Shown in pieces: positions 1-64,000 of a DNA stretch of 64,000 nt. The notes under the pieces are model-generated. The model saw only the letters and a list, made by a program, of their open reading frames with translations. It was not told the origin of the DNA and did no database searches. The position numbers and the translations under genes are program-made. This DNA comes from Oxalobacter sp. OttesenSCG-928-P03 (GTDB lineage: Bacteria > Pseudomonadota > Gammaproteobacteria > Burkholderiales > Burkholderiaceae_D): the NCBI GenBank assembly GCA_030269625.1, contig JAJDFZ010000004.1:1-64000 (forward strand), in the 5' to 3' direction. Numbering within the stretch: position 1 is the first letter of the stretch; the number at the start of each line of letters is the position of its first letter.

Positions 1-191
1 CCTGTCTCGAATTCCCGGTTTTTCTGCGCTTCCGACCTGTGCAAGGCATACAAACCGGCTCCCGCATGGGTATCGATATAGAAAACGGCCGCTTCCTTTT
101 GGCAGGCATACTGCAAAACCGCAAGCAGGACAACATGCTTGAGTACATCTGCATGATTGCCTGCATGAAACGCGTGCCGGTAACTGAACAT
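1..191 (-). CDS. rlmJ: 23S rRNA (adenine2030-N6)-methyltransferase RlmJ, partial (runs off left edge)
   Basis: Reverse complement of 1-191 translates as MFSYRHAFHAGNHADVLKHVVLLAVLQYACQKEAAVFYIDTHAGAGLYALHRSEAQK, the RlmJ N-terminus. Not in the ORF track. Confidence 0.9.
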   Translation of the reverse strand, partial: MFSYRHAFHAGNHADVLKHVVLLAVLQYACQKEAAVFYIDTHAGAGLYALHRSEAQKNREFET

Positions 192-245
192 GGTGAATCC
201 TTATAAAAATGGCTGTCACCATCATACCGCGGATTTGACCTCGCC

Positions 246-1121
246 TTAAAAGAGTTCCAGAAAAAGCCTTGCTGCTGCGGACAGACGCTTGCCGGTGCGC
301 CAGACAATTGCCGAGGAGGATTGCAGTACACAATCCGTAATGGTCATGCGGTGAAAATCTTCCGGAGGACGAAGCGATAATGTGGATTCCGGCAGAATGG
401 CAATGCCAAGGCCACGATCCACCAATGAAAGGATTGCCGCAATTTGATCGCTTTCACAGAATATATGCGGTGTAAGATTGGCCATACGCATCTGGTCCAG
501 CACCATATCGTGAGAATGGGCTCCTTCCTGACGATGCATCATGATCAACGGCACTTCTGCCAACTCCTGCAGTGAAATGGTTTTCTGTTCTATCCGTTTT
601 TCATCATTTTTATGCGTCACGGCCACCCAGGCCTCTGTTAAAAGCGGGATGGCATCGTAGGAGCCCGCCGGAACAGGCAGCCTGACGATGCCAAACTCGA
701 TCACATGAGCATCAAGCAACTCCAGAATACGATAGGTATTGCCTCCCCGCCAGTTGAAACGCACATGAGGATATCTCTCGCTGAACGTTTTAATGCGATC
801 CGGCATAAAGAGACCACCAATCGCGGCAGGACTTCCCAGAGAAAGCACGCCATGAATGCCATGCTCCATATTGCGTATTTCCTCGGCTGTCGTGCCGATC
901 ATGTCAAGAATCTGGGAGGCTCGCTGATAAAAGGCATGCCCTGCCTGTGTCAACCGCAAGTGGCGGGTATTTCGCTCAATCAGTTTCACCTCCAGTTCTT
1001 CTTCCAGAAGCTTTAGCTGCAAACTCAAAGGCGGTTGCGAAATATGCAGCCGCTCAGCAGCTCTGCTGATATTCCCTTCTTCTGCAATGGCACAAAAATA
1101 GCGTAACTGTCTTAAGTCCAC
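246..1121 (-). CDS. LysR-family transcriptional regulator
   Basis: MDLRQLRYFCAIAEEGNISRAAERLHISQPPLSLQLKLLEEEL: canonical LysR HTH. Divergent from the 1253-2367 unit. Confidence 0.95.
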   Translation of the reverse strand: MDLRQLRYFCAIAEEGNISRAAERLHISQPPLSLQLKLLEEELEVKLIERNTRHLRLTQAGHAFYQRASQILDMIGTTAEEIRNMEHGIHGVLSLGSPAAIGGLFMPDRIKTFSERYPHVRFNWRGGNTYRILELLDAHVIEFGIVRLPVPAGSYDAIPLLTEAWVAVTHKNDEKRIEQKTISLQELAEVPLIMMHRQEGAHSHDMVLDQMRMANLTPHIFCESDQIAAILSLVDRGLGIAILPESTLSLRPPEDFHRMTITDCVLQSSSAIVWRTGKRLSAAARLFLELF

Positions 1122-1150
1122 TTATCCCCCCTGAGATTTATACGCAAATC

Positions 1151-1260
1151 ATATAAATATGCAACAAAAAAAGTATTTTTAATATATATCAAAAATCACT
1201 ACACTGCAATTGAGAGTTCCAATTCTCATTCACTCAACATAAGGAGGACAACATGAAACA
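1151..1260 (+). promoter_or_regulatory. Putative LysR-controlled promoter/start block, copy 1
   Basis: A 28-nt identical string (aacaaaaaaagtatttttaatatatatc, 1163-1190) recurs at 2633-2660. 50/60 positions match by eye over 1151-1210 vs 2621-2680. Equally spaced TACACT and AAGGAGG...ATG follow. Confidence 0.6.
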
Positions 1261-1348
1261 CATTATTGATTTCGTCAAAAACCACGGACTGGCGCTGGTG
1301 GTTGTCGTCGCCTTTCTTTCCTGTCTTTTACAGGTAGTGCAGGTGTAA
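1253..1348 (+). pseudogene. 31-codon ORF, N-terminal relic of a BASS transporter (or small leader/membrane peptide)
   Basis: MKHIIDFVKNHGLALVVVVAFLSCLLQVVQV* preceded by AAGGAGG. 43/60 nt match the start of the downstream gene (MKRIIDFAKNWTLPLAIVIG) by eye. Confidence 0.55.
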
Positions 1349-1419
1349 CAGGCTGAAGAACAAACCGGAAAGTACTGCACCGGGCTTGCCAATATCGAAA
1401 ACATACTGGAGAACGTATC

Positions 1420-2367
1420 ATGAAACGCATTATCGATTTTGCCAAAAACTGGACTCTGCCACTGGCGATTGTCATCGGTACAGCAGGCTTTCCTGTTTGG
1501 GGTTATTTTTCCTTCCTTTTGCCATATCTCATTTTTGCAATGCTGCTTTTGACTTTCTGCCGCATTCCATTAAGTGAGATCCGCTTCAACGCCATGCATT
1601 TCTGGCTGCTGGCTTTCCAGCTCGGCGGCAGCATACTGGCCTATGTCATTGTCAGCCCATTCAATACTCTCCTTGCTGAAGCCGCCATGGTCTGTGTCAT
1701 TGCCCCGACTGGAACAGCCGCTGCCGTCATCACCCGAAAACTGGGCGGCAGCGCTGCCAGCCTCACCAGCTTTGCCATCCTTTCCAATCTTGGGACGGCT
1801 GTTGCCGCGCCAATCCTTTTTCCGATTGTTCACCCGGCAGAAGGCAATATCGGATTTCTGGCGGCTTTCTTTATCATCATTCAGAAAGTCTTTCCGCTTC
1901 TGATACTGCCGTTTATTCTTGCCATGCTGCTTCGCCGCTTTACGCCTCGCCTGAATGAAAAACTGAGCGGCCTGCAGGAGTGGGCATTCTACATGTGGGG
2001 GATCACGCTGATGATTGCGGTCGCCAAAACGGTGAATTCTCTGGTTCATGATCCGGACGGCGGAATGACAGCTGTCTGGTTGGGTCTGACCGCACTTGTT
2101 GTCTGCATCCTGCAGTTTGTCGCAGGAAAACAACTGGGGGGACGTTTCTTTCAGGATCGCATCACCGGAGGGCAGGCGCTGGGACAGAAAAATGCCGTTC
2201 TCAGTCTCTGGATGGCGGATACCTATCTGACTCCGATCGCCTCTGTTGCTGCCAGTGCTTACCTTGTCAGCCAGAATCTTTTCAACTCCTGGCAACTCTG
2301 GATGACCAGAAAAGAACAGGGAAAAAACGCAAAAACCGAATCAATGGAACTTCCCGTCTTAAGGTGA
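1420..2367 (+). CDS. Bile acid:sodium symporter (BASS)-family transporter
   Basis: Multi-helix membrane protein with BASS-like PTGTAAAVITRKLGGSAASLTSFAILSNLGTAVAAPILFPIV. Confidence 0.75.
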   Translation: MKRIIDFAKNWTLPLAIVIGTAGFPVWGYFSFLLPYLIFAMLLLTFCRIPLSEIRFNAMHFWLLAFQLGGSILAYVIVSPFNTLLAEAAMVCVIAPTGTAAAVITRKLGGSAASLTSFAILSNLGTAVAAPILFPIVHPAEGNIGFLAAFFIIIQKVFPLLILPFILAMLLRRFTPRLNEKLSGLQEWAFYMWGITLMIAVAKTVNSLVHDPDGGMTAVWLGLTALVVCILQFVAGKQLGGRFFQDRITGGQALGQKNAVLSLWMADTYLTPIASVAASAYLVSQNLFNSWQLWMTRKEQGKNAKTESMELPVLR

Positions 2368-2395
2368 TGCCAGGTATACCGCTTCCAAAAGTGAC

Positions 2396-2423
2396 AAAAA
2401 GCCTCCTCAAAAGGAGGCTTTTT
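2396..2423 (+). terminator. Intrinsic terminator after the BASS gene
   Basis: aaaaagcctcct-caaa-aggaggcttttt: 12-bp perfect stem with T-tract. Confidence 0.85.
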
Positions 2424-2530
2424 GCATATGAGCGGCAATCAGAAGAAATCCACCAGCCTTAAAACCAGCTCGCGTTGCAGATTGAGTAATCCAGGACATT
2501 TCCGTATTGGCTATGTCGAACCCTGTTTTT
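2424..2530 (-). pseudogene. Degenerate duplicate of the cheD 3' end
   Basis: Plus strand tgcatatgagcggcaatcagaagaaatccaccagccttaaaaccagctcgcg...taatcc aligns with tgcatatcgtcccgcgatcagaacagatcgacagaacccgccaccggctcgcg...taatcc at 4472-4550, the cheD 3' end, including the preceding terminator. Confidence 0.6.
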
Positions 2531-2620
2531 TCTCTTCTCACATGAGCGAACGCATGATTTTGCCGATTTATCTTTATTTCACAAGGCAAAGTTATCTCAT
2601 GCTCAATATATAGCAAAAAC

Positions 2621-2730
2621 ATATAAATTTTAAACAAAAAAAGTATTTTTAATATATATCGAAGCTGGATACACTGGAATCAAAGATTATTTTTATTTTA
2701 AATAACAAAAGGAGAACACCATGAAAATCT
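2621..2730 (+). promoter_or_regulatory. Putative LysR-controlled promoter/start block, copy 2
   Basis: Second copy of 1151-1260 with near-identical spacing to the ATG (100 vs 102 nt). Confidence 0.6.
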
Positions 2731-3695
2731 GTATTTTTGGAGCTGGCGCCATTGGCGGCTATATGGCCGTACAACTGGCTGAGGCCGGAGCGGATGTGTG
2801 TGCCATTGCTCGTGGTGACCATCTGAAGGCCATACAGAAAAACGGACTCACACTGCTGATGGACGGTAAGGAAAAAAACGTCAAAATCCCGGCCAGCGAT
2901 AATCCGGCTGATTTTGGCCATCAGGATTATGTTATCTGCGCGCTCAAGGCGCAGCAATCACACGAAAGTGCCAGAAAATTCGCGCCCTTGCTCGGGCCGG
3001 ATACGGCAGTCGTTACGGCCATGAACGGCATTCCCTGGTGGTATTTCTACAAGGAGGGCAGTCAATTTGAAGGGCGCTATCTGGAATCGGTCGACCCGGG
3101 TGGCGAGCAGTGGAAGCATATAGGCCCTGAAAGAGCCATTGGCTGCGTTGTCGATCCGGCAACGGAAGTCGTTGCTCCCGGTGTGATCGAACACCACGAA
3201 TTTAACCGTTTTATCCTGGGCGAGCCTGATGGCAGCCAGTCTGAACGGATAACAAAACTGGCTGATATGTTCAAAAAGGCCGGATTTGATGCGCCTGTCA
3301 GGGATGCGATTCGCTGGAATGTGTGGTTAAAACTCTGGGGCAATGTCTGTTTCAATCCGATCAGTGCCCTGACGCACACAACGCTGGATCGGATTACGCA
3401 AGGCCCCCTGCGCGAACTGTGCATCAAGGCCATGACAGAAACCCGGGCTGTCACTGACTCACTCGGGGTAAATATTCCTGAAGAAATGATGACGAGACGC
3501 CTGGATGTTGCAGGCACTGCCGTAGGGCATAAAATGTCCATGTTGCAGGATATTGAACGCCATCGCTCGCTGGAAATTGATGCACTGGTAACAGCGGTAC
3601 AGGAACTGGGGCGCCTGACAGGCGTGCCGACACCGACCGTAGATGTACTGCTGGTCCTGGTACAGGAACTCGGGCGTAAAGAAGGGCTTTACTAA
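2721..3695 (+). CDS. Ketopantoate reductase family (PanE/ApbA) protein
   Basis: MKICIFGAGAIGGYMAVQLAEAGADVCAIARGDHL Rossmann motif and KPR C-terminal domain (WNVWLKLWGNVCFNPISALT). Confidence 0.9.
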   Translation: MKICIFGAGAIGGYMAVQLAEAGADVCAIARGDHLKAIQKNGLTLLMDGKEKNVKIPASDNPADFGHQDYVICALKAQQSHESARKFAPLLGPDTAVVTAMNGIPWWYFYKEGSQFEGRYLESVDPGGEQWKHIGPERAIGCVVDPATEVVAPGVIEHHEFNRFILGEPDGSQSERITKLADMFKKAGFDAPVRDAIRWNVWLKLWGNVCFNPISALTHTTLDRITQGPLRELCIKAMTETRAVTDSLGVNIPEEMMTRRLDVAGTAVGHKMSMLQDIERHRSLEIDALVTAVQELGRLTGVPTPTVDVLLVLVQELGRKEGLY

Positions 3696-3724
3696 GGAAA
3701 CTGACATTCTCAGGGAGAAGAGAT

Positions 3725-4318
3725 ATGGACTACACGACAATCAGACATAATTTTGAATACCACGGATTTTCAACCCAGCTATTTGCAACCGGAGAAGAAG
3801 CCAGGGATTATCTTGTGAATACGCTGCAATGGCAGACGATTGGCTTTGGCGGCAGTGTGACACTGCGCGAGATAGGACTTTTCGATGCACTGTCGGCGAA
3901 AAACATCGTAGTCTGGCACAACAAGGTTTTTTCTGAAGAGGTCAGACGGCTGGCTAATGCGACCAGCATTTATATTACCAGCGCCAATGCGATAGCCGAG
4001 ACCGGCCAGATCGTCAATATTGACAGAACCGGCAACCGTGTCGCCATGACCGCTTTCGGGCCGAAAGCCTGCTACTACGTCGTGGGGAAAAACAAGATTA
4101 CTCCCACGCTGGCCGAAGCCCTGGACCGGGCCAAGAATGTGGCGGGACCTCAAAATGCCAAACGCGTCAGGGCCAAGACACCCTGCGCCAGAGACGGAGA
4201 CCGGTGCTACAACTGCAACACCCCGGAAAGAGTCTGTCGCATGACGATGATCATGGATCGCCCGCCTTACGGCATGCAGTCTGAAATCATTTTCATTGAC
4301 CAGGATCTGGGATTGTAG
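3725..4318 (+). CDS. LUD-domain (DUF162, lactate-utilization type) protein
   Basis: GFGGSVTLREIGLFDAL, TSANAIAETGQIVNIDRTGNRVAMTAFGPK and a Cys-rich C-terminus (CARDGDRCYNCNTPERVCR). Confidence 0.85.
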   Translation: MDYTTIRHNFEYHGFSTQLFATGEEARDYLVNTLQWQTIGFGGSVTLREIGLFDALSAKNIVVWHNKVFSEEVRRLANATSIYITSANAIAETGQIVNIDRTGNRVAMTAFGPKACYYVVGKNKITPTLAEALDRAKNVAGPQNAKRVRAKTPCARDGDRCYNCNTPERVCRMTMIMDRPPYGMQSEIIFIDQDLGL

Positions 4319-4445
4319 TGCCACTGTGACAGGCACGGTGAAAAAAGTCGGAAAATGCTGTATCCGGACTACCGATACCGAAAATATACTGAAGAAAGCG
4401 TCATGCTTTGGGCCAACGAAAATAAGTTTCTCTTGAAAGCAATAA

Positions 4446-4471
4446 AAAAGTCTCCGGAAACGGAGACTTTT
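4446..4471. terminator. Bidirectional terminator between convergent LUD gene and cheD
   Basis: aaaagtctccg-gaaa-cggagactttt: 11-bp perfect stem flanked by A/T tracts. Confidence 0.8.
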
Positions 4472-4489
4472 CTGCATATCGTCCCGCGA

Positions 4490-5095
4490 TCAGAACAGAT
4501 CGACAGAACCCGCCACCGGCTCGCGCCTCAGACGGTTTGCATAATCCTGTTCGCGGTTGGCGATCGTGTTGTTGTTCAGTCGCCTGAGTTTCTTGACCAG
4601 TACCCTGCCTGTTCTTGGGAAAAAGTAGACCTTGCGTGGATAAACATCTTCCAGATCTTCTGCCACAACCCGGATTCTTTCCGTTTTCAGGTAGTCCCGG
4701 ACAAACTGGGCATTGCGATGACCGACGTTAATGGTACTGAAACTGCTTAAGACATGCCCGCCGCCAAATACCTTGGCTTCCAGGTTTTCCCGGCGTGCGC
4801 CTGCCTTCAGCAAATCATTGACCAGCACCTCCATGGCATACGTCCCGTATCGCATCGAGGCAGAAAGCAGTCCTTCACCATCATTGCTGTCCGGTAGCAT
4901 GAAATGGTTCATTCCGCCCACGCCGGAAACACGGTCACGAATACAGGCAGACACACAGGACCCCAGCACCGTGACAATGACCATGTCCTTGGGCGTGAAG
5001 AAATATTCTCCCGGGAGAATCTTTGCGGCATCAATATCAAATGACCGGTCATAATAGATATTGGTCGCAAACTGATTTTCTGCAGTTGTACTCAT
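4490..5095 (-). CDS. cheD: Chemoreceptor glutamine deamidase CheD
   Basis: [32 protein letters not shown]: CheD Cys/His motifs. Confidence 0.95.
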
Positions 5096-6000
5096 GTATC
5101 TGCGCTTTTCTCCGTTTCAGTTACGGACCTGCCGGCAGCACCTGCTGAAGGCGATGACAGCTTGTACACGGTTTTGCCTGCCAGCTTGAAATCATTCGTC
5201 ACATACGTGAAATTCTCGGAATGCCCGGCAAATAAAAGGCCATCCGGCTTCATCAGCGGAGCAAACCGGGAAAGAATCTTCCCCTGGGTCGGCTTGTCAA
5301 AGTAAATCATAACATTTCGACAGAAAATCACATCAAAGGGACCTCTTATCGGCCAGCTGTTTTCAAGCAGGTTGACCTGGCGATACGTGATCAGATCCCG
5401 TAATTCCTGTCGTGCCCGGACCATGCCGGCATGTTTTCCTTTCCCGTTCAGGAAAAATTTCCTGAGCCGTTCCTGCGGCATTTTTTCAACTTTATCACTA
5501 CTGTATATACCGTTGGCCGCAGTCCTCAGTACGTTTGTATCAATATCTGTTGCAATAATCTGCACCGGCGGCTTCATGGAGTTAAACGCCTCGCATAACG
5601 TGATCGCGATGGAATAGGGTTCTTCACCAGTTGAGCTGGCAGAGCACCATACGGTAAAAAGCCCGTCGCCCCGCTTTTTCTTGGCGTGCTCAGCCAGGAT
5701 CGGGAAATGCTGCGCCTCGCGGAAAAAGGATGTCAGGTTGGTTGTGAGAGCATTGGTAAAGGACTCCCACTCGTTTTCCATCTTGCCGCCTTCAAGCTGA
5801 TCCAGGTAGGCACCGAAATCCTTGTAACCCGTTGCGCGCAGGCGACGGGCGATCCGGCTGTAAACCATTTCTTCCTTGCTGTCAGCCAGCGTGATCCCCG
5901 CTCTTTTGTATATCAGCGAACGAATACGTCTGAAATCATTGGTCGTGAAATCAAACTCTTTGGGTGTGCGCAAATTGTTGCTGCTGTCTTCTTTTGCCAT
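5092..6000 (-). CDS. cheR: Chemotaxis protein methyltransferase CheR
   Basis: CheR N-terminus ([27 protein letters not shown]), SAM fold ([16 protein letters not shown]) and [14 protein letters not shown]. Overlaps the cheD start. Confidence 0.95.
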
Positions 6001-6345
6001 CTCTGTCAGGCCCTTATTTCAGCTCAGGAATCTGTCTTGCAACAAAAACATTTCAGATCAGCCTGGTTTAACACTATTGTAAGGCTTTTTCGAAAATATT
6101 GCCTAACGCCAACTTTTTATAATCTTAACCTGTTTCTTCAGGATTGGTGAAAAGTTGTCAATATATTTTCAACAAAAAGAAAATAAAGCCGGATATTTCC
6201 TTTTATAAGCCGTTAAAATGCACACATGAGCAGTACAAAAACGCTGTTGCCGCAATGCTTTCAGGATACCTTCGTCATTTGCCACACCTCCTGGACTGCA
6301 TTTGGCCGGTTTTATATTTTTTCTTTATAAGCATATTTTTGACCC

Positions 6346-7848
6346 ATGAGAGACAGTCAGTGGCTTACTGCCCTCTTGCAGACATCATTTGATGAGATTT
6401 ACATCATTGATGGCCAGACTTCGCGCATTATTCATGCCAGTGAATCCGCCTGCGCCAATCTGCAAAGACCGTTTGACGAACTGCGTGGCCTGCCTTTCGC
6501 CGCCCTGGCAGCTTCATCAGCTGAAACACAGCTTGAACGCCGGCTGCGCTCTTTGAACCGGCGCACGCAAAACAAGGAAAAAAGTAACGAACCACTCAGC
6601 TTCAGTGCTGTTCTGGTCAGAAAAAACGGAACGGCCTACCCTATTCTTCTGCGCCTGCAAAAATGCGAAGTCAATCAGATACCGGTTATCATCGCTGTCG
6701 GACAGCCCCAGGCCTCCCCAAAAAAAGAAGATACCGACGAGCCATCCGGAGTCAATCCGTTCAAAACAGCGGATATGCCGTCAGACATCAACACGCCCTG
6801 GCTGGTTTATCAGATCATCCGGAAAAATGACGGCAGCATTTCTTTTCCTTATCTGAGCGGCGGCTGCGAAAATCTCCTGGGTATTACGCAGGAACAGCTT
6901 CATGCCAACCCGGATCTCTTTGTGTCATTTATCCTTCCCCAGGATCGTGATTCCTACATTGAATCCATGACCGATTCTGCCATTTACATGAAAAGCTGGA
7001 ACTGGGAAGGCAGAATCTGGGTTGATTCCGTCAAGGAAATCCGCTGGATCAATCTGCTCGCTGCCCCGCACCAGCTGGATGATGGCAGCGTGCAATGGGA
7101 AGGGATCATGACGAACATCACGCAAAGCAAGCATGAAGAAATGGAAATCAAGCTTTCCAGAACCCGGCTTGCCGAGCTTTCCGCGCACGTTGAAGAGGTC
7201 AAGGAACAGGAGCGGACCCAGATTTCGCGGGAAATACACGATGATCTGGGCGGCAACCTTACTGCCATCAAAATGGCGCTGGCCCTTTTGGCAAAACGCC
7301 TTCCCAAAAACCGCCCGGAGCTGTCCGAAAAAGCGGAATATGTTGACCAGCTGGTAGACCGGACCATTGAGGCCGCTCATCGTATTGCCAGCAACATGCG
7401 TCCAAGCATCCTGGATATCGGCATTGTTGCCGCACTGGAATGGCAGACAGATGAATTCATGCGCCAGTCCGGCATCCCGTGCACCTTTGAATCAACCATC
7501 TCGGAAATTCAGCTCCAGCCGGCGCAATCCACCGCGCTTTTCCGTATTGCGCAGGAAGCACTCACCAACATTGCCCGCCATGCTGAAGCCAGCAAAGTCT
7601 CGATCCAGTTGACAACCAGCAAGGCTCATGTCCAGCTCCGGATTATTGATAACGGGAAAGGCATCACCGTGGCAGACCGCATGAAGCCGCAATCTTTTGG
7701 CATTCGCGGCATGATTGAGCGTGCACACTCGCTTGGCGGAAAATTATCCTTTGACTCAACACCGAAAAAACGAAATGCCATTACTGTTGTGATACCGTTT
7801 ACCGACATGTTTTTTGACTCTGAAATAAGCCTGCCGGTGAAGAACTGA
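6346..7848 (+). CDS. PAS-domain sensor histidine kinase (HisKA_3/HATPase)
   Basis: ERTQISREIHDDLGGNLTAIKMALALL H-box, FRIAQEALTNIARHAEASKV N-box, G-box; two PAS-like regions. Confidence 0.93.
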   Translation: MRDSQWLTALLQTSFDEIYIIDGQTSRIIHASESACANLQRPFDELRGLPFAALAASSAETQLERRLRSLNRRTQNKEKSNEPLSFSAVLVRKNGTAYPILLRLQKCEVNQIPVIIAVGQPQASPKKEDTDEPSGVNPFKTADMPSDINTPWLVYQIIRKNDGSISFPYLSGGCENLLGITQEQLHANPDLFVSFILPQDRDSYIESMTDSAIYMKSWNWEGRIWVDSVKEIRWINLLAAPHQLDDGSVQWEGIMTNITQSKHEEMEIKLSRTRLAELSAHVEEVKEQERTQISREIHDDLGGNLTAIKMALALLAKRLPKNRPELSEKAEYVDQLVDRTIEAAHRIASNMRPSILDIGIVAALEWQTDEFMRQSGIPCTFESTISEIQLQPAQSTALFRIAQEALTNIARHAEASKVSIQLTTSKAHVQLRIIDNGKGITVADRMKPQSFGIRGMIERAHSLGGKLSFDSTPKKRNAITVVIPFTDMFFDSEISLPVKN

Positions 7849-7885
7849 CCATACTCCTTTTATCTGATATCCATACAGGAAAACC

Positions 7886-8539
7886 GTGAACGAAAACAAA
7901 ACTTCCATCCGCGTCATGATTGTTGATGATCATGCCATTGTCCGCGAGGGCTTAAAGCAGATTCTGGCTGACACGGATGATATTGTCGTCACGGGTGAAG
8001 CGGAAAACGGACTGGAAGCCATCAGGATGGCGCGAACCCAGAAAGGTGACATCATGCTTTTGGACATCACCATGCCTGACAAAAACGGCATTGAAGTTTT
8101 AAAGCAGATTCACAAGGAAAAGCCGGAGCTGTTGATCCTCATGCTTTCGATGCACAGGGAGGATCAGTATGCCATCCGCTCACTCAAGGCCGGCGCTGTC
8201 GGATATCTCAACAAACAGAGCGCGCCAAATGAATTGGTCAAGGCCATCCGCCAGGTTGCGGCCGGAAACAAATATATCAGCCCCGCCCTGGCACAGGAAC
8301 TGGCACGCCATGTCGCGGAAGACTCTGAAAAAGCGCCGCATGAATCCCTGTCCGACCGGGAATTCCAGACGCTTTTAATGATTGCAGCGGGAAAATCCGT
8401 ATCAGACATTGCGGCAGAACTCGCCCTGTCTGTCAAAACGGTCAGTGAATACCGCTCACGCCTGTTATCCAAAATGGGCCTGAAAAACAATGCCGAACTG
8501 ATGCATTACGCCATCAGGCACAAGCTGGTTATTGAATAA
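7886..8539 (+). CDS. NarL/FixJ-family response regulator
   Basis: VMIVDDHAIVREGLKQIL receiver, DIMLLDITMPDKNG phospho-Asp region, LuxR HTH (LSDREFQTLLMIAAGKSVSDIAAELALSVKTVSEYRSRL). Confidence 0.95.
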   Translation: MNENKTSIRVMIVDDHAIVREGLKQILADTDDIVVTGEAENGLEAIRMARTQKGDIMLLDITMPDKNGIEVLKQIHKEKPELLILMLSMHREDQYAIRSLKAGAVGYLNKQSAPNELVKAIRQVAAGNKYISPALAQELARHVAEDSEKAPHESLSDREFQTLLMIAAGKSVSDIAAELALSVKTVSEYRSRLLSKMGLKNNAELMHYAIRHKLVIE

Positions 8540-8734
8540 TACCGCTGCTGTAATTATCTGTTTTTTCCTCGCGCACATCCTGATGTATACACGCCATAAC
8601 GGGAGAGGCAGGTAAAAAATTTGTCATTTGCAACAAAAAACATGAAATAATGTACGTCTGTCGCAAACAGGGTTGAAGGCAGATTACTTCTGTTGATGAC
8701 AAGCAGGAACGGTTGACCCCGGACCGTATAAAAA

Positions 8735-10360
8735 ATGAATAAAAAAGCGCAGCCACAATCTGAAAAGTCCATAGCGGATATTGCCAGAGAAGCTTTTCGT
8801 CTGCTGGGGTCCCGTCGTGCTGCCCCGACGCCTGATGCCTACAGGGCAGCCTTTTATGAAGTGGCAGGAATAACGCCGCCGGAAGAAACGCCAAAAGCCT
8901 CCGTTGCCAGGCAAAAACCACCGGAAAAAACGGCCGAAGACGATAAAAAGTATGCGGAGGCCATTGCTGTTCTTGAAGATTTTGCGCAACAGCTGACCCG
9001 CCTTCACGACGAAGTCGCCAATTACGGTCACCAGCTTCTGGTTGCCATTCAGGCCAACGACTTTAAAAAGTATGAAAAAACGCTGGGAGAACTGGCACGC
9101 AAATATTTCAAGCCTCCTTCCGGCCCCGCCTCCCTGGTTGATCCTGAACCTGCCAAAAACATCACCGAAGAGTTGCGTGAATTGCTGGTCAGGACACTTT
9201 CTTTTGGCCTGACGACGCTGCTGCATGATGCGCCTGAACTGGCCAATGAAGCCGAAAATCTGGGTGAGACCCTCAAAACCGCACAAGAGCCAAAAGTCTT
9301 TGAAGATGCGACAAAGCGGCTGAAACAACTCTGTTTCAAAATCGAAATGAAGGGGGCCAGCAGTGCAGAACAGCAGGAACTGCTGTTGCGTCTTTTCCGG
9401 CTGCTGCTCAACAATATTGGAGAACTTCTGGAAGATGACAGCTGGTTAAGAGGCCAGATCGATGTCATGCAGGAACTGATTTCCGGTCCTGTAAGCTTTC
9501 GTGCCCTGGAAGACACGGAAAGCAGCCTCAAGGAAGTCATCTACAAACAGGGCCTCTTAAAGCACAGCCTGAACGAAGCCAAGGAAAGCATCAAGCAGAT
9601 GATGATCAGCTTTATTGAGCGCCTTGGCTTTATGACGGAAAGCACGGGCAATTACCATGACCGGATCAAGGTGCTTTCAGAAAAAGTCAGCAAAACCAAT
9701 AATGTCATCGAGCTAAACAGCATTCTGGAAAACATCATGTATGAAACCAATGCAATCCAGACGGATACGCTGGTCTCACTCAACCAGATGCAATCCACCC
9801 GAAAACGGGTCGAAGAAGCTGAAACCCGCGTCAAGGATCTGGAAAACCAGCTCGAACAAATGAGTGAACTGGTTCGTGAAGACAAGCTGACAGGCAGTCT
9901 CAACCGGCGCGGGCTGGAAGATGCTTTTGACCGGGAAATCGCACGATCAGAAAGGAACAATACACCGCTGTGTGTGGCACTTCTGGATCTGGACAACTTC
10001 AAGATGCTTAATGACACGCACGGCCACCTGGCCGGTGATGATGCGCTCATCCACCTGGTGCGTGTCGTCAAGCAGACCCTGCGTCCGACTGATGTGATTG
10101 CACGGTACGGCGGCGAGGAGTTTGTTATCCTGCTTCCCGAAACACAACTCAATGATGGTATTTTCACGATGCAGCGCCTGCAAAGAGAACTGACCAAGCA
10201 TTTCTTTATGCATAACAATGAGCGCATCCTGATCACCTTCAGTGCCGGTGTCGCCCTGAGAAGACCAGGTGAAGACTGGGATGCTGTAACCCATCGTGCA
10301 GACAAGGCAATGTACGCAGCCAAAAAATCCGGTAAAAACCGGGTTCTGTCGGCAGAATAA
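8735..10360 (+). CDS. Diguanylate cyclase (GGDEF) with unassigned N-terminal region
   Basis: RPTDVIARYGGEEFVILLPE: intact GGEEF and upstream RxxD I-site. About 370 N-terminal residues without a domain I recognise. Confidence 0.92.
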   Translation: MNKKAQPQSEKSIADIAREAFRLLGSRRAAPTPDAYRAAFYEVAGITPPEETPKASVARQKPPEKTAEDDKKYAEAIAVLEDFAQQLTRLHDEVANYGHQLLVAIQANDFKKYEKTLGELARKYFKPPSGPASLVDPEPAKNITEELRELLVRTLSFGLTTLLHDAPELANEAENLGETLKTAQEPKVFEDATKRLKQLCFKIEMKGASSAEQQELLLRLFRLLLNNIGELLEDDSWLRGQIDVMQELISGPVSFRALEDTESSLKEVIYKQGLLKHSLNEAKESIKQMMISFIERLGFMTESTGNYHDRIKVLSEKVSKTNNVIELNSILENIMYETNAIQTDTLVSLNQMQSTRKRVEEAETRVKDLENQLEQMSELVREDKLTGSLNRRGLEDAFDREIARSERNNTPLCVALLDLDNFKMLNDTHGHLAGDDALIHLVRVVKQTLRPTDVIARYGGEEFVILLPETQLNDGIFTMQRLQRELTKHFFMHNNERILITFSAGVALRRPGEDWDAVTHRADKAMYAAKKSGKNRVLSAE

Positions 10361-10486
10361 ACCGCCGGTTAAGCGCCAGAGGACTGAAATTTAAAAAAAA
10401 TATTCCGTAAATCCCCCAAACCGCTGGATTTCTGCGAGAATGCGCTTTTTTTATTAATTTCATTTCCTCACAAATAATCAGGAAAG

Positions 10487-10509
10487 AAAAAAGGACAGGC
10501 CGTCTGTCC
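10487..10509 (-). terminator. Minus-oriented hairpin with T-tract
   Basis: gaaaaaaGGACAG-gccgt-CTGTCC; on the minus strand the stem is followed by TTTTTT. Confidence 0.5.
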
Positions 10510-10531
10510 GCCGTTGCAATAAAACCGGCTG

Positions 10532-10574
10532 AACTGTCTAGGCAGAAAAATCTCTGCATATACAGTTCTTTTTT
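10532..10574 (+). terminator. Plus-oriented two-part hairpin plus T6 in the decarboxylase leader
   Basis: AACTGT-ctag-GCAGA-aaaatc-TCTGC-atat-ACAGTT-cTTTTTT, 83 nt upstream of the ATG at 10658. Confidence 0.55.
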
Positions 10575-10657
10575 CATACCGGACTGCACACGAAAAGCTC
10601 AGGAGAGCCCATCAGAAAATTCTCCTGTTTTCTGCACCTTATCCACTGGAGACCGCG

Positions 10658-12910
10658 ATGAAATTCCGCTTTCCTATTGTCATCATTGACGAAGATTATC
10701 GATCCGAAAACACCTCGGGACTGGGCGTCCGCGCCCTGGCAAAAGCCATGGAAGACGAAGGCATGGAAGTGCTGGGAGTAACCAGTTATGGCGATCTTTC
10801 CCAGTTTGCGCAGCAGCAGTCGCGCGCTTCCGCCTTCATCCTGTCTATTGACGACGAGGAATTCGGAGAGGGAACGGAGTCTGAAATCAACGAAGCGCTG
10901 GAACCGCTTCGCGCCTTTGTCGAGGAAATCCGGCACAAAAATGCAGATATCCCGATTTATCTGTACGGTGAAACCCGCACTTCACGTCATATCCCCAATG
11001 ATCTGCTGCGGGAATTGCATGGCTTCATCCATATGTTTGAGGATACGCCTGAATTTGTGGCCCGCCATATTATCCGTGAAGTCAAATCTTATCTGGACGG
11101 ACTGGCCCCTCCCTTTTTCCGTGCACTCATGCACTACGCGCAGGATGGTTCCTATTCATGGCACTGCCCCGGACATTCCGGCGGCGTGGCTTTTCTCAAG
11201 TCACCGATCGGCCAGATGTTTCACCAGTTTTTCGGTGAAAACATGCTTCGCGCCGATGTCTGCAATGCCGTCGAAGAACTGGGACAACTGCTTGACCATA
11301 CCGGTCCGGTTGCCCGGAGTGAAAAAAACGCCGCACGAATCTTTAACGCGGATCACTGTTATTTCGTCACAAACGGCACCTCAACCTCCAATAAAATCGT
11401 CTGGCATTCAACCATCGCCAGCGGTGATATCGTCGTGGTTGACCGCAACTGCCATAAATCGGTTTTGCACGCCATCATCATGACAGGCGCCATACCGGTA
11501 TTTCTGATGCCGACACGCAATCATTACGGCATTATCGGGCCCATCCCGAAAGAGGAGTTCGAGCCGGAGAATATCCGCCGGAAAATCGAGGCCAATCCAT
11601 TTGCACGCGATGCGGAAATCAAAAAGCCGCGCGTGCTCACCCTGACGCAATCCACCTATGACGGCATCATCTACAACGTTGAAACCATCAAGGAAATGCT
11701 GGATGGCGAAATCGACACCCTTCACTTTGATGAAGCCTGGCTGCCGCACGCCACTTTCCACGATTTTTACAGGGATATGCATGCCATCGGCAAGGACTCG
11801 GCGCGCGCAAAGCAATCCATTATTTTTTCGACGCAATCCACGCACAAGCTGCTGGCCGGACTCTCGCAGGCATCGCAGATTCTGGTTCAGGAGTCAGAGA
11901 CCGTCAAGCTGGACCAGGATGTTTTCAATGAAGCTTTCCTGATGCACACATCCACCTCCCCGCAATATTCCATCATCGCTTCCTGCGATGTGGCTGCAGC
12001 CATGATGGAGCCGCCGGGCGGCACGGCCCTGGTAGAGGAATCGCTCCTGGAAGCGCTGGATTTCAGGCGCGCCATGAAAAAAGTCTCACAGGAATATGGG
12101 CAGGAATGGTGGTTTGAAGTCTGGGGACCTGAAAACTTTGCCGAAAATGATATCGGTGAACGGGAAGACTGGCTGATCCGCGCTGAGGATACCTGGCACG
12201 GCTTTGGTGATCTCGCACCGGGTTTCAACATGCTTGATCCCATCAAGGCCACCATTATTACACCGGGCCTCTCACTGGATGGCAATTTCAGGGAAACGGG
12301 TATTCCGGCTTCCATCGTCAAAACCTATCTCGCCGAACACGGTGTGATCATCGAGAAATGCGGCCTGTATTCCTTTTTCATCATGTTTACCATTGGCATT
12401 ACCAAGGGTCGCTGGAATACGCTTTTGACCGCGCTGCAGCAATTCAAGGATGACTACGACAAAAACCAGCCTGTCTGGCGGATTCTGCCGGAATTTGCTG
12501 CCAGCACGCCACAATACGAGCGCCTGGGCCTGAAGGATCTCTGCCAGAGTATCCATGATTTTTACCGGGAATATGACGTGGCGCGCCTGACAACAGAAAT
12601 GTACCTCTCTGATATGGTTCCTGCCATGAAACCCGCTGACGCCTTCGCGAGAATGGCTCACCGGAAAATCGAGCGCGTTCCCATTGACGAACTGGAAGGC
12701 CGTGTTACCGCCATATTGCTGACGCCTTATCCGCCGGGTATTCCGCTTCTTATCCCGGGGGAACGCTTTAACAAAACGATTGTGGAATATCTCAAATGCG
12801 CACGGGATTTCAATGAAAGATTCCCCGGATTTGAAACCGATGTGCACGGCCTGGTCACACGGGAAGTTGACGGAAAACGCGGTTATTTTGTTGACTGCGT
12901 TGCCGACTGA
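10658..12910 (+). CDS. Orn/Lys/Arg decarboxylase (PLP-dependent, fold type I); substrate not assigned
   Basis: WHCPGHSGGVAFLKSPIG and the PLP-lysine motif IIFSTQSTHKLLAGLSQAS; 750 aa. Confidence 0.93.
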   Translation: MKFRFPIVIIDEDYRSENTSGLGVRALAKAMEDEGMEVLGVTSYGDLSQFAQQQSRASAFILSIDDEEFGEGTESEINEALEPLRAFVEEIRHKNADIPIYLYGETRTSRHIPNDLLRELHGFIHMFEDTPEFVARHIIREVKSYLDGLAPPFFRALMHYAQDGSYSWHCPGHSGGVAFLKSPIGQMFHQFFGENMLRADVCNAVEELGQLLDHTGPVARSEKNAARIFNADHCYFVTNGTSTSNKIVWHSTIASGDIVVVDRNCHKSVLHAIIMTGAIPVFLMPTRNHYGIIGPIPKEEFEPENIRRKIEANPFARDAEIKKPRVLTLTQSTYDGIIYNVETIKEMLDGEIDTLHFDEAWLPHATFHDFYRDMHAIGKDSARAKQSIIFSTQSTHKLLAGLSQASQILVQESETVKLDQDVFNEAFLMHTSTSPQYSIIASCDVAAAMMEPPGGTALVEESLLEALDFRRAMKKVSQEYGQEWWFEVWGPENFAENDIGEREDWLIRAEDTWHGFGDLAPGFNMLDPIKATIITPGLSLDGNFRETGIPASIVKTYLAEHGVIIEKCGLYSFFIMFTIGITKGRWNTLLTALQQFKDDYDKNQPVWRILPEFAASTPQYERLGLKDLCQSIHDFYREYDVARLTTEMYLSDMVPAMKPADAFARMAHRKIERVPIDELEGRVTAILLTPYPPGIPLLIPGERFNKTIVEYLKCARDFNERFPGFETDVHGLVTREVDGKRGYFVDCVAD

Positions 12911-12936
12911 GCAGAAAAGACTTCGTCAGCGCCGGG

Positions 12937-13470
12937 CTACGAAGTCTTTTCATCATCGCGGGTATAGGAAAGAATGACCGCTTTATGCTGGGGAAAGAGC
13001 TCAAGGAGTGTCGCCCGGACACCCAGCTCAAAATCCTCAAAATCAAAGCCGGGAGCCACCGTACACCCCAAAAAGGAAAACCCGGCTCCAGCAACCGGCC
13101 GGGCACCGAACCAGTAACCGGCCGGCACCACGTACTGCACATATTCACCAGCTGTCACATCCTGCCCCAGGATAATCTCCGACAAGATACCTTCCGGTGA
13201 AATCATCACCAGTTGCAAAGCACCTCCCAGGTAAAAGTGCCAGGCTTCGTCCTGCCGGATTCTGTGCAGGGCGGAAAAATCATTTTCCAGCAGCAGATAC
13301 AGAATGGCTGTAGAGACATTCCGATCCCCCGTAAACCCGTCGGGCAGGCATTGATGTGGAATCACAGCGGATGAACGATAGGTTTCCGCATAAAAACCCC
13401 CTTCCGGGTGTGTTTGCAACTGGTACCGGCTGACAATGGCTGACGCCAGCTTCTGATCCTCCCATTTCAT
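12937..13470 (-). CDS. Cupin-fold (DUF985) protein
   Basis: HPEGGFYAETYRS, TAILYLLLENDFSALHRIRQDEAWHFYLGGAL, GYWFGARPVAGAGFSFLGCTVAPGFDFEDFELG. Confidence 0.9.
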   Translation of the reverse strand: MKWEDQKLASAIVSRYQLQTHPEGGFYAETYRSSAVIPHQCLPDGFTGDRNVSTAILYLLLENDFSALHRIRQDEAWHFYLGGALQLVMISPEGILSEIILGQDVTAGEYVQYVVPAGYWFGARPVAGAGFSFLGCTVAPGFDFEDFELGVRATLLELFPQHKAVILSYTRDDEKTS

Positions 13471-13612
13471 GATGCTCCCCTTGAAATCCCTCTTTGAAAC
13501 AGCATACTAAAAAACGGCAGCATGAAAAAGAAAAAACCATATGAGGGGTGCACAATCCGCACTCATCCTTCATAATGTCTTCCTGTTTTTTGTCTCTGTT
13601 ACCGGTATCACC

Positions 13613-14812
13613 ATGAACCCGCGTCTGAACCTGCTGCAGCCCTATCCATTTGAAAAGCTGCGGCAGCTTTTTTCTGATGCCCGGCCCAACCCGGCATACA
13701 CGCACATCAACCTGGGTATTGGTGAACCACGACACGCAGCACCGGCGCTGATCAAAAATGCCATCTGCAAGCATCTTGACGGACTGGCAAGCTACCCTGC
13801 CACTATCGGACTGGAGTCAATCAGGGAAGCCATCGCCAACTGGCTTGAAGGCCGCTATGCCATCCCCCGGCCAGATCCCGACACTCAGATCATCCCCACG
13901 CTGGGTTCAAGAGAGGCGCTGTTTTCACTGGCACAAGCCATTCTGGATCCGTCAGAGCGCGCCGTGGTTGTCTGCCCGAACCCCTTTTACCAGATATACG
14001 AAGGCGCGGCCCTTCTTGGCGGCGCCGAACCTTATTTCGTCAACGCCGATCCGGAACGCAACTTTAACTGCGACTATGACAGCGTACCCGAAACTGTCTG
14101 GAAAAAAACGCGCCTTTTGTATCTTTGTTCCCCGGCCAATCCAACCGGCGCTGTCCTGACACTGCCGCAATGGGAGAAGCTTTTTGCCCTGTCAGACCGC
14201 CACGGGTTCATCATCGCTTCTGACGAGTGCTATTCCGAAATCTATTTTGGTGACAATGCCCCCCTGGGGGGGCTTCAGGCGGCACACTATCTCGGACGTA
14301 AAGGTTACCCCCGTCTTGTCATGCTTTCCAGCCTTTCCAAACGCTCCAATGTTCCGGGCATGCGATCAGGCTTTGTGGCCGGTGACGCTGATATTCTGAA
14401 AAAATTTCTTCTGTATCGCACCTATCATGGCAGCGCCATGAGCCTGACTGTACAGCATGCATCCATCGCAGCCTGGAAAGATGAAAGCCACGTTATCGAA
14501 AACCGGGCAAAATACCAGGCAAAATTCGAGGCCATAACACCGCTTTTGCAGGAGATACTGGATGTGGCCATGCCGGATGCCGGTTTTTATCTCTGGGCCG
14601 ATGTTTACAAAAAAACCGGCCTGACGGATACCGCATTCGCCAAAAAACTCTATGCTGACTGTAATGTGACCGTTCTGCCGGGATGCTACCTTGCACGGGA
14701 AGCGCATGGCATCAACCCGGGCAGCAACCGCATCCGGATTGCACTGGTTGCCGAACAGGATGAATGCATGGATGCTGCCCGGCGCATGATGGATTTCACC
14801 AGCCGTTTATAA
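13613..14812 (+). CDS. dapC: Succinyldiaminopimelate transaminase
   Basis: Class I aminotransferase (SSLSKRSNVPGMRSGFVAGD) directly upstream of dapD-dapE. Start taken at MNPRLNLLQPYPFEKL. Confidence 0.9.
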   Translation: MNPRLNLLQPYPFEKLRQLFSDARPNPAYTHINLGIGEPRHAAPALIKNAICKHLDGLASYPATIGLESIREAIANWLEGRYAIPRPDPDTQIIPTLGSREALFSLAQAILDPSERAVVVCPNPFYQIYEGAALLGGAEPYFVNADPERNFNCDYDSVPETVWKKTRLLYLCSPANPTGAVLTLPQWEKLFALSDRHGFIIASDECYSEIYFGDNAPLGGLQAAHYLGRKGYPRLVMLSSLSKRSNVPGMRSGFVAGDADILKKFLLYRTYHGSAMSLTVQHASIAAWKDESHVIENRAKYQAKFEAITPLLQEILDVAMPDAGFYLWADVYKKTGLTDTAFAKKLYADCNVTVLPGCYLAREAHGINPGSNRIRIALVAEQDECMDAARRMMDFTSRL

Positions 14813-14848
14813 TGACCTTTTTGGTAACGACAGCTACAACAAACTCCC

Positions 14849-15688
14849 ATGACACAAGATCTGCAAAAGACCGTTGAAGATGCCTGGAAAAACCGCATCA
14901 ACCTGACCGCCCTGTCATCTTCAGCAGAAATCCGCGAAGCCATTAATGAAGTCATCACCCGCCTGGACCAGGGTACCCTGCGGGTAGCGGAAAAACGGGA
15001 CGGCGAATGGATTGTCAACCAGTGGACCAAACAGGCAGTCCTGCTGTCTTTCCGGATGGAAGAGAATATCTCCATGCCGGTTGGCGCATCCGGCTCGCAT
15101 GCCATGCACTTTTATGACAAGGTATCCAGTAAATTTGCCACCTATACTGACGCGGATTTTGCTCGTGGAGGATTTCGTGTAGTGCCTCCCGCTGTCGCGC
15201 GGCGGGGCAGCTTTATCGGAAAAAATGTGGTCATGATGCCATCCTTCGTCAATATCGGCGCCTATGTGGATGAGGGCACCATGATCGATACCTGGGCAAC
15301 CGTGGGCTCCTGTGCACAGATAGGTAAACACGTTCACCTTTCTGGTGGTGTCGGTATTGGCGGCGTCCTGGAACCCATGCAGGCCAACCCGACAATCATC
15401 GAGGACAATTGCTTCATCGGCGCCCGCTCCGAAATTGTGGAAGGCGTTATTGTGGAAGAAAACAGTGTCATCTCCATGGGTGTCTACATCGGCCAGTCAA
15501 CCCGCATTTACGACCGCGAAAACGATCAGATTCTTTACGGGCGCGTGCCATCAGGATCGGTTGTTGTCCCCGGCAACCTGCCTTCACCGGATGGCAAATA
15601 CAGCCTGTACTGTGCGGTAATTGTAAAACGGGTGGATGCGCAAACCCGCGCAAAAACCGCTATCAACGATCTTCTCAGAGATACCTGA
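14849..15688 (+). CDS. dapD: Tetrahydropyridine-2,6-dicarboxylate N-succinyltransferase
   Basis: Left-handed beta-helix hexapeptides and [38 protein letters not shown]. Confidence 0.97.
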
Positions 15689-15693
15689 AAACC

Positions 15694-16824
15694 ATGAGCG
15701 CCACACTGGAACTTGCCAAAAAGCTGATTGCGCAGCCATCCATCACACCGGATGACCATGACTGCCAGAAGCTGCTGATACAGGTGCTTGAGCCCCTCGG
15801 GTTTCACTGTGAAACCATTCACTCCAATGGCGTGACCAATCTGTGGGCAAGACATGGCAGCACCCGCCCTCTTGTCATCATGGCAGGCCACACAGATGTG
15901 GTTCCGACAGGCCCGCTGGACAAATGGAGTTCCGATCCCTTTATTCCGACCGAGCGCAACGGCAATCTCTATGGACGCGGCGCGGCAGACATGAAGGTAC
16001 CGGTAGCGGCCATGATCATTGCGGCAAAAGAATTTATTGAAAAACATCCTGGCTACACGGGGTCTATCGCCTTTCTGATTACCAGTGACGAAGAAGGTCC
16101 TGCAACAGATGGAACCGTTCTGGTATGCGAAAAACTCCGGGAACGGGGTGAACAACCGGATTTCTGTATTGTCGGGGAACCCAGCTCAATGGGCAAACAG
16201 GGCGACATCATTAAAAACGGACGGCGTGGCTCGCTCTCGGGCCGACTGACCGTCAAGGGTATCCAGGGACACATTGCCTATCCCGATATTGCCAAAAACC
16301 CCATCCACCTCGCCTTGCCGGCGCTGACTGAACTGGCTGCTGAAAAATGGGATGACGGCAATGCCTGGTACGATCCGACGTCCTGGCAGATATCCAATAT
16401 CCATGCCGGAACCGGTGCCTACAATGTCATCCCCGGTGAAATCCTTGTCGATTTCAATTTCCGTTTTTCTACCGAACACACCGTGGAAAGTCTGCAAAAA
16501 CGGGTTCATGCCATCCTGGACAGATACCCGATGGAATACGAACTTGAATGGAACCTTTCCGGATATCCTTTCCTGACACCGGAAGGCACCCTTTGCCAGG
16601 CCCTGTCACGTGCGATTATGGAAGAAACCGGTGTCAGCCCTGTTCTTTCCACGACAGGAGGCACGTCGGATGGCCGCTTTATCGCACAGATATGTCCCCA
16701 GGTTGCCGAATTCGGCCCCCTGATGACAAGCATTCACCAGATTGATGAACACGTGCCGATTGCCGATATCGAGCCGCTCAAAAACATTTATCGACGCACA
16801 CTGGAAAACCTGCTTTTGACATGA
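15694..16824 (+). CDS. dapE: Succinyl-diaminopimelate desuccinylase
   Basis: [47 protein letters not shown]. Start at 15694 within the longer ORF 15409-16824. Confidence 0.96.
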
Positions 16825-17711
16825 GTACCGCATCCCCTTCTTTCAATACTATCCGCGACATGCTGCGCCTGGCTGTCACGCGCTTTAACCAGGCCGGGGT
16901 CTTTTTCGGCCATGGCAGCAGCAATGCTTTTGACGAAGCGGCCTATCTCATCTTAAGCAGCCTCTCCCTGCCGCTCGACAAACTGGACCCTTTTCTGGAT
17001 GCCCGGCTGACACCCGAGGAAACCGCCCGCATCCATATGCTGATTGACCGCCGCGTCTCGGAGCGTATTCCTGCCGCTTACCTGACAAACGAAGCCTGGC
17101 TGCAGGGATATCGTTTTTATGTGGACAAGCGGGTCATTATCCCCCGCTCCTTCATTGCTGAGCTGATCATGGAGCAATTTGCCCCCTGGGTGGAAAACCC
17201 CGAAGAGACTGCCAACATCCTTGAACTGTGCACCGGATCGGGCTGCCTGGCCATCATGATGGCTGACGCCTTTCCTCATGCGGCAATTGATGCCGTTGAC
17301 CTTTCAGCAGATGCGCTGGATGTGGCCCGGATCAATGTGGAAGAATACCGGCTCGAAAACCGGGTGACACTGATCCAGTCCGACCTGTATGAGGCTCTTC
17401 CCGGGAAAAAATATGACCTGATTGTCACGAATCCCCCCTATGTGAACAACACCTCCATGCAAAAGCTGCCCCGTGAATATCAGCATGAGCCGCAGATGGC
17501 ACTGGCCGGCGGTGATGATGGCATGGATCTTGTCAGGACAATCGTTGCGCAGGCGGGACAATACCTGTCGGATGAGGGTTTTCTGGTTGTCGAAATCGGC
17601 AATGAGGCAGCCCACGCAGAAGCAGCCTTTCCCCACCTGGAACTGACCTGGATTTCCACCAGTGGCGGCGATGACCGCGTATTCCTTGTTGACGCGGCCC
17701 AACTGCGCTGA
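16821..17711 (+). CDS. prmB: Ribosomal protein L3 glutamine methyltransferase
   Basis: [20 protein letters not shown] and the NPPY motif ([12 protein letters not shown]); PrmB-type N-terminus. Confidence 0.93.
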
Positions 17712-17723
17712 ATTGTTCCTGCC

Positions 17724-19673
17724 ATGATACGTTTCCAGCAAGTCAGCCTGATGCGAGGAGTCAAATCCCTGCTGGAACAGGCTGATGCCACTCTCAACCC
17801 GGGCGAAAAAATTGGCCTGGTCGGACCCAATGGAACGGGCAAGACCAGTCTTTTTTCTCTGCTGAACGGCGAACTGCATCCGGACCAGGGCAAAGTTGAT
17901 TTTCCCGCCAGCTGGCGCATTTCCTATGTCAAACAGGAAATACCGGCACTGGAAAAAACGGCGCTGGATTATGTTATTGATGGTGACACGCATCTCCGCG
18001 AACTGGAATCCCGCCTGAAACAACTCCAGGCAGGACAGGACAACACGGATAACGGTCTGCAGATAGCTGAACTGCATGCCCGGCTGGAAGAGGCCGGCGT
18101 CTATACGGTTCGATCTCGTGCAGGACAGCTGCTTTTGGGCCTGGGATTCTCGCAGGAAGAACTGCAACGCCCTGTATCCACATTCTCCGGCGGGTGGCGC
18201 ATGCGGCTGAATCTGGCCCAGGCGCTGATTGCCCCATCAGACCTGATGCTTCTGGATGAGCCAACCAACCATCTGGACCTTGATGCCATCCTCTGGCTGG
18301 AAGACTGGCTCAAACGCTATACCGGCACACTGATCATCATTTCCCACGACCGTGACTTCCTGGATGGCATTGTGAATGTCATTCTGCACATTGATGACCG
18401 CAAACTGCGCCGCTACAGCGGCAATTATTCCGCTTTTGAACGCCAGCGCGCCGAACAGCTTGTCCTGATGCAAAGCACCATTGAAAAACAGGCGCGGCGG
18501 CGCGCTCATCTGGAATCCTTTATCCGGCGCTTCAAAGCCAAGGCCTCTAAAGCCCGGCAGGCCCAGAGCCGTATCAAGGCACTGGAAAAAATGGAAGAAC
18601 TGGCACCGCTCAGGGCCGCTGCCGAATTTTCATTCGAATTCCGGGAACCGGAAAGTTCACCCAATCCGCTCCTTGTCATGGAAGACATTGAGGCAGGCTA
18701 CCCGGCACCTGATGAAAAAACGCCTCCCGCCACGATTCTTTCCCGTATCGGCTTTTCGCTCCAGACAGGAGAACGAATCGGTCTTCTGGGCGTAAACGGC
18801 GCCGGCAAATCCACCTTTATCAAAACGATTGCAGGTGAACTCCCTCCTCTCGCCGGCCGCTTCACTACCGGCAAGGGACTCAATATCGGTTATTTTGCCC
18901 AGCATCAGGTGGAAATGCTGCGAAACGAGGAAACACCTCTGTGGCATCTCATGCGCATCGCACCTGATGCACGCGAACAGGATCTGCGCAATTTCCTGGG
19001 CGGATTTCTTTTTCCCGGCACCATGGCAACCAGCCCCATCGCTCCGCTGTCAGGCGGTGAGAAAGCCCGCCTGGCACTGGCGATGATCGTCTGGCAGCGC
19101 CCCAACCTGCTTTTGCTCGATGAGCCGACCAACCACCTGGACCTGGATACCAGGGAAGCGCTGACGGATGCACTGGCGCAGTTTGAAGGCACACTGGTAC
19201 TGGTATCGCATGACCGCCATCTCCTTCGGGCAACAACCGACCGCTTCCTGATTGTGTCAGATGGCACACTACAGCCTTTTGACGGTGATCTTGACGATTA
19301 CCGCAACTGGCTTTTCCAGACGCGACTGGGAAAAGAAGCGGAACTGCCGGCATCTTCTGCCGCATCGACAACGAATGGAGAGACAAGCCGGCGCGAACAG
19401 CGAAGGATAGAGGCTGAAGAGCGGCAACGTCTGTTTTCCCTGAAAAAACCGGTCGAAGACCGCATCAAACGCATCGAAAGGGAAATGGAAAAATTCCAGG
19501 AAAAGAAATCCGCCATTGACAGCCAGATGGCAAACCCGGAAATATATGCCGCTGAAAATAAGGAAAAATTGAAAACCCTTCTGGTTGATCAGGCTTATTA
19601 CGCGAAAGAACTGGGCCTGCTGGAAGAAGAATGGCTGCAAAAGCAGGAAGAGCTGGAAAAAATAACGGGCTGA
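17724..19673 (+). CDS. ABC-F family ATPase (YheS-like)
   Basis: Two ABC domains (GPNGTGKTSL, GVNGAGKSTF), duplicated LSGGE/LLLDEPTNHLDL motifs, no TM domain. Confidence 0.93.
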   Translation: MIRFQQVSLMRGVKSLLEQADATLNPGEKIGLVGPNGTGKTSLFSLLNGELHPDQGKVDFPASWRISYVKQEIPALEKTALDYVIDGDTHLRELESRLKQLQAGQDNTDNGLQIAELHARLEEAGVYTVRSRAGQLLLGLGFSQEELQRPVSTFSGGWRMRLNLAQALIAPSDLMLLDEPTNHLDLDAILWLEDWLKRYTGTLIIISHDRDFLDGIVNVILHIDDRKLRRYSGNYSAFERQRAEQLVLMQSTIEKQARRRAHLESFIRRFKAKASKARQAQSRIKALEKMEELAPLRAAAEFSFEFREPESSPNPLLVMEDIEAGYPAPDEKTPPATILSRIGFSLQTGERIGLLGVNGAGKSTFIKTIAGELPPLAGRFTTGKGLNIGYFAQHQVEMLRNEETPLWHLMRIAPDAREQDLRNFLGGFLFPGTMATSPIAPLSGGEKARLALAMIVWQRPNLLLLDEPTNHLDLDTREALTDALAQFEGTLVLVSHDRHLLRATTDRFLIVSDGTLQPFDGDLDDYRNWLFQTRLGKEAELPASSAASTTNGETSRREQRRIEAEERQRLFSLKKPVEDRIKRIEREMEKFQEKKSAIDSQMANPEIYAAENKEKLKTLLVDQAYYAKELGLLEEEWLQKQEELEKITG

Positions 19674-19680
19674 ATGATAT

Positions 19681-20121
19681 CTACTTTTCCAGAACGGCAT
19701 CCACTCCGAGATTGGCCAATTCATCCGCACGCTCGTTTTCCGGATGCCCGGCATGGCCCTTTACCCAGCGCCAGTCAATCTCATGTTTCGCCTGCGCTTC
19801 ATCGAGCATTCCCCATAAATCGGCATTCTTGACCGGTTTTTTTGCCGCGGTTTTCCAGCCCCGGCGTTTCCAGTCGAAAATCCACTCCGTAATGCCTTTT
19901 TTCACATATTGGCTGTCTGTATGTAAAACGATTCGACAGGGTCGCTTTAACGCACGCAGCGCCTCAATCACCGCCATCAGCTCCATCCGGTTATTGGTTG
20001 TTTCGGCTTCACCGCCGAACATTTCCTTGCGGTGATGTCCTGCAATCAGGATCACCCCCCAGCCTCCCGGCCCCGGATTCCCGCGGCATGCGCCATCTGT
20101 GTAAATTTCAACTTCGCTCAT
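19681..20121 (-). CDS. rnhA: Ribonuclease HI
   Basis: [25 protein letters not shown]...[13 protein letters not shown]...[11 protein letters not shown]...[15 protein letters not shown]. Confidence 0.97.
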
Positions 20122-20204
20122 TTTTTATCAATTCTCCGGTATGCCATATCCAACCTCAGTTGTTCTGCACGGTTATAATGAAATTTTTGGATCCAGGAAC
20201 AACT

Positions 20205-20999
20205 ATGGCTGACCTGTCAGAACAAACACTTCATGTAACGGCACTGCCGGCTTTTAATGACAATTACATCTGGCTTATCGACAACGGTACGCATGCGGTT
20301 GTCATTGATCCGGGTGAGGCGGAAGTGGTCATGACTGAACTGAAAAAGCGTGCGCTGTCGCTCTCTGCCATTTTACTGACACATCGGCATGATGACCATA
20401 TCAGCGGCGTACCGCGCCTGCTCACCGAATATGACACGCCTGTCTACGGCCCGAAAAACGACGACATTATCGCCGTCACCCATCCGCTTGAAGAAGGCAG
20501 CCCGCTGACCATTGAGGCACTGGGCCTGTCACTGACCGTAATGGATGTGCCGGGACATACCCGCGGACATATCGCCTACTATGCCCGTATGCGGAGATGG
20601 CTGTTTTGCGGCGACATGCTGTTTGGCGCCGGTTGCGGCAGGATGCTTGAAGGCACACCGGAAATGATGATTGCCTCGCTGGCAAAATTCACTGCTCTGC
20701 CGGATGACACCCTTGTTTTTTGTGCCCATGAATACACCCTGTCGAACCTGAAATTCGCACTCGAAATTGAGCCGGATAACCCGGATATACTGCAGCGCAT
20801 GCGGGATGATTCCGCAAAGCGGGACCAGATGCAGCCAACGCTGCCCTCCACCATGGCACTGGAAAAGAAAACCAACCCTTTTCTGCGCAACATGGAACCG
20901 GACGTGCTGGAACGTCTGCTGTCTTTGGGATTGATCAAGAGCAAAAACACCGTGGATGCCTTTGCTGCCATGCGGGAGTGGAAAAACATTTACCGGTAA
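20205..20999 (+). CDS. gloB: Hydroxyacylglutathione hydrolase (glyoxalase II)
   Basis: Metallo-beta-lactamase motif THRHDDH and GHTRGHIAYY. Start at MADLSEQTLHV inside the longer ORF. Confidence 0.94.
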   Translation: MADLSEQTLHVTALPAFNDNYIWLIDNGTHAVVIDPGEAEVVMTELKKRALSLSAILLTHRHDDHISGVPRLLTEYDTPVYGPKNDDIIAVTHPLEEGSPLTIEALGLSLTVMDVPGHTRGHIAYYARMRRWLFCGDMLFGAGCGRMLEGTPEMMIASLAKFTALPDDTLVFCAHEYTLSNLKFALEIEPDNPDILQRMRDDSAKRDQMQPTLPSTMALEKKTNPFLRNMEPDVLERLLSLGLIKSKNTVDAFAAMREWKNIYR

Positions 21000-21096
21000 A
21001 AGCATTGCCTTTCAGGCAATATTATTTCCCTTCGTGGCAGAGGTTTCTGTTTCATGGTGTAATAAAGCCGTAACTTAATCATCAAGGAGATTTGTC

Positions 21097-21552
21097 ATGG
21101 CACAAGAAAGCTTTTCCGTCACACTGACGCACAAGGATAATTACCGCTTTGAGGTGGAATTTGAAGATAAATTCCCTGAGTTCGACGTTTATCTTTCAGA
21201 TGAACCCGAGCCGATGGGGAACAATCGCGCACCGGCACCACCGCATATGCTGATCGCCGCTGTGGCAAACTGCGCTTCCGCCAGCTTCATGTTTGCGGTC
21301 AACCGCGCCAAGCAGGATATCGGTGGCATGGTTACCAAGGCAACCTGTCATATCGGACGCAATGAAAACCGTCACTTCCGTATCGTGAAAATTGATGTGG
21401 AAATCCAGACCGGCAAGCCTGCCTCCGAAATTGCTGAACTGGAGGATATCCTTTCCCGCTTTGAGGGTATCAGTACCGTCGCGCGAAGTGTTGAAGAAGG
21501 TATTGCGATGGAAACAACCGTCATTGACTCGACAGGTAAACGCCTGAAATAG
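21097..21552 (+). CDS. OsmC-family protein
   Basis: OsmC/Ohr-like layout: APAPPHMLIAAVANCASASFMFAVNRAKQDI. Confidence 0.85.
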   Translation: MAQESFSVTLTHKDNYRFEVEFEDKFPEFDVYLSDEPEPMGNNRAPAPPHMLIAAVANCASASFMFAVNRAKQDIGGMVTKATCHIGRNENRHFRIVKIDVEIQTGKPASEIAELEDILSRFEGISTVARSVEEGIAMETTVIDSTGKRLK

Positions 21553-21567
21553 GCACATTTGCAATTT

Positions 21568-21604
21568 GTGCATGGAACCCGTTATATTCACAGGTTCCAT
21601 GCAC
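21568..21604. repeat. Perfect 12-bp inverted repeat (hairpin) between OsmC and CBS genes
   Basis: gtgcatggaacc (21568-21579), 13-nt loop, ggttccatgcac (21593-21604); only a short T run follows. Confidence 0.8.
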
Positions 21605-21649
21605 TTTGCCTGTAACAGGCAACCCGGATTTTGCGATAGGAGGAAAACC

Positions 21650-22099
21650 ATGCAAATTGGTCATATCTGTACGACAAACACCATTACCTGCAAGCCGGAG
21701 ACAACCGTCTTCGAAGCGGCCAGGATGATGCGAAAACATCATGTCGGCACGCTGATTGTCGTTGAGGAAATCAATGGCATGTGTGTACCTCAGGGTATCG
21801 TCACCGACAGGGATATTGTCGTGATTGTTCTGGCTGAAGGACTGGACCCCAAAAGCATCAAGGTCGCGGATATCATGAAAGCGGAACTGATGACAGCTAT
21901 CGCGACAGAAGACATGTTCGAAACCGTGGAACGCATGCGTTACAAAGGGGTTCGCCGCATACCGGTGGTTGACAAGCATGGCGCACTGGTTGGCATTGTC
22001 AGTGTTGACGATATCTGGAAATTCCTGGCCAAGGAAGTTACCGAGCTTGCTGAAGTCACTACGCGCCAGCGCAGCCGGGAACAGCTGAGCCGCCGGTAG
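21650..22099 (+). CDS. CBS-domain pair protein
   Basis: Two CBS repeats (TTVFEAARMMRKHHVGTLIVVEE...; DMFETVERMRYKGVRRIPVVDKHGALVGIVSVDD); RBS AGGAGG before ATG 21650. Confidence 0.9.
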   Translation: MQIGHICTTNTITCKPETTVFEAARMMRKHHVGTLIVVEEINGMCVPQGIVTDRDIVVIVLAEGLDPKSIKVADIMKAELMTAIATEDMFETVERMRYKGVRRIPVVDKHGALVGIVSVDDIWKFLAKEVTELAEVTTRQRSREQLSRR

Positions 22100-22154
22100 C
22101 TTTTTGCCGCCTTTCCCGGTATACCGTAACGCTGCCTGAAACTGGATGGTCTGA

Positions 22155-22994
22155 ATGTTAGCGCCTGCCTCCAAAAACCTCGTTATCACCATGCATGACT
22201 GGCTGGGATCAGCCACCGGCAAATATATACGCGAGTGGGAAGAAGCGCATTACTGTAACCTCACGGCGGATATCTTTGGTTTTCACGCCATACAGATCGG
22301 TTTTCCTTCCATCCGCACCCTGTGCGAAAGCCGCATCAAAAACCGCTGGCTTTCCTGCGCCTCATGGTCTGACGCTGTACGAACCAACACCACGGCCAGC
22401 CAGAATGGCCAGGCCAACCCCGTTTCTGTTTCCGTATTGCACCGCTTTGAAGAGTTACCGTTTGCCTCACAAAGCATCGACCTTGTCATCCTGCCGCACG
22501 TACTGGAATTTGCAGAATCCCCGCATCAGATTCTGCGCGAGGTTGAACGGGTACTGATTCCCGAAGGCCAGCTCATCATCAGCGGCTTCAACCCGGCCAG
22601 TCTCTGGGGAATCCGGCAGGCACTGGGCAGAATAACAGGCGCTCACTTTCTGCCGGAATATGCGGAATTCATCAGTCTGTCGCGAATCAAGGACTGGCTG
22701 AAACTGCTGGATCTGGAAACCAACCGCGGGCATTTTGGCTGCTACATGCCGCCATGCAAAACGCCAAAATGGCAGGCCCGCTTTTCGTTTATGGAAAAAA
22801 CCGGCGAAAGATGGTGGCCTTATTTTGGTGCGGTGTACATGGTGCAGGCCATCAAGCGGGTTCGGGGCATGCGTGTCATCGGGCCGGCTGTCCGCAAACG
22901 CCCGCAACAGCTTTTTCACAATATTCCGGTCAATAATCAAACCATCCAGGAAAAAGGGCGTCAGAATAATGAACCATCCTCCCGTTCATCATAA
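22155..22994 (+). CDS. Class I SAM-dependent methyltransferase (Methyltransf_11-like)
   Basis: LPFASQSIDLVILPHVLEFAESPHQILREVERVLIPEGQLIISGFNPASLWG. Confidence 0.85.
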   Translation: MLAPASKNLVITMHDWLGSATGKYIREWEEAHYCNLTADIFGFHAIQIGFPSIRTLCESRIKNRWLSCASWSDAVRTNTTASQNGQANPVSVSVLHRFEELPFASQSIDLVILPHVLEFAESPHQILREVERVLIPEGQLIISGFNPASLWGIRQALGRITGAHFLPEYAEFISLSRIKDWLKLLDLETNRGHFGCYMPPCKTPKWQARFSFMEKTGERWWPYFGAVYMVQAIKRVRGMRVIGPAVRKRPQQLFHNIPVNNQTIQEKGRQNNEPSSRSS

Positions 22995-23004
22995 AGGGGA
23001 AAAA

Positions 23005-23373
23005 ATGGCAGATACACTTGTCCTTGAGCCCAGGCTCCAGTCACTGAAAAACACGGCATGGTGGCTGTATATTTTTCACAGTATTGACCTGGTGATTGCA
23101 CTGGGCCTTTTTTCGTGGATACCGCTGATCATCAGTTACCTGACGCGCCCCAACACAGAAGGCACATTTGTTTACAGTCACCACACCTGGCAAATCCGTT
23201 CCTTCTGGCTGTATTTTGGCCTGGCGGTTTTAGGCTGGGTACTGTTTATGACAGTCATTGGCATCCCGCTGGCCTGGCTGACCTGGGCTATCGCCTGGAT
23301 ATGGAAGGCATACCGGATGATCAAGGGCTTCATGAGCCTGAATAACAATCGGCCCATACCGGTTCCTGCCTGA
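23005..23373 (+). CDS. DUF4870-like small membrane protein
   Basis: Hydrophobic segments (WWLYIFHSIDLVIALGLFSWIPLIISYL...), AAGGGGA RBS before ATG 23005; family by resemblance only. Confidence 0.65.
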   Translation: MADTLVLEPRLQSLKNTAWWLYIFHSIDLVIALGLFSWIPLIISYLTRPNTEGTFVYSHHTWQIRSFWLYFGLAVLGWVLFMTVIGIPLAWLTWAIAWIWKAYRMIKGFMSLNNNRPIPVPA

Positions 23374-23380
23374 AAAAAAG

Positions 23381-23791
23381 TCAGACTTTCAATCTGCGGG
23401 CAATGTCAGAACGCCGAAACACCTTGAATGTCCCCATGGCTTTTGCCACCAGCGACTCGCCGTTCCATATCTCGCCCTCGCAGTAGTACATGGTCGTGGA
23501 ACGGTGCAAAACCCTGCCCGTTCCCCTGACACGGCTTTCTGCCTTGCCTCCGGGCTGAAAAAAGCTGGTTTTCATTTCCACGGTTGCGGCACTGGTTACC
23601 CCTTCGACAAGTGAGCGGGCAGCACGGGACATACTGGCATCTAAAAGCGTCATGATAATGCCGCCATGCATGACCTGCCAGCTGTTCATGTGATGGGACT
23701 GGAGCCTGATGGCAATTTCTGCCATGCCATCAGCCATGCTGACCAACTCGAATCCAAGTTCATTCAGAAACGGGTTTTCGGTAATTCTCAT
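23381..23791 (-). CDS. PaaI-family hotdog thioesterase
   Basis: [27 protein letters not shown]: hotdog active-site helix. Confidence 0.9.
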
Positions 23792-25719
23792 GGCTTGCCG
23801 GGCTCTGTCTTGGCATCTTCACGTTTTTTCAGCCGTTCCACTTTGGCCTTGTTGCGCAGGTAATTCATGTACGCAAACATTTCCTGCTGTGCCGTGCTGC
23901 GCATCAATTGGGTTCGCATGGCTTCCCGAATCTGCGGATTGTTCCTGGCGGGTGTTGTGACTTTGTTGATGCGATAGATGACATACCCTTCAGCATAATC
24001 CGCCCCGTTGATATAGGTCGGCAATGTGCTGACATTGGCCTTCATGATAGGCATCAGATCAAGTCTGCCTGTCATGTTGATCATCTGACGTGATACGCTG
24101 ATAGCGGGAGAGAACCCTTTTGGCTCGCCTCCGTCTTTCAGCCTTGCCAGTTCCGCCTCGCCCGCCTCTTTGGCAAACTGGCCCATTTTCCGGGTCAACA
24201 CCACTTTTTCAATATCGGCTTTCACCTCGTCAAACGGCTTCACCGCTGCCGGATAATATTTGGATATCCGGGCGGCCACCATCAGTTGCGGACCGATTTC
24301 AATGGCTTCTGTGTTGTGCTTGTTCTTGATGACTTCATCCGAGAAAACCGCCTGGATAAATTTCGAATTGCCCAGAATAATGTGCTTGGCATATGCCGGG
24401 TTCGGCTCACGTGTCAGGTTATCGACTTTCAGGATTTTCAGCTTCAGCTTATCTGCGACAGGCTGCAGACTGTCAGGCTGTTCGTAAACCGTATTGGAAA
24501 AAACCTCTGCCGATTCCGCATATTTCTTGCCGGCCAGCTGCGCGCGGATTTCATCCACAACCTGCGAACGAACCGCTACAAGCGGTTTTTCGACCGCCGG
24601 CTTGATATCCGTCAGCATAATGATGTGATAACCGAAATCCGATTGCACAACCTCGCTTAACGCCCCTTTTTCCAGAGAAAAGGCAGCATCTTCAAAAGGA
24701 CGGACCATTTTGCCGCGGGTAAAGAATCCCAGGTCACCCCCCTTTGCGGCCGAGCCCGGATCTTTGGAATTGGCCTTGGCAAGTTCGGCAAAAGCGGCCG
24801 GATTTTCTTTCAGTCTGGCCAGAAGCGACTCGGCCTTGTCACGTGCTGCCTTGTGATCGGACTCGGAAGCGGATTTGGGTACTTCAATCAGGATATGGCT
24901 GGCGCGGCGCTCCTCCGGCACAGCAAAGCGCCTTGCATTCTGCTCATAATAGGATTTGATGTCCGCTTCACTGATCTTGATGGATTCCTCAATGGACTGC
25001 ATATCCAGAACAACCATTTCTGCACTGAGATGCTCTGGAATGGAAAACTGGCTGCCATTGCTGGTGTAGTAGGTTTCGAGTTCTTCCGGTGTCACCCTGG
25101 CCTGTGAACGATAGTCTGTTCCCTTGAATACCTTGACCTGGACTTCACGCTCCTGCTCAAAAATATCCCATATATGCTCGGTCACTTCCTGCGGCAGATA
25201 AAAACCGTACTGCAGCGGCGCGGCAATCTGTTGCTGAACCAGGTCCTGGCGCACCATGGCAAAATGCATCTGGTCTGTCAGTCCTTTCGCCTTCAGGCCT
25301 GCTTCGTACCGCTCCCTGTCCAGCTTGCCATCTTCCGTTGTGAGACCGGGAATTTCCATGATTTTCTGCAATACAACCACATCAGGAATCGTCAGTTTTT
25401 CAGCTGCGATTTCAGTAGCGATAACCCGGTTGTCAATCAGCCCTTCCAGCACCATCCATTTGAAATTGGGGGATTCAATCCATTTGGGATCAAACTGCTG
25501 GCCGGCACGCTGACGCAATATGCCAGCCTGCTCTCTTTGTGCGTTGTCCCATTCCTGCTCGGAAATGGTTTTTCCATCCACTTTGGCGGGCGCATTGCCA
25601 TCACCCAGCATGTCATAACCCTGGACTCCGAAAAAAATAAAAGAAGGAACAATAAAGACCAGAAGAATAATCTGGGTAAGAAGTTTGTTGCGGCGTATCA
25701 GCTCTAACATGACAATCAA
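23788..25719 (-). CDS. ppiD: SurA/PpiD-type peptidyl-prolyl isomerase
   Basis: N-terminal TM anchor, SurA_N-like region, parvulin domain ([15 protein letters not shown]...[30 protein letters not shown]). Confidence 0.9.
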
Positions 25720-25755
25720 TCCGTAGCAGCAGAATTAAAACAGAAAATGTATAAA

Positions 25756-25781
25756 AAAAGGCGAACTTGCGTTCGCCTTTT
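25756..25781 (-). terminator. Terminator downstream of tRNA-Asp/tRNA-Val (minus strand)
   Basis: aaaaggcgaac-ttgc-gttcgcctttt 11-bp stem; A-tract gives a T-tract on the minus strand. Confidence 0.8.
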
Positions 25782-25789
25782 CAGTTTTT

Positions 25790-25866
25790 TGGCGGAGTGG
25801 ACGGGGCTCGAACCCGCGACCCCCGGCGTGACAGGCCGGTATTCTAACCAACTGAACTACCACTCC
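25790..25866 (-). tRNA. tRNA-Asp (GTC), CCA encoded
   Basis: GGAGTGGTAGTTCAGTTGGTTAGAATACCGGCCTGTCACGCCGGGGGTCGCGGGTTCGAGCCCCGTCCACTCCGCCA folds as cloverleaf; anticodon GTC. Confidence 0.97.
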
Positions 25867-25888
25867 TTTAAACTTCCAGTCTGACTCT

Positions 25889-25964
25889 TGGTGGGTGCTG
25901 AGAGGCTTGAACTCCCGACCTACGCCTTGTAAGGGCGCCGCTCTACCAACTGAGCTAAGCACCC
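25889..25964 (-). tRNA. tRNA-Val (TAC), CCA encoded
   Basis: GGGTGCTTAGCTCAGTTGGTAGAGCGGCGCCCTTACAAGGCGTAGGTCGGGAGTTCAAGCCTCTCAGCACCCACCA; anticodon TAC. Confidence 0.97.
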
Positions 25965-26019
25965 GTTAAACCTTAGTCAGTCAAACTTTTTGGCGTTTGT
26001 CACTACGCCAGCAAAACCA

Positions 26020-26292
26020 TTAGTTTACCGCATCTTTTAAAGCTTTACCAGCCTTAAATTTAGGAACTTTTGCAGATTTGATTTTGATGACTTCACCAGT
26101 GCGCGGATTACGGCCGGAACGGGCGGCACGCTGACCGACACTGAATGTACCAAAACCAACCAGTGTAACGCTTTGATTTTTCTTCAGAGTAGTTTTTACA
26201 GCATCAATCATGGCATCCAGAGACCGGGCGGCTGCGGCCTTGGAAATATCTGCTGACTTGGCAATATGCTCGACGAGCTCAGATTTATTCAC
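26020..26292 (-). CDS. hupB: DNA-binding protein HU
   Basis: [32 protein letters not shown]...[26 protein letters not shown]. Confidence 0.96.
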
Positions 26293-26523
26293 GCAATTTC
26301 CCCTTAAAAATTATGTTGGACTCACAAAATATTTCCTGTAGCGCACATTAAACGCGTGCACCATAAACCTGTCAAGAAAAATCTGTTCTGTAGAAAACAA
26401 ATCAGACTTCCAATATATATGTTACTGCGCGGACCTGCAATGCCCATTTTATGCATATTTGACACAAAATGATGATTAAAAAGAGGCAAATCTGTTCCTT
26501 TTACATCACAAAAAACCAACAAG

Positions 26524-27441
26524 TTACTGTTTTTTTTCGGTAATTGCCTCAGCATCCTTTTTCTTTCTCATGTGTAGCATTGACGCAACTTCGTGAGACA
26601 AAAGACACAACAAAACAACAAATCCCCCCGTTAATGTTTCTCCTGACGGCACTTCATTTATTCCGATCCAGACCCACAGGGGCCCCAGGACAATTTCCAG
26701 CATGGCAACCAGTGCCATTTCTGCCGGTAACAGAAAACGGGACACATACACCAGCAGGAGACACGGAACACCCAGTTGAAAAATGCCAAGAACAGCCAAA
26801 ATCCCTATATCGGACACAGGGGCTTCGAGTGGAAATGCCAAAGGAATCATCGCTGCCGACGATAAAACCCCTCCCAGAAAAATGGCCGGCATCATGTCAA
26901 TGTTTTTTCCGGCCCTGCTGAAAACCATATAGTTAATGGCATAGGCAAAAGGCACGGCCAGCGCAAACAAAAGTCCCGCCAGGTGCGCACCCTCCAGGCC
27001 ATCCACATTTCCCGCAAAAATCCAGGCCACTCCCATAAAAGCCAGCACGATGGCAACCCATGTCCGCCGTGAGGTTTTCTGTCCCAGAAAAAGCCAGGCA
27101 AAAAAAGCGGTTAAAAGTGGTGTAATACTGCCGACAATCAGGGTATTGGCAACGGTGGTCAATGCCAGCGACAGCATGAAGCAGGTAAAAATCACAGCCC
27201 ACATCGCCGCTGACAGAAAACCGGGCCATCCCATATTTTTCAGACTGTGCCAAAAACGTGATTTTCCGGCTGTCAGAAGATAAGCGGCGACAAAAAGTGC
27301 TGTAAAAAAGCTGCGCCAGAAAACAATTTCAACATTTCTGACTTCCGCCAGTTGCCGGGTAAATATGCCTGCCATGCTCCACAAAAGCGGAACCAGAACC
27401 ATCAGCAAAAGGGCATATCGTCTGGCAAGCGGCGGACTCAT
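26524..27441 (-). CDS. EamA/DMT-family transporter
   Basis: Ten-helix EamA repeat architecture with duplicated halves. Confidence 0.88.
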   Translation of the reverse strand: MSPPLARRYALLLMVLVPLLWSMAGIFTRQLAEVRNVEIVFWRSFFTALFVAAYLLTAGKSRFWHSLKNMGWPGFLSAAMWAVIFTCFMLSLALTTVANTLIVGSITPLLTAFFAWLFLGQKTSRRTWVAIVLAFMGVAWIFAGNVDGLEGAHLAGLLFALAVPFAYAINYMVFSRAGKNIDMMPAIFLGGVLSSAAMIPLAFPLEAPVSDIGILAVLGIFQLGVPCLLLVYVSRFLLPAEMALVAMLEIVLGPLWVWIGINEVPSGETLTGGFVVLLCLLSHEVASMLHMRKKKDAEAITEKKQ

Positions 27442-27447
27442 AAATGA

Positions 27448-29286
27448 TCAATGGTCAGTCTGGCGTGCTGCCCGCTTCCGCTCATATTCCTTTAAAAAGC
27501 GTTTGCGGAAACGGATACTTTTCGGCGTGATTTCAACCAGTTCGTCATCGTTGATAAATTCAATCGCATATTCGAGTGACAACTGGATCGGCGGCGTCAG
27601 CCGCACAGCCTCATCGCTGCCGGAAGCACGGACATTGGTAAGCTGCTTTCCCTTGATGGGATTAACCACCAGGTCATTTTCACGGGAATGAATGCCAATG
27701 ATCATGCCTTCATAAACCGGATCATTATGGCTGACGAACATCCGGCCCCGATCCTGCAGCTTCCATAAGGCATAGGCAACGGCCGCGCCATCGTCCTGCG
27801 AAACCAGTACACCGTTTCGGCGGCCGGCAAAAGCCGGTCTGTCTTCATCGACCGGATAATAATCATCAAAGATATGGCTCATCAGGCCTGAACCGCGCGT
27901 TAATGTCATATATTCACTCTGAAAGCCGATCAGCCCCCTGGCGGGGATACGGTATTCCAGCCTGACACGGCCCTTGCCATCCAACTGCATATCCTGAAGT
28001 TCCCCGCGACGGCGGCCCAGTTCTTCCATAACAGCTCCCTGCCCTGACTCTTCCAGATCGACTGTCAGCAGTTCGTATGGTTCGTGCCTTTTGCCATCAA
28101 TCACCCTGTACACCACCGTTGGCCGTGAAACGGCAAATTCATAGCCTTCGCGGCGCATGTTTTCAATCAGGATCGTCAGATGCAATTCCCCTCGTCCGGA
28201 GACCTCAAAAACGGTTTCATCGTCGGTCAGCGCAACTCTGAGCGCAACGTTCGATTTCAGTTCCCGCTCAAGCCGTTCACGCAACTGGCGGCTCGTGACA
28301 AACTTCCCCTCCCGTCCGGCAAAAGGCGACGTATTCACCATGAAATTCATTGTCATGGTGGGCTCATCGACTGACAGCATGGGAAGCGCATCCGGCTTTT
28401 CAGGCGCACAGACGGTTGAACCAATATCAATCTCGTCAATGCCATTAATCAGAACAATATCTCCCGCGAGGGCTTCATCCACCTGGACTCTTTCAAGTCC
28501 TTTGAAATGCAGCACCTGGTTTATCCTGGCCCTGACCGGTGATGCCTCTTCGCCATTAAGGACGACAACATCCTGAAGAGGATGAATACGTCCGCGATTG
28601 ATCCGGCCAATCCCGATTTTGCCGACATAGGAAGAAAAATCCAGGGAAGAAATCTGTATCTGGAGTGGTCCATCGGGATCGGCTTCGCGTATCGGCACAT
28701 ATGCCAGAATCGCCTCAAACAGGGGACGCATTGTACCGGAACGGGCTTCCGGATCCGTTGAGGCGTAACCGTTCAATGCAGACGCATATATGACAGGAAA
28801 ATCCAGTTGCTCCTCAGTCGCGCCGAGCTTGTCAAACAGTTCGAAAGTCGCATTCACAACCCACTCAGGGCGGGCACCCGGACGGTCAATCTTGTTGACA
28901 ACCACAATCGGTTTTAATCCAAGAGCAAGCGCTTTTCTGGTGACAAAACGGGTCTGAGGCATGGGCCCCTCAACCGCATCCACCAGGAGCAGCACGCTGT
29001 CCACCATGGACAGCACTCGTTCGACTTCACCGCCAAAATCAGCATGGCCCGGAGTATCAACAATATTGATATTCGTTCCCTCGTATTCCACGGCACAGTT
29101 TTTTGCCAGAATGGTAATACCGCGCTCCCGCTCCAGATCATTGGAATCCATGACCCGTTCACTGACTGCCTGATTTTCACGAAAGGTTCCGGACTGATGA
29201 AGTAATTGATCAACCAGCGTGGTTTTGCCATGATCAACGTGCGCGATAATGGCAATATTTCGAATGGCCCGATTGGTTGTTGACAT
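27448..29286 (-). CDS. typA: Ribosome-associated GTPase TypA/BipA
   Basis: [27 protein letters not shown]...[20 protein letters not shown]...; start at [10 protein letters not shown]. Confidence 0.97.
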
Positions 29287-29370
29287 AAATCTCCGATGTT
29301 GGGCTTGATAAATGGAAAGCGGCGATTGTATCACGCTGCCTGTCACACTGCCTGAGCAGTCCGGGCGGCG

Positions 29371-30300
29371 TCAGGTCATAATCAGCCTGTCAGGGGCCAG
29401 CACGCTGCCATGCCTGATCAGGGCTGTACCGAGAAGTTTCTGACTCACAAAAGCGTACACCCGGACTCTTTCAGCCGCCTCGGGAACAAACAGTTTTTCT
29501 TTTTCGAGTGACAGCCTTTGCCCGTGCATGAAACGTTTTGCATGGTCCTCTGACAGATGGACAGCGGGAAAGGTTGAAAGAAGAAAATCCACCGGTTTCA
29601 GAATGGATTCCCCCCGGGAACGGTCTGTCTCTTCAATATCGTCCAGCGTACTGGCATCACTTATTTCAAGCTGGCCGACCCTGGTGCGCCGCAGAGAATG
29701 CAGATGGGCGCCACACCCCAGTGTCTCACCGATATCTTCACCCAGAACACGAATATAGGTGCCTTTGCTGCATGAAACACGCAAGGTCAGAAAAGGGGGG
29801 GAAAAATCCAGGAGGGTCATATCATGAATCGTTATCCGCCTTGCCTCACGCTCGACTTCAATGCCGGCACGAGCATACTCGTACAGGGGCTTGCCATCCC
29901 GTTTCAGCGCAGAATGCATGGGAGGAACCTGGTCAATTTCACCCACAAAGCGGGATAAGGCGGCCTTAACCTCGGCCAGCGTAATCCCTTCTGCATCCTG
30001 CTCTGAAACAACCTCGCCTTCCGTATCTCCTGTTGATGTCCGGATACCGAGCCGGACAGTGGTCTCATAGGTCTTGTCCGCGTTAAGCAAGTCCTGTGCA
30101 AATTTGGTCGCCTCACCAAAGCACAGGGGCAAAAGCCCTGTTGCAAAAGGATCAAGGGTACCGGTATGTCCGGCTTTTTTGGCATTCAGCCTGCGTTTGG
30201 CACGGACAAGCGCATCATTGCTCGACAGTCCGGCGGGCTTGTCCAGAAGCAGGACTCCGTGCACAGGCAGGCGCGGTTTGCGGGATGGTGCGGCAGACAT
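29371..30300 (-). CDS. truB: tRNA pseudouridine-55 synthase TruB
   Basis: GVLLLDKPAGLSSNDAL...KKAGHTGTLDPFATGLLPLC. Confidence 0.97.
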   Translation of the reverse strand: MSAAPSRKPRLPVHGVLLLDKPAGLSSNDALVRAKRRLNAKKAGHTGTLDPFATGLLPLCFGEATKFAQDLLNADKTYETTVRLGIRTSTGDTEGEVVSEQDAEGITLAEVKAALSRFVGEIDQVPPMHSALKRDGKPLYEYARAGIEVEREARRITIHDMTLLDFSPPFLTLRVSCSKGTYIRVLGEDIGETLGCGAHLHSLRRTRVGQLEISDASTLDDIEETDRSRGESILKPVDFLLSTFPAVHLSEDHAKRFMHGQRLSLEKEKLFVPEAAERVRVYAFVSQKLLGTALIRHGSVLAPDRLIMT

Positions 30301-30330
30301 AACAGGGGAATCGTTCAGAAAAAGTCGGGC

Positions 30331-30723
30331 TTACTCCGCGCCGTCATCGTCTTTGGCTCTTTGCGAATTGGCCTGATCAATGAGATCGGAAAGCGCCATG
30401 CCACGCACAACCGAACGGTCATATTCAAAACGCAATTGTGGCAGGGTATGGATATGCAGGCGCCTGCTCAACTGGTTCCGGATAAAACCATTGGCTTTTT
30501 CGAGTCCCTGGAGCGTTTCCCTGACAGCTTCCTCGCTGTCATTAAGCGTCGTAAAAAAAACCTTCGCATAGGCATAATCCGGCGTCACCTGGACCTCAGT
30601 GATGGTGACCAGTCCGACACGCGGATCTTTCAGTTCAAAAGTCAGTATCTCGGACAGATCCTTCTGGATCTGGTCTGCGACCCGCAGGCTGCGGTCGGGA
30701 ATTGATCTGCCACGCTTTGCCAT
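30331..30723 (-). CDS. rbfA: Ribosome-binding factor A
   Basis: [48 protein letters not shown]; between infB and truB. Confidence 0.96.
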
Positions 30724-30758
30724 TGCTCATTTCCCTTTCATGATAAAACCCCGTGCAA

Positions 30759-33515
30759 TTACAGGGTTCTGGCGATCTCCTGAACCTCGTAAACCTCAAG
30801 CTGGTCGCCTTCTTTGATGTCGTTATAGCCTTTGAGCGTCAGACCGCATTCAAATCCGGATTTGACCTCACGTACATCGTCCTTGAAGCGCTTGAGTGAG
30901 TCAATCTCACCTGTCCAGATAACCACATTGTCACGCAGCAGATGCACCATGGAACCGCGCCTGACCAGTCCCTCCAGAACGAAACAACCGGCGATGGAAC
31001 CAATACGGCTGACATGAATAACCTGGCGGATGTCCACGAGACCCAGCGTCTGCTCGCGTTTCTCGGGTGTCAGCATGCCTGACATGGCGGCCCTGACATC
31101 GTCAATCGCATCATAAATGATATTGTAATAGCGGATATCAATGCCATGCGTTTCCGCAAGCGCACGTGTCTGGGCATCTGCACGGGTATTAAAGCCGATA
31201 ATCACGGCACCGGATGCGACGGCAAGGTTAACGTCAGATTCGGTAATACCACCCACAGCAGCATGCACCACCTGCAAGCGGACTTCATCCGTTGACAGTT
31301 TGAGCATGGAACTGGTGAGCGCTTCCTGTGAACCCTGCACATCGGTCTTGATAATCAGCGGAAGCGTTTTCACTTCGCCTTCAGATATCTGGTCAAACAT
31401 GTTCTCCAGTTTGGCTGCCTGCTGTCTGGCCAGCTTGACGTCACGGAATTTGCCCTGCCGGAAAAGCGCAATTTCACGCGCCTTGCGCTCGTCTGTCATG
31501 ACCAGCACTTCTTCACCGGCGGCAGGAACTCCTGTCAGCCCCTGAATTTCAACTGGAATACTCGGCCCGGCTTCAGTAATGGGTTTGCCGTTTTCATCCA
31601 GCATAGCCCTCACGCGGCCAAATTCCTGCCCGACGAGAACCACATCCGCTCTGTGAAGCATACCGGACTGCACCAGAACCGTTGCAACAGGACCACGCCC
31701 TTTATCCAGACGCGCTTCAATAACCAGACCTTTTGCCGGCACATCCACTGGCGCGGTAAGCTCCAGAATCTCTGCCTGCAAAAGCACGTTTTCCAGAAGC
31801 GAATCGATACCCTGGCCGCTTTTTGCCGATACGGGAACAAAAGGCGCATCACCGCCATACTGCTCAGGGATGACATCTTCTGCTACCAGTTCCTGGGTGA
31901 CCCGGTCCACATTCGCGCCGGATTTATCGATTTTGTTGATCGCCACGACAAGCGGAACACCAGCTGCCTTGGCATGGGCAATCGCTTCCTTGGTCTGTGG
32001 CATCACACCATCATCTGCTGCAACAACCAGAATAACGATATCGGTTGCCTTGGCACCCCGTGCGCGCATGGCCGTAAAAGCCTCGTGGCCCGGCGTATCA
32101 AGGAACGTAATCATCCCGTTTGGCGTTCTGACATGGTATGCGCCGATATGCTGGGTAATACCGCCCGCTTCGCCTGACGCAATTTTTGTCCGGCGGATGT
32201 AATCCAGAAGGGAGGTTTTGCCGTGGTCCACGTGCCCCATGACCGTCACAACCGGCGCCCGGGGAAGCAGTTCCGCATCCACGTTTTCACCCATGGCAGC
32301 CAGTTCGGCCTCATGATCCTGAATTTTTGCGGCAAAGGCCTTGTGGCCCATTTCTTCGACCAGGATCATTGCCGTTTCCTGATCCAGCACCTGATTGATC
32401 GTCACCATCTGCCCCAAAAGCATCAACTGTTTGATGACTTCAGATGCCTTGACAGCCATCTGGTGGGCAAGTTCAGCAACGGTAATGGTTTCCGGTACAT
32501 GAATATTTTTGACAATCGCTTCGGTCGGCTGCTGAAAATTGCTTTCCCGCTCCGCGGACTGCTGGCCCTTACGGTTCTTCGATCCGCCACCGCTTCGCCA
32601 TCCATCACGTGAACCGGTTGTAGCGGCGCCACGGGTTTTCATCCCTGTGCCGCGTTTTTTCGCAGCGTCTTCCTGCCAGATGGAGGCCACATTGGCAGAC
32701 TTGATTGATTTTTTCTCGGCTGTGCCCTTCTTCTCATCTTTGGCCGGAGCCGTTTTCTTTTCTGCCGGGCGGCGCAGGGTCGTATCTTTCTTTTTCGCTT
32801 CCTCAGCAGTTTCTGCTGCCGGCTCAGGCTGCTTGGGCGCCTTTTTGGGAGAGGTCATCATGGCCTTAATCTGTGCCACCTCGTCTTCAACTGCCTGCCG
32901 GGTTTTCTCAGCCTCTTCAGCGGCTTTTCTGGCCGCTTCAGCAGCATCTTCAGCCGCTTCTCCTGCTTTTTCCGCTACCGGCTGCTCATCATGCTCCTCT
33001 GCTTTTTGGCGCGCCTCTTCTTCCGCTTTCTGTCGAGCAGCCTTTTCGGCTTCAAGCTGGGCAAGCTGTGCCTGCTTTTCGCGCAACTCCGCTTCCTGAC
33101 GCGCAATCAGTTCGGCCTGGCGACGAGCCTCTTCTGCGCGTTTTTTCTGCTCTGCCTCATCAATAATCGGAGCCGGTGGTGCCTTGGGAGCGGTTTTTTC
33201 AGCCGCGGCCGCCGGATCTTCGCGCTTGAATGTCCGTTTTTTGCGGACTTCAACCTGAATTGTGCGTGATTTACCGGATGCATCAGCCTGCTTGATCTCG
33301 CTGGTTTCCTTGCGGGTGAGCGAGATTTTTTTCTTCTCTTCTGCAGGATTGCCGTGCGATCCGCGCAGATAACTCAGCAATTTATCCTTGTCTGCATTGG
33401 TCAGAGAGTCATTTACTGATTTTTTTTCCACTCCCGCATTGCGCAACTGACTCAGCAGCGCTTCGGCCGGCATATTCAGTTCAGCAGCAAATTGAGCTAC
33501 GTTATTAGTCGCCAT
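30759..33515 (-). CDS. infB: Translation initiation factor IF-2
   Basis: [39 protein letters not shown]; Ala/Glu-rich N-terminal linker; start at [14 protein letters not shown]. Confidence 0.98.
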
Positions 33516-33565
33516 TCCTTCCTCTTTCCTGTCTGACACGGTTCAGTTTGCGGGACTCCCCGCAA

Positions 33566-35125
33566 TTACTTCGCCTCGATCAATTCCCACGCGCGCGACT
33601 GTAATGCCTTCGCATCTTCATCATATTTGGCATCGATGAGCGCCATCTCATCATCCGTCACATCTTCAAAACCATTTTCAATCAGCTCGCGCGCACGTTC
33701 TGTCGACAAAGCGAGGATAGCGCCAAATTCATCATAGGCAAGGCCGCCAAATGCCTCCATTGTCTTGATGCCGGCCAATCCCAGCTTGCCCGCCGTACCT
33801 CTGTCCATTCCTTCCAGATTGATCAGCTCCGGTTCCATATTGGACATGCCCTCTTCAGACGCAATCGCCTCTGTTACCAGTGCGTCGCGTGCACGGGTGC
33901 GCAATTCATTGACGGTTTCTTCATCAAAAGCTTCTATTTCAAGCATTTCATTGATGGGAACATAGGCAATTTCCTCAAGCGCGGAAAAGCCTTCTTCAAT
34001 CAGAATATCCGCAACCTCCTGGTCCACATTGAGTTTGTCCATGAAAAGACTGCGAATACCGGCCGTTTCCATCGCCGATTTGTCGGCGGATTCCTCCGCC
34101 GTCATGATATTGATCTTCCAGTTGGTCAGATCTGACGCCAGACGGACATTCTGTCCGCTCCGGCCAATAGCGATGGCCAGATTTTCCTCGTCAACAATCA
34201 CGTCCATGGCATGCTGCTCTTCATCAACCACAATAGAAGAAACGTTTGCCGGAGCCAGTGCGCCAATGACAAACTGCGCCGGATCTTCAGACCACAGCAC
34301 GATATCCACGCGTTCGCCGCCCAGCTCACCGGTTACGGCCTGCACCCTTGACCCCCTGATCCCCACGCAGGTACCAATCGGATCGATACGTTTGTCGCTG
34401 GTAAATACCGCGATTTTCGCGCGCACACCCGGATCACGCGCCGCTGATTTGATCTCAAGCAGCCCCTGCTCCATTTCAGGCACTTCCAGTTCAAACAGCT
34501 TGATAATGAATTCCGGCGCGGTGCGGGACAAAATGACCTGCTGCCCTCTTGCATTTCTGTCAACGCGCAGAATGTAGGCGCGAACACGGTCGCCGACACG
34601 CAGGTTTTCCTTGGGAATCATCTGATCTCTTGGCAGACGTGCCTCGATCTTGCCGGATTCCAGGATGGCATCGCCACGCTCCATTCTTTTGACCGTACCG
34701 GTAACCATCGAATCACCGCGGGCAAGAAAATCCGTCAGAATCTGCTCACGCTCCGCATCGCGGATACGCTGCAGCACAATCTGTTTGGTATCCTGCGCAA
34801 AACGGCGGCCGAACTCGATCGACTCGATATGTTCTTCAAGATAATCATCCACTTCGATATCAGAGATCTGCTCCTTTGCCTCGAAGTGAAGAATTTCCTG
34901 GTCAGGCAGCTGTAATCCCGCTTCATCGGGAACAACATGCCACCGGCGGAAAGTTTCAAACTCACCGGTTTTGCGATCAATTGCCACCCTGATATCCACA
35001 TCACCCGGATAACGTTTTTTGGTTGCAAGAGCCAAAGCGTGCTCAAGTGCGCCGAGAACGATTTCCCTGTCGACGTTTTTTTCACGCGCGAGCGCATCAA
35101 CCAGTTGCAGAATTTCGAAACTCAT
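33566..35125 (-). CDS. nusA: Transcription termination/antitermination factor NusA
   Basis: NusA N-terminal domain, S1/KH domains, two C-terminal acidic repeats. Confidence 0.97.
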
Positions 35126-35604
35126 TTTTTTCGGCCCCTAAAATTCACCTGCGGCACCAACCGTGCCTTATCCACATCAGAAAGAGAAAAGTGCAACAGC
35201 GCTGCACCTTCCTTCGTATCAAACTCCAATGCCAGTTCGTCGCCTTCAGGTTCCTGTAATATGCCCTGAAAAACCCGCCGGTTTGACATTTCCTCAACCG
35301 GCATACGCAACCTGACATTGGCCTCCATACCCGCAAAGCGGACATAATCGGAAAATCTTTTCAGCGGCCGATCCAGGCCGGGAGAGGAGACTTCCAGACG
35401 CTCATAATCCACATCCTCAACTGTCAGGACATGTGACAATTGATGACTGACAATTTCGCAGTCTTTTACCGTAATGCTGCCTTTCGCAAGCTCTTCCGGC
35501 ATGAAATCGATATATACGCGCAAAAGCCCGCCTGATGCACGTTCAATATCCACCAGATCATAACCACAGCCATTCACTGTTTTTTCTATCAAATCCTGCA
35601 GCAA
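35122..35604 (-). CDS. rimP: Ribosome maturation factor RimP
   Basis: [24 protein letters not shown]...[23 protein letters not shown]; upstream of nusA. Confidence 0.96.
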
Positions 35605-35662
35605 ACCCGCCCCCGGTCAACAGTCTGCGTAGACAGTTCCACGCTTTTCCATTGTTTCAATG

Positions 35663-35686
35663 AAAAAAAAATGGGCGTGCGCCCAT
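35663..35686 (-). terminator. Terminator-like hairpin in the rimP-nusA-infB leader
   Basis: Minus strand ATGGGC-gcac-GCCCAT followed by TTTTTTTT (plus-strand A8 at 35663-35670, stem 35671-35686). Confidence 0.7.
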
Positions 35687-35729
35687 ATTCGTGTTTCAAA
35701 CTTTTCCTGAAAAACCACATCAATATTCT

Positions 35730-35758
35730 ATTATATACAATTAGATACATGACCGCAA
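35730..35758 (-). promoter_or_regulatory. Putative sigma70 promoter of the rimP-nusA-infB operon
   Basis: Minus strand TTGCGG (35753-35758), 17-nt spacer, TATAAT (35730-35735). Confidence 0.65.
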
Positions 35759-35906
35759 TGCTTTATACATACCATTTGAACCAAAATATCCCTCTTTGTC
35801 CTGCCCCCACTTTTTAGCCTCTTGAAGTCACTCGTTGTAAAATCGGATATTTTTAATTCTTTCATTTTTACCGGAAGCACATACCGGTTATCAGGCTGCA
35901 TACCAG

Positions 35907-37883
35907 ATGTCAGAAAAATCCTTGTACAATGAATCATCCATCCAGGTTCTCAAAGGACTGGAACCTGTCCGTCAGCGTCCTGGAATGTATACGCGGACAG
36001 AGAGTCCTCTTCATATCATTACCGAAGTTATCGACAATGCTTCTGATGAGGCCATCGCCGGTTTCTGCCAGAATATCCGGGTAACACTTCATGTCGATGG
36101 CAGCATCAGCGTCGAAGATGACGGCCGGGGCATCCCGGTCGGCCGCCATCCTGATGAGAAAATCCCGACTATTGAGGTTATTTTTACGCGCCTGCATTCA
36201 GGCGGCAAATTCCAGAAAGGCATGGAAAATGCCTATACATTCTCTGGCGGACTGCATGGAGTGGGCGTATCCGTCACCAATGCACTTTCCAGAAAAGTAG
36301 AGGTCAGCGTCTGGCGCGACAGGAAATTCCATGAAATCACCTTTATGGATGGCGAAGTCTCTGAATCCCTGAGATCACGCGGATTGTCACGAGGTGAAAA
36401 AAAATCGGGGACAAAAGTCACCGTCTGGCCGGATCCGAAATATTTTGACAGTGCCGCCATTCCACCTGGCGAGTTGCGCCACCTGCTTCGCTCCAAAGCC
36501 ATTTTGCTGCCCGGCATCGTTGTCTCTCTTTTTGACGAAAAAACAGGAGAAACCGAAACCTGGCAATACGAAAACGGTTTTCGCGGCTATCTGTCCGGAC
36601 AACTGGGGCTGGAAACGGATGAAGACACCGTTATCCCCCTTTTTGAAGGCGAACATTATGCCGGCAGCGCCCAGGAAGGTTTTGCTGTTGGCGAAGGCGC
36701 GGCCTGGATCGTCGCCTGGACAGCGGAAGGTCCCCTTGTGCGCGAGTCCTTTGTCAACCTGATCCCGACTTCGGCTGGTGGCACGCACGAAAGCGGGCTG
36801 CGTGATGGCCTCTTCAATGCGGTTAAAAGTTTTGTGGAAATGCATTCACTCCTGCCAAAAGGTATCCGCCTGCTTCCTGAAGATGTTTTTGCCCGGGTTT
36901 CCTTTCTCCTGTCTGCGAGAGTGCTTGATCCCCAGTTTCAGGGGCAGATCAAGGAAAGGCTGAACTCCCGCGACGCCGTAAGGCTGGTATCACATTTTGT
37001 CCGCCCGCCACTGGAACTGTGGCTGAACCAGAATGTGGACCAGGGGCGCAAGCTGGCTGATCTCGTCATCCGGCAAGCCCAGTCCCGCCTGCGTTCCGCA
37101 CAGAAAGTCGAAAAAAAGAAATCGTCCGGCGTGGCTGTTTTGCCTGGCAAACTGACGGATTGCGAATCCTCGGACATTACCCGAAACGAACTCTTCCTGG
37201 TTGAAGGCGATTCCGCCGGCGGCTCGGCAAAAATGGGCCGGAACAAGGAATTTCAGGCAATCCTCCCCCTGCGCGGTAAAGTGCTGAACTCCTGGGAAAC
37301 GGAAAGAAACCGCCTGTTTGCCAATCAGGAAATACACGATATTTCCGTCGCCATTGGCGTTGATCCTCATGATGCGAACGAAACACCTGATCTTTCCGGC
37401 CTGCGTTATGGAAAAATCTGCATCCTTTCGGATGCTGATGTGGATGGCTCGCATATCCAGGTACTGCTTTTAACCCTGTTTTTCCGTCATTTTCCCAAGC
37501 TGATAGAAAACGGCAATATTTATGTCGCCCGCCCCCCCCTCTATCGTGTTGATGTGCCTGCCCGCGGCAAGCGCCCCGTTCAGAAACTCTATGCGCTGGA
37601 TGAAAGCGAACTTTTTTCCATTCGCGATAAATTGCGCAAGGAAGAAATCAGGGACAGCGCCCTGACGATTTCCCGTTTCAAGGGACTGGGAGAAATGAAT
37701 GCCGAACAGCTGTGGGAAACCACACTGAACCCGGATACCCGCCGCCTGCTTCCTGTCACTCTGGGCGAAATGGGACAGCAGAATTCCGAAGCACGCTTCC
37801 AGATGCTGATGGGCAAAGGAGAAGCCGCGGCCCGCCGGGCGTGGATGGAAGAACACGGACATGAAGCTGAGGCCGATATCTGA
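35907..37883 (+). CDS. parE: DNA topoisomerase IV subunit B
   Basis: GHKL ATPase plus TOPRIM ([34 protein letters not shown]); 658 aa; followed by parC. Confidence 0.95.
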
Positions 37884-37897
37884 TTAATGGATTTGAT

Positions 37898-40258
37898 ATG
37901 GACAAGATAAAACAACCTGGCCTCTTTGATCAGCCAACTCCGGAGCCGGCTGGCGACGAGGAAGCGCTGACACTGGCCGCTTTTGCCGAACGCGCCTATC
38001 TTGATTACGCGATTTCGGTTGTCAAGGGCCGCGCACTCCCGGATGTCTGCGATGGACAGAAGCCGGTCCAGCGCCGCATTTTATATGCCATGAACGAGCT
38101 GGGACTGACCACAAACGCCAAGCCAAGGAAATCAGCAGCCGTTGTGGGCGATGTCCTGGGCAAGCTGCATCCGCACGGGGATCAGTCTGTTTATGATGCG
38201 CTGGTCCGGATGGCACAGGATTTTTCCATGCGTTACCCCTTGATTGACGGACAGGGAAATTTCGGTTCCCGTGATGGCGACGGCGCAGCGGCCATGCGAT
38301 ACACCGAAGCCCGGCTGACACCTATTGCCGAGCTGCTCTTGGATGAGATTGACCAGGGCACCGTCGATTTTGTCCCCAATTATGATGGTTCTTTTGAAGA
38401 ACCGCGCATCCTGCCGTCCCGGCTGCCCCTGACGCTCTTAAACGGTTCTTCCGGCATCGCCGTGGGACTGGCAACGGAAATCCCTCCGCACAACCTCACA
38501 GAAATCGCCAGGGCAGCCATCGCCCTTATCCGTCAGCCGAAAATCACCCATGCCGAATTGATGGAGCTGGTTCCGGGTCCGGATTTTCCGGGAGGCGGCC
38601 AGATTATTACCGCACCCGGACAGATTGCAGAAATGTATGAAAATGGCCGTGGCAGCCTCAAGGTGCGTGCCAGATGGGAAATCGAAGAAATGGCGAGAGG
38701 GCAGTGGCAAATCGTAGTCAATGAACTTCCGCCAGGCACATCATCTCAGAAAGTGCTTGAAGAAATCGAAGAGATGACAAACCCCAAGGTCCGCGCCGGG
38801 AAAAAATCGCTGACACCGGAACAGAATGCCCTGCGCCAGACCATGTTGGGCATTCTGGACAGCATTCGTGACGAATCCAGCCGGGACGCGCCTGTCCGGC
38901 TCGTATTCGAACCCCGCTCAAAACGGCAGGATCCTGATGAATTCATGCAAATTCTGCTGACGCACACATCACTGGAAAACAATACCTCTTTGAATCTGGT
39001 CATGATCGGCCTTGATGGCCGTCCCCGCCAAAAGGGATTGCGTCACATTCTGCAGGAATGGATTGATTTCCGTTTTGAGACAGTTCGACGCCGCTCGGAA
39101 TGGCGCCTGGGCAGAGTGGATGACCGCATTCATATTCTCGAGGGCCGGGAAATGGTCCTGCTGAATATCGACAAGGTTATTCGCATTATTCGCGAATCGG
39201 ATGACCCAAAGGCATCATTGATCAAGGCGTTCAAGCTGTCTGAGCGCCAGGCTGAAGATATTCTGGAAATCCGCCTGCGCCAGCTGGCAAGGATGGAAAA
39301 ACTCCGGATTGAACAGGAACTCTCCCAGCTTCGCGAAGAAAAAGAGGCATTGCATGACCTTTTGAACAATCCCGCTTCCATGAGAAGGCGAGTCATCAGG
39401 GAAATCGAGGCTGACCAGCGAAAATTCGGTGATCCCAGGCGGACACTGATAGAAGAAGCCAGGCGTGCTTCAGTTGAACAGAAAATCGTTGATGAACCTG
39501 TCACGGTGATTATTTCGGAAAAAGGATGGGTACGCTGCCGTTCAGGGCATGGACACAATCTTTCTCAACTGAACTTCAAGGCAGGTGATACCCTGTACGA
39601 CACATTTGAGTGTCGCAGCACAGACCACCTCCTGGCATTCGGATCAACAGGACGCATTTATTCTGCTGCGGTTCACCAGCTCCCAAACGCGCGCGGCGAC
39701 GGTATGCCTATTACAACCTTTATTGAGGTGGCGCCAAACGATCAGATTACGCACTATTTCGCAGGCTCTGCCGACATATCGCTCCTGATTGCCACCCGTT
39801 CCGGTTATGGCTTTGGAGCAAAAGTAAGCGACATGACCAGCCGGGTTCGCCAGGGCAAACTGTTTATCACTCTCGAAAAAAACGAAACGCTTCTGCAGCC
39901 AAGGCCGATCAGGGATGAGGACAAATGGATTGCCTGCCTGTCCAGGCAGGGACGCTTTCTGCTGTTTTCAGTTGAAGAACTCCGCCATCTCTCTGGTGGC
40001 GGACATGGTGTTATCCTGATGACACTGGACCCGAAGGAAACGCTGCTTTCAGCTGTTCCGGTCAGTGATAAAGGCTGCGTTGTCGTCTGCCTTGCCAAAA
40101 ACCAGACGCGCCATGAAGTCCGGATATCGGGCAACCATATGACAGCCTATTCCGGCAAAAGAGCGCGGAAAGGCCGCGTCATTGAATCCCGTTTCAAACC
40201 GGTTAATCTGGAGCCTGTACAGCAGGTATCCAATCCGGAAGAATCCCCGGAAAAATAG
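37898..40258 (+). CDS. parC: DNA topoisomerase IV subunit A
   Basis: [32 protein letters not shown]...[15 protein letters not shown] catalytic Tyr region. Confidence 0.95.
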
Positions 40259-40284
40259 GGCGGACCACATCGTAAAACGCAAAT

Positions 40285-40314
40285 AAAAATCCAGCCTTTC
40301 ATGGCTGGATTTTT
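40285..40314. terminator. parC terminator
   Basis: aaaaatccagcc-tttcat-ggctggattttt, 12-bp perfect stem. Confidence 0.85.
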
Positions 40315-40377
40315 GTTCATGAAAACCAAAAAAACTTAGCGCCAGGACTTATTAAATTGCTGCCTGCGAAAAGCTGA

Positions 40378-40416
40378 TTTTTCTGCCCGGCACGGCAACA
40401 CCGGCAGGCAGAAAAA
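40378..40416. terminator. Second bidirectional terminator (RidA side)
   Basis: tttttctgcc...ggcagaaaaa, 10-bp perfect arms around a GC-rich loop. Confidence 0.65.
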
Positions 40417-40453
40417 AGCGGCTTTGCGGCAGGTAAATTAATAGATCCCGAGC

Positions 40454-40912
40454 CTATTCAATCTCGGCAATCATTTCCATTTCCACACACGCCCCTGTCG
40501 GAATCTGTGCCACGCCAAATGCTGACCGCGCATGCCGTCCCTTTTGCCCGAAAACTTCCACGAGTAATTCTGATGCGCCATTGGTCACAAGATGATGGTC
40601 TGTGAAATCTCCGGTCGAATTGACCAGACTCAGTACCTTGACAATCCGTTTGACGCGATTGAGATCGCCGCCACATGCCGCCTGGAGTGTGGCCATCATA
40701 TCAATAGCAATATGGCGTGCAGCAAGCCGCCCTTCTTCAATCGAGATATTTTTACCGAACTGGCCAACGTAAGGCTGACCATTTTTTTTGGCAATATGCC
40801 CGGATAAATACACCGTATTTCCTGTCTGCACGTACATGACATACGCGGCAACCGGTTCGGCCACTTCCGGCAATTCAATCTGCAAAGCCTTCAATCTTTC
40901 ATAGCATGACAT
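40454..40912 (-). CDS. RidA/YjgF-family protein
   Basis: GNTVYLSGHIAKKNGQPYVGQFGKNISIEEG...RSAFGVAQIPTGACVEMEMIAEIE. Confidence 0.92.
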   Translation of the reverse strand: MSCYERLKALQIELPEVAEPVAAYVMYVQTGNTVYLSGHIAKKNGQPYVGQFGKNISIEEGRLAARHIAIDMMATLQAACGGDLNRVKRIVKVLSLVNSTGDFTDHHLVTNGASELLVEVFGQKGRHARSAFGVAQIPTGACVEMEMIAEIE

Positions 40913-41082
40913 ATTCGATTCCTGTTTTATCCCGTTTGAGCGTTATATTGTATAGCGTTACCTGAATTAAAAATTATATCGGCACAATACCGCTTTTAAA
41001 TATGTTTCCGGGAAATAATTTTTTTAAAAAACCGATAAAATATGGCTTCTACAAAGAAACGCATCATTATTTAACAAAACAA

Positions 41083-41475
41083 ATGACCGACTCAACAACA
41101 AAAACATCTCCTGAAAAAATTCACACCCCTATTGATGACCATTTTTATAAACTGGTTGGAAATGAGCCCGTACATTGCACCCTGATGGAATACGCAGAAA
41201 ACATGCAATCCGGGGCCAACCGGATTGTGGCGCAGAATAAAATAGGGGAATTACTTGTCTCGACCATATTTACAGGCATTGATTATTCTTTCGGCCTGGG
41301 AGAAAAACGTCTTTTCGAAACGGTTATCTTCGGGATGGAGGATGATATTCATCCGAAATGGCAGCACGCAACATGGGATGAGGCGAAAAAAGAGCATAAT
41401 CGTATTGTTAAAATCATTGAAGAAGAAGGAACTGATTCAATAAAAAAGCAAATCAGGGAAAAGACTGCTCAATGA
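41083..41475 (+). CDS. Hypothetical protein resembling small phage-associated proteins
   Basis: FYKLVGNEPVHCTLMEYAENMQSGANRIVAQNKIGELLVSTIFTGIDYSFGLGEKRLFETVIFG; resemblance from memory only. Confidence 0.6.
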   Translation: MTDSTTKTSPEKIHTPIDDHFYKLVGNEPVHCTLMEYAENMQSGANRIVAQNKIGELLVSTIFTGIDYSFGLGEKRLFETVIFGMEDDIHPKWQHATWDEAKKEHNRIVKIIEEEGTDSIKKQIREKTAQ

Positions 41476-41506
41476 GCTGATAATACATCCTGCCTGAAGA
41501 AACAAT

Positions 41507-41962
41507 ATGTCCGCCTGCCACATTATTCTTGACACAAATGTCTGCCTGGACCTGTTTGTCTTCCGGGACCCGCGTTGCATGGAACTGATGCAGATGCTGA
41601 AAAACCGGACTGTAAGCGCTTTGACACGAAACGATTGCCGCGACGAATGGCTGCGGGTTCTGACTTACCCGTCGCTGTCGCTGGATAATACCATTCGGGA
41701 AAAATGCATAGCTAAATACGATGAAATGATTTTCTGTGCCGATATTGAAAAAAAGGATTATGCTTTGCTTCCGTTATGTCATGATCAGGATGACCAGAAG
41801 TTCCTTGAACTGACGTATGACGCTAAAGCCGGATTCCTGATTACAAAAGATAAGGCCCTGTTAAAATTATCCGGAAAAACCAGAAAACGGCATCTCTTTC
41901 AGATTATAAAACCGGAGCAATCGAATCTGATCCTGAGGGCGATCAAACAAAAAGAAACATAA
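41507..41962 (+). CDS. PIN-domain protein (COG1569-like putative toxin family), no antitoxin adjacent
   Basis: HIILDTNVCLDLF and HDQDDQKFLELTYDAKAGFLITKDKALLKL: conserved PIN acidic residues. Confidence 0.8.
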   Translation: MSACHIILDTNVCLDLFVFRDPRCMELMQMLKNRTVSALTRNDCRDEWLRVLTYPSLSLDNTIREKCIAKYDEMIFCADIEKKDYALLPLCHDQDDQKFLELTYDAKAGFLITKDKALLKLSGKTRKRHLFQIIKPEQSNLILRAIKQKET

Positions 41963-42103
41963 AACATTTCTTCTTTATTTTTTTTATTATTCTTATATAA
42001 TAAAAAAGTATTTCCCCTGAAATCATTTATATTTTCATCCTCATTTCAGAATAAAAAATCACTTGAACAAATTAATTACACTTTGTTTATTTACAGGATA
42101 AAT

Positions 42104-42394
42104 ATGTCAACATACAAACAAATACAGGATCAGATCAAACAACTGCAACAACAGGCGGAAGAATTGAGAAAAAAAGAACTCAGCAGTGCAATTGCACAGA
42201 TCAAATCCATTATGTCTGAATACGGCATCACTATTTCCGATCTCGGCATGGGCGGCAAAAAGAAAGGTGCCCGTACAAGAGCACCTCTTGCACCCAAGTA
42301 CCGTAATCCCGCAACCGGAGAAACATGGTCCGGGCGCGGCAAGGCGCCTAAATGGATTGATCAGAAAAACAAGGAAAAATTCCTTATTAAATAA
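42104..42394 (+). CDS. H-NS family nucleoid-associated protein
   Basis: Coiled N-terminus; C-terminal APKYRNPATGETWSGRGKAPKWI DNA-binding motif. Confidence 0.93.
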   Translation: MSTYKQIQDQIKQLQQQAEELRKKELSSAIAQIKSIMSEYGITISDLGMGGKKKGARTRAPLAPKYRNPATGETWSGRGKAPKWIDQKNKEKFLIK

Positions 42395-42407
42395 TACCTT
42401 TTCTGAT

Positions 42408-42440
42408 AAAAAAGGAGCTGTCCATGGCAGCTCCTTTTTT
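42408..42440 (+). terminator. Terminator after the H-NS-like gene
   Basis: aaaaaaggagctg-tccatgg-cagctcctttttt, 13-bp perfect stem. Confidence 0.85.
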
Positions 42441-42653
42441 TATTGAAAAAGACGCTTCGGTAATATCACCTTTTTTGAGCCATTCCTGCAGATGGATTTC
42501 TCTGTTCAGCCTGTAATCCCTTACGGAAAATTCTTTTTGAAGCAACCCCTGACATACCGGAAGAAAATGCCATTCACCTCAAAACCTTTTATTCTGAGTG
42601 CAGCAGGATTAATATACGAGTTATGAATATCGACCTACGCAGGATACCCAACC

Positions 42654-45332
42654 ATGACATCTCACACCTCACAAACGGTTTACCGGAAAAATTACACTCC
42701 CCCCACCTTTCTTGCCAATACCGTTGATTTGACCTTTCATCTGGATCCTGCCCGAACCCGCGTTATCGCAAAAACGGAACTGATTCACAACCCTCATGCA
42801 AAAAGCACTGATATCGTTTTGAATGGCGAAGACCTGGAACTGGTCCGTATCCTGTTAAATGACCGGAAGCTGAAGCCAGGGGAATACCGCCTGGAAAACG
42901 GCATCCTGCGTATTGCAAAAGCGCCGGAAATCGCCCGCCTGGAAATAGAAACCATTATCCATCCGGAAAAAAATACGGCCCTGATGGGACTGTATATGTC
43001 CAATGGCAATTTCTTCACGCAATGTGAGGCTGAAGGGTTTCGCAAAATCACCTATTTCCCGGACAGGCCGGATGTGATGGCGAAATACACCGTCACATTG
43101 TATGCCAATAAAAAACAATTCCCGGTATTGCTTTCCAATGGCAACCTGGTTGAAAAAGGCGACCTTCCCAAGGGCCGTCATTATGCAAAATGGGAAGACC
43201 CGTTTAACAAACCCGCTTATCTCTTTGCGATTGTTGCCGGCAAACTCGTATGCCATGAAGAAACATTCACATTGGCATCAGGACGAAAAGCGCTGCTTCA
43301 GGTCTGGGTCGAAAAAGGCAATCTGGATAAAACAGCGCATGCCATGGAATCCTTAAAGCACAGCATCCGCTGGGACGAGGAACGATATGGCCTTGAACTG
43401 GACCTGGATCGCTTCATGATTGTAGCTGTCAGCGACTTCAATATGGGGGCCATGGAAAACAAGGGTCTGAATATCTTCAATACCCGTTTCGTTTTAGCCA
43501 ACCCGAGAATTGCCACTGATATTGATTATGCCAATATCGAGTCTGTTGTCGGGCATGAGTACTTTCATAACTGGACCGGCAATCGTGTAACCTGCCGTGA
43601 CTGGTTCCAGCTTTCACTGAAAGAAGGCCTGACGGTGTTTCGCGACCAGGAATTTTCGGCCGACCGCATAGGAACCGCAAGCGGGCGTGCCGTCAAACGT
43701 ATTGAAGATGTCCGGATGTTGCGGCAGCACCAGTTCCCGGAGGATGCCGGAGCAATGGCTCATCCTGTGCGGCCGGATTCATATGAAGAAATCAATAATT
43801 TTTATACCGTCACCATTTACGAAAAAGGTGCTGAAGTCGTCCGCATGTACCAGACGCTTCTGGGCAAGACCGGCTTCAGGAAAGGAATGGATTTGTATTT
43901 CCAGCGCCACGATGGTCAGGCGGTAACCTGCAGTGACTTCCTGGCCGCCATGGCAGATGCAAACAAGCGTGACCTGACACAATTTGAAAACTGGTACAGC
44001 CAGGCAGGTACACCGCGTGTCAGACTCCGCTCAAAATACAACCCCAAGACACAATCACTCACGCTTTCATTAACGCAATCCTGTCCCGCTACACCCGGCC
44101 AGACCAGAAAGCGTTCTTTTCTTATTCCATTTGCTGTCGGCCTGCTTGATGAAAAAGGCAACAGCATGTCTGCCAGAAGCAATGACCCGGCTATCAGAAA
44201 AAACCTCCCGGACACGGCACCGGAAACGTTCCTGCTGGAACTGACCAGAAAATCACAGACTTTCACACTAACACATGTTCCAAAAAAGCCGGTTATATCT
44301 GCCCTGCGCAATTTTTCCGCGCCGGTCATTCTTGAATACAACCAGTCAGACGAAGAACTCATCCTCCTGCTTTCCGCTGATCCGGACGCCTTTAACCGAT
44401 GGGAAGCCGGACAGCGTCTGGCCTTGCGCCATCTGCTGAAATTGACACAGTCCGTACAAAACAAAAAACCGCTGGAACTGGAAGCTGGCGTCATCAACGC
44501 ATTTCGCTCTACCCTGACTGACAATACGCTCGATCCGGCTTTCCGTGCGCTTGTCCTGACGCTGCCGACAGAAACCATGATTGCCGAAGAAATGGAAACC
44601 ATCGATCCTCAGGCCATATACCAGGCCAGGCGCTTCATGCAACAGGCATTTGCACACAACATGCGAGAAGAATGGATGCATGTTTACAAACAAATCCAGG
44701 TACATGGTCCTTATCAGCCAGAGCCGGAAGATGCCGGAAAACGAAGCCTGAGAAACCTGGCGCTCTCCAGCCTGATAACATTGGATGACAGAGAAATGAC
44801 CCGGCTGGCGGTCAATCAATATGACGTCGCTGACAACATGACAGACAAGCTGGCCGCACTTACGGCTCTTGTTCACGCCAACAACAAGGCGTCAAAAACC
44901 GAAGCGGCTCGCTGTCTTCGCCATTTCTATCGTGAATTCCGTTCAGAAGCCCTGGTTGTCGACAAATGGTTCAACCTGCAGGCAACCTCTCCCGGCACCG
45001 ATGCCGCTGTCATCCGGAAGCTGACAGAACATCCCTCTTTTACCCTGAAAAACCCGAACCGCGCCAGAAGCCTGGTTTTTGGTTTTTGCATGAACAATAT
45101 GGCACAATTTCATGCAAAAGATGGCAGCGGTTACGCCTTCTGGGCAGAGAATGTTCTGGAGCTGGACCGGACCAACCCGCAAATCGCTGCACGCCTTTCC
45201 CGCTCGCTTACCCAATACAGCCGCTACACCCCTGAATTGAAAAAACAGGCGAAAAAGACGCTGAAACATATCGCATCCCGTAAATTATCAAGAGATACCA
45301 GCGAAATCATCAACAAAATACTGGCAACCTGA
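42654..45332 (+). CDS. pepN: Aminopeptidase N (M1 family)
   Basis: [12 protein letters not shown] and [34 protein letters not shown] (HExxH-18-E). Confidence 0.97.
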
Positions 45333-45346
45333 CAGGAACCAACATC

Positions 45347-46357
45347 ATGAGAAAAAGACGAGTCAGCCTGACGCAGCATTTAATTGAAGAACACCGTATT
45401 GCCAATAATATTCCGGAAGAGCTCCGCCTGTTGCTCGAAGTGGTGGGACGGGCCTGCAAAACTATTGGACATGCTGTAGGAAAAGGTGCGCTGGGAGATA
45501 TTCTGGGCTCCACCGAAACGGAAAATATCCAGGGTGAAGTACAGAAAAAGCTGGATGTCCTGTCCAACCAGATTCTGCTTGAGTCCAATGAATGGGGGGG
45601 ATACCTTGGTGCAATGGCTTCCGAGGAAATGGAGACCATCCATCAGATTTCAAATGACTACCCGAAAGGAAAATATCTTCTTCTTTTTGATCCGCTGGAC
45701 GGTTCAACCAACATTGATGTCAATGTTTCCATCGGAACGATTTTTTCCGTACTCAAGGCACCGGAAACCGGCGATAACCCCTGTGAAAACGATTTCATGC
45801 AACCCGGACATCAGCAGGTTGCGGCAGGCTATGCCCTGTATGGTCCCCAGACACTTTTTGTTTTAACAACCGGAAGGGGTGTAAACTGTTTTACGCTTGA
45901 CCGCGAAATGGGTTCATGGGTCCTGACGCAACGTCATCTCCGGATTCCGGATGAGACGACTGAATACGCGATCAACTCTTCGAACGCCCGTTTCTGGTAT
46001 CCGCCTGTTACCCGGTATATCCGCGAAATGCAGGAAGGAGAAACCGGTCCGAGAAAAAAGAATTTCAATATGCGCTGGGTTGGTTCGATGGTAACAGACA
46101 TACACCGTATCCTTAGCCGGGGAGGTATTTTCATGTATCCCGCAGATACCAGAAATCCTTCCCAGGCAGGAAGAATCCGCCTGTTGTATGAAGCCAATCC
46201 CATGGCCTTTATCGTTGAACAGGCCGGCGGTGCGGCAACTGATGGCAAAACCCGCCTGATGGACATCCAGCCGGAGACACTGCACCAGCGTGTCCCTGTC
46301 TTTCTTGGCTCGAAAAGCGAGGTTGAACTGGTAACGCGTTATCATAATGACAATTGA
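45347..46357 (+). CDS. fbp: Fructose-1,6-bisphosphatase class I
   Basis: [61 protein letters not shown]. Confidence 0.97.
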
Positions 46358-46465
46358 TCTTTTTCGATATAAAAAGTTAAATATTTCACTAAAAAACGCT
46401 AGAATTTCAGGTTTGGCAGCGCTGTCTTTCAAAGGGGCTGCAACGCAAAAACGGAAGCGTCAAAA

Positions 46466-47383
46466 ATGAGTACGATCACATTTCAGCAAGTCATTCTGAC
46501 CCTGCAGCAATACTGGAACGAACAGGGGTGTGCACTTTTGCAGCCCTATGACATGGAAGTCGGCGCAGGCACATCGCACCCCGGCACCTTCCTGCAGGCA
46601 ATCGGCCCCGAACCCTGGCGTGCAGCCTATGTGCAGCCTTCTCGCCGTCCCAAAGATGGCCGTTACGGTGAAAATCCAAACCGGATGCAGCACTATTACC
46701 AGTATCAGGTTGTTTTAAAACCGGCTCCGGAAGATATTCTGGATATCTACCTGGGATCACTTGTCGCACTGGGCCTGGATCTGAAACAAAATGATGTGCG
46801 TTTTGTTGAGGACGATTGGGAAAATCCGACACTGGGCGCATGGGGACTGGGCTGGGAAGTCTGGCTCAATGGCATGGAAATCACCCAGTTCACCTATTTC
46901 CAGCAGGTTGGCGGCCTGGACTGCAAGCCGATTTTAGGTGAAATCACCTACGGCCTTGAAAGGCTGACCATGTATCTGCAGGGTGTGGAAAATGTCTACG
47001 ACCTGATCTGGACGGAATGGGATGACCGGGGCATCAGAAAATACCTGACATATGGCGATGTCTTCCACCAGAATGAAGTGGAACAGTCCGCTTATAACTT
47101 TGAAAGTGCCAATACCAAGTTTCTTTTCTCTCTCTTTTCTGAATATGAATCTGAAGCAAGACGGCTCGTTGGTGTTGAACTGACCATCCCTGCCTATGAA
47201 ATGATTCTGAAAGCCGCACATACTTTTAATATGCTGGACGCCCGGGGAGCCTTGTCCGTGACAGAGCGCGCCGCCTATATCGGACGCATACGCAATCTCT
47301 CCCGCCTTGTCGCACAGGCATATTACGAATCCCGTGAAAAGCTGGGTTTTCCGAGACTGGGAGATACGAGGCTGGTCGCCTGA
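46466..47383 (+). CDS. glyQ: Glycyl-tRNA synthetase alpha subunit
   Basis: [47 protein letters not shown]. Confidence 0.98.
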
Positions 47384-47443
47384 AAGAAAAGTTGAAAAAC
47401 CAACATGAATTAGCTGCCACAGGCAGCAGGAAAGTCGCAAATC

Positions 47444-49528
47444 ATGAATCAAACTCTGCTTGTTGAGTTGTTAACGGAAGAACTGCCTCCCAAAGCGCTG
47501 GCAAAGCTCGCGGATGCTTTTGCCAATACGATTGAAGACGGACTGAAGCAGGAAGGCTTTCTTGCGGCCGAATCCAGCAAAACGGTTTTTGCCACCCCCC
47601 GCCGTCTGGCCGTCATGATAAGCAATGTGTCTGATACCTCGCCGGATAAGGCCATACGGCTGAAGGTCCTGCCTGTTTCGGTTGCAATTGACGCTGACGG
47701 CAACCCGACAGCACCTCTTGAAAAGAAGCTGGCCTCGCTCGGCTTTCCTGATATCGGCATTGCCGATATGGAAAAGGCCATGGACGGCAAAACAGAAAAC
47801 TTTTTCTATACCTATACTGCTCCCGGCAATACACTGGCATCAGGCCTGCAGGCAGCACTCGAAAAAGCCATCCGGAACCTGCCCATACCCAAAATGATGA
47901 CCTATCAGCGGCCTGATGGAGAAACCGTTGAATTTGTCCGCCCTGTGCACGGCCTGATCGCACTGCATGGAAAAAACGTGCTTCCGGTTGCCATACTGGG
48001 ACTGCCTGCCGGAAGAACCACGCAGGGACACCGGTTCCTTTCGCAGACTGAAATTGTCATTCCGGATGCCGGCTCCTATGAAACCACACTGGAGACAGAG
48101 GGCAAGGTCATCGTCGGCCTCGAGGCACGCAAGAACAAAATCCGCGCTGTTTTGCATGACAAGGCGCAAGGTGATCATATCCTGATGCCGGACTCGCTTC
48201 TTGATGAAGTCACCGCACTGGTTGAGTGGCCCGTTGTTTATGAATGCCATTTTGAGTCCGCCTTTCTCAATGTGCCGCAGGAGTGCCTGATCCTGACCAT
48301 GCAGACAAACCAGAAATATTTTGCACTGACGGATTCAGCCGGGCGGCTTCGTTCGCGCTTTCTGATTGTCTCAAACATGGAAACAAGTAATCCGCAGCGA
48401 ATTATCAGCGGCAACGAGCGTGTCATCCGCCCGCGTCTTTCCGATGCACAGTTTTTCTTCGAGCAGGACAAGAAAAAGAAGCTGGAAGATCGTCTGCCGG
48501 GATTAAGCAATGTGGTTTATCACAATAAACTCGGCACACTGGCACAGCGGATGGCGCGGGTTCGTATTCTCGCCGTATCAATTGCAGAAATGATGCATAT
48601 CGATACCAAGCTGGTTGAGCGTGGTGCACTCCTGGCAAAAGCCGATCTTTTAACGGAAATGGTAGGCGAATTCCCGGAACTGCAAGGTATCATGGGCACT
48701 TATTACGCTCGCCACGATGGTGAGCCCGAAGAGGTTGCCCTGGCCGCAACGGAACATTACCTGCCACGCTTTGCCGGCGATATCCTGCCCGGCACGCCTA
48801 CCGGTACAGCCATCGCGCTTGCCGACAAGCTGGAGGCCCTGGCCGGTATCTGGGGAATCGGGCTGCAGCCAACCGGCGACCGCGATCCTTTTGCCTTGCG
48901 CAGGCATGCGCTGGGTATTTTACGTATTCTGATTGAGAAAAAACTGCCGCTTTCCCTGCGCGCCCTGCTTTCCTCTGCTGTTGGTATCCTGGCGACCAAT
49001 GCCAGCTTCAGAGACCCCACAGCGGAACTGATTCCTTTTATGATGGACAGATTAAGAGGGCTTTTGAGAGACAGGGGGCATACGCCTGATGAGATAGAAG
49101 CTGTGTTGGCACAAAATCCGGACCGTTTTGACAATATCCTGGATCGTCTGGATGCCGTAAAAGCTTTTGCTGCCCTGCCGGAAGCAGAATCCCTGGCTGC
49201 CGCCAACAAACGGATTACCAATATCCTGAAAAAATCCGACATCCGTGCTGGCATGGTGCAAACGGACCTGCTGGAGGAAACAACCGAGCAAAAATTGTAT
49301 GCTTCCATGAATACGGTCAAACCGGAAGCAAACCAGATGTTCTCGCAAGGGGACTATACCGGCACACTGAAAGTGCTCGCCCAGCTTCGCGATGATGTCG
49401 ACGCATTTTTTACGCATGTACTCGTCATGGCAGAGGATCAGCGACTGCGAAATAACCGGATTGCCCTTTTGACCGAGCTGCATAACATGATGAATCAGGT
49501 CGCCGATATATCCAAACTGGCCGCCTGA
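47444..49528 (+). CDS. glyS: Glycyl-tRNA synthetase beta subunit
   Basis: [55 protein letters not shown]; follows glyQ. Confidence 0.97.
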
Positions 49529-49545
49529 TTGCAAGGAGTCAAACC

Positions 49546-50127
49546 ATGAAACTCATTATTCTGGATCGTGATGGCGTAATTAATCAGGACTCTGATTCAT
49601 TTATCAAGTCACCGGAAGAGTGGGTGCCGATTCCCGGCTCACTGGAAGCCATAGCACGCCTGCACAGGGCCGGATACCGTGTGGTTGTTGCAACCAACCA
49701 GTCCGGCCTGGGGCGCGGCCTTTTTGACATCATTGCCTTAAACGCCATTCATCAAAAGATGCATACGGCTGTCAGGGCTGCCGGGGGCATTATCGATTCC
49801 ATTTTCTTCTGCCCGCACACCATCAGTGATAACTGTGACTGCCGCAAGCCCCGGCAGGGCATGTTTAATGCCATTGCCAAACGATATGATGTTTCACTTG
49901 AAAAGGTTCCTTCTGTCGGAGACTCTTTGCGGGACCTGCAGGCAGGATTTCTGGCGGGATGTCAGCCTATCCTGGTCATGACCGGAAAAGGCCAGTTAAC
50001 GCATGACAATGGCGGCCTGCCGCCTGAAACCATTATGTTCGACAGCCTTGCTGCTGTTGCCAACCACCTGCTGGACACAGAAACAGAAATCGTGCCGGAA
50101 AAGGCTGAAAAAAACACGAAATCATGA
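49546..50127 (+). CDS. gmhB: D-glycero-beta-D-manno-heptose 1,7-bisphosphate 7-phosphatase
   Basis: MKLIILDRDGVINQDSDSFIKSPEEWVPIPGSLEAIARLHRAGYRVVVATNQSGLGRG; CDCRKPRQGMF. Confidence 0.92.
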   Translation: MKLIILDRDGVINQDSDSFIKSPEEWVPIPGSLEAIARLHRAGYRVVVATNQSGLGRGLFDIIALNAIHQKMHTAVRAAGGIIDSIFFCPHTISDNCDCRKPRQGMFNAIAKRYDVSLEKVPSVGDSLRDLQAGFLAGCQPILVMTGKGQLTHDNGGLPPETIMFDSLAAVANHLLDTETEIVPEKAEKNTKS

Positions 50128-50158
50128 CTGCCTCTCTATTTCACAACCTATAATAATA

Positions 50159-50941
50159 ATGTTGTACAGCGTATTACCCGGAGACGTCATTTTGTCAAAA
50201 AACCTTCTTTTTTTACGCTCTCTCCTGTTCCTGACCGCCCTTTATGCTTTTACCCTTGTATGGGGAATGATCTGTCTTTTGGCTTTCTTTTTTCCCTACA
50301 GGGCACGATTCCGGCTGGCAACCTGCTGGAACAGGACTGTCATCTGGCTGGCAAAATGCATTTGCGGCATCCGCTATCAGGTTATTGGATCTGAAAATCT
50401 GCCGGATGAACCGGTTATTCTGTTAAGCAAACACCAGTCTGCCTGGGAAACCATTTTTTTTCTGTATGCCATGCCAAAACCTCTGGTTTTTGTTCTGAAA
50501 AAAGAACTGCTCCGGATTCCTTTTTTTGGCTGGACACTCACCCTCCTGCGCATGATCCCCATCGACAGATCGCATGGCGCCAAAGCTTTTCGCAAGGTTA
50601 TTGATGAGGGTAGAAAACGCCTGAGGGAGGGGTTGTGGATTATTATCTTCCCGGAAGGCACGCGCACCGCCGTCGGCGAAAAAGCCAAATATCGAAACAG
50701 TGGAACACGGCTGGCTATAGAAACAAAAACAAAAGTCGTGCCCGTGGCACTGAATTCAGGTGAATGCTGGCCACGCAATTCCATCATCAAAAAACCGGGG
50801 CTGATAACGGTATCCATTGGCCATCCCATTTCACCCGAAGAAAAATCACCGGATGATATGATGCTGGAAGTGGAAAACTGGATTGAATCTGAAATGCACC
50901 GGATCTCGCCTCACGCCTATCGGAATACAGATCAGACATGA
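50159..50941 (+). CDS. 1-acyl-sn-glycerol-3-phosphate acyltransferase family
   Basis: LLSKHQSAWETIFF (NHx4D-type motif with KH) and IIFPEGTRT. Start 50159 or TTG 50192. Confidence 0.88.
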   Translation: MLYSVLPGDVILSKNLLFLRSLLFLTALYAFTLVWGMICLLAFFFPYRARFRLATCWNRTVIWLAKCICGIRYQVIGSENLPDEPVILLSKHQSAWETIFFLYAMPKPLVFVLKKELLRIPFFGWTLTLLRMIPIDRSHGAKAFRKVIDEGRKRLREGLWIIIFPEGTRTAVGEKAKYRNSGTRLAIETKTKVVPVALNSGECWPRNSIIKKPGLITVSIGHPISPEEKSPDDMMLEVENWIESEMHRISPHAYRNTDQT

Positions 50942-51777
50942 GAAAAACAAAGCAGGACTCACGCCCGTTACAACTGGATCTTTTTGCATCTGATGCACTG
51001 CCTGTTTTGCTGCCACCGCCATCGACAGAGACGGAAAAACCGCCCGTACCGCTGAAAAAACGTGTCATTGAACTCAGCGGAACCCCGGTTGAATATGAAT
51101 TCCGGCGCTCAAAAAGAAGAACCATCGGTTTTCTTATCAACGAAAACGGGCTGCGTGTCACGGCACCCAAATGGGTCACACTGAAATCCATTGAAGAGGC
51201 CATCAGAGAAAAAGAGCACTGGATAATCCGCAAGCTCCGCTATTTTTTCAATATGCATGAAAAACGGCAGGCCGCGCCACAGCAATTGACGGAAGGAATG
51301 GCACTTCCTTATCTTGGCCGCAATCTGGTATTGCGCCTGCGCCGTGATACGGCAGATTCGGTCATGATAGAAGATGCGACAGATGAACTGGTTGTGACAA
51401 CCGGCAATACAACCGTCATATCGACGATTGAAGAAAACCTGAAAAGCTGGTTTCAGGAAAAAGCCAGGCAGGTTTTTGCCGAACGCCTCCCGATTTATGC
51501 TGCCATGCTTGGTGTAACCTATCGTTCTTTTTCGCTTTCATCCGCCAGGCAGCGCTGGGGATCGTGCTCTGTTTCGGGGAATATCCGTCTTAACTGGCGT
51601 CTGATTCATTTTCCACCGGCACTGATTGATTATGTTGTCGTTCATGAACTGGCGCATCTGCGTGAAATGAATCACAGCAAACGTTTTTGGGATATCGTGT
51701 CAGCGGCATATCCCGATTACATGATCGCCAGAAAACAGCTTAACCAGCAGAATATGAAAATATTGTCTTTGTTCTGA
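50938..51777 (+). CDS. YgjP-like M48/SprT-type metallopeptidase (DUF45)
   Basis: QRWGSCSVSGNIRLNWRLIHFPPALIDYVVVHELAHLREMNHSKRFW. Confidence 0.93.
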   Translation: MRKTKQDSRPLQLDLFASDALPVLLPPPSTETEKPPVPLKKRVIELSGTPVEYEFRRSKRRTIGFLINENGLRVTAPKWVTLKSIEEAIREKEHWIIRKLRYFFNMHEKRQAAPQQLTEGMALPYLGRNLVLRLRRDTADSVMIEDATDELVVTTGNTTVISTIEENLKSWFQEKARQVFAERLPIYAAMLGVTYRSFSLSSARQRWGSCSVSGNIRLNWRLIHFPPALIDYVVVHELAHLREMNHSKRFWDIVSAAYPDYMIARKQLNQQNMKILSLF

Positions 51778-51795
51778 TCACCGGCACCCTGACAA

Positions 51796-52335
51796 TCACT
51801 TTATCCCTCCCCCCTCTTTTCCGTCCTCTCCCTGAGATTCACTGCCACCCGGATTTTTGCCGCCCTGGTCGTTTTCTTCATCCTTGACCGCAGACACAGC
51901 TCCGCGCATCAGTTTCAGCAAATCCTCCGGATCGGGATTGCGCGCAACAATCTTGTACAACAGCGCGATAAGGCTGCCTTTCTTTTCGTGAGAAAGCGCC
52001 AGACTCTCCGCTTCCAGCCACTCTTCCACAATTCTTGCCGCCAGCGCCAGCTTGGATTCATCCAGATGGACTGCCGGATCATTCCGGGGGGCTGAGTCGT
52101 CAACAAAATATTTTTCCAGATCCTGCCGGGCGGACAACACACTTTGCCTGATTCTTTTGTCAGAAAGCAGATAACGATCCGGCACTTCAAAAACCTTTCT
52201 GATGCCACCTATTCCATACTGTTCCTCATAACGCCACCCTTCTTTAGCCGCCCGCGCCAAAATACTGGACTTGGTTGTGGGCAATCCCGACAGGCGCCTT
52301 TGAGCGATTTCTGCAGCTGTATATAATTTTTTCAT
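51796..52335 (-). CDS. Mu-transposase/repressor-type DNA-binding domain protein (HTH_Tnp_Mu-like) with Gly/Glu/Ser-rich tail
   Basis: MKKLYTAAEIAQRRLSGLPTTKSSILARAAKEGWRYEEQYGIGGIRKVFEVPDRYL resembles the MuA/Mu repressor N-terminal winged-helix; start at 52335. Confidence 0.7.
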   Translation of the reverse strand: MKKLYTAAEIAQRRLSGLPTTKSSILARAAKEGWRYEEQYGIGGIRKVFEVPDRYLLSDKRIRQSVLSARQDLEKYFVDDSAPRNDPAVHLDESKLALAARIVEEWLEAESLALSHEKKGSLIALLYKIVARNPDPEDLLKLMRGAVSAVKDEENDQGGKNPGGSESQGEDGKEGGGIK

Positions 52336-53238
52336 CAGAATACTCAATAAAAACCGTATTAAAAACAAAACAATCAAAATAATCCAAACAAATCATTCCC
52401 GATTTATTTGCTTCCCCTATTATTCTGACAATACAAAACTTCTGCCTTTAACCATTTCACAAAAACAACACACATCAAAACACTTTAAATGGTTTTCCCC
52501 GGACAAAAACAATATGATCAATAAACAATTAAAGCTTTCTCTGACAAGCAGCTATTTTAATATCGCCATTCCCGTATTGAAAGAATCAAGCAGGAAATAA
52601 CATAAAAAACATTATCATGCATATTTTCATATGCTGGCCATAACAGCTGTTTCACGCTCATTTCCCGCACCACTTTAATGCCCTGCACCAGAATCGGTTG
52701 CTGACTTTTTATTTGCATTTATCAGAATACAGCTGCTTTATTCACATACATGTTTCATGTCTTTTGTATTTCATATTTTTTTACTATAAAAATAATAACA
52801 GTGATATTTCAAAACAAGTATGTATATAAACCCATTCTCTTTTTTTATTCAAAATAATCCATTGAAAACCCGCATTTTTCAATCATCACATGACAAATTG
52901 CATTTAAGACAATTGAAAAGGTATACTCTTTTTATTGCCGATAACGCACTCTGTTCGGTATGATGTTTCTTCAATGAATCCGTTTACTGCATTCCAGGGC
53001 ATCTTTCGAAAAACAACACTTGCCTCCTATAATTTTGACTATTGACAACTGCGTTTATCAGCCCTTTCATATGCAATACCCTGTTTTTCGCATACGGAAC
53101 CAATCTCTGCCTGACCGGCCCCCACTCCAGAAAAACCATTCTGTTATCCATCTGCCTTCTTTCCCGGTCTGCTTTTTTGGCAGTTGTTTCTTTTGACATC
53201 GCAACCTGGATCTCCCATCACAGTCAGACTGACAGATA

Positions 53239-56200
53239 ATGAAACGACATCGTTCTTTTCCTTTGAAAAACATGCTTGCAATGCAATTTATTGCCATTGT
53301 CATTGTTTCAACACTATTGTCTGCTCTGTTCCTGTTTTTTCTGACCATTCCTCAAATCCGGGCAAAGGAAAGCGCCGCCGCCAAAATTCCGTCCTGGATA
53401 GAAAGCCAACTGGCTGCTCGGGAAACCCTTTTACACCAGTTTGGCGACCAGCTGAAAAAAAAACCAGACCTGGAGCCGCCTGACAGAACGTGGCAAAACA
53501 GTATGGCTGAAAATGCCGGTTTTTTTGACACCATTTATCTGCTGGACAAAAAAGGCCGGATTACGATGGCATTTCCGCAGCGCCATCACATTCCGAATGA
53601 CACAAATCCGCCCCGATCTGATCTTTTTCAGCGGGGAAAAAATATTACCCGGGCATACTGGTCAGATGTTTTTTTATCTCCTGTAACAAAGGAAATGTCA
53701 TGTGCTTACATCATTCCGCTTCATGAGGGTCAACTTGTCGGCGAAATCCATCTGACGCATTTTTCCGCCATACTGAAAGAGCAGCACTTTCCTTTGACAA
53801 CGGTTGTTCTTGATCAAAACAATCACATTGTGGCCTCAAACGGCAAAGTCCTGGCTATCCTGCAAAAGGAACCGAAACCGTTCGAGCCGCACCCGGAAAA
53901 ATCCGCTTTTGACAAACCGGCTGATGAAGATATGTTCAGCCTGCAAAAAACACTGAACGGCACTTCCTGGTCCTTGTTCACAACGCTTCCTGATTATTCG
54001 TTTACACAAAATATCAGAACATATGCCCTTTTCTTTTTCCTCTCCCTCGCTTCAGGCACGATTCTGGCACTGGGATTTTCAATTTACACCTCGCGCTCGC
54101 TGAACCTGCGGATTCGCGCACGTATCAAAAACATGCGTGATATTGCACGCGGCTCTTATTCGCCGGTTTCAGCCGCGGACCCGATTCGTGAAATGGCACA
54201 CCTCTCCCAGAATCTCGAGAGAATGAGCATGACGATCCAGGAAAAAGAAACGGGATATAACAAAGCCATGGCGCATTACCTGGAAATCATCAAGGCCATT
54301 GAAAACTTCGTTGTTGTACTTGATGAGAATCTGCTTATTACTCATGTCAACGATGCGTCGAAAAGCATTTTCGGGCTGGATCCTGAAAAATGCACAGGGC
54401 GCTCCTTTCTTGAGTTCGTACAACCCGACAAAATTGAACCGACGAAAGAACGCCATGCCAGATGGATTGAACAAGGACTTGAATCTGTCACTGTTGAGGA
54501 TGAATTTATCGACAGCGGCGGAAAGCACCATACTGTATTCTGGAACATTACGCTGAACCGGGATGAACGTGGCCGCTTTACCGGCTTTACCGGCATTGGA
54601 CATGAGTTTTCAACCTGGAAAGCCATGCAGGAAGAGCTACAACTGGCAGCGCTGGTTTACCAGAAAAGCATCGAAGCCATGGTTGTGATCAACGAGGACA
54701 ACCTGATCATTTCCGTCAATCCGGCTTTTGAAAAAATTACGGGCTATGCCCCCGGGGAGGTTTTATATCAGAATCCATCCATGCTGGGCTCAGCACTGCA
54801 TGATAAAGCCGTGTACGACAGCATATGGAATGCCCTGGAAACATCTGGCAACTGGCATGGCGAAGTCTGGAATATGCGAAAAAATGGCGAAATGTACGCT
54901 ATTCGCCTGACTATCAACACAATCAGGGCACCCGACAGAAAAACATACCGCAGAGTAGCCCTCTTCTCGGATATTACTGAACAGAAGCTGGCTGAAAAAA
55001 TAATCTGGCAGCAGAATTATTTTGACAGCCTGACCGGCCTGCCCAACCGCAATTTCCTGAAGCAGGAACTGTCCCGTGCAAAAAGAGCGAACATACCGGT
55101 TGCCCTGATGTTTCTGGATCTTGATGGATTCAAGAATATCAATGAAACACTGGGACATCTCACAGGTGACCTGCTTTTGCAGGAAACCGCACAACGCCTG
55201 CAAAGCTGCGTTCGCGAGACCGACACGGTCATTCGTCTTGGCAGCGATGAGTTTGCCATATTGCTGCGGGAACTGACCACTCCCGAAGAAGTTGAGCAGA
55301 TCGGAAAAACCATTCTCTCCGGACTGTCAGAATCTTTTTTTCTGAACAATACGGTCATCCATATTTCAGCAAGCATCGGTATTACTTTCTATCCCGATGA
55401 CGCAACAGACATTGATGACATTCTGAAAAATGCTGATCAGGCAATGCATGCCGCCAAACGCGAAGGCCGGAACACGCTCTTGTATTTCACCCAATCCATG
55501 CAGGAAAGGGCGCAGGCGCGAATGCACTTGATTCAGGATCTGCGCCAGGCTCTGGCAGGCCAGCAATTCGAAATCATGTATCAACCGATTGTTGACATTG
55601 AATCCGGGTTGATCCGCAAGGCAGAAGCGCTTATCCGCTGGCAGCATCCGCTCAAGGGCACGATCAATCCTGTAGAGTTCATCTCCATAGCCGAAGATAC
55701 CGGCATGATTGCTTCCTTTGGCAACTGGATTTTTCACGAAGCCGCCAGTCAGGCCCGCATATGGAGAAACCGGTTCCATCCTGATTTTCAGATCAGCATT
55801 AATCTTTCTCCCGTCCAGTTCAAAAATGAAGGAATCGACTTCATCAACTGGCTCTCGCACCTCCAGGAACTTCAGCTACCCGGGAACGGGCTGGTTGTTG
55901 AAATAACAGAAGGACTGTTGCTGGAAGGAAGTGAACATGTCAAACAACAGCTGGCCGCATTCAAAAATGCCGGTATGGAAATTGCACTGGATGATTTTGG
56001 TGTGGGATATTCCTCATTATCATATCTGCATACATTCAATTTTGATTACCTCAAGATAGATCAGTCTTTCATCAAAAATCTCTCCCTTGGCGGCGATAAT
56101 CAGGCTTTGTGTGAAGCCATTGTCGTCATGGCACACAAACTGAATCTAAAAGTGATTGCAGAAGGGATTGAAACGATCCGCCAGCGCGAAATCCTGGTTG

Positions 56201-56325
56201 AGGCGGCATGTGATTTCGGTCAGGGCTATCTTTACTCAACGCCGCTTTCTCCGCCCGAATTCGAGCAGATACTTGAAAACAACTATGCGCTTTTCAACCT
56301 GAATATTCAGGCAGATATCGCCTGA
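53239..56325 (+). CDS. Membrane PAS-GGDEF-EAL protein (c-di-GMP turnover)
   Basis: Two N-terminal TM segments around an extracytoplasmic sensor, two PAS domains, RETDTVIRLGSDEFAILLRE, KAEALIRWQHP, DDFGVGYSSLSYL. Confidence 0.95.
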   Translation: MKRHRSFPLKNMLAMQFIAIVIVSTLLSALFLFFLTIPQIRAKESAAAKIPSWIESQLAARETLLHQFGDQLKKKPDLEPPDRTWQNSMAENAGFFDTIYLLDKKGRITMAFPQRHHIPNDTNPPRSDLFQRGKNITRAYWSDVFLSPVTKEMSCAYIIPLHEGQLVGEIHLTHFSAILKEQHFPLTTVVLDQNNHIVASNGKVLAILQKEPKPFEPHPEKSAFDKPADEDMFSLQKTLNGTSWSLFTTLPDYSFTQNIRTYALFFFLSLASGTILALGFSIYTSRSLNLRIRARIKNMRDIARGSYSPVSAADPIREMAHLSQNLERMSMTIQEKETGYNKAMAHYLEIIKAIENFVVVLDENLLITHVNDASKSIFGLDPEKCTGRSFLEFVQPDKIEPTKERHARWIEQGLESVTVEDEFIDSGGKHHTVFWNITLNRDERGRFTGFTGIGHEFSTWKAMQEELQLAALVYQKSIEAMVVINEDNLIISVNPAFEKITGYAPGEVLYQNPSMLGSALHDKAVYDSIWNALETSGNWHGEVWNMRKNGEMYAIRLTINTIRAPDRKTYRRVALFSDITEQKLAEKIIWQQNYFDSLTGLPNRNFLKQELSRAKRANIPVALMFLDLDGFKNINETLGHLTGDLLLQETAQRLQSCVRETDTVIRLGSDEFAILLRELTTPEEVEQIGKTILSGLSESFFLNNTVIHISASIGITFYPDDATDIDDILKNADQAMHAAKREGRNTLLYFTQSMQERAQARMHLIQDLRQALAGQQFEIMYQPIVDIESGLIRKAEALIRWQHPLKGTINPVEFISIAEDTGMIASFGNWIFHEAASQARIWRNRFHPDFQISINLSPVQFKNEGIDFINWLSHLQELQLPGNGLVVEITEGLLLEGSEHVKQQLAAFKNAGMEIALDDFGVGYSSLSYLHTFNFDYLKIDQSFIKNLSLGGDNQALCEAIVVMAHKLNLKVIAEGIETIRQREILVEAACDFGQGYLYSTPLSPPEFEQILENNYALFNLNIQADIA

Positions 56326-56423
56326 AACCTTATCTTCCGCCCTTTCTTCAGAACAGTCCTCTTGATTATTATCATCACGCATTATCCGGCATGGCGGACA
56401 ATGCGTTTTAACCCTTTTGCCTC

Positions 56424-56783
56424 ATGGAGAATCGGATGAAAAATCGAACCAGATCCGGGAAATGGAAAAATCACCCATTACAGGACAAACCGGAACAATA
56501 CGATCCCAACAATCTCCTGAGCGCCATGATCGTACAGTTAAACCTGAAAAACGATGCGGCACTGTCCCGCGCCCTGAATGTCTCCCCTCCCGTCATCAGT
56601 AAAATCCGCCACAAACGCCTTCCAATCGGTGCTTCCATGCTGATCCGCATGCATGAAATCAGTGAATTGAGCATTCGCGAGCTGCGAGAATTAATGGGCG
56701 ACCAGCGTCATCAATACCGGATTGGATACAAACAGCAAAAACAACCCGGCAAGCCTCAGGCTGAACGGCCCGGAGCATACTGA
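56424..56783 (+). CDS. Small helix-turn-helix protein
   Basis: LLSAMIVQLNLKNDAALSRALNVSPPVISKIRHKRLPIGASMLIRMHEISELSIRELREL: Cro/C1-like HTH. Confidence 0.8.
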   Translation: MENRMKNRTRSGKWKNHPLQDKPEQYDPNNLLSAMIVQLNLKNDAALSRALNVSPPVISKIRHKRLPIGASMLIRMHEISELSIRELRELMGDQRHQYRIGYKQQKQPGKPQAERPGAY

Positions 56784-57020
56784 GATTCAGCATCCAGCAT
56801 TTTTCAGCCCCAAAAGCCACTGACTCCCGGGCGTCAGGCTGACCGGCGTTCACATGACTGCTCTGCCGGTTGGCTCAATCCGGGGATATGCGTTTAAAAT
56901 ACCAGCCATATCGTATGGAACGGTTCATTCAATTCCGCGCCGTGTTTTTTGCACACGCATCCCGATACCTGAAGCAGAACCTGACCATGAAATGAGCAAA
57001 AATCAAAGAGGCAAAACACG

Positions 57021-57248
57021 ATGATTCGCAGAAAAATTCTTGAAGATCTCGGTATTAATGTCCCGGATGACGCCAGCCGGTTTCATACGGAAAACACCAG
57101 CATTATTTTTCTGATTCCGGCTGTTGAAGAATATGGAAGCAGTATTGTTTTCAAGGAAGATACTGTCGAGGTTGAACTGACTGAAAAACAGATCGAATCA
57201 CTCAAGACTTCAAACTGCTTTGGCACAACAGGCTGGACCATTCTCTGA
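57021..57248 (+). CDS. Hypothetical protein, 75 aa
   Basis: Isolated ORF with upstream purine-rich RBS (aaagaggc); no recognised family. Confidence 0.5.
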   Translation: MIRRKILEDLGINVPDDASRFHTENTSIIFLIPAVEEYGSSIVFKEDTVEVELTEKQIESLKTSNCFGTTGWTIL

Positions 57249-57483
57249 CCCTCATTTCGGGTTGCTGCACTTCCTGTCTGTTTAAACCATTGGCATTGAT
57301 AACCCCATCTGTGTTTCCGGGTTTCTGTCAATCATCGCGGCTGAGATTGCCTGTGGCACATCCGGGCAGCAATAATCGGCGTATACTGCTCAAAAAAACG
57401 TAACAGGCTGCTCCTGCAGATAACCCCTCCGGCATATCGCATTTTTTGCAAAAAAGCAGCCGGGCTTTTTATGAAACAGCATC

Positions 57484-59256
57484 ATGCACGACGGTGTCAT
57501 TAACTTTATTCAGGATCTGGCGGTCATCATGCTGATCGCCGGTGTGGTAACCGTTTTGTTTCACCGTTTGAAACAGCCGGTTGTCCTGGGATATATCGTC
57601 GCTGGCATTCTGATCGGCCCGCATACCCCGCCATTTGAACTCATCAAGGATGAGCACACGATCAAGATCCTGGCCGAACTGGGCGTAATCTTCCTGATGT
57701 TCTCGCTTGGCCTTGAATTTTCACTCAAGAAACTGATCAAGGTTGGCGCAACAGCGTTTATTGCGGCCTCTCTTGAAATTGTCCTGATGATCTGGCTGGG
57801 CTATCAGATCGGGCTGTGGCTCGGCTGGACCAATAATCTGGATGCGCTCTTTCTGGGGGCCATTCTCGCCATTTCTTCCACAACCATCATTATCAAGGCC
57901 TTAAATGATCTCAAAATGAAAAATGAGCGATTTGCCCAGCTTATTTTTGGCGTCCTGATCGTCGAGGATATTCTGGGCATTGGCCTGATTGCCCTTTTAT
58001 CGGGCATCGCCATTTCCGGCACGGTCAGCAGCAGCGATGTCTTTGTTACTGTCGGCAAGCTTTCGCTTTTCATGGTGGTTGCCCTGGTTGTTGGCATTCT
58101 GCTCGTTCCCCGCATTCTGGCTTATGTTGCACGATTCAACAGCGATGAAATGCTACTGGTTACGGTTTTAGGGCTTTGCTTCGGCTTTTGCCTGCTTGTC
58201 GTCAAACTCGAATACAGCATGGTTCTGGGCGCTTTCCTCATTGGCGCCATCATGGCCGAAGCACGGGAACTGATGAAAATTGAACGCCTGATCGAACCCA
58301 TCCGGGATATGTTCAGTGCCATATTTTTCGTCGCCATCGGACTGTTGCTGGATCCGCGCATCATGATGGAGTACGCCTTTCCGATCATCATTATTTCCAT
58401 CGTTGTTATTGCCGGCAAGGTATTCAGTTGTGCGCTGGGCGCCATGATTGCCGGAAACGATGGCCGGACTTCCCTCAAAGTGGGGATGGGGCTGTCCCAG
58501 ATCGGCGAATTTTCTTTCATCATCGCCTCTTTGGGCATGTCCTATAAAGTCGTCAGTGACTTCCTGTATCCCATTGCCGTCGCCGTTTCGGCCATTACCA
58601 CCCTGACAACACCATACCTGATTCGCGCGGCAGACCCGCTCGCCCGCGTGCTGGGCAAACTGACTCCCGGCCCGCTGGCACGCCTGGTCGAGCTGTATCA
58701 GGAATGGCTGCAACATCTCCAGCCACAGGGCGGAAACGCCATTCTTGCCGGCATGATAAGGCGAATCATCATCCAGATCAGCATCAATATGTCGATTGTG
58801 GTCGCCATATTCCTTGGCGGTGCCTATTTTGCGGATACCATTGGCGCCTGGCTTGAGCACTGGATAAAAGACATCGATTACCAGAAATCCATTATCTGGT
58901 GTTCCACGGTACTTTTGTCCCTTCCGTTTCTGATAGCGGCATTCCGCAAGTTCAAGGCACTTTCCATGCTTCTGGCGGAAATGAGTGTCAGAGAAAGTGT
59001 CACGGGCCGTTATACACAGCGGGTGAGGCGGATTATCAGTGAAATTATTCCTCTGCTCTTCATTACCGCCACTATGTTTACGCTTGCGGCACTGAGTGCC
59101 GGCATTCTGCCAAAAGGCCAATCCCTGTTGCTGGCCATTGCCGTTATTCTTGTCATCATGGTTGTGCTGAGGCAATGGTTTATCCGCATTCATTCCCGTC
59201 TGCAGATTGCCCTTTATGAGACAATGGACAACAAGAATGAGGAAGACCATCATTAA
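57484..59256 (+). CDS. CPA2-family monovalent cation:proton antiporter
   Basis: [27 protein letters not shown]...[22 protein letters not shown]; Na_H_Exchanger fold. Confidence 0.93.
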
Positions 59257-59324
59257 GCCATCTGTTGCCAGGCAAGAGGAACACGCTTTGCCATTTTCAG
59301 ACTTTTATATTTCGCAGGTTTGCC

Positions 59325-59996
59325 ATGTCACAGGATAATCTCAAACTCTCTGTTGCCCGCGCGGCAATTGTCCATGTCCCTGAAGGACAAATTATTGGCG
59401 TCGGAACAGGTTCAACTGCCAATTTTTTTATTGATGAGCTGGGTAAAATCAAGGACAGGATAGCGGGCGCCGTTGCCTCTTCCGTTGCCACAGCTGAACG
59501 CCTCCGCTCACACAACATCAGGGTGTTTGACCTGAATGAAGTTTCCTCCATCCCGGTATATATCGATGGTGCCGATGAAATCACCTATCAGGGCGCCATG
59601 ATCAAGGGAGGGGGAGGAGCCTTGACCCGCGAAAAAATCATCGCTTCCGCAGCAGACCGCTTCATCTGTATTGCCGATGAATCCAAGCTGGTACCGCTTC
59701 TTGGCGCATTCCCGCTTCCAGTTGAAGTCATCCCGATGGCATACGCACTTATCGCCAGAAGACTCACCGCCCTGGGGGGCAAGCCGGCATTGCGGATGCA
59801 GGACGGACAGCCATACCGGACTGACAACGGCAATTACATTCTTGATACCCGGGAATTGCAGATTGCCAATCCCGTCTCCCTGGAAAACGAAATCAATAAT
59901 ATGCCCGGGGTCGTTACAGCCGGGCTTTTTGCCGGGCGGGGAGCCAACCTCTGTCTTCTTGGCACACCGGATGGTGTCAGAACACTGGAATTTTAA
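59325..59996 (+). CDS. rpiA: Ribose-5-phosphate isomerase A
   Basis: [45 protein letters not shown]; start ATG 59325. Confidence 0.96.
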
Positions 59997-60076
59997 GCGT
60001 TTCCAGCATAAAGCAGTCGCCACCATTAACAGCAAAGCCTTGTTTCATCTTGATAATTTGAGTAGAAAAAATGTAA

Positions 60077-60104
60077 ATTTCCTTGACTGAAGGAAATATT
60101 TTTT
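60077..60104 (+). terminator. rpiA terminator overlapping the downstream promoter
   Basis: atttcctt-gactg-aaggaaat-aTTTTTT; TTGACT (60083-60088), 18-nt spacer, TACACT (60107-60112) spans it. Confidence 0.7.
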
Positions 60105-60151
60105 CGTACACTTCTAGATTATTTTGATCTCAATACAGGCGACGCAAAAAT

Positions 60152-61723
60152 ATGGCATATCGACACTGCTTGAAAGTATTGGCAACCATTCTGACCGCAA
60201 CAATTCCACTGGCAGTGCCGGATATATCCCTGGCAGGTGACATTTCCCTCCCCCGATACAGCAAAGACGCCCAGCTTGCAGCATTTCACTCTTCACTCAG
60301 CACCAATTTCTCGAAAACGGAGGTCATCGAAGATGATCCTGTCACGGAAGTCCTGTCCATGTATGAAGTTGATGTCTGGGACAGAATCCGCAAAGGTTTC
60401 GCCATTCCCGACCTGGAAAACCCGCTTGTAGGAAATCATGAGAACTACTACCTGAAAAACTCAGCGTATTTTGACCGTACGACGATTCGCGCCTCGCGTT
60501 ATCTTTTCCACATTGTCCAGGAACTGGAAAAACGCGGTATGCCAACCGAACTGGCTCTTTTGCCTTTTATTGAGTCCGCGTTCAATCCGCACGCCCGCTC
60601 ATCGGCCAAGGCAGAAGGCATGTGGCAGTTTATTCCCAGCACGGGGCTCCATTACGATCTGGCACAATCCGTTTTCAGGGATGACCGCCGCTGTATCCTC
60701 TCCTCCACCGAGGCGGCACTGAACTACCTGCAAAATCTGTACAGCATGTTTGGCGACTGGCATCTTGCGCTGGCCGCTTATAACTGGGGTGAAGGCTCCG
60801 TTGGCAGGGCTGTCCGAAAAAACCAGGCGACTGGCAAGCCAATCGATTTCAATGCCATTTCTTCACGCATGCCGGCAGAGACACGCAACTACGTTCCCAA
60901 GCTGCAGGCTGTGAAAAACCTGATCGCCCATCCTGACCGGTATGATATTCAACTGCCAAAGATTGAAAATCAGCCTTACTTTGTCACAATCGGCAAAACA
61001 CGGGATATCGATGTCAAGGTTGCTGCCAAGCTGGCCGAACTCTCCATTGATGATTTTCGCGCGCTCAACCCGCAGTTTGGTCAGTATGTGATTACCGGCG
61101 GCTCTGATGTCAATCTTTTGCTTCCCAAGGAAAATGCGGAAAAATTCAAGGAAAACCTCGCGAACTGGAAACAGCCGCTTTCTTCCTGGACCGCCTATCA
61201 GGTAACAGACACACGTGAAACTGTTGAGTCTGTTGCGGAAAAATACCATACCACGCCGGATGTCATTCGCCATGCCAACCATATTCCTTCTCAAATGGTG
61301 CTGAAATTCGGCTCGACCGTTCTCGTCCCCAAGCTGGCATCATCCGGCAGCAAAAACGAAAAGGACATTTCACCTGAAGTGTCCGCCAGAGGGAAAATTG
61401 CACTGGAAAGAATCGGTGCGCCAACCCGCATTGTCAAAGTCAAAGTCAGAAAACAGGATAACCTGGCATCCATCGCCCGGCGTTATAAAACCAGCGTGGA
61501 TGATCTCAGATCCTGGAACAAGCTGACCAGCAACACGGTTGCCTCCGGCACCATTTTGAAGGTACATGTCCCCGCAAAGGCGGCTAAAGCCCGTTCGCCG
61601 GCAAATCGCCGGATTGTTTCCAAAAAACAAAAACCGGTTAAGGCCACCGCACAAAAATCTGCTAAAAAACAGACTGTTGCGGCACAAGGGACAAAACGCA
61701 CCAACAAACAAAAAAATGTATAA
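60152..61723 (+). CDS. mltD: Membrane-bound lytic murein transglycosylase D-like, LysM repeats
   Basis: LPFIESAFNPHARSSAKAEGMWQFIPSTGLHYDL SLT motif; LysM-like repeats; basic C-terminal tail. Confidence 0.92.
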   Translation: MAYRHCLKVLATILTATIPLAVPDISLAGDISLPRYSKDAQLAAFHSSLSTNFSKTEVIEDDPVTEVLSMYEVDVWDRIRKGFAIPDLENPLVGNHENYYLKNSAYFDRTTIRASRYLFHIVQELEKRGMPTELALLPFIESAFNPHARSSAKAEGMWQFIPSTGLHYDLAQSVFRDDRRCILSSTEAALNYLQNLYSMFGDWHLALAAYNWGEGSVGRAVRKNQATGKPIDFNAISSRMPAETRNYVPKLQAVKNLIAHPDRYDIQLPKIENQPYFVTIGKTRDIDVKVAAKLAELSIDDFRALNPQFGQYVITGGSDVNLLLPKENAEKFKENLANWKQPLSSWTAYQVTDTRETVESVAEKYHTTPDVIRHANHIPSQMVLKFGSTVLVPKLASSGSKNEKDISPEVSARGKIALERIGAPTRIVKVKVRKQDNLASIARRYKTSVDDLRSWNKLTSNTVASGTILKVHVPAKAAKARSPANRRIVSKKQKPVKATAQKSAKKQTVAAQGTKRTNKQKNV

Positions 61724-61919
61724 GACGTGATTTTGTCAGCAAAAAAACAACACTTGCTGCATAAAAAGTTGCTGCAATTGTGACTACAGCCTACAATTTC
61801 ACGAGAAAATTCATCCTGCTCTTTATTGGCTGGTGATGAATTGTTTATCAAGCAAACGTTCTGCTGTCTCCGGGCCAGGCTCATTTCAGCAGAACATATG
61901 ATCGTTTTTGGAGTCACGC

Positions 61920-62726
61920 ATGGGATTTTTGCAAGGGAAAAAAATTCTGATTACCGGTTTGTTGTCAAACCGTTCCATTGCACACGGTATTGCCGAAGCC
62001 TGTCACCGCGAAGGCGCTGAACTTGCCTTTACTTATGTTGGCGACCGCTTCAGGGATCGTATCACCGAATTTGCCAAAGAATTCGGCAGCAATATGGTTT
62101 ACGAATGCGATGTCACCAGCGATGAACAGATTGAAAACCTTTTTGCAGAAATTGGCAAATCATGGGGAAAACTGGATGGCTTCGTGCATGCGATTGCCTT
62201 TGCTCCCCGTGAAGCCATTGCCGGTGATTTTTTCGATGGCCTGTCGCGCGAGGCCTTCCGCGTTGCGCATGATGTTTCCGCTTACAGTTTCCCGGCAATG
62301 GTCAAGGCGGCAAAACCCCTTTTCCAGCCAGGATCATCTGCCCTGACTCTCACCTACCTGGGGGCAAACCGGGCGATTCCTTATTACAACACGATGGGCC
62401 TGGCCAAGGCTTCTCTTGAGGCAACCGTACGTTATATGGCGGAATCTCTTGGCAAGCACGGCATACGCATCAATGGCGTTTCTGCCGGCCCGATCCGGAC
62501 CATTGCATCAAGCGGTATCAAGGACTTTAACATCCTTCTGAATTTTGTTGAGGGACATGCGCCACTCCGCAGAAATGTGACGATTGAAGAAGTCGGCAAT
62601 GTCGCCGCATTCATGCTTTCCGATCTCGCGTCAGGCATCACCGGAGAAATCACCTATGTTGATGGCGGCTTCAACTTTGTCATGGGACTCAATCCTGACG
62701 TTGACGAGCCGCCCACACGCAGCTAA
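61920..62726 (+). CDS. fabI: Enoyl-[acyl-carrier-protein] reductase (NADH)
   Basis: [58 protein letters not shown]. Confidence 0.97.
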
Positions 62727-62737
62727 ATGAAAACCGC

Positions 62738-62788
62738 ATGTATCCGGGGAATTGGCCGCATACCCGGATACATTTCCCCCTTTTTTCC
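62738..62788 (+). terminator. fabI terminator
   Basis: atgtatccggg (62738-62748)...cccggatacat (62763-62773), then ttccccctttttt. Confidence 0.8.
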
Positions 62789-63034
62789 ATAAATAGATTA
62801 CAATGCGTGCCTGCAGCAGTTTTCCTGCTGCATAAAACGGATTACAGCATCACAAGCCTAGACCATTCATTCTGAATGTCCTCGTAAAGAGCCTCACCGC
62901 CCCTGTGCCTAACGCACGATCCTGGCGCAAAGCTTTTTTGTGCCGAAATACCTGTATCAAGTCATTTCGCCGCCTGATGTGCTGTCTCACTATTTGCGCT
63001 TCCCAAAAAGCGCGTAAACACACGAAAGCAACAA

Positions 63035-64000
63035 ATGACATTTGAAACACTGGGGTTACATCCCGCCATTCTAAAAGCTCTGACTGAAGCCGGTTACAGC
63101 ACACCGACACCGGTGCAGCAACAGGCTGTACCTGCTGTCCTGGATAACCAGGATCTGCTGGTTTCCTCAAAAACCGGGTCCGGAAAAACAGCCGCCTTTA
63201 TGCTGCCGGCTCTTCAACGCTTTGCCACTCTGCCAGATACAGAAAAAAATACAAAAACACAAAATCAGGAAAGGCAGGCTGCACGGGCACGTGGAGGCGC
63301 TTTCCGTTTCAAGGCGGCAACACCCAAAATGCTGATACTCACGCCGACACGGGAACTGGCTCTCCAGATCACATCGGCAACGGCACAGTACGCCAAATAC
63401 CTGAGCCACATTCGCACAGTCGCCATACTCGGCGGCATGCCTTATCCCAAACAGATGCAATTGCTGGCAAAAAATCCGGATATCCTCGTTGCGACGCCTG
63501 GCCGGCTTATTGACCACCTGCACTCCGGAAAAATCGATCTGTCCGCCCTGCAGACGCTGGTTCTCGATGAGGCTGACCGGATGCTGGATATGGGATTCAT
63601 CGATGATATTGAAACTATCGTAAAAGCCACGCCCGACACTCGCCAGACATTGCTCTTTTCCGCGACGCTGGATGGCGTCGTGGGAAAAATGGCCGAACGG
63701 ATAACCCGGTCCCCGCAAATCATCCGGATTGCCAGCGTCACCTCAAAACACGAAAATATCATGCAAACCCTGCATTTTGTTGATGATCTTGCACACAAGA
63801 ACCGTATCCTTGACCACCTTCTTCGCGATGTGGCTCTCAATCAGGCACTTGTCTTTACAGCGACAAAACGCGATGCTGATTCTGTTGCAGACTGGCTGAA
63901 TATTGCCGGCTTTTCTGCTGCTGCCCTGCATGGTGATATGCACCAGGGCGCGAGAAACCGGACGCTGGAAAATCTGCGCCGTGGACGAGTCAAGATTCTG
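63035..64000 (+). CDS. DEAD-box ATP-dependent RNA helicase (RhlE-like), partial (runs off right edge)
   Basis: MTFETLGLHPAILKALTEAGYSTPTPVQQQAVPAVLDNQDLLVSSKTGSGKTAAFMLPALQRF...LTPTRELALQ...VLDEADRMLDMGF...FSATLD. Not in the ORF track. Confidence 0.95.
   Translation, partial: MTFETLGLHPAILKALTEAGYSTPTPVQQQAVPAVLDNQDLLVSSKTGSGKTAAFMLPALQRFATLPDTEKNTKTQNQERQAARARGGAFRFKAATPKMLILTPTRELALQITSATAQYAKYLSHIRTVAILGGMPYPKQMQLLAKNPDILVATPGRLIDHLHSGKIDLSALQTLVLDEADRMLDMGFIDDIETIVKATPDTRQTLLFSATLDGVVGKMAERITRSPQIIRIASVTSKHENIMQTLHFVDDLAHKNRILDHLLRDVALNQALVFTATKRDADSVADWLNIAGFSAAALHGDMHQGARNRTLENLRRGRVKIL

Follow-up and report, generated by a model that had tools for sequence, protein, structure and literature searches.

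A predicted rimP-leader attenuator before the rimP-nusA-infB operon of Oxalobacter

Why should an operon that encodes NusA and translation initiation factor IF-2 open with what looks like a signal to stop transcribing? The question is raised by the stretch of 64,000 nucleotides analysed here (the window), which comes from an Oxalobacter MAG of 1.68 Mb that is 62% complete. A sequence-only reading of it had proposed a candidate attenuator in the leader of rimP-nusA-infB, and had held feedback by NusA to be plausible. Here, the hairpin and T-run in front of these genes prove to be a real and very strongly conserved feature, predicted to act as an early transcription stop signal. By sequence, the element is an attenuator of the rimP-leader type, already described in 2010; this assignment is well supported and makes the element essentially ordinary.

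The leader and its operon

The operon lies on the minus strand. Its genes, assigned with Pfam, are rimP (35122..35604, the first gene, with a TTG start), nusA (33566..35125, the second), infB, encoding IF-2 (30759..33539), rbfA (30331..30723) and truB (29371..30300). The encoded NusA has its N-terminal, S1 and KH domains all intact. On the plus strand, by the same Pfam analysis, are parE (35907..37883), the divergent neighbor of rimP, and parC. TTG is apparently the start of rimP throughout the genus, as it occupies the aligned position in 13/13 Oxalobacter sequences (L001-L013; 35602-35604, minus strand, in the window). In one of these (L010), an ATG immediately precedes the TTG.

Read along the minus strand, the leader begins with a -35-like hexamer, TTGCGG (35753..35758), which agrees with the consensus at three of six positions. 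A spacer of 17 nt leads to a perfect -10 box, TATAAT (35730..35735). This box lies within TATATAAT, which is invariant in 13/13 Oxalobacter leaders. The -35 region is weakly conserved in the genus alignment, where most Oxalobacter have a CATTG-type element. Forty-three nt after TATAAT comes the stem-loop ATGGGC-GCAC-GCCCAT (35671..35686), and directly behind it a U-tract of eight T's (35663..35670), which completes an intrinsic terminator. Another 58 nt separate the U-tract from the rimP TTG start at 35604; just before that start is a G-rich, RBS-like stretch, GGGGGCGGG (35606..35614), partly invariant in the genus alignment. If transcription is assumed to start 7 nt past the -10 box, premature termination would yield a leader RNA of ~61 nt (35663..35723). 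On re-reading positions 35400-36000, the places first given for promoter, hairpin, U-tract and rimP start were all found correct, and the measured 43 nt falls within the ~40-60 nt first quoted between promoter and hairpin.

The whole leader does not fold with unusual stability (z -1.27). An ATG frame running through the hairpin of the window was considered as a leader peptide and rejected; it has no ribosome-binding site, and its ATG is missing in the related L004 and L005. Neither the list of open reading frames nor the genus alignment gave a conserved leader peptide or protein-binding element besides the hairpin.

How often would such a terminator arise by chance? The 302-nt intergenic region was shuffled 3000 times with its dinucleotides preserved, and none of the shuffles gave a perfect stem (6 bp or more, four or more of them G-C) with 8/8 T's behind it. 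Even when as many as 3 mismatches are allowed, the full motif matches the 64-kb window at a single place, against 0.09 matches expected by chance, and it occurs once in the whole draft genome. A loose scan for generic terminators found 3, with 3.1 expected in shuffles, and did not set the hairpin apart. Because the loose scan stays at the level of shuffles, conservation is the better test, and there the evidence is strong.

Conservation of the hairpin and its U-tract

RimP was searched for in 40 relatives, and for the first 30 loci the sequence ahead of rimP was inspected in the correct orientation. These are the window, 12 other Oxalobacter and 17 other Burkholderiales. All 30 have the hairpin, followed by T's. 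The stem arms are ATGGGC/GCCCAT in 27 loci, GTGGGC/GCCCAC in two, where the outer pair is compensated, and GTGGGC/GCCCAT in the last. The loops are free to vary in sequence and in length; within Oxalobacter they read TTTA (five times), GCAC (four), GTAT (twice), TTGC and ATAT. An exact pattern, ATGGGC-N2..10-GCCCAT-T6, is present in 30 of the 40 genomes, at a single site in each, and every site is immediately upstream of rimP (one of them reads on both strands). The same pattern written backwards, as a control, had no match in the 40 genomes.

When the 13 Oxalobacter leaders are aligned, their mean identity is 49%. The columns that are invariant amount essentially to TATATAAT, both arms of the stem, the U-tract and a handful of further bases, including G's of the RBS-like stretch. 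Further away, in a sample of Gammaproteobacteria, a GGGC..GCCC-T motif stands before rimP in 23 of 29 cases, and the other six mostly have another hairpin with T's.

Two other terminators served as controls. The one behind parC shows no conservation across the genus. The stem of the tRNA-Asp terminator is kept in seven of the eight congeners where it was found. Because this stem is also kept, conservation of a stem within the genus is no proof of special recognition; the stronger argument is offered by conservation across the order and the class.

Two side observations came from the same loci. Several other Oxalobacteraceae (L015-L018) share, just past the -10 box where the rimP transcript is predicted to begin, an AAYAAAAGT-like sequence that Oxalobacter lacks. 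One record, L032 (JAMPER010000001.1), is titled Alistipes senegalensis. Its contig is of the Oxalobacter type, its RimP is 86% identical, and the search tool places it in the genus of the window, so the name of the record seems wrong.

What the terminator would do

We consider it probable that the element is a rimP-leader attenuator of the rimP-nusA-infB-rbfA-truB operon, where partial premature termination, raised by NusA, acts as negative feedback. RNA polymerase would start ~7 nt past the TATAAT box and, after ~40 nt, would transcribe the ATGGGC-N4-GCCCAT hairpin and its U-tract. Some fraction of the complexes would terminate there, releasing the ~61-nt RNA, and the others would continue into rimP. 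The second gene supplies NusA, which would make polymerase pause and terminate more at the hairpin, so that the output of the operon would fall when NusA is plentiful. The promoter box, hairpin and U-tract, together with their position, uniqueness and conservation, can be read directly from the DNA; the start site, termination itself and partial readthrough we infer. NusA is proposed as the sensor by analogy with precedents in E. coli and Streptococcus. The poor -35 hexamer counts against this explanation.

A bolder idea, which we regard as rather doubtful, is that the ATGGGC/GCCCAT stem is a sequence-specific signal read by the complex of NusA and RNA polymerase. Here, the hairpin alone would sense the dosage of NusA; its stem is nearly unchanged in sequence across Burkholderiales, and upstream antitermination elements would come and go. 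The very short Oxalobacter leader would lend itself to testing how a single stem sequence might be recognized by NusA.

Antitermination elements of this kind were sought upstream of the hairpin. In the window leader, the best upstream pairing with the 5' arm of the terminator is worth -0.5 kcal/mol, no better than in shuffles. The leader also lacks the second upstream hairpin, CCCg...cGGG, with antiterminator pairing, that gives the tandem form in some Gammaproteobacteria. With no antiterminator pairing in the window leader, a protein would thus be needed for regulation of any kind. A sister lineage of Oxalobacter (L007-L009, L011-L013) carries, after the -10 box and before the rimP hairpin, an extra hairpin, CGYCC...GG, whose CGYCC 5' arm can pair with the terminator 5' arm at -6.3 to -9.0 kcal/mol; 0.3-6% of shuffles are as good. 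This element is a possible antiterminator, absent from the lineage of the window. It resembles the two-hairpin form of some Gammaproteobacteria, a likeness for which six sequences are too few to make a claim.

A leader without an antiterminator would also be expected if the terminator were real but unregulated, a fixed fraction of readthrough simply tuning the basal level of the operon. That little is conserved besides promoter, hairpin and U-tract speaks for such an arrangement, which we nevertheless hold to be improbable. Throughout the order and in a large part of Gammaproteobacteria, what persists is the sequence of the stem and not its pairing alone, as would suit recognition by a factor. 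For E. coli, moreover, there are reports of feedback by NusA (cited in PMC2965389, PMC6511841 and PMC4448216).

Attenuation might, of course, be governed by a signal other than NusA, such as RimP, a coupled ribosome, NusG or cold shock. The discoverers of the rimP-leader considered that RimP might exert feedback (PMC2965389), and the E. coli operon is cold-induced (PMC6511841). However, the direct precedents are for NusA, and the leader has no visible conserved peptide or protein-binding element besides the hairpin. We judge another signal to be somewhat less probable still than an unregulated terminator.

The sequence-only reading had offered, as its alternative, an independent small RNA of ~60 nt, which would act in trans while rimP was transcribed from a later promoter. 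A promoter and a terminator 61 nt apart do resemble a small RNA gene, and work in Salmonella and E. coli has found RNAs derived from the rimP leader among the sRNAs associated with ProQ. But even among Oxalobacter, the sequence that precedes the hairpin lacks conservation; the alignment of 13 leaders has no conserved block, apart from the terminator, with which targets might be paired. An RNA so variable in this part offers no stable seed for pairing with targets, and the alternative is therefore weak. Moreover, the hairpin accompanies rimP in every genome that has the exact motif. An independent small RNA is therefore given very little credence here.

The gene upstream of rimP changes between lineages, and this provides a clean natural test of whether the hairpin serves the rimP operon. 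parE is divergent in all 12 Oxalobacter loci that extend far enough to show it, the window included (L010, at a contig end, was left out of this count). In most other relatives, rluB lies upstream and is co-directional with rimP. Other divergent genes take this place in L026 and L029, and a DegQ-like protease in L030; gene names beyond parE are a reading of translations. Whichever gene lies upstream, the hairpin is retained; it is therefore part of the rimP operon and is not the terminator of that neighbor. Both of the positional claims made at the outset are thereby borne out: that the hairpin sits inside the operon's own 5' leader and that, parE being divergent from 35907 on the plus strand, no credible minus-strand gene reads in from upstream. 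That the hairpin is instead the 3' terminator of an upstream gene, as the placing of rluB in many Burkholderiales might suggest, is scarcely credible and, for the window, is refuted by gene order, since parE is divergent there and in 11 other Oxalobacter loci that still keep the hairpin, with a -10 box upstream of it.

Relation to known systems

Rfam, at gathering thresholds, reports only two tRNAs in the window; weak matches to DapZ and L20_leader were taken as chance. The family RF01770 (rimP) has the same gene and operon and the same type of terminator, but models a longer, gammaproteobacterial leader. At its gathering cut-off of 47 bits, its covariance model is not reported in the window, and it gives no match above that cut-off in the draft genome or in the 40 relatives, where the many weak matches include a strongest one that is not at rimP. 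Rfam's own rimP model, that is, misses the rimP-leaders of Oxalobacter and other Burkholderiales.

The best Rfam match in the region is sub-threshold and on the plus strand, at 35664-35705 of the window. It is to RF02420 (Bp1_162, the Burkholderia sRNA Bp1_Cand612_SIPHT). Reverse-complemented, the consensus of this family, AAAAAAAaUGGGCG..CGCCCAuCuUcUU, reads as a rimP-leader terminator; the hairpin and A-tract of the family, annotated as a small RNA, correspond on the other strand to the hairpin and U-tract of the window leader. Weak matches in relatives, stronger than that of the window, were examined in five cases. Four lie opposite the leader, immediately ahead of rimP-nusA (L037, L039, L040 and L042, around position 1501-1595); rimP is not near the fifth, nor near a sixth (L041). 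RT-PCR served as the validation in the source paper for RF02420, and the words rimP, nusA and "strand-specific" do not occur in the main text of that paper. This strongly suggests that RF02420 is the antisense strand of the rimP-leader, and the small-RNA family a strand error, a reading that rests on the loci of relatives rather than on that of Burkholderia pseudomallei.

A search of the literature that included Oxalobacter as a term gave no paper mentioning Oxalobacter. Similar leaders are known elsewhere. In Streptococcus agalactiae, the gbs0413-gbs0418 operon likewise has an intrinsic terminator close to the transcription start and upstream of rimP-nusA-infB. A short and a long RNA begin at one shared start site there, termination takes place 31 nt beyond it, and feedback by NusA has been proposed (PMC4448216). 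S. agalactiae is, of course, Gram-positive, and its 31 nt compare with the ~61 nt predicted for the Oxalobacter window.

The metY-rimP-nusA-infB operon of E. coli shares the core of the operon. It, too, has terminators (t1 and t2) upstream of rimP, and autoregulation by NusA is reported for it; transcripts of the operon go up in mutants with reduced NusA termination (PMC6511841). It differs in beginning with metY (tRNA-fMet) and in having several promoters and RNase III sites, whereas the window has no tRNA beside rimP.

The closest likeness is to the rimP-leader itself, the most frequent attenuator in the survey of Naville and Gautheret (PMC2965389). They described a short terminator that precedes rimP-nusA-infB, its stem, GGGc(...)gCCC, being conserved and its other part a U-stretch; no larger conserved element accompanies it, and NusA was named as the best candidate factor. 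The element in the window agrees with every sequence feature of that description. It is placed 5' of the rimP-nusA-infB operon; ATGGGC-GCAC-GCCCAT-T8 is a short hairpin of the GGGc(...)gCCC type with its U-stretch; its 58 nt fall within the 4-130 nt found between terminator and rimP start; and its stem sequence is kept across species and is specific to rimP. Here, too, a larger conserved element is lacking. This match supports the first reading of the locus as a leader attenuator, as does the hairpin, which that reading required in close relatives and which, with the -10 box and U-tract, is kept in 13/13 Oxalobacter. The window differs in being betaproteobacterial, with the stem fixed as ATGGGC/GCCCAT, while the published text stresses Firmicutes and Gammaproteobacteria. 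Thus, a widespread attenuator of core transcription and translation factors is, as a prediction from 30/30 loci, extended to Oxalobacter and across Burkholderiales.
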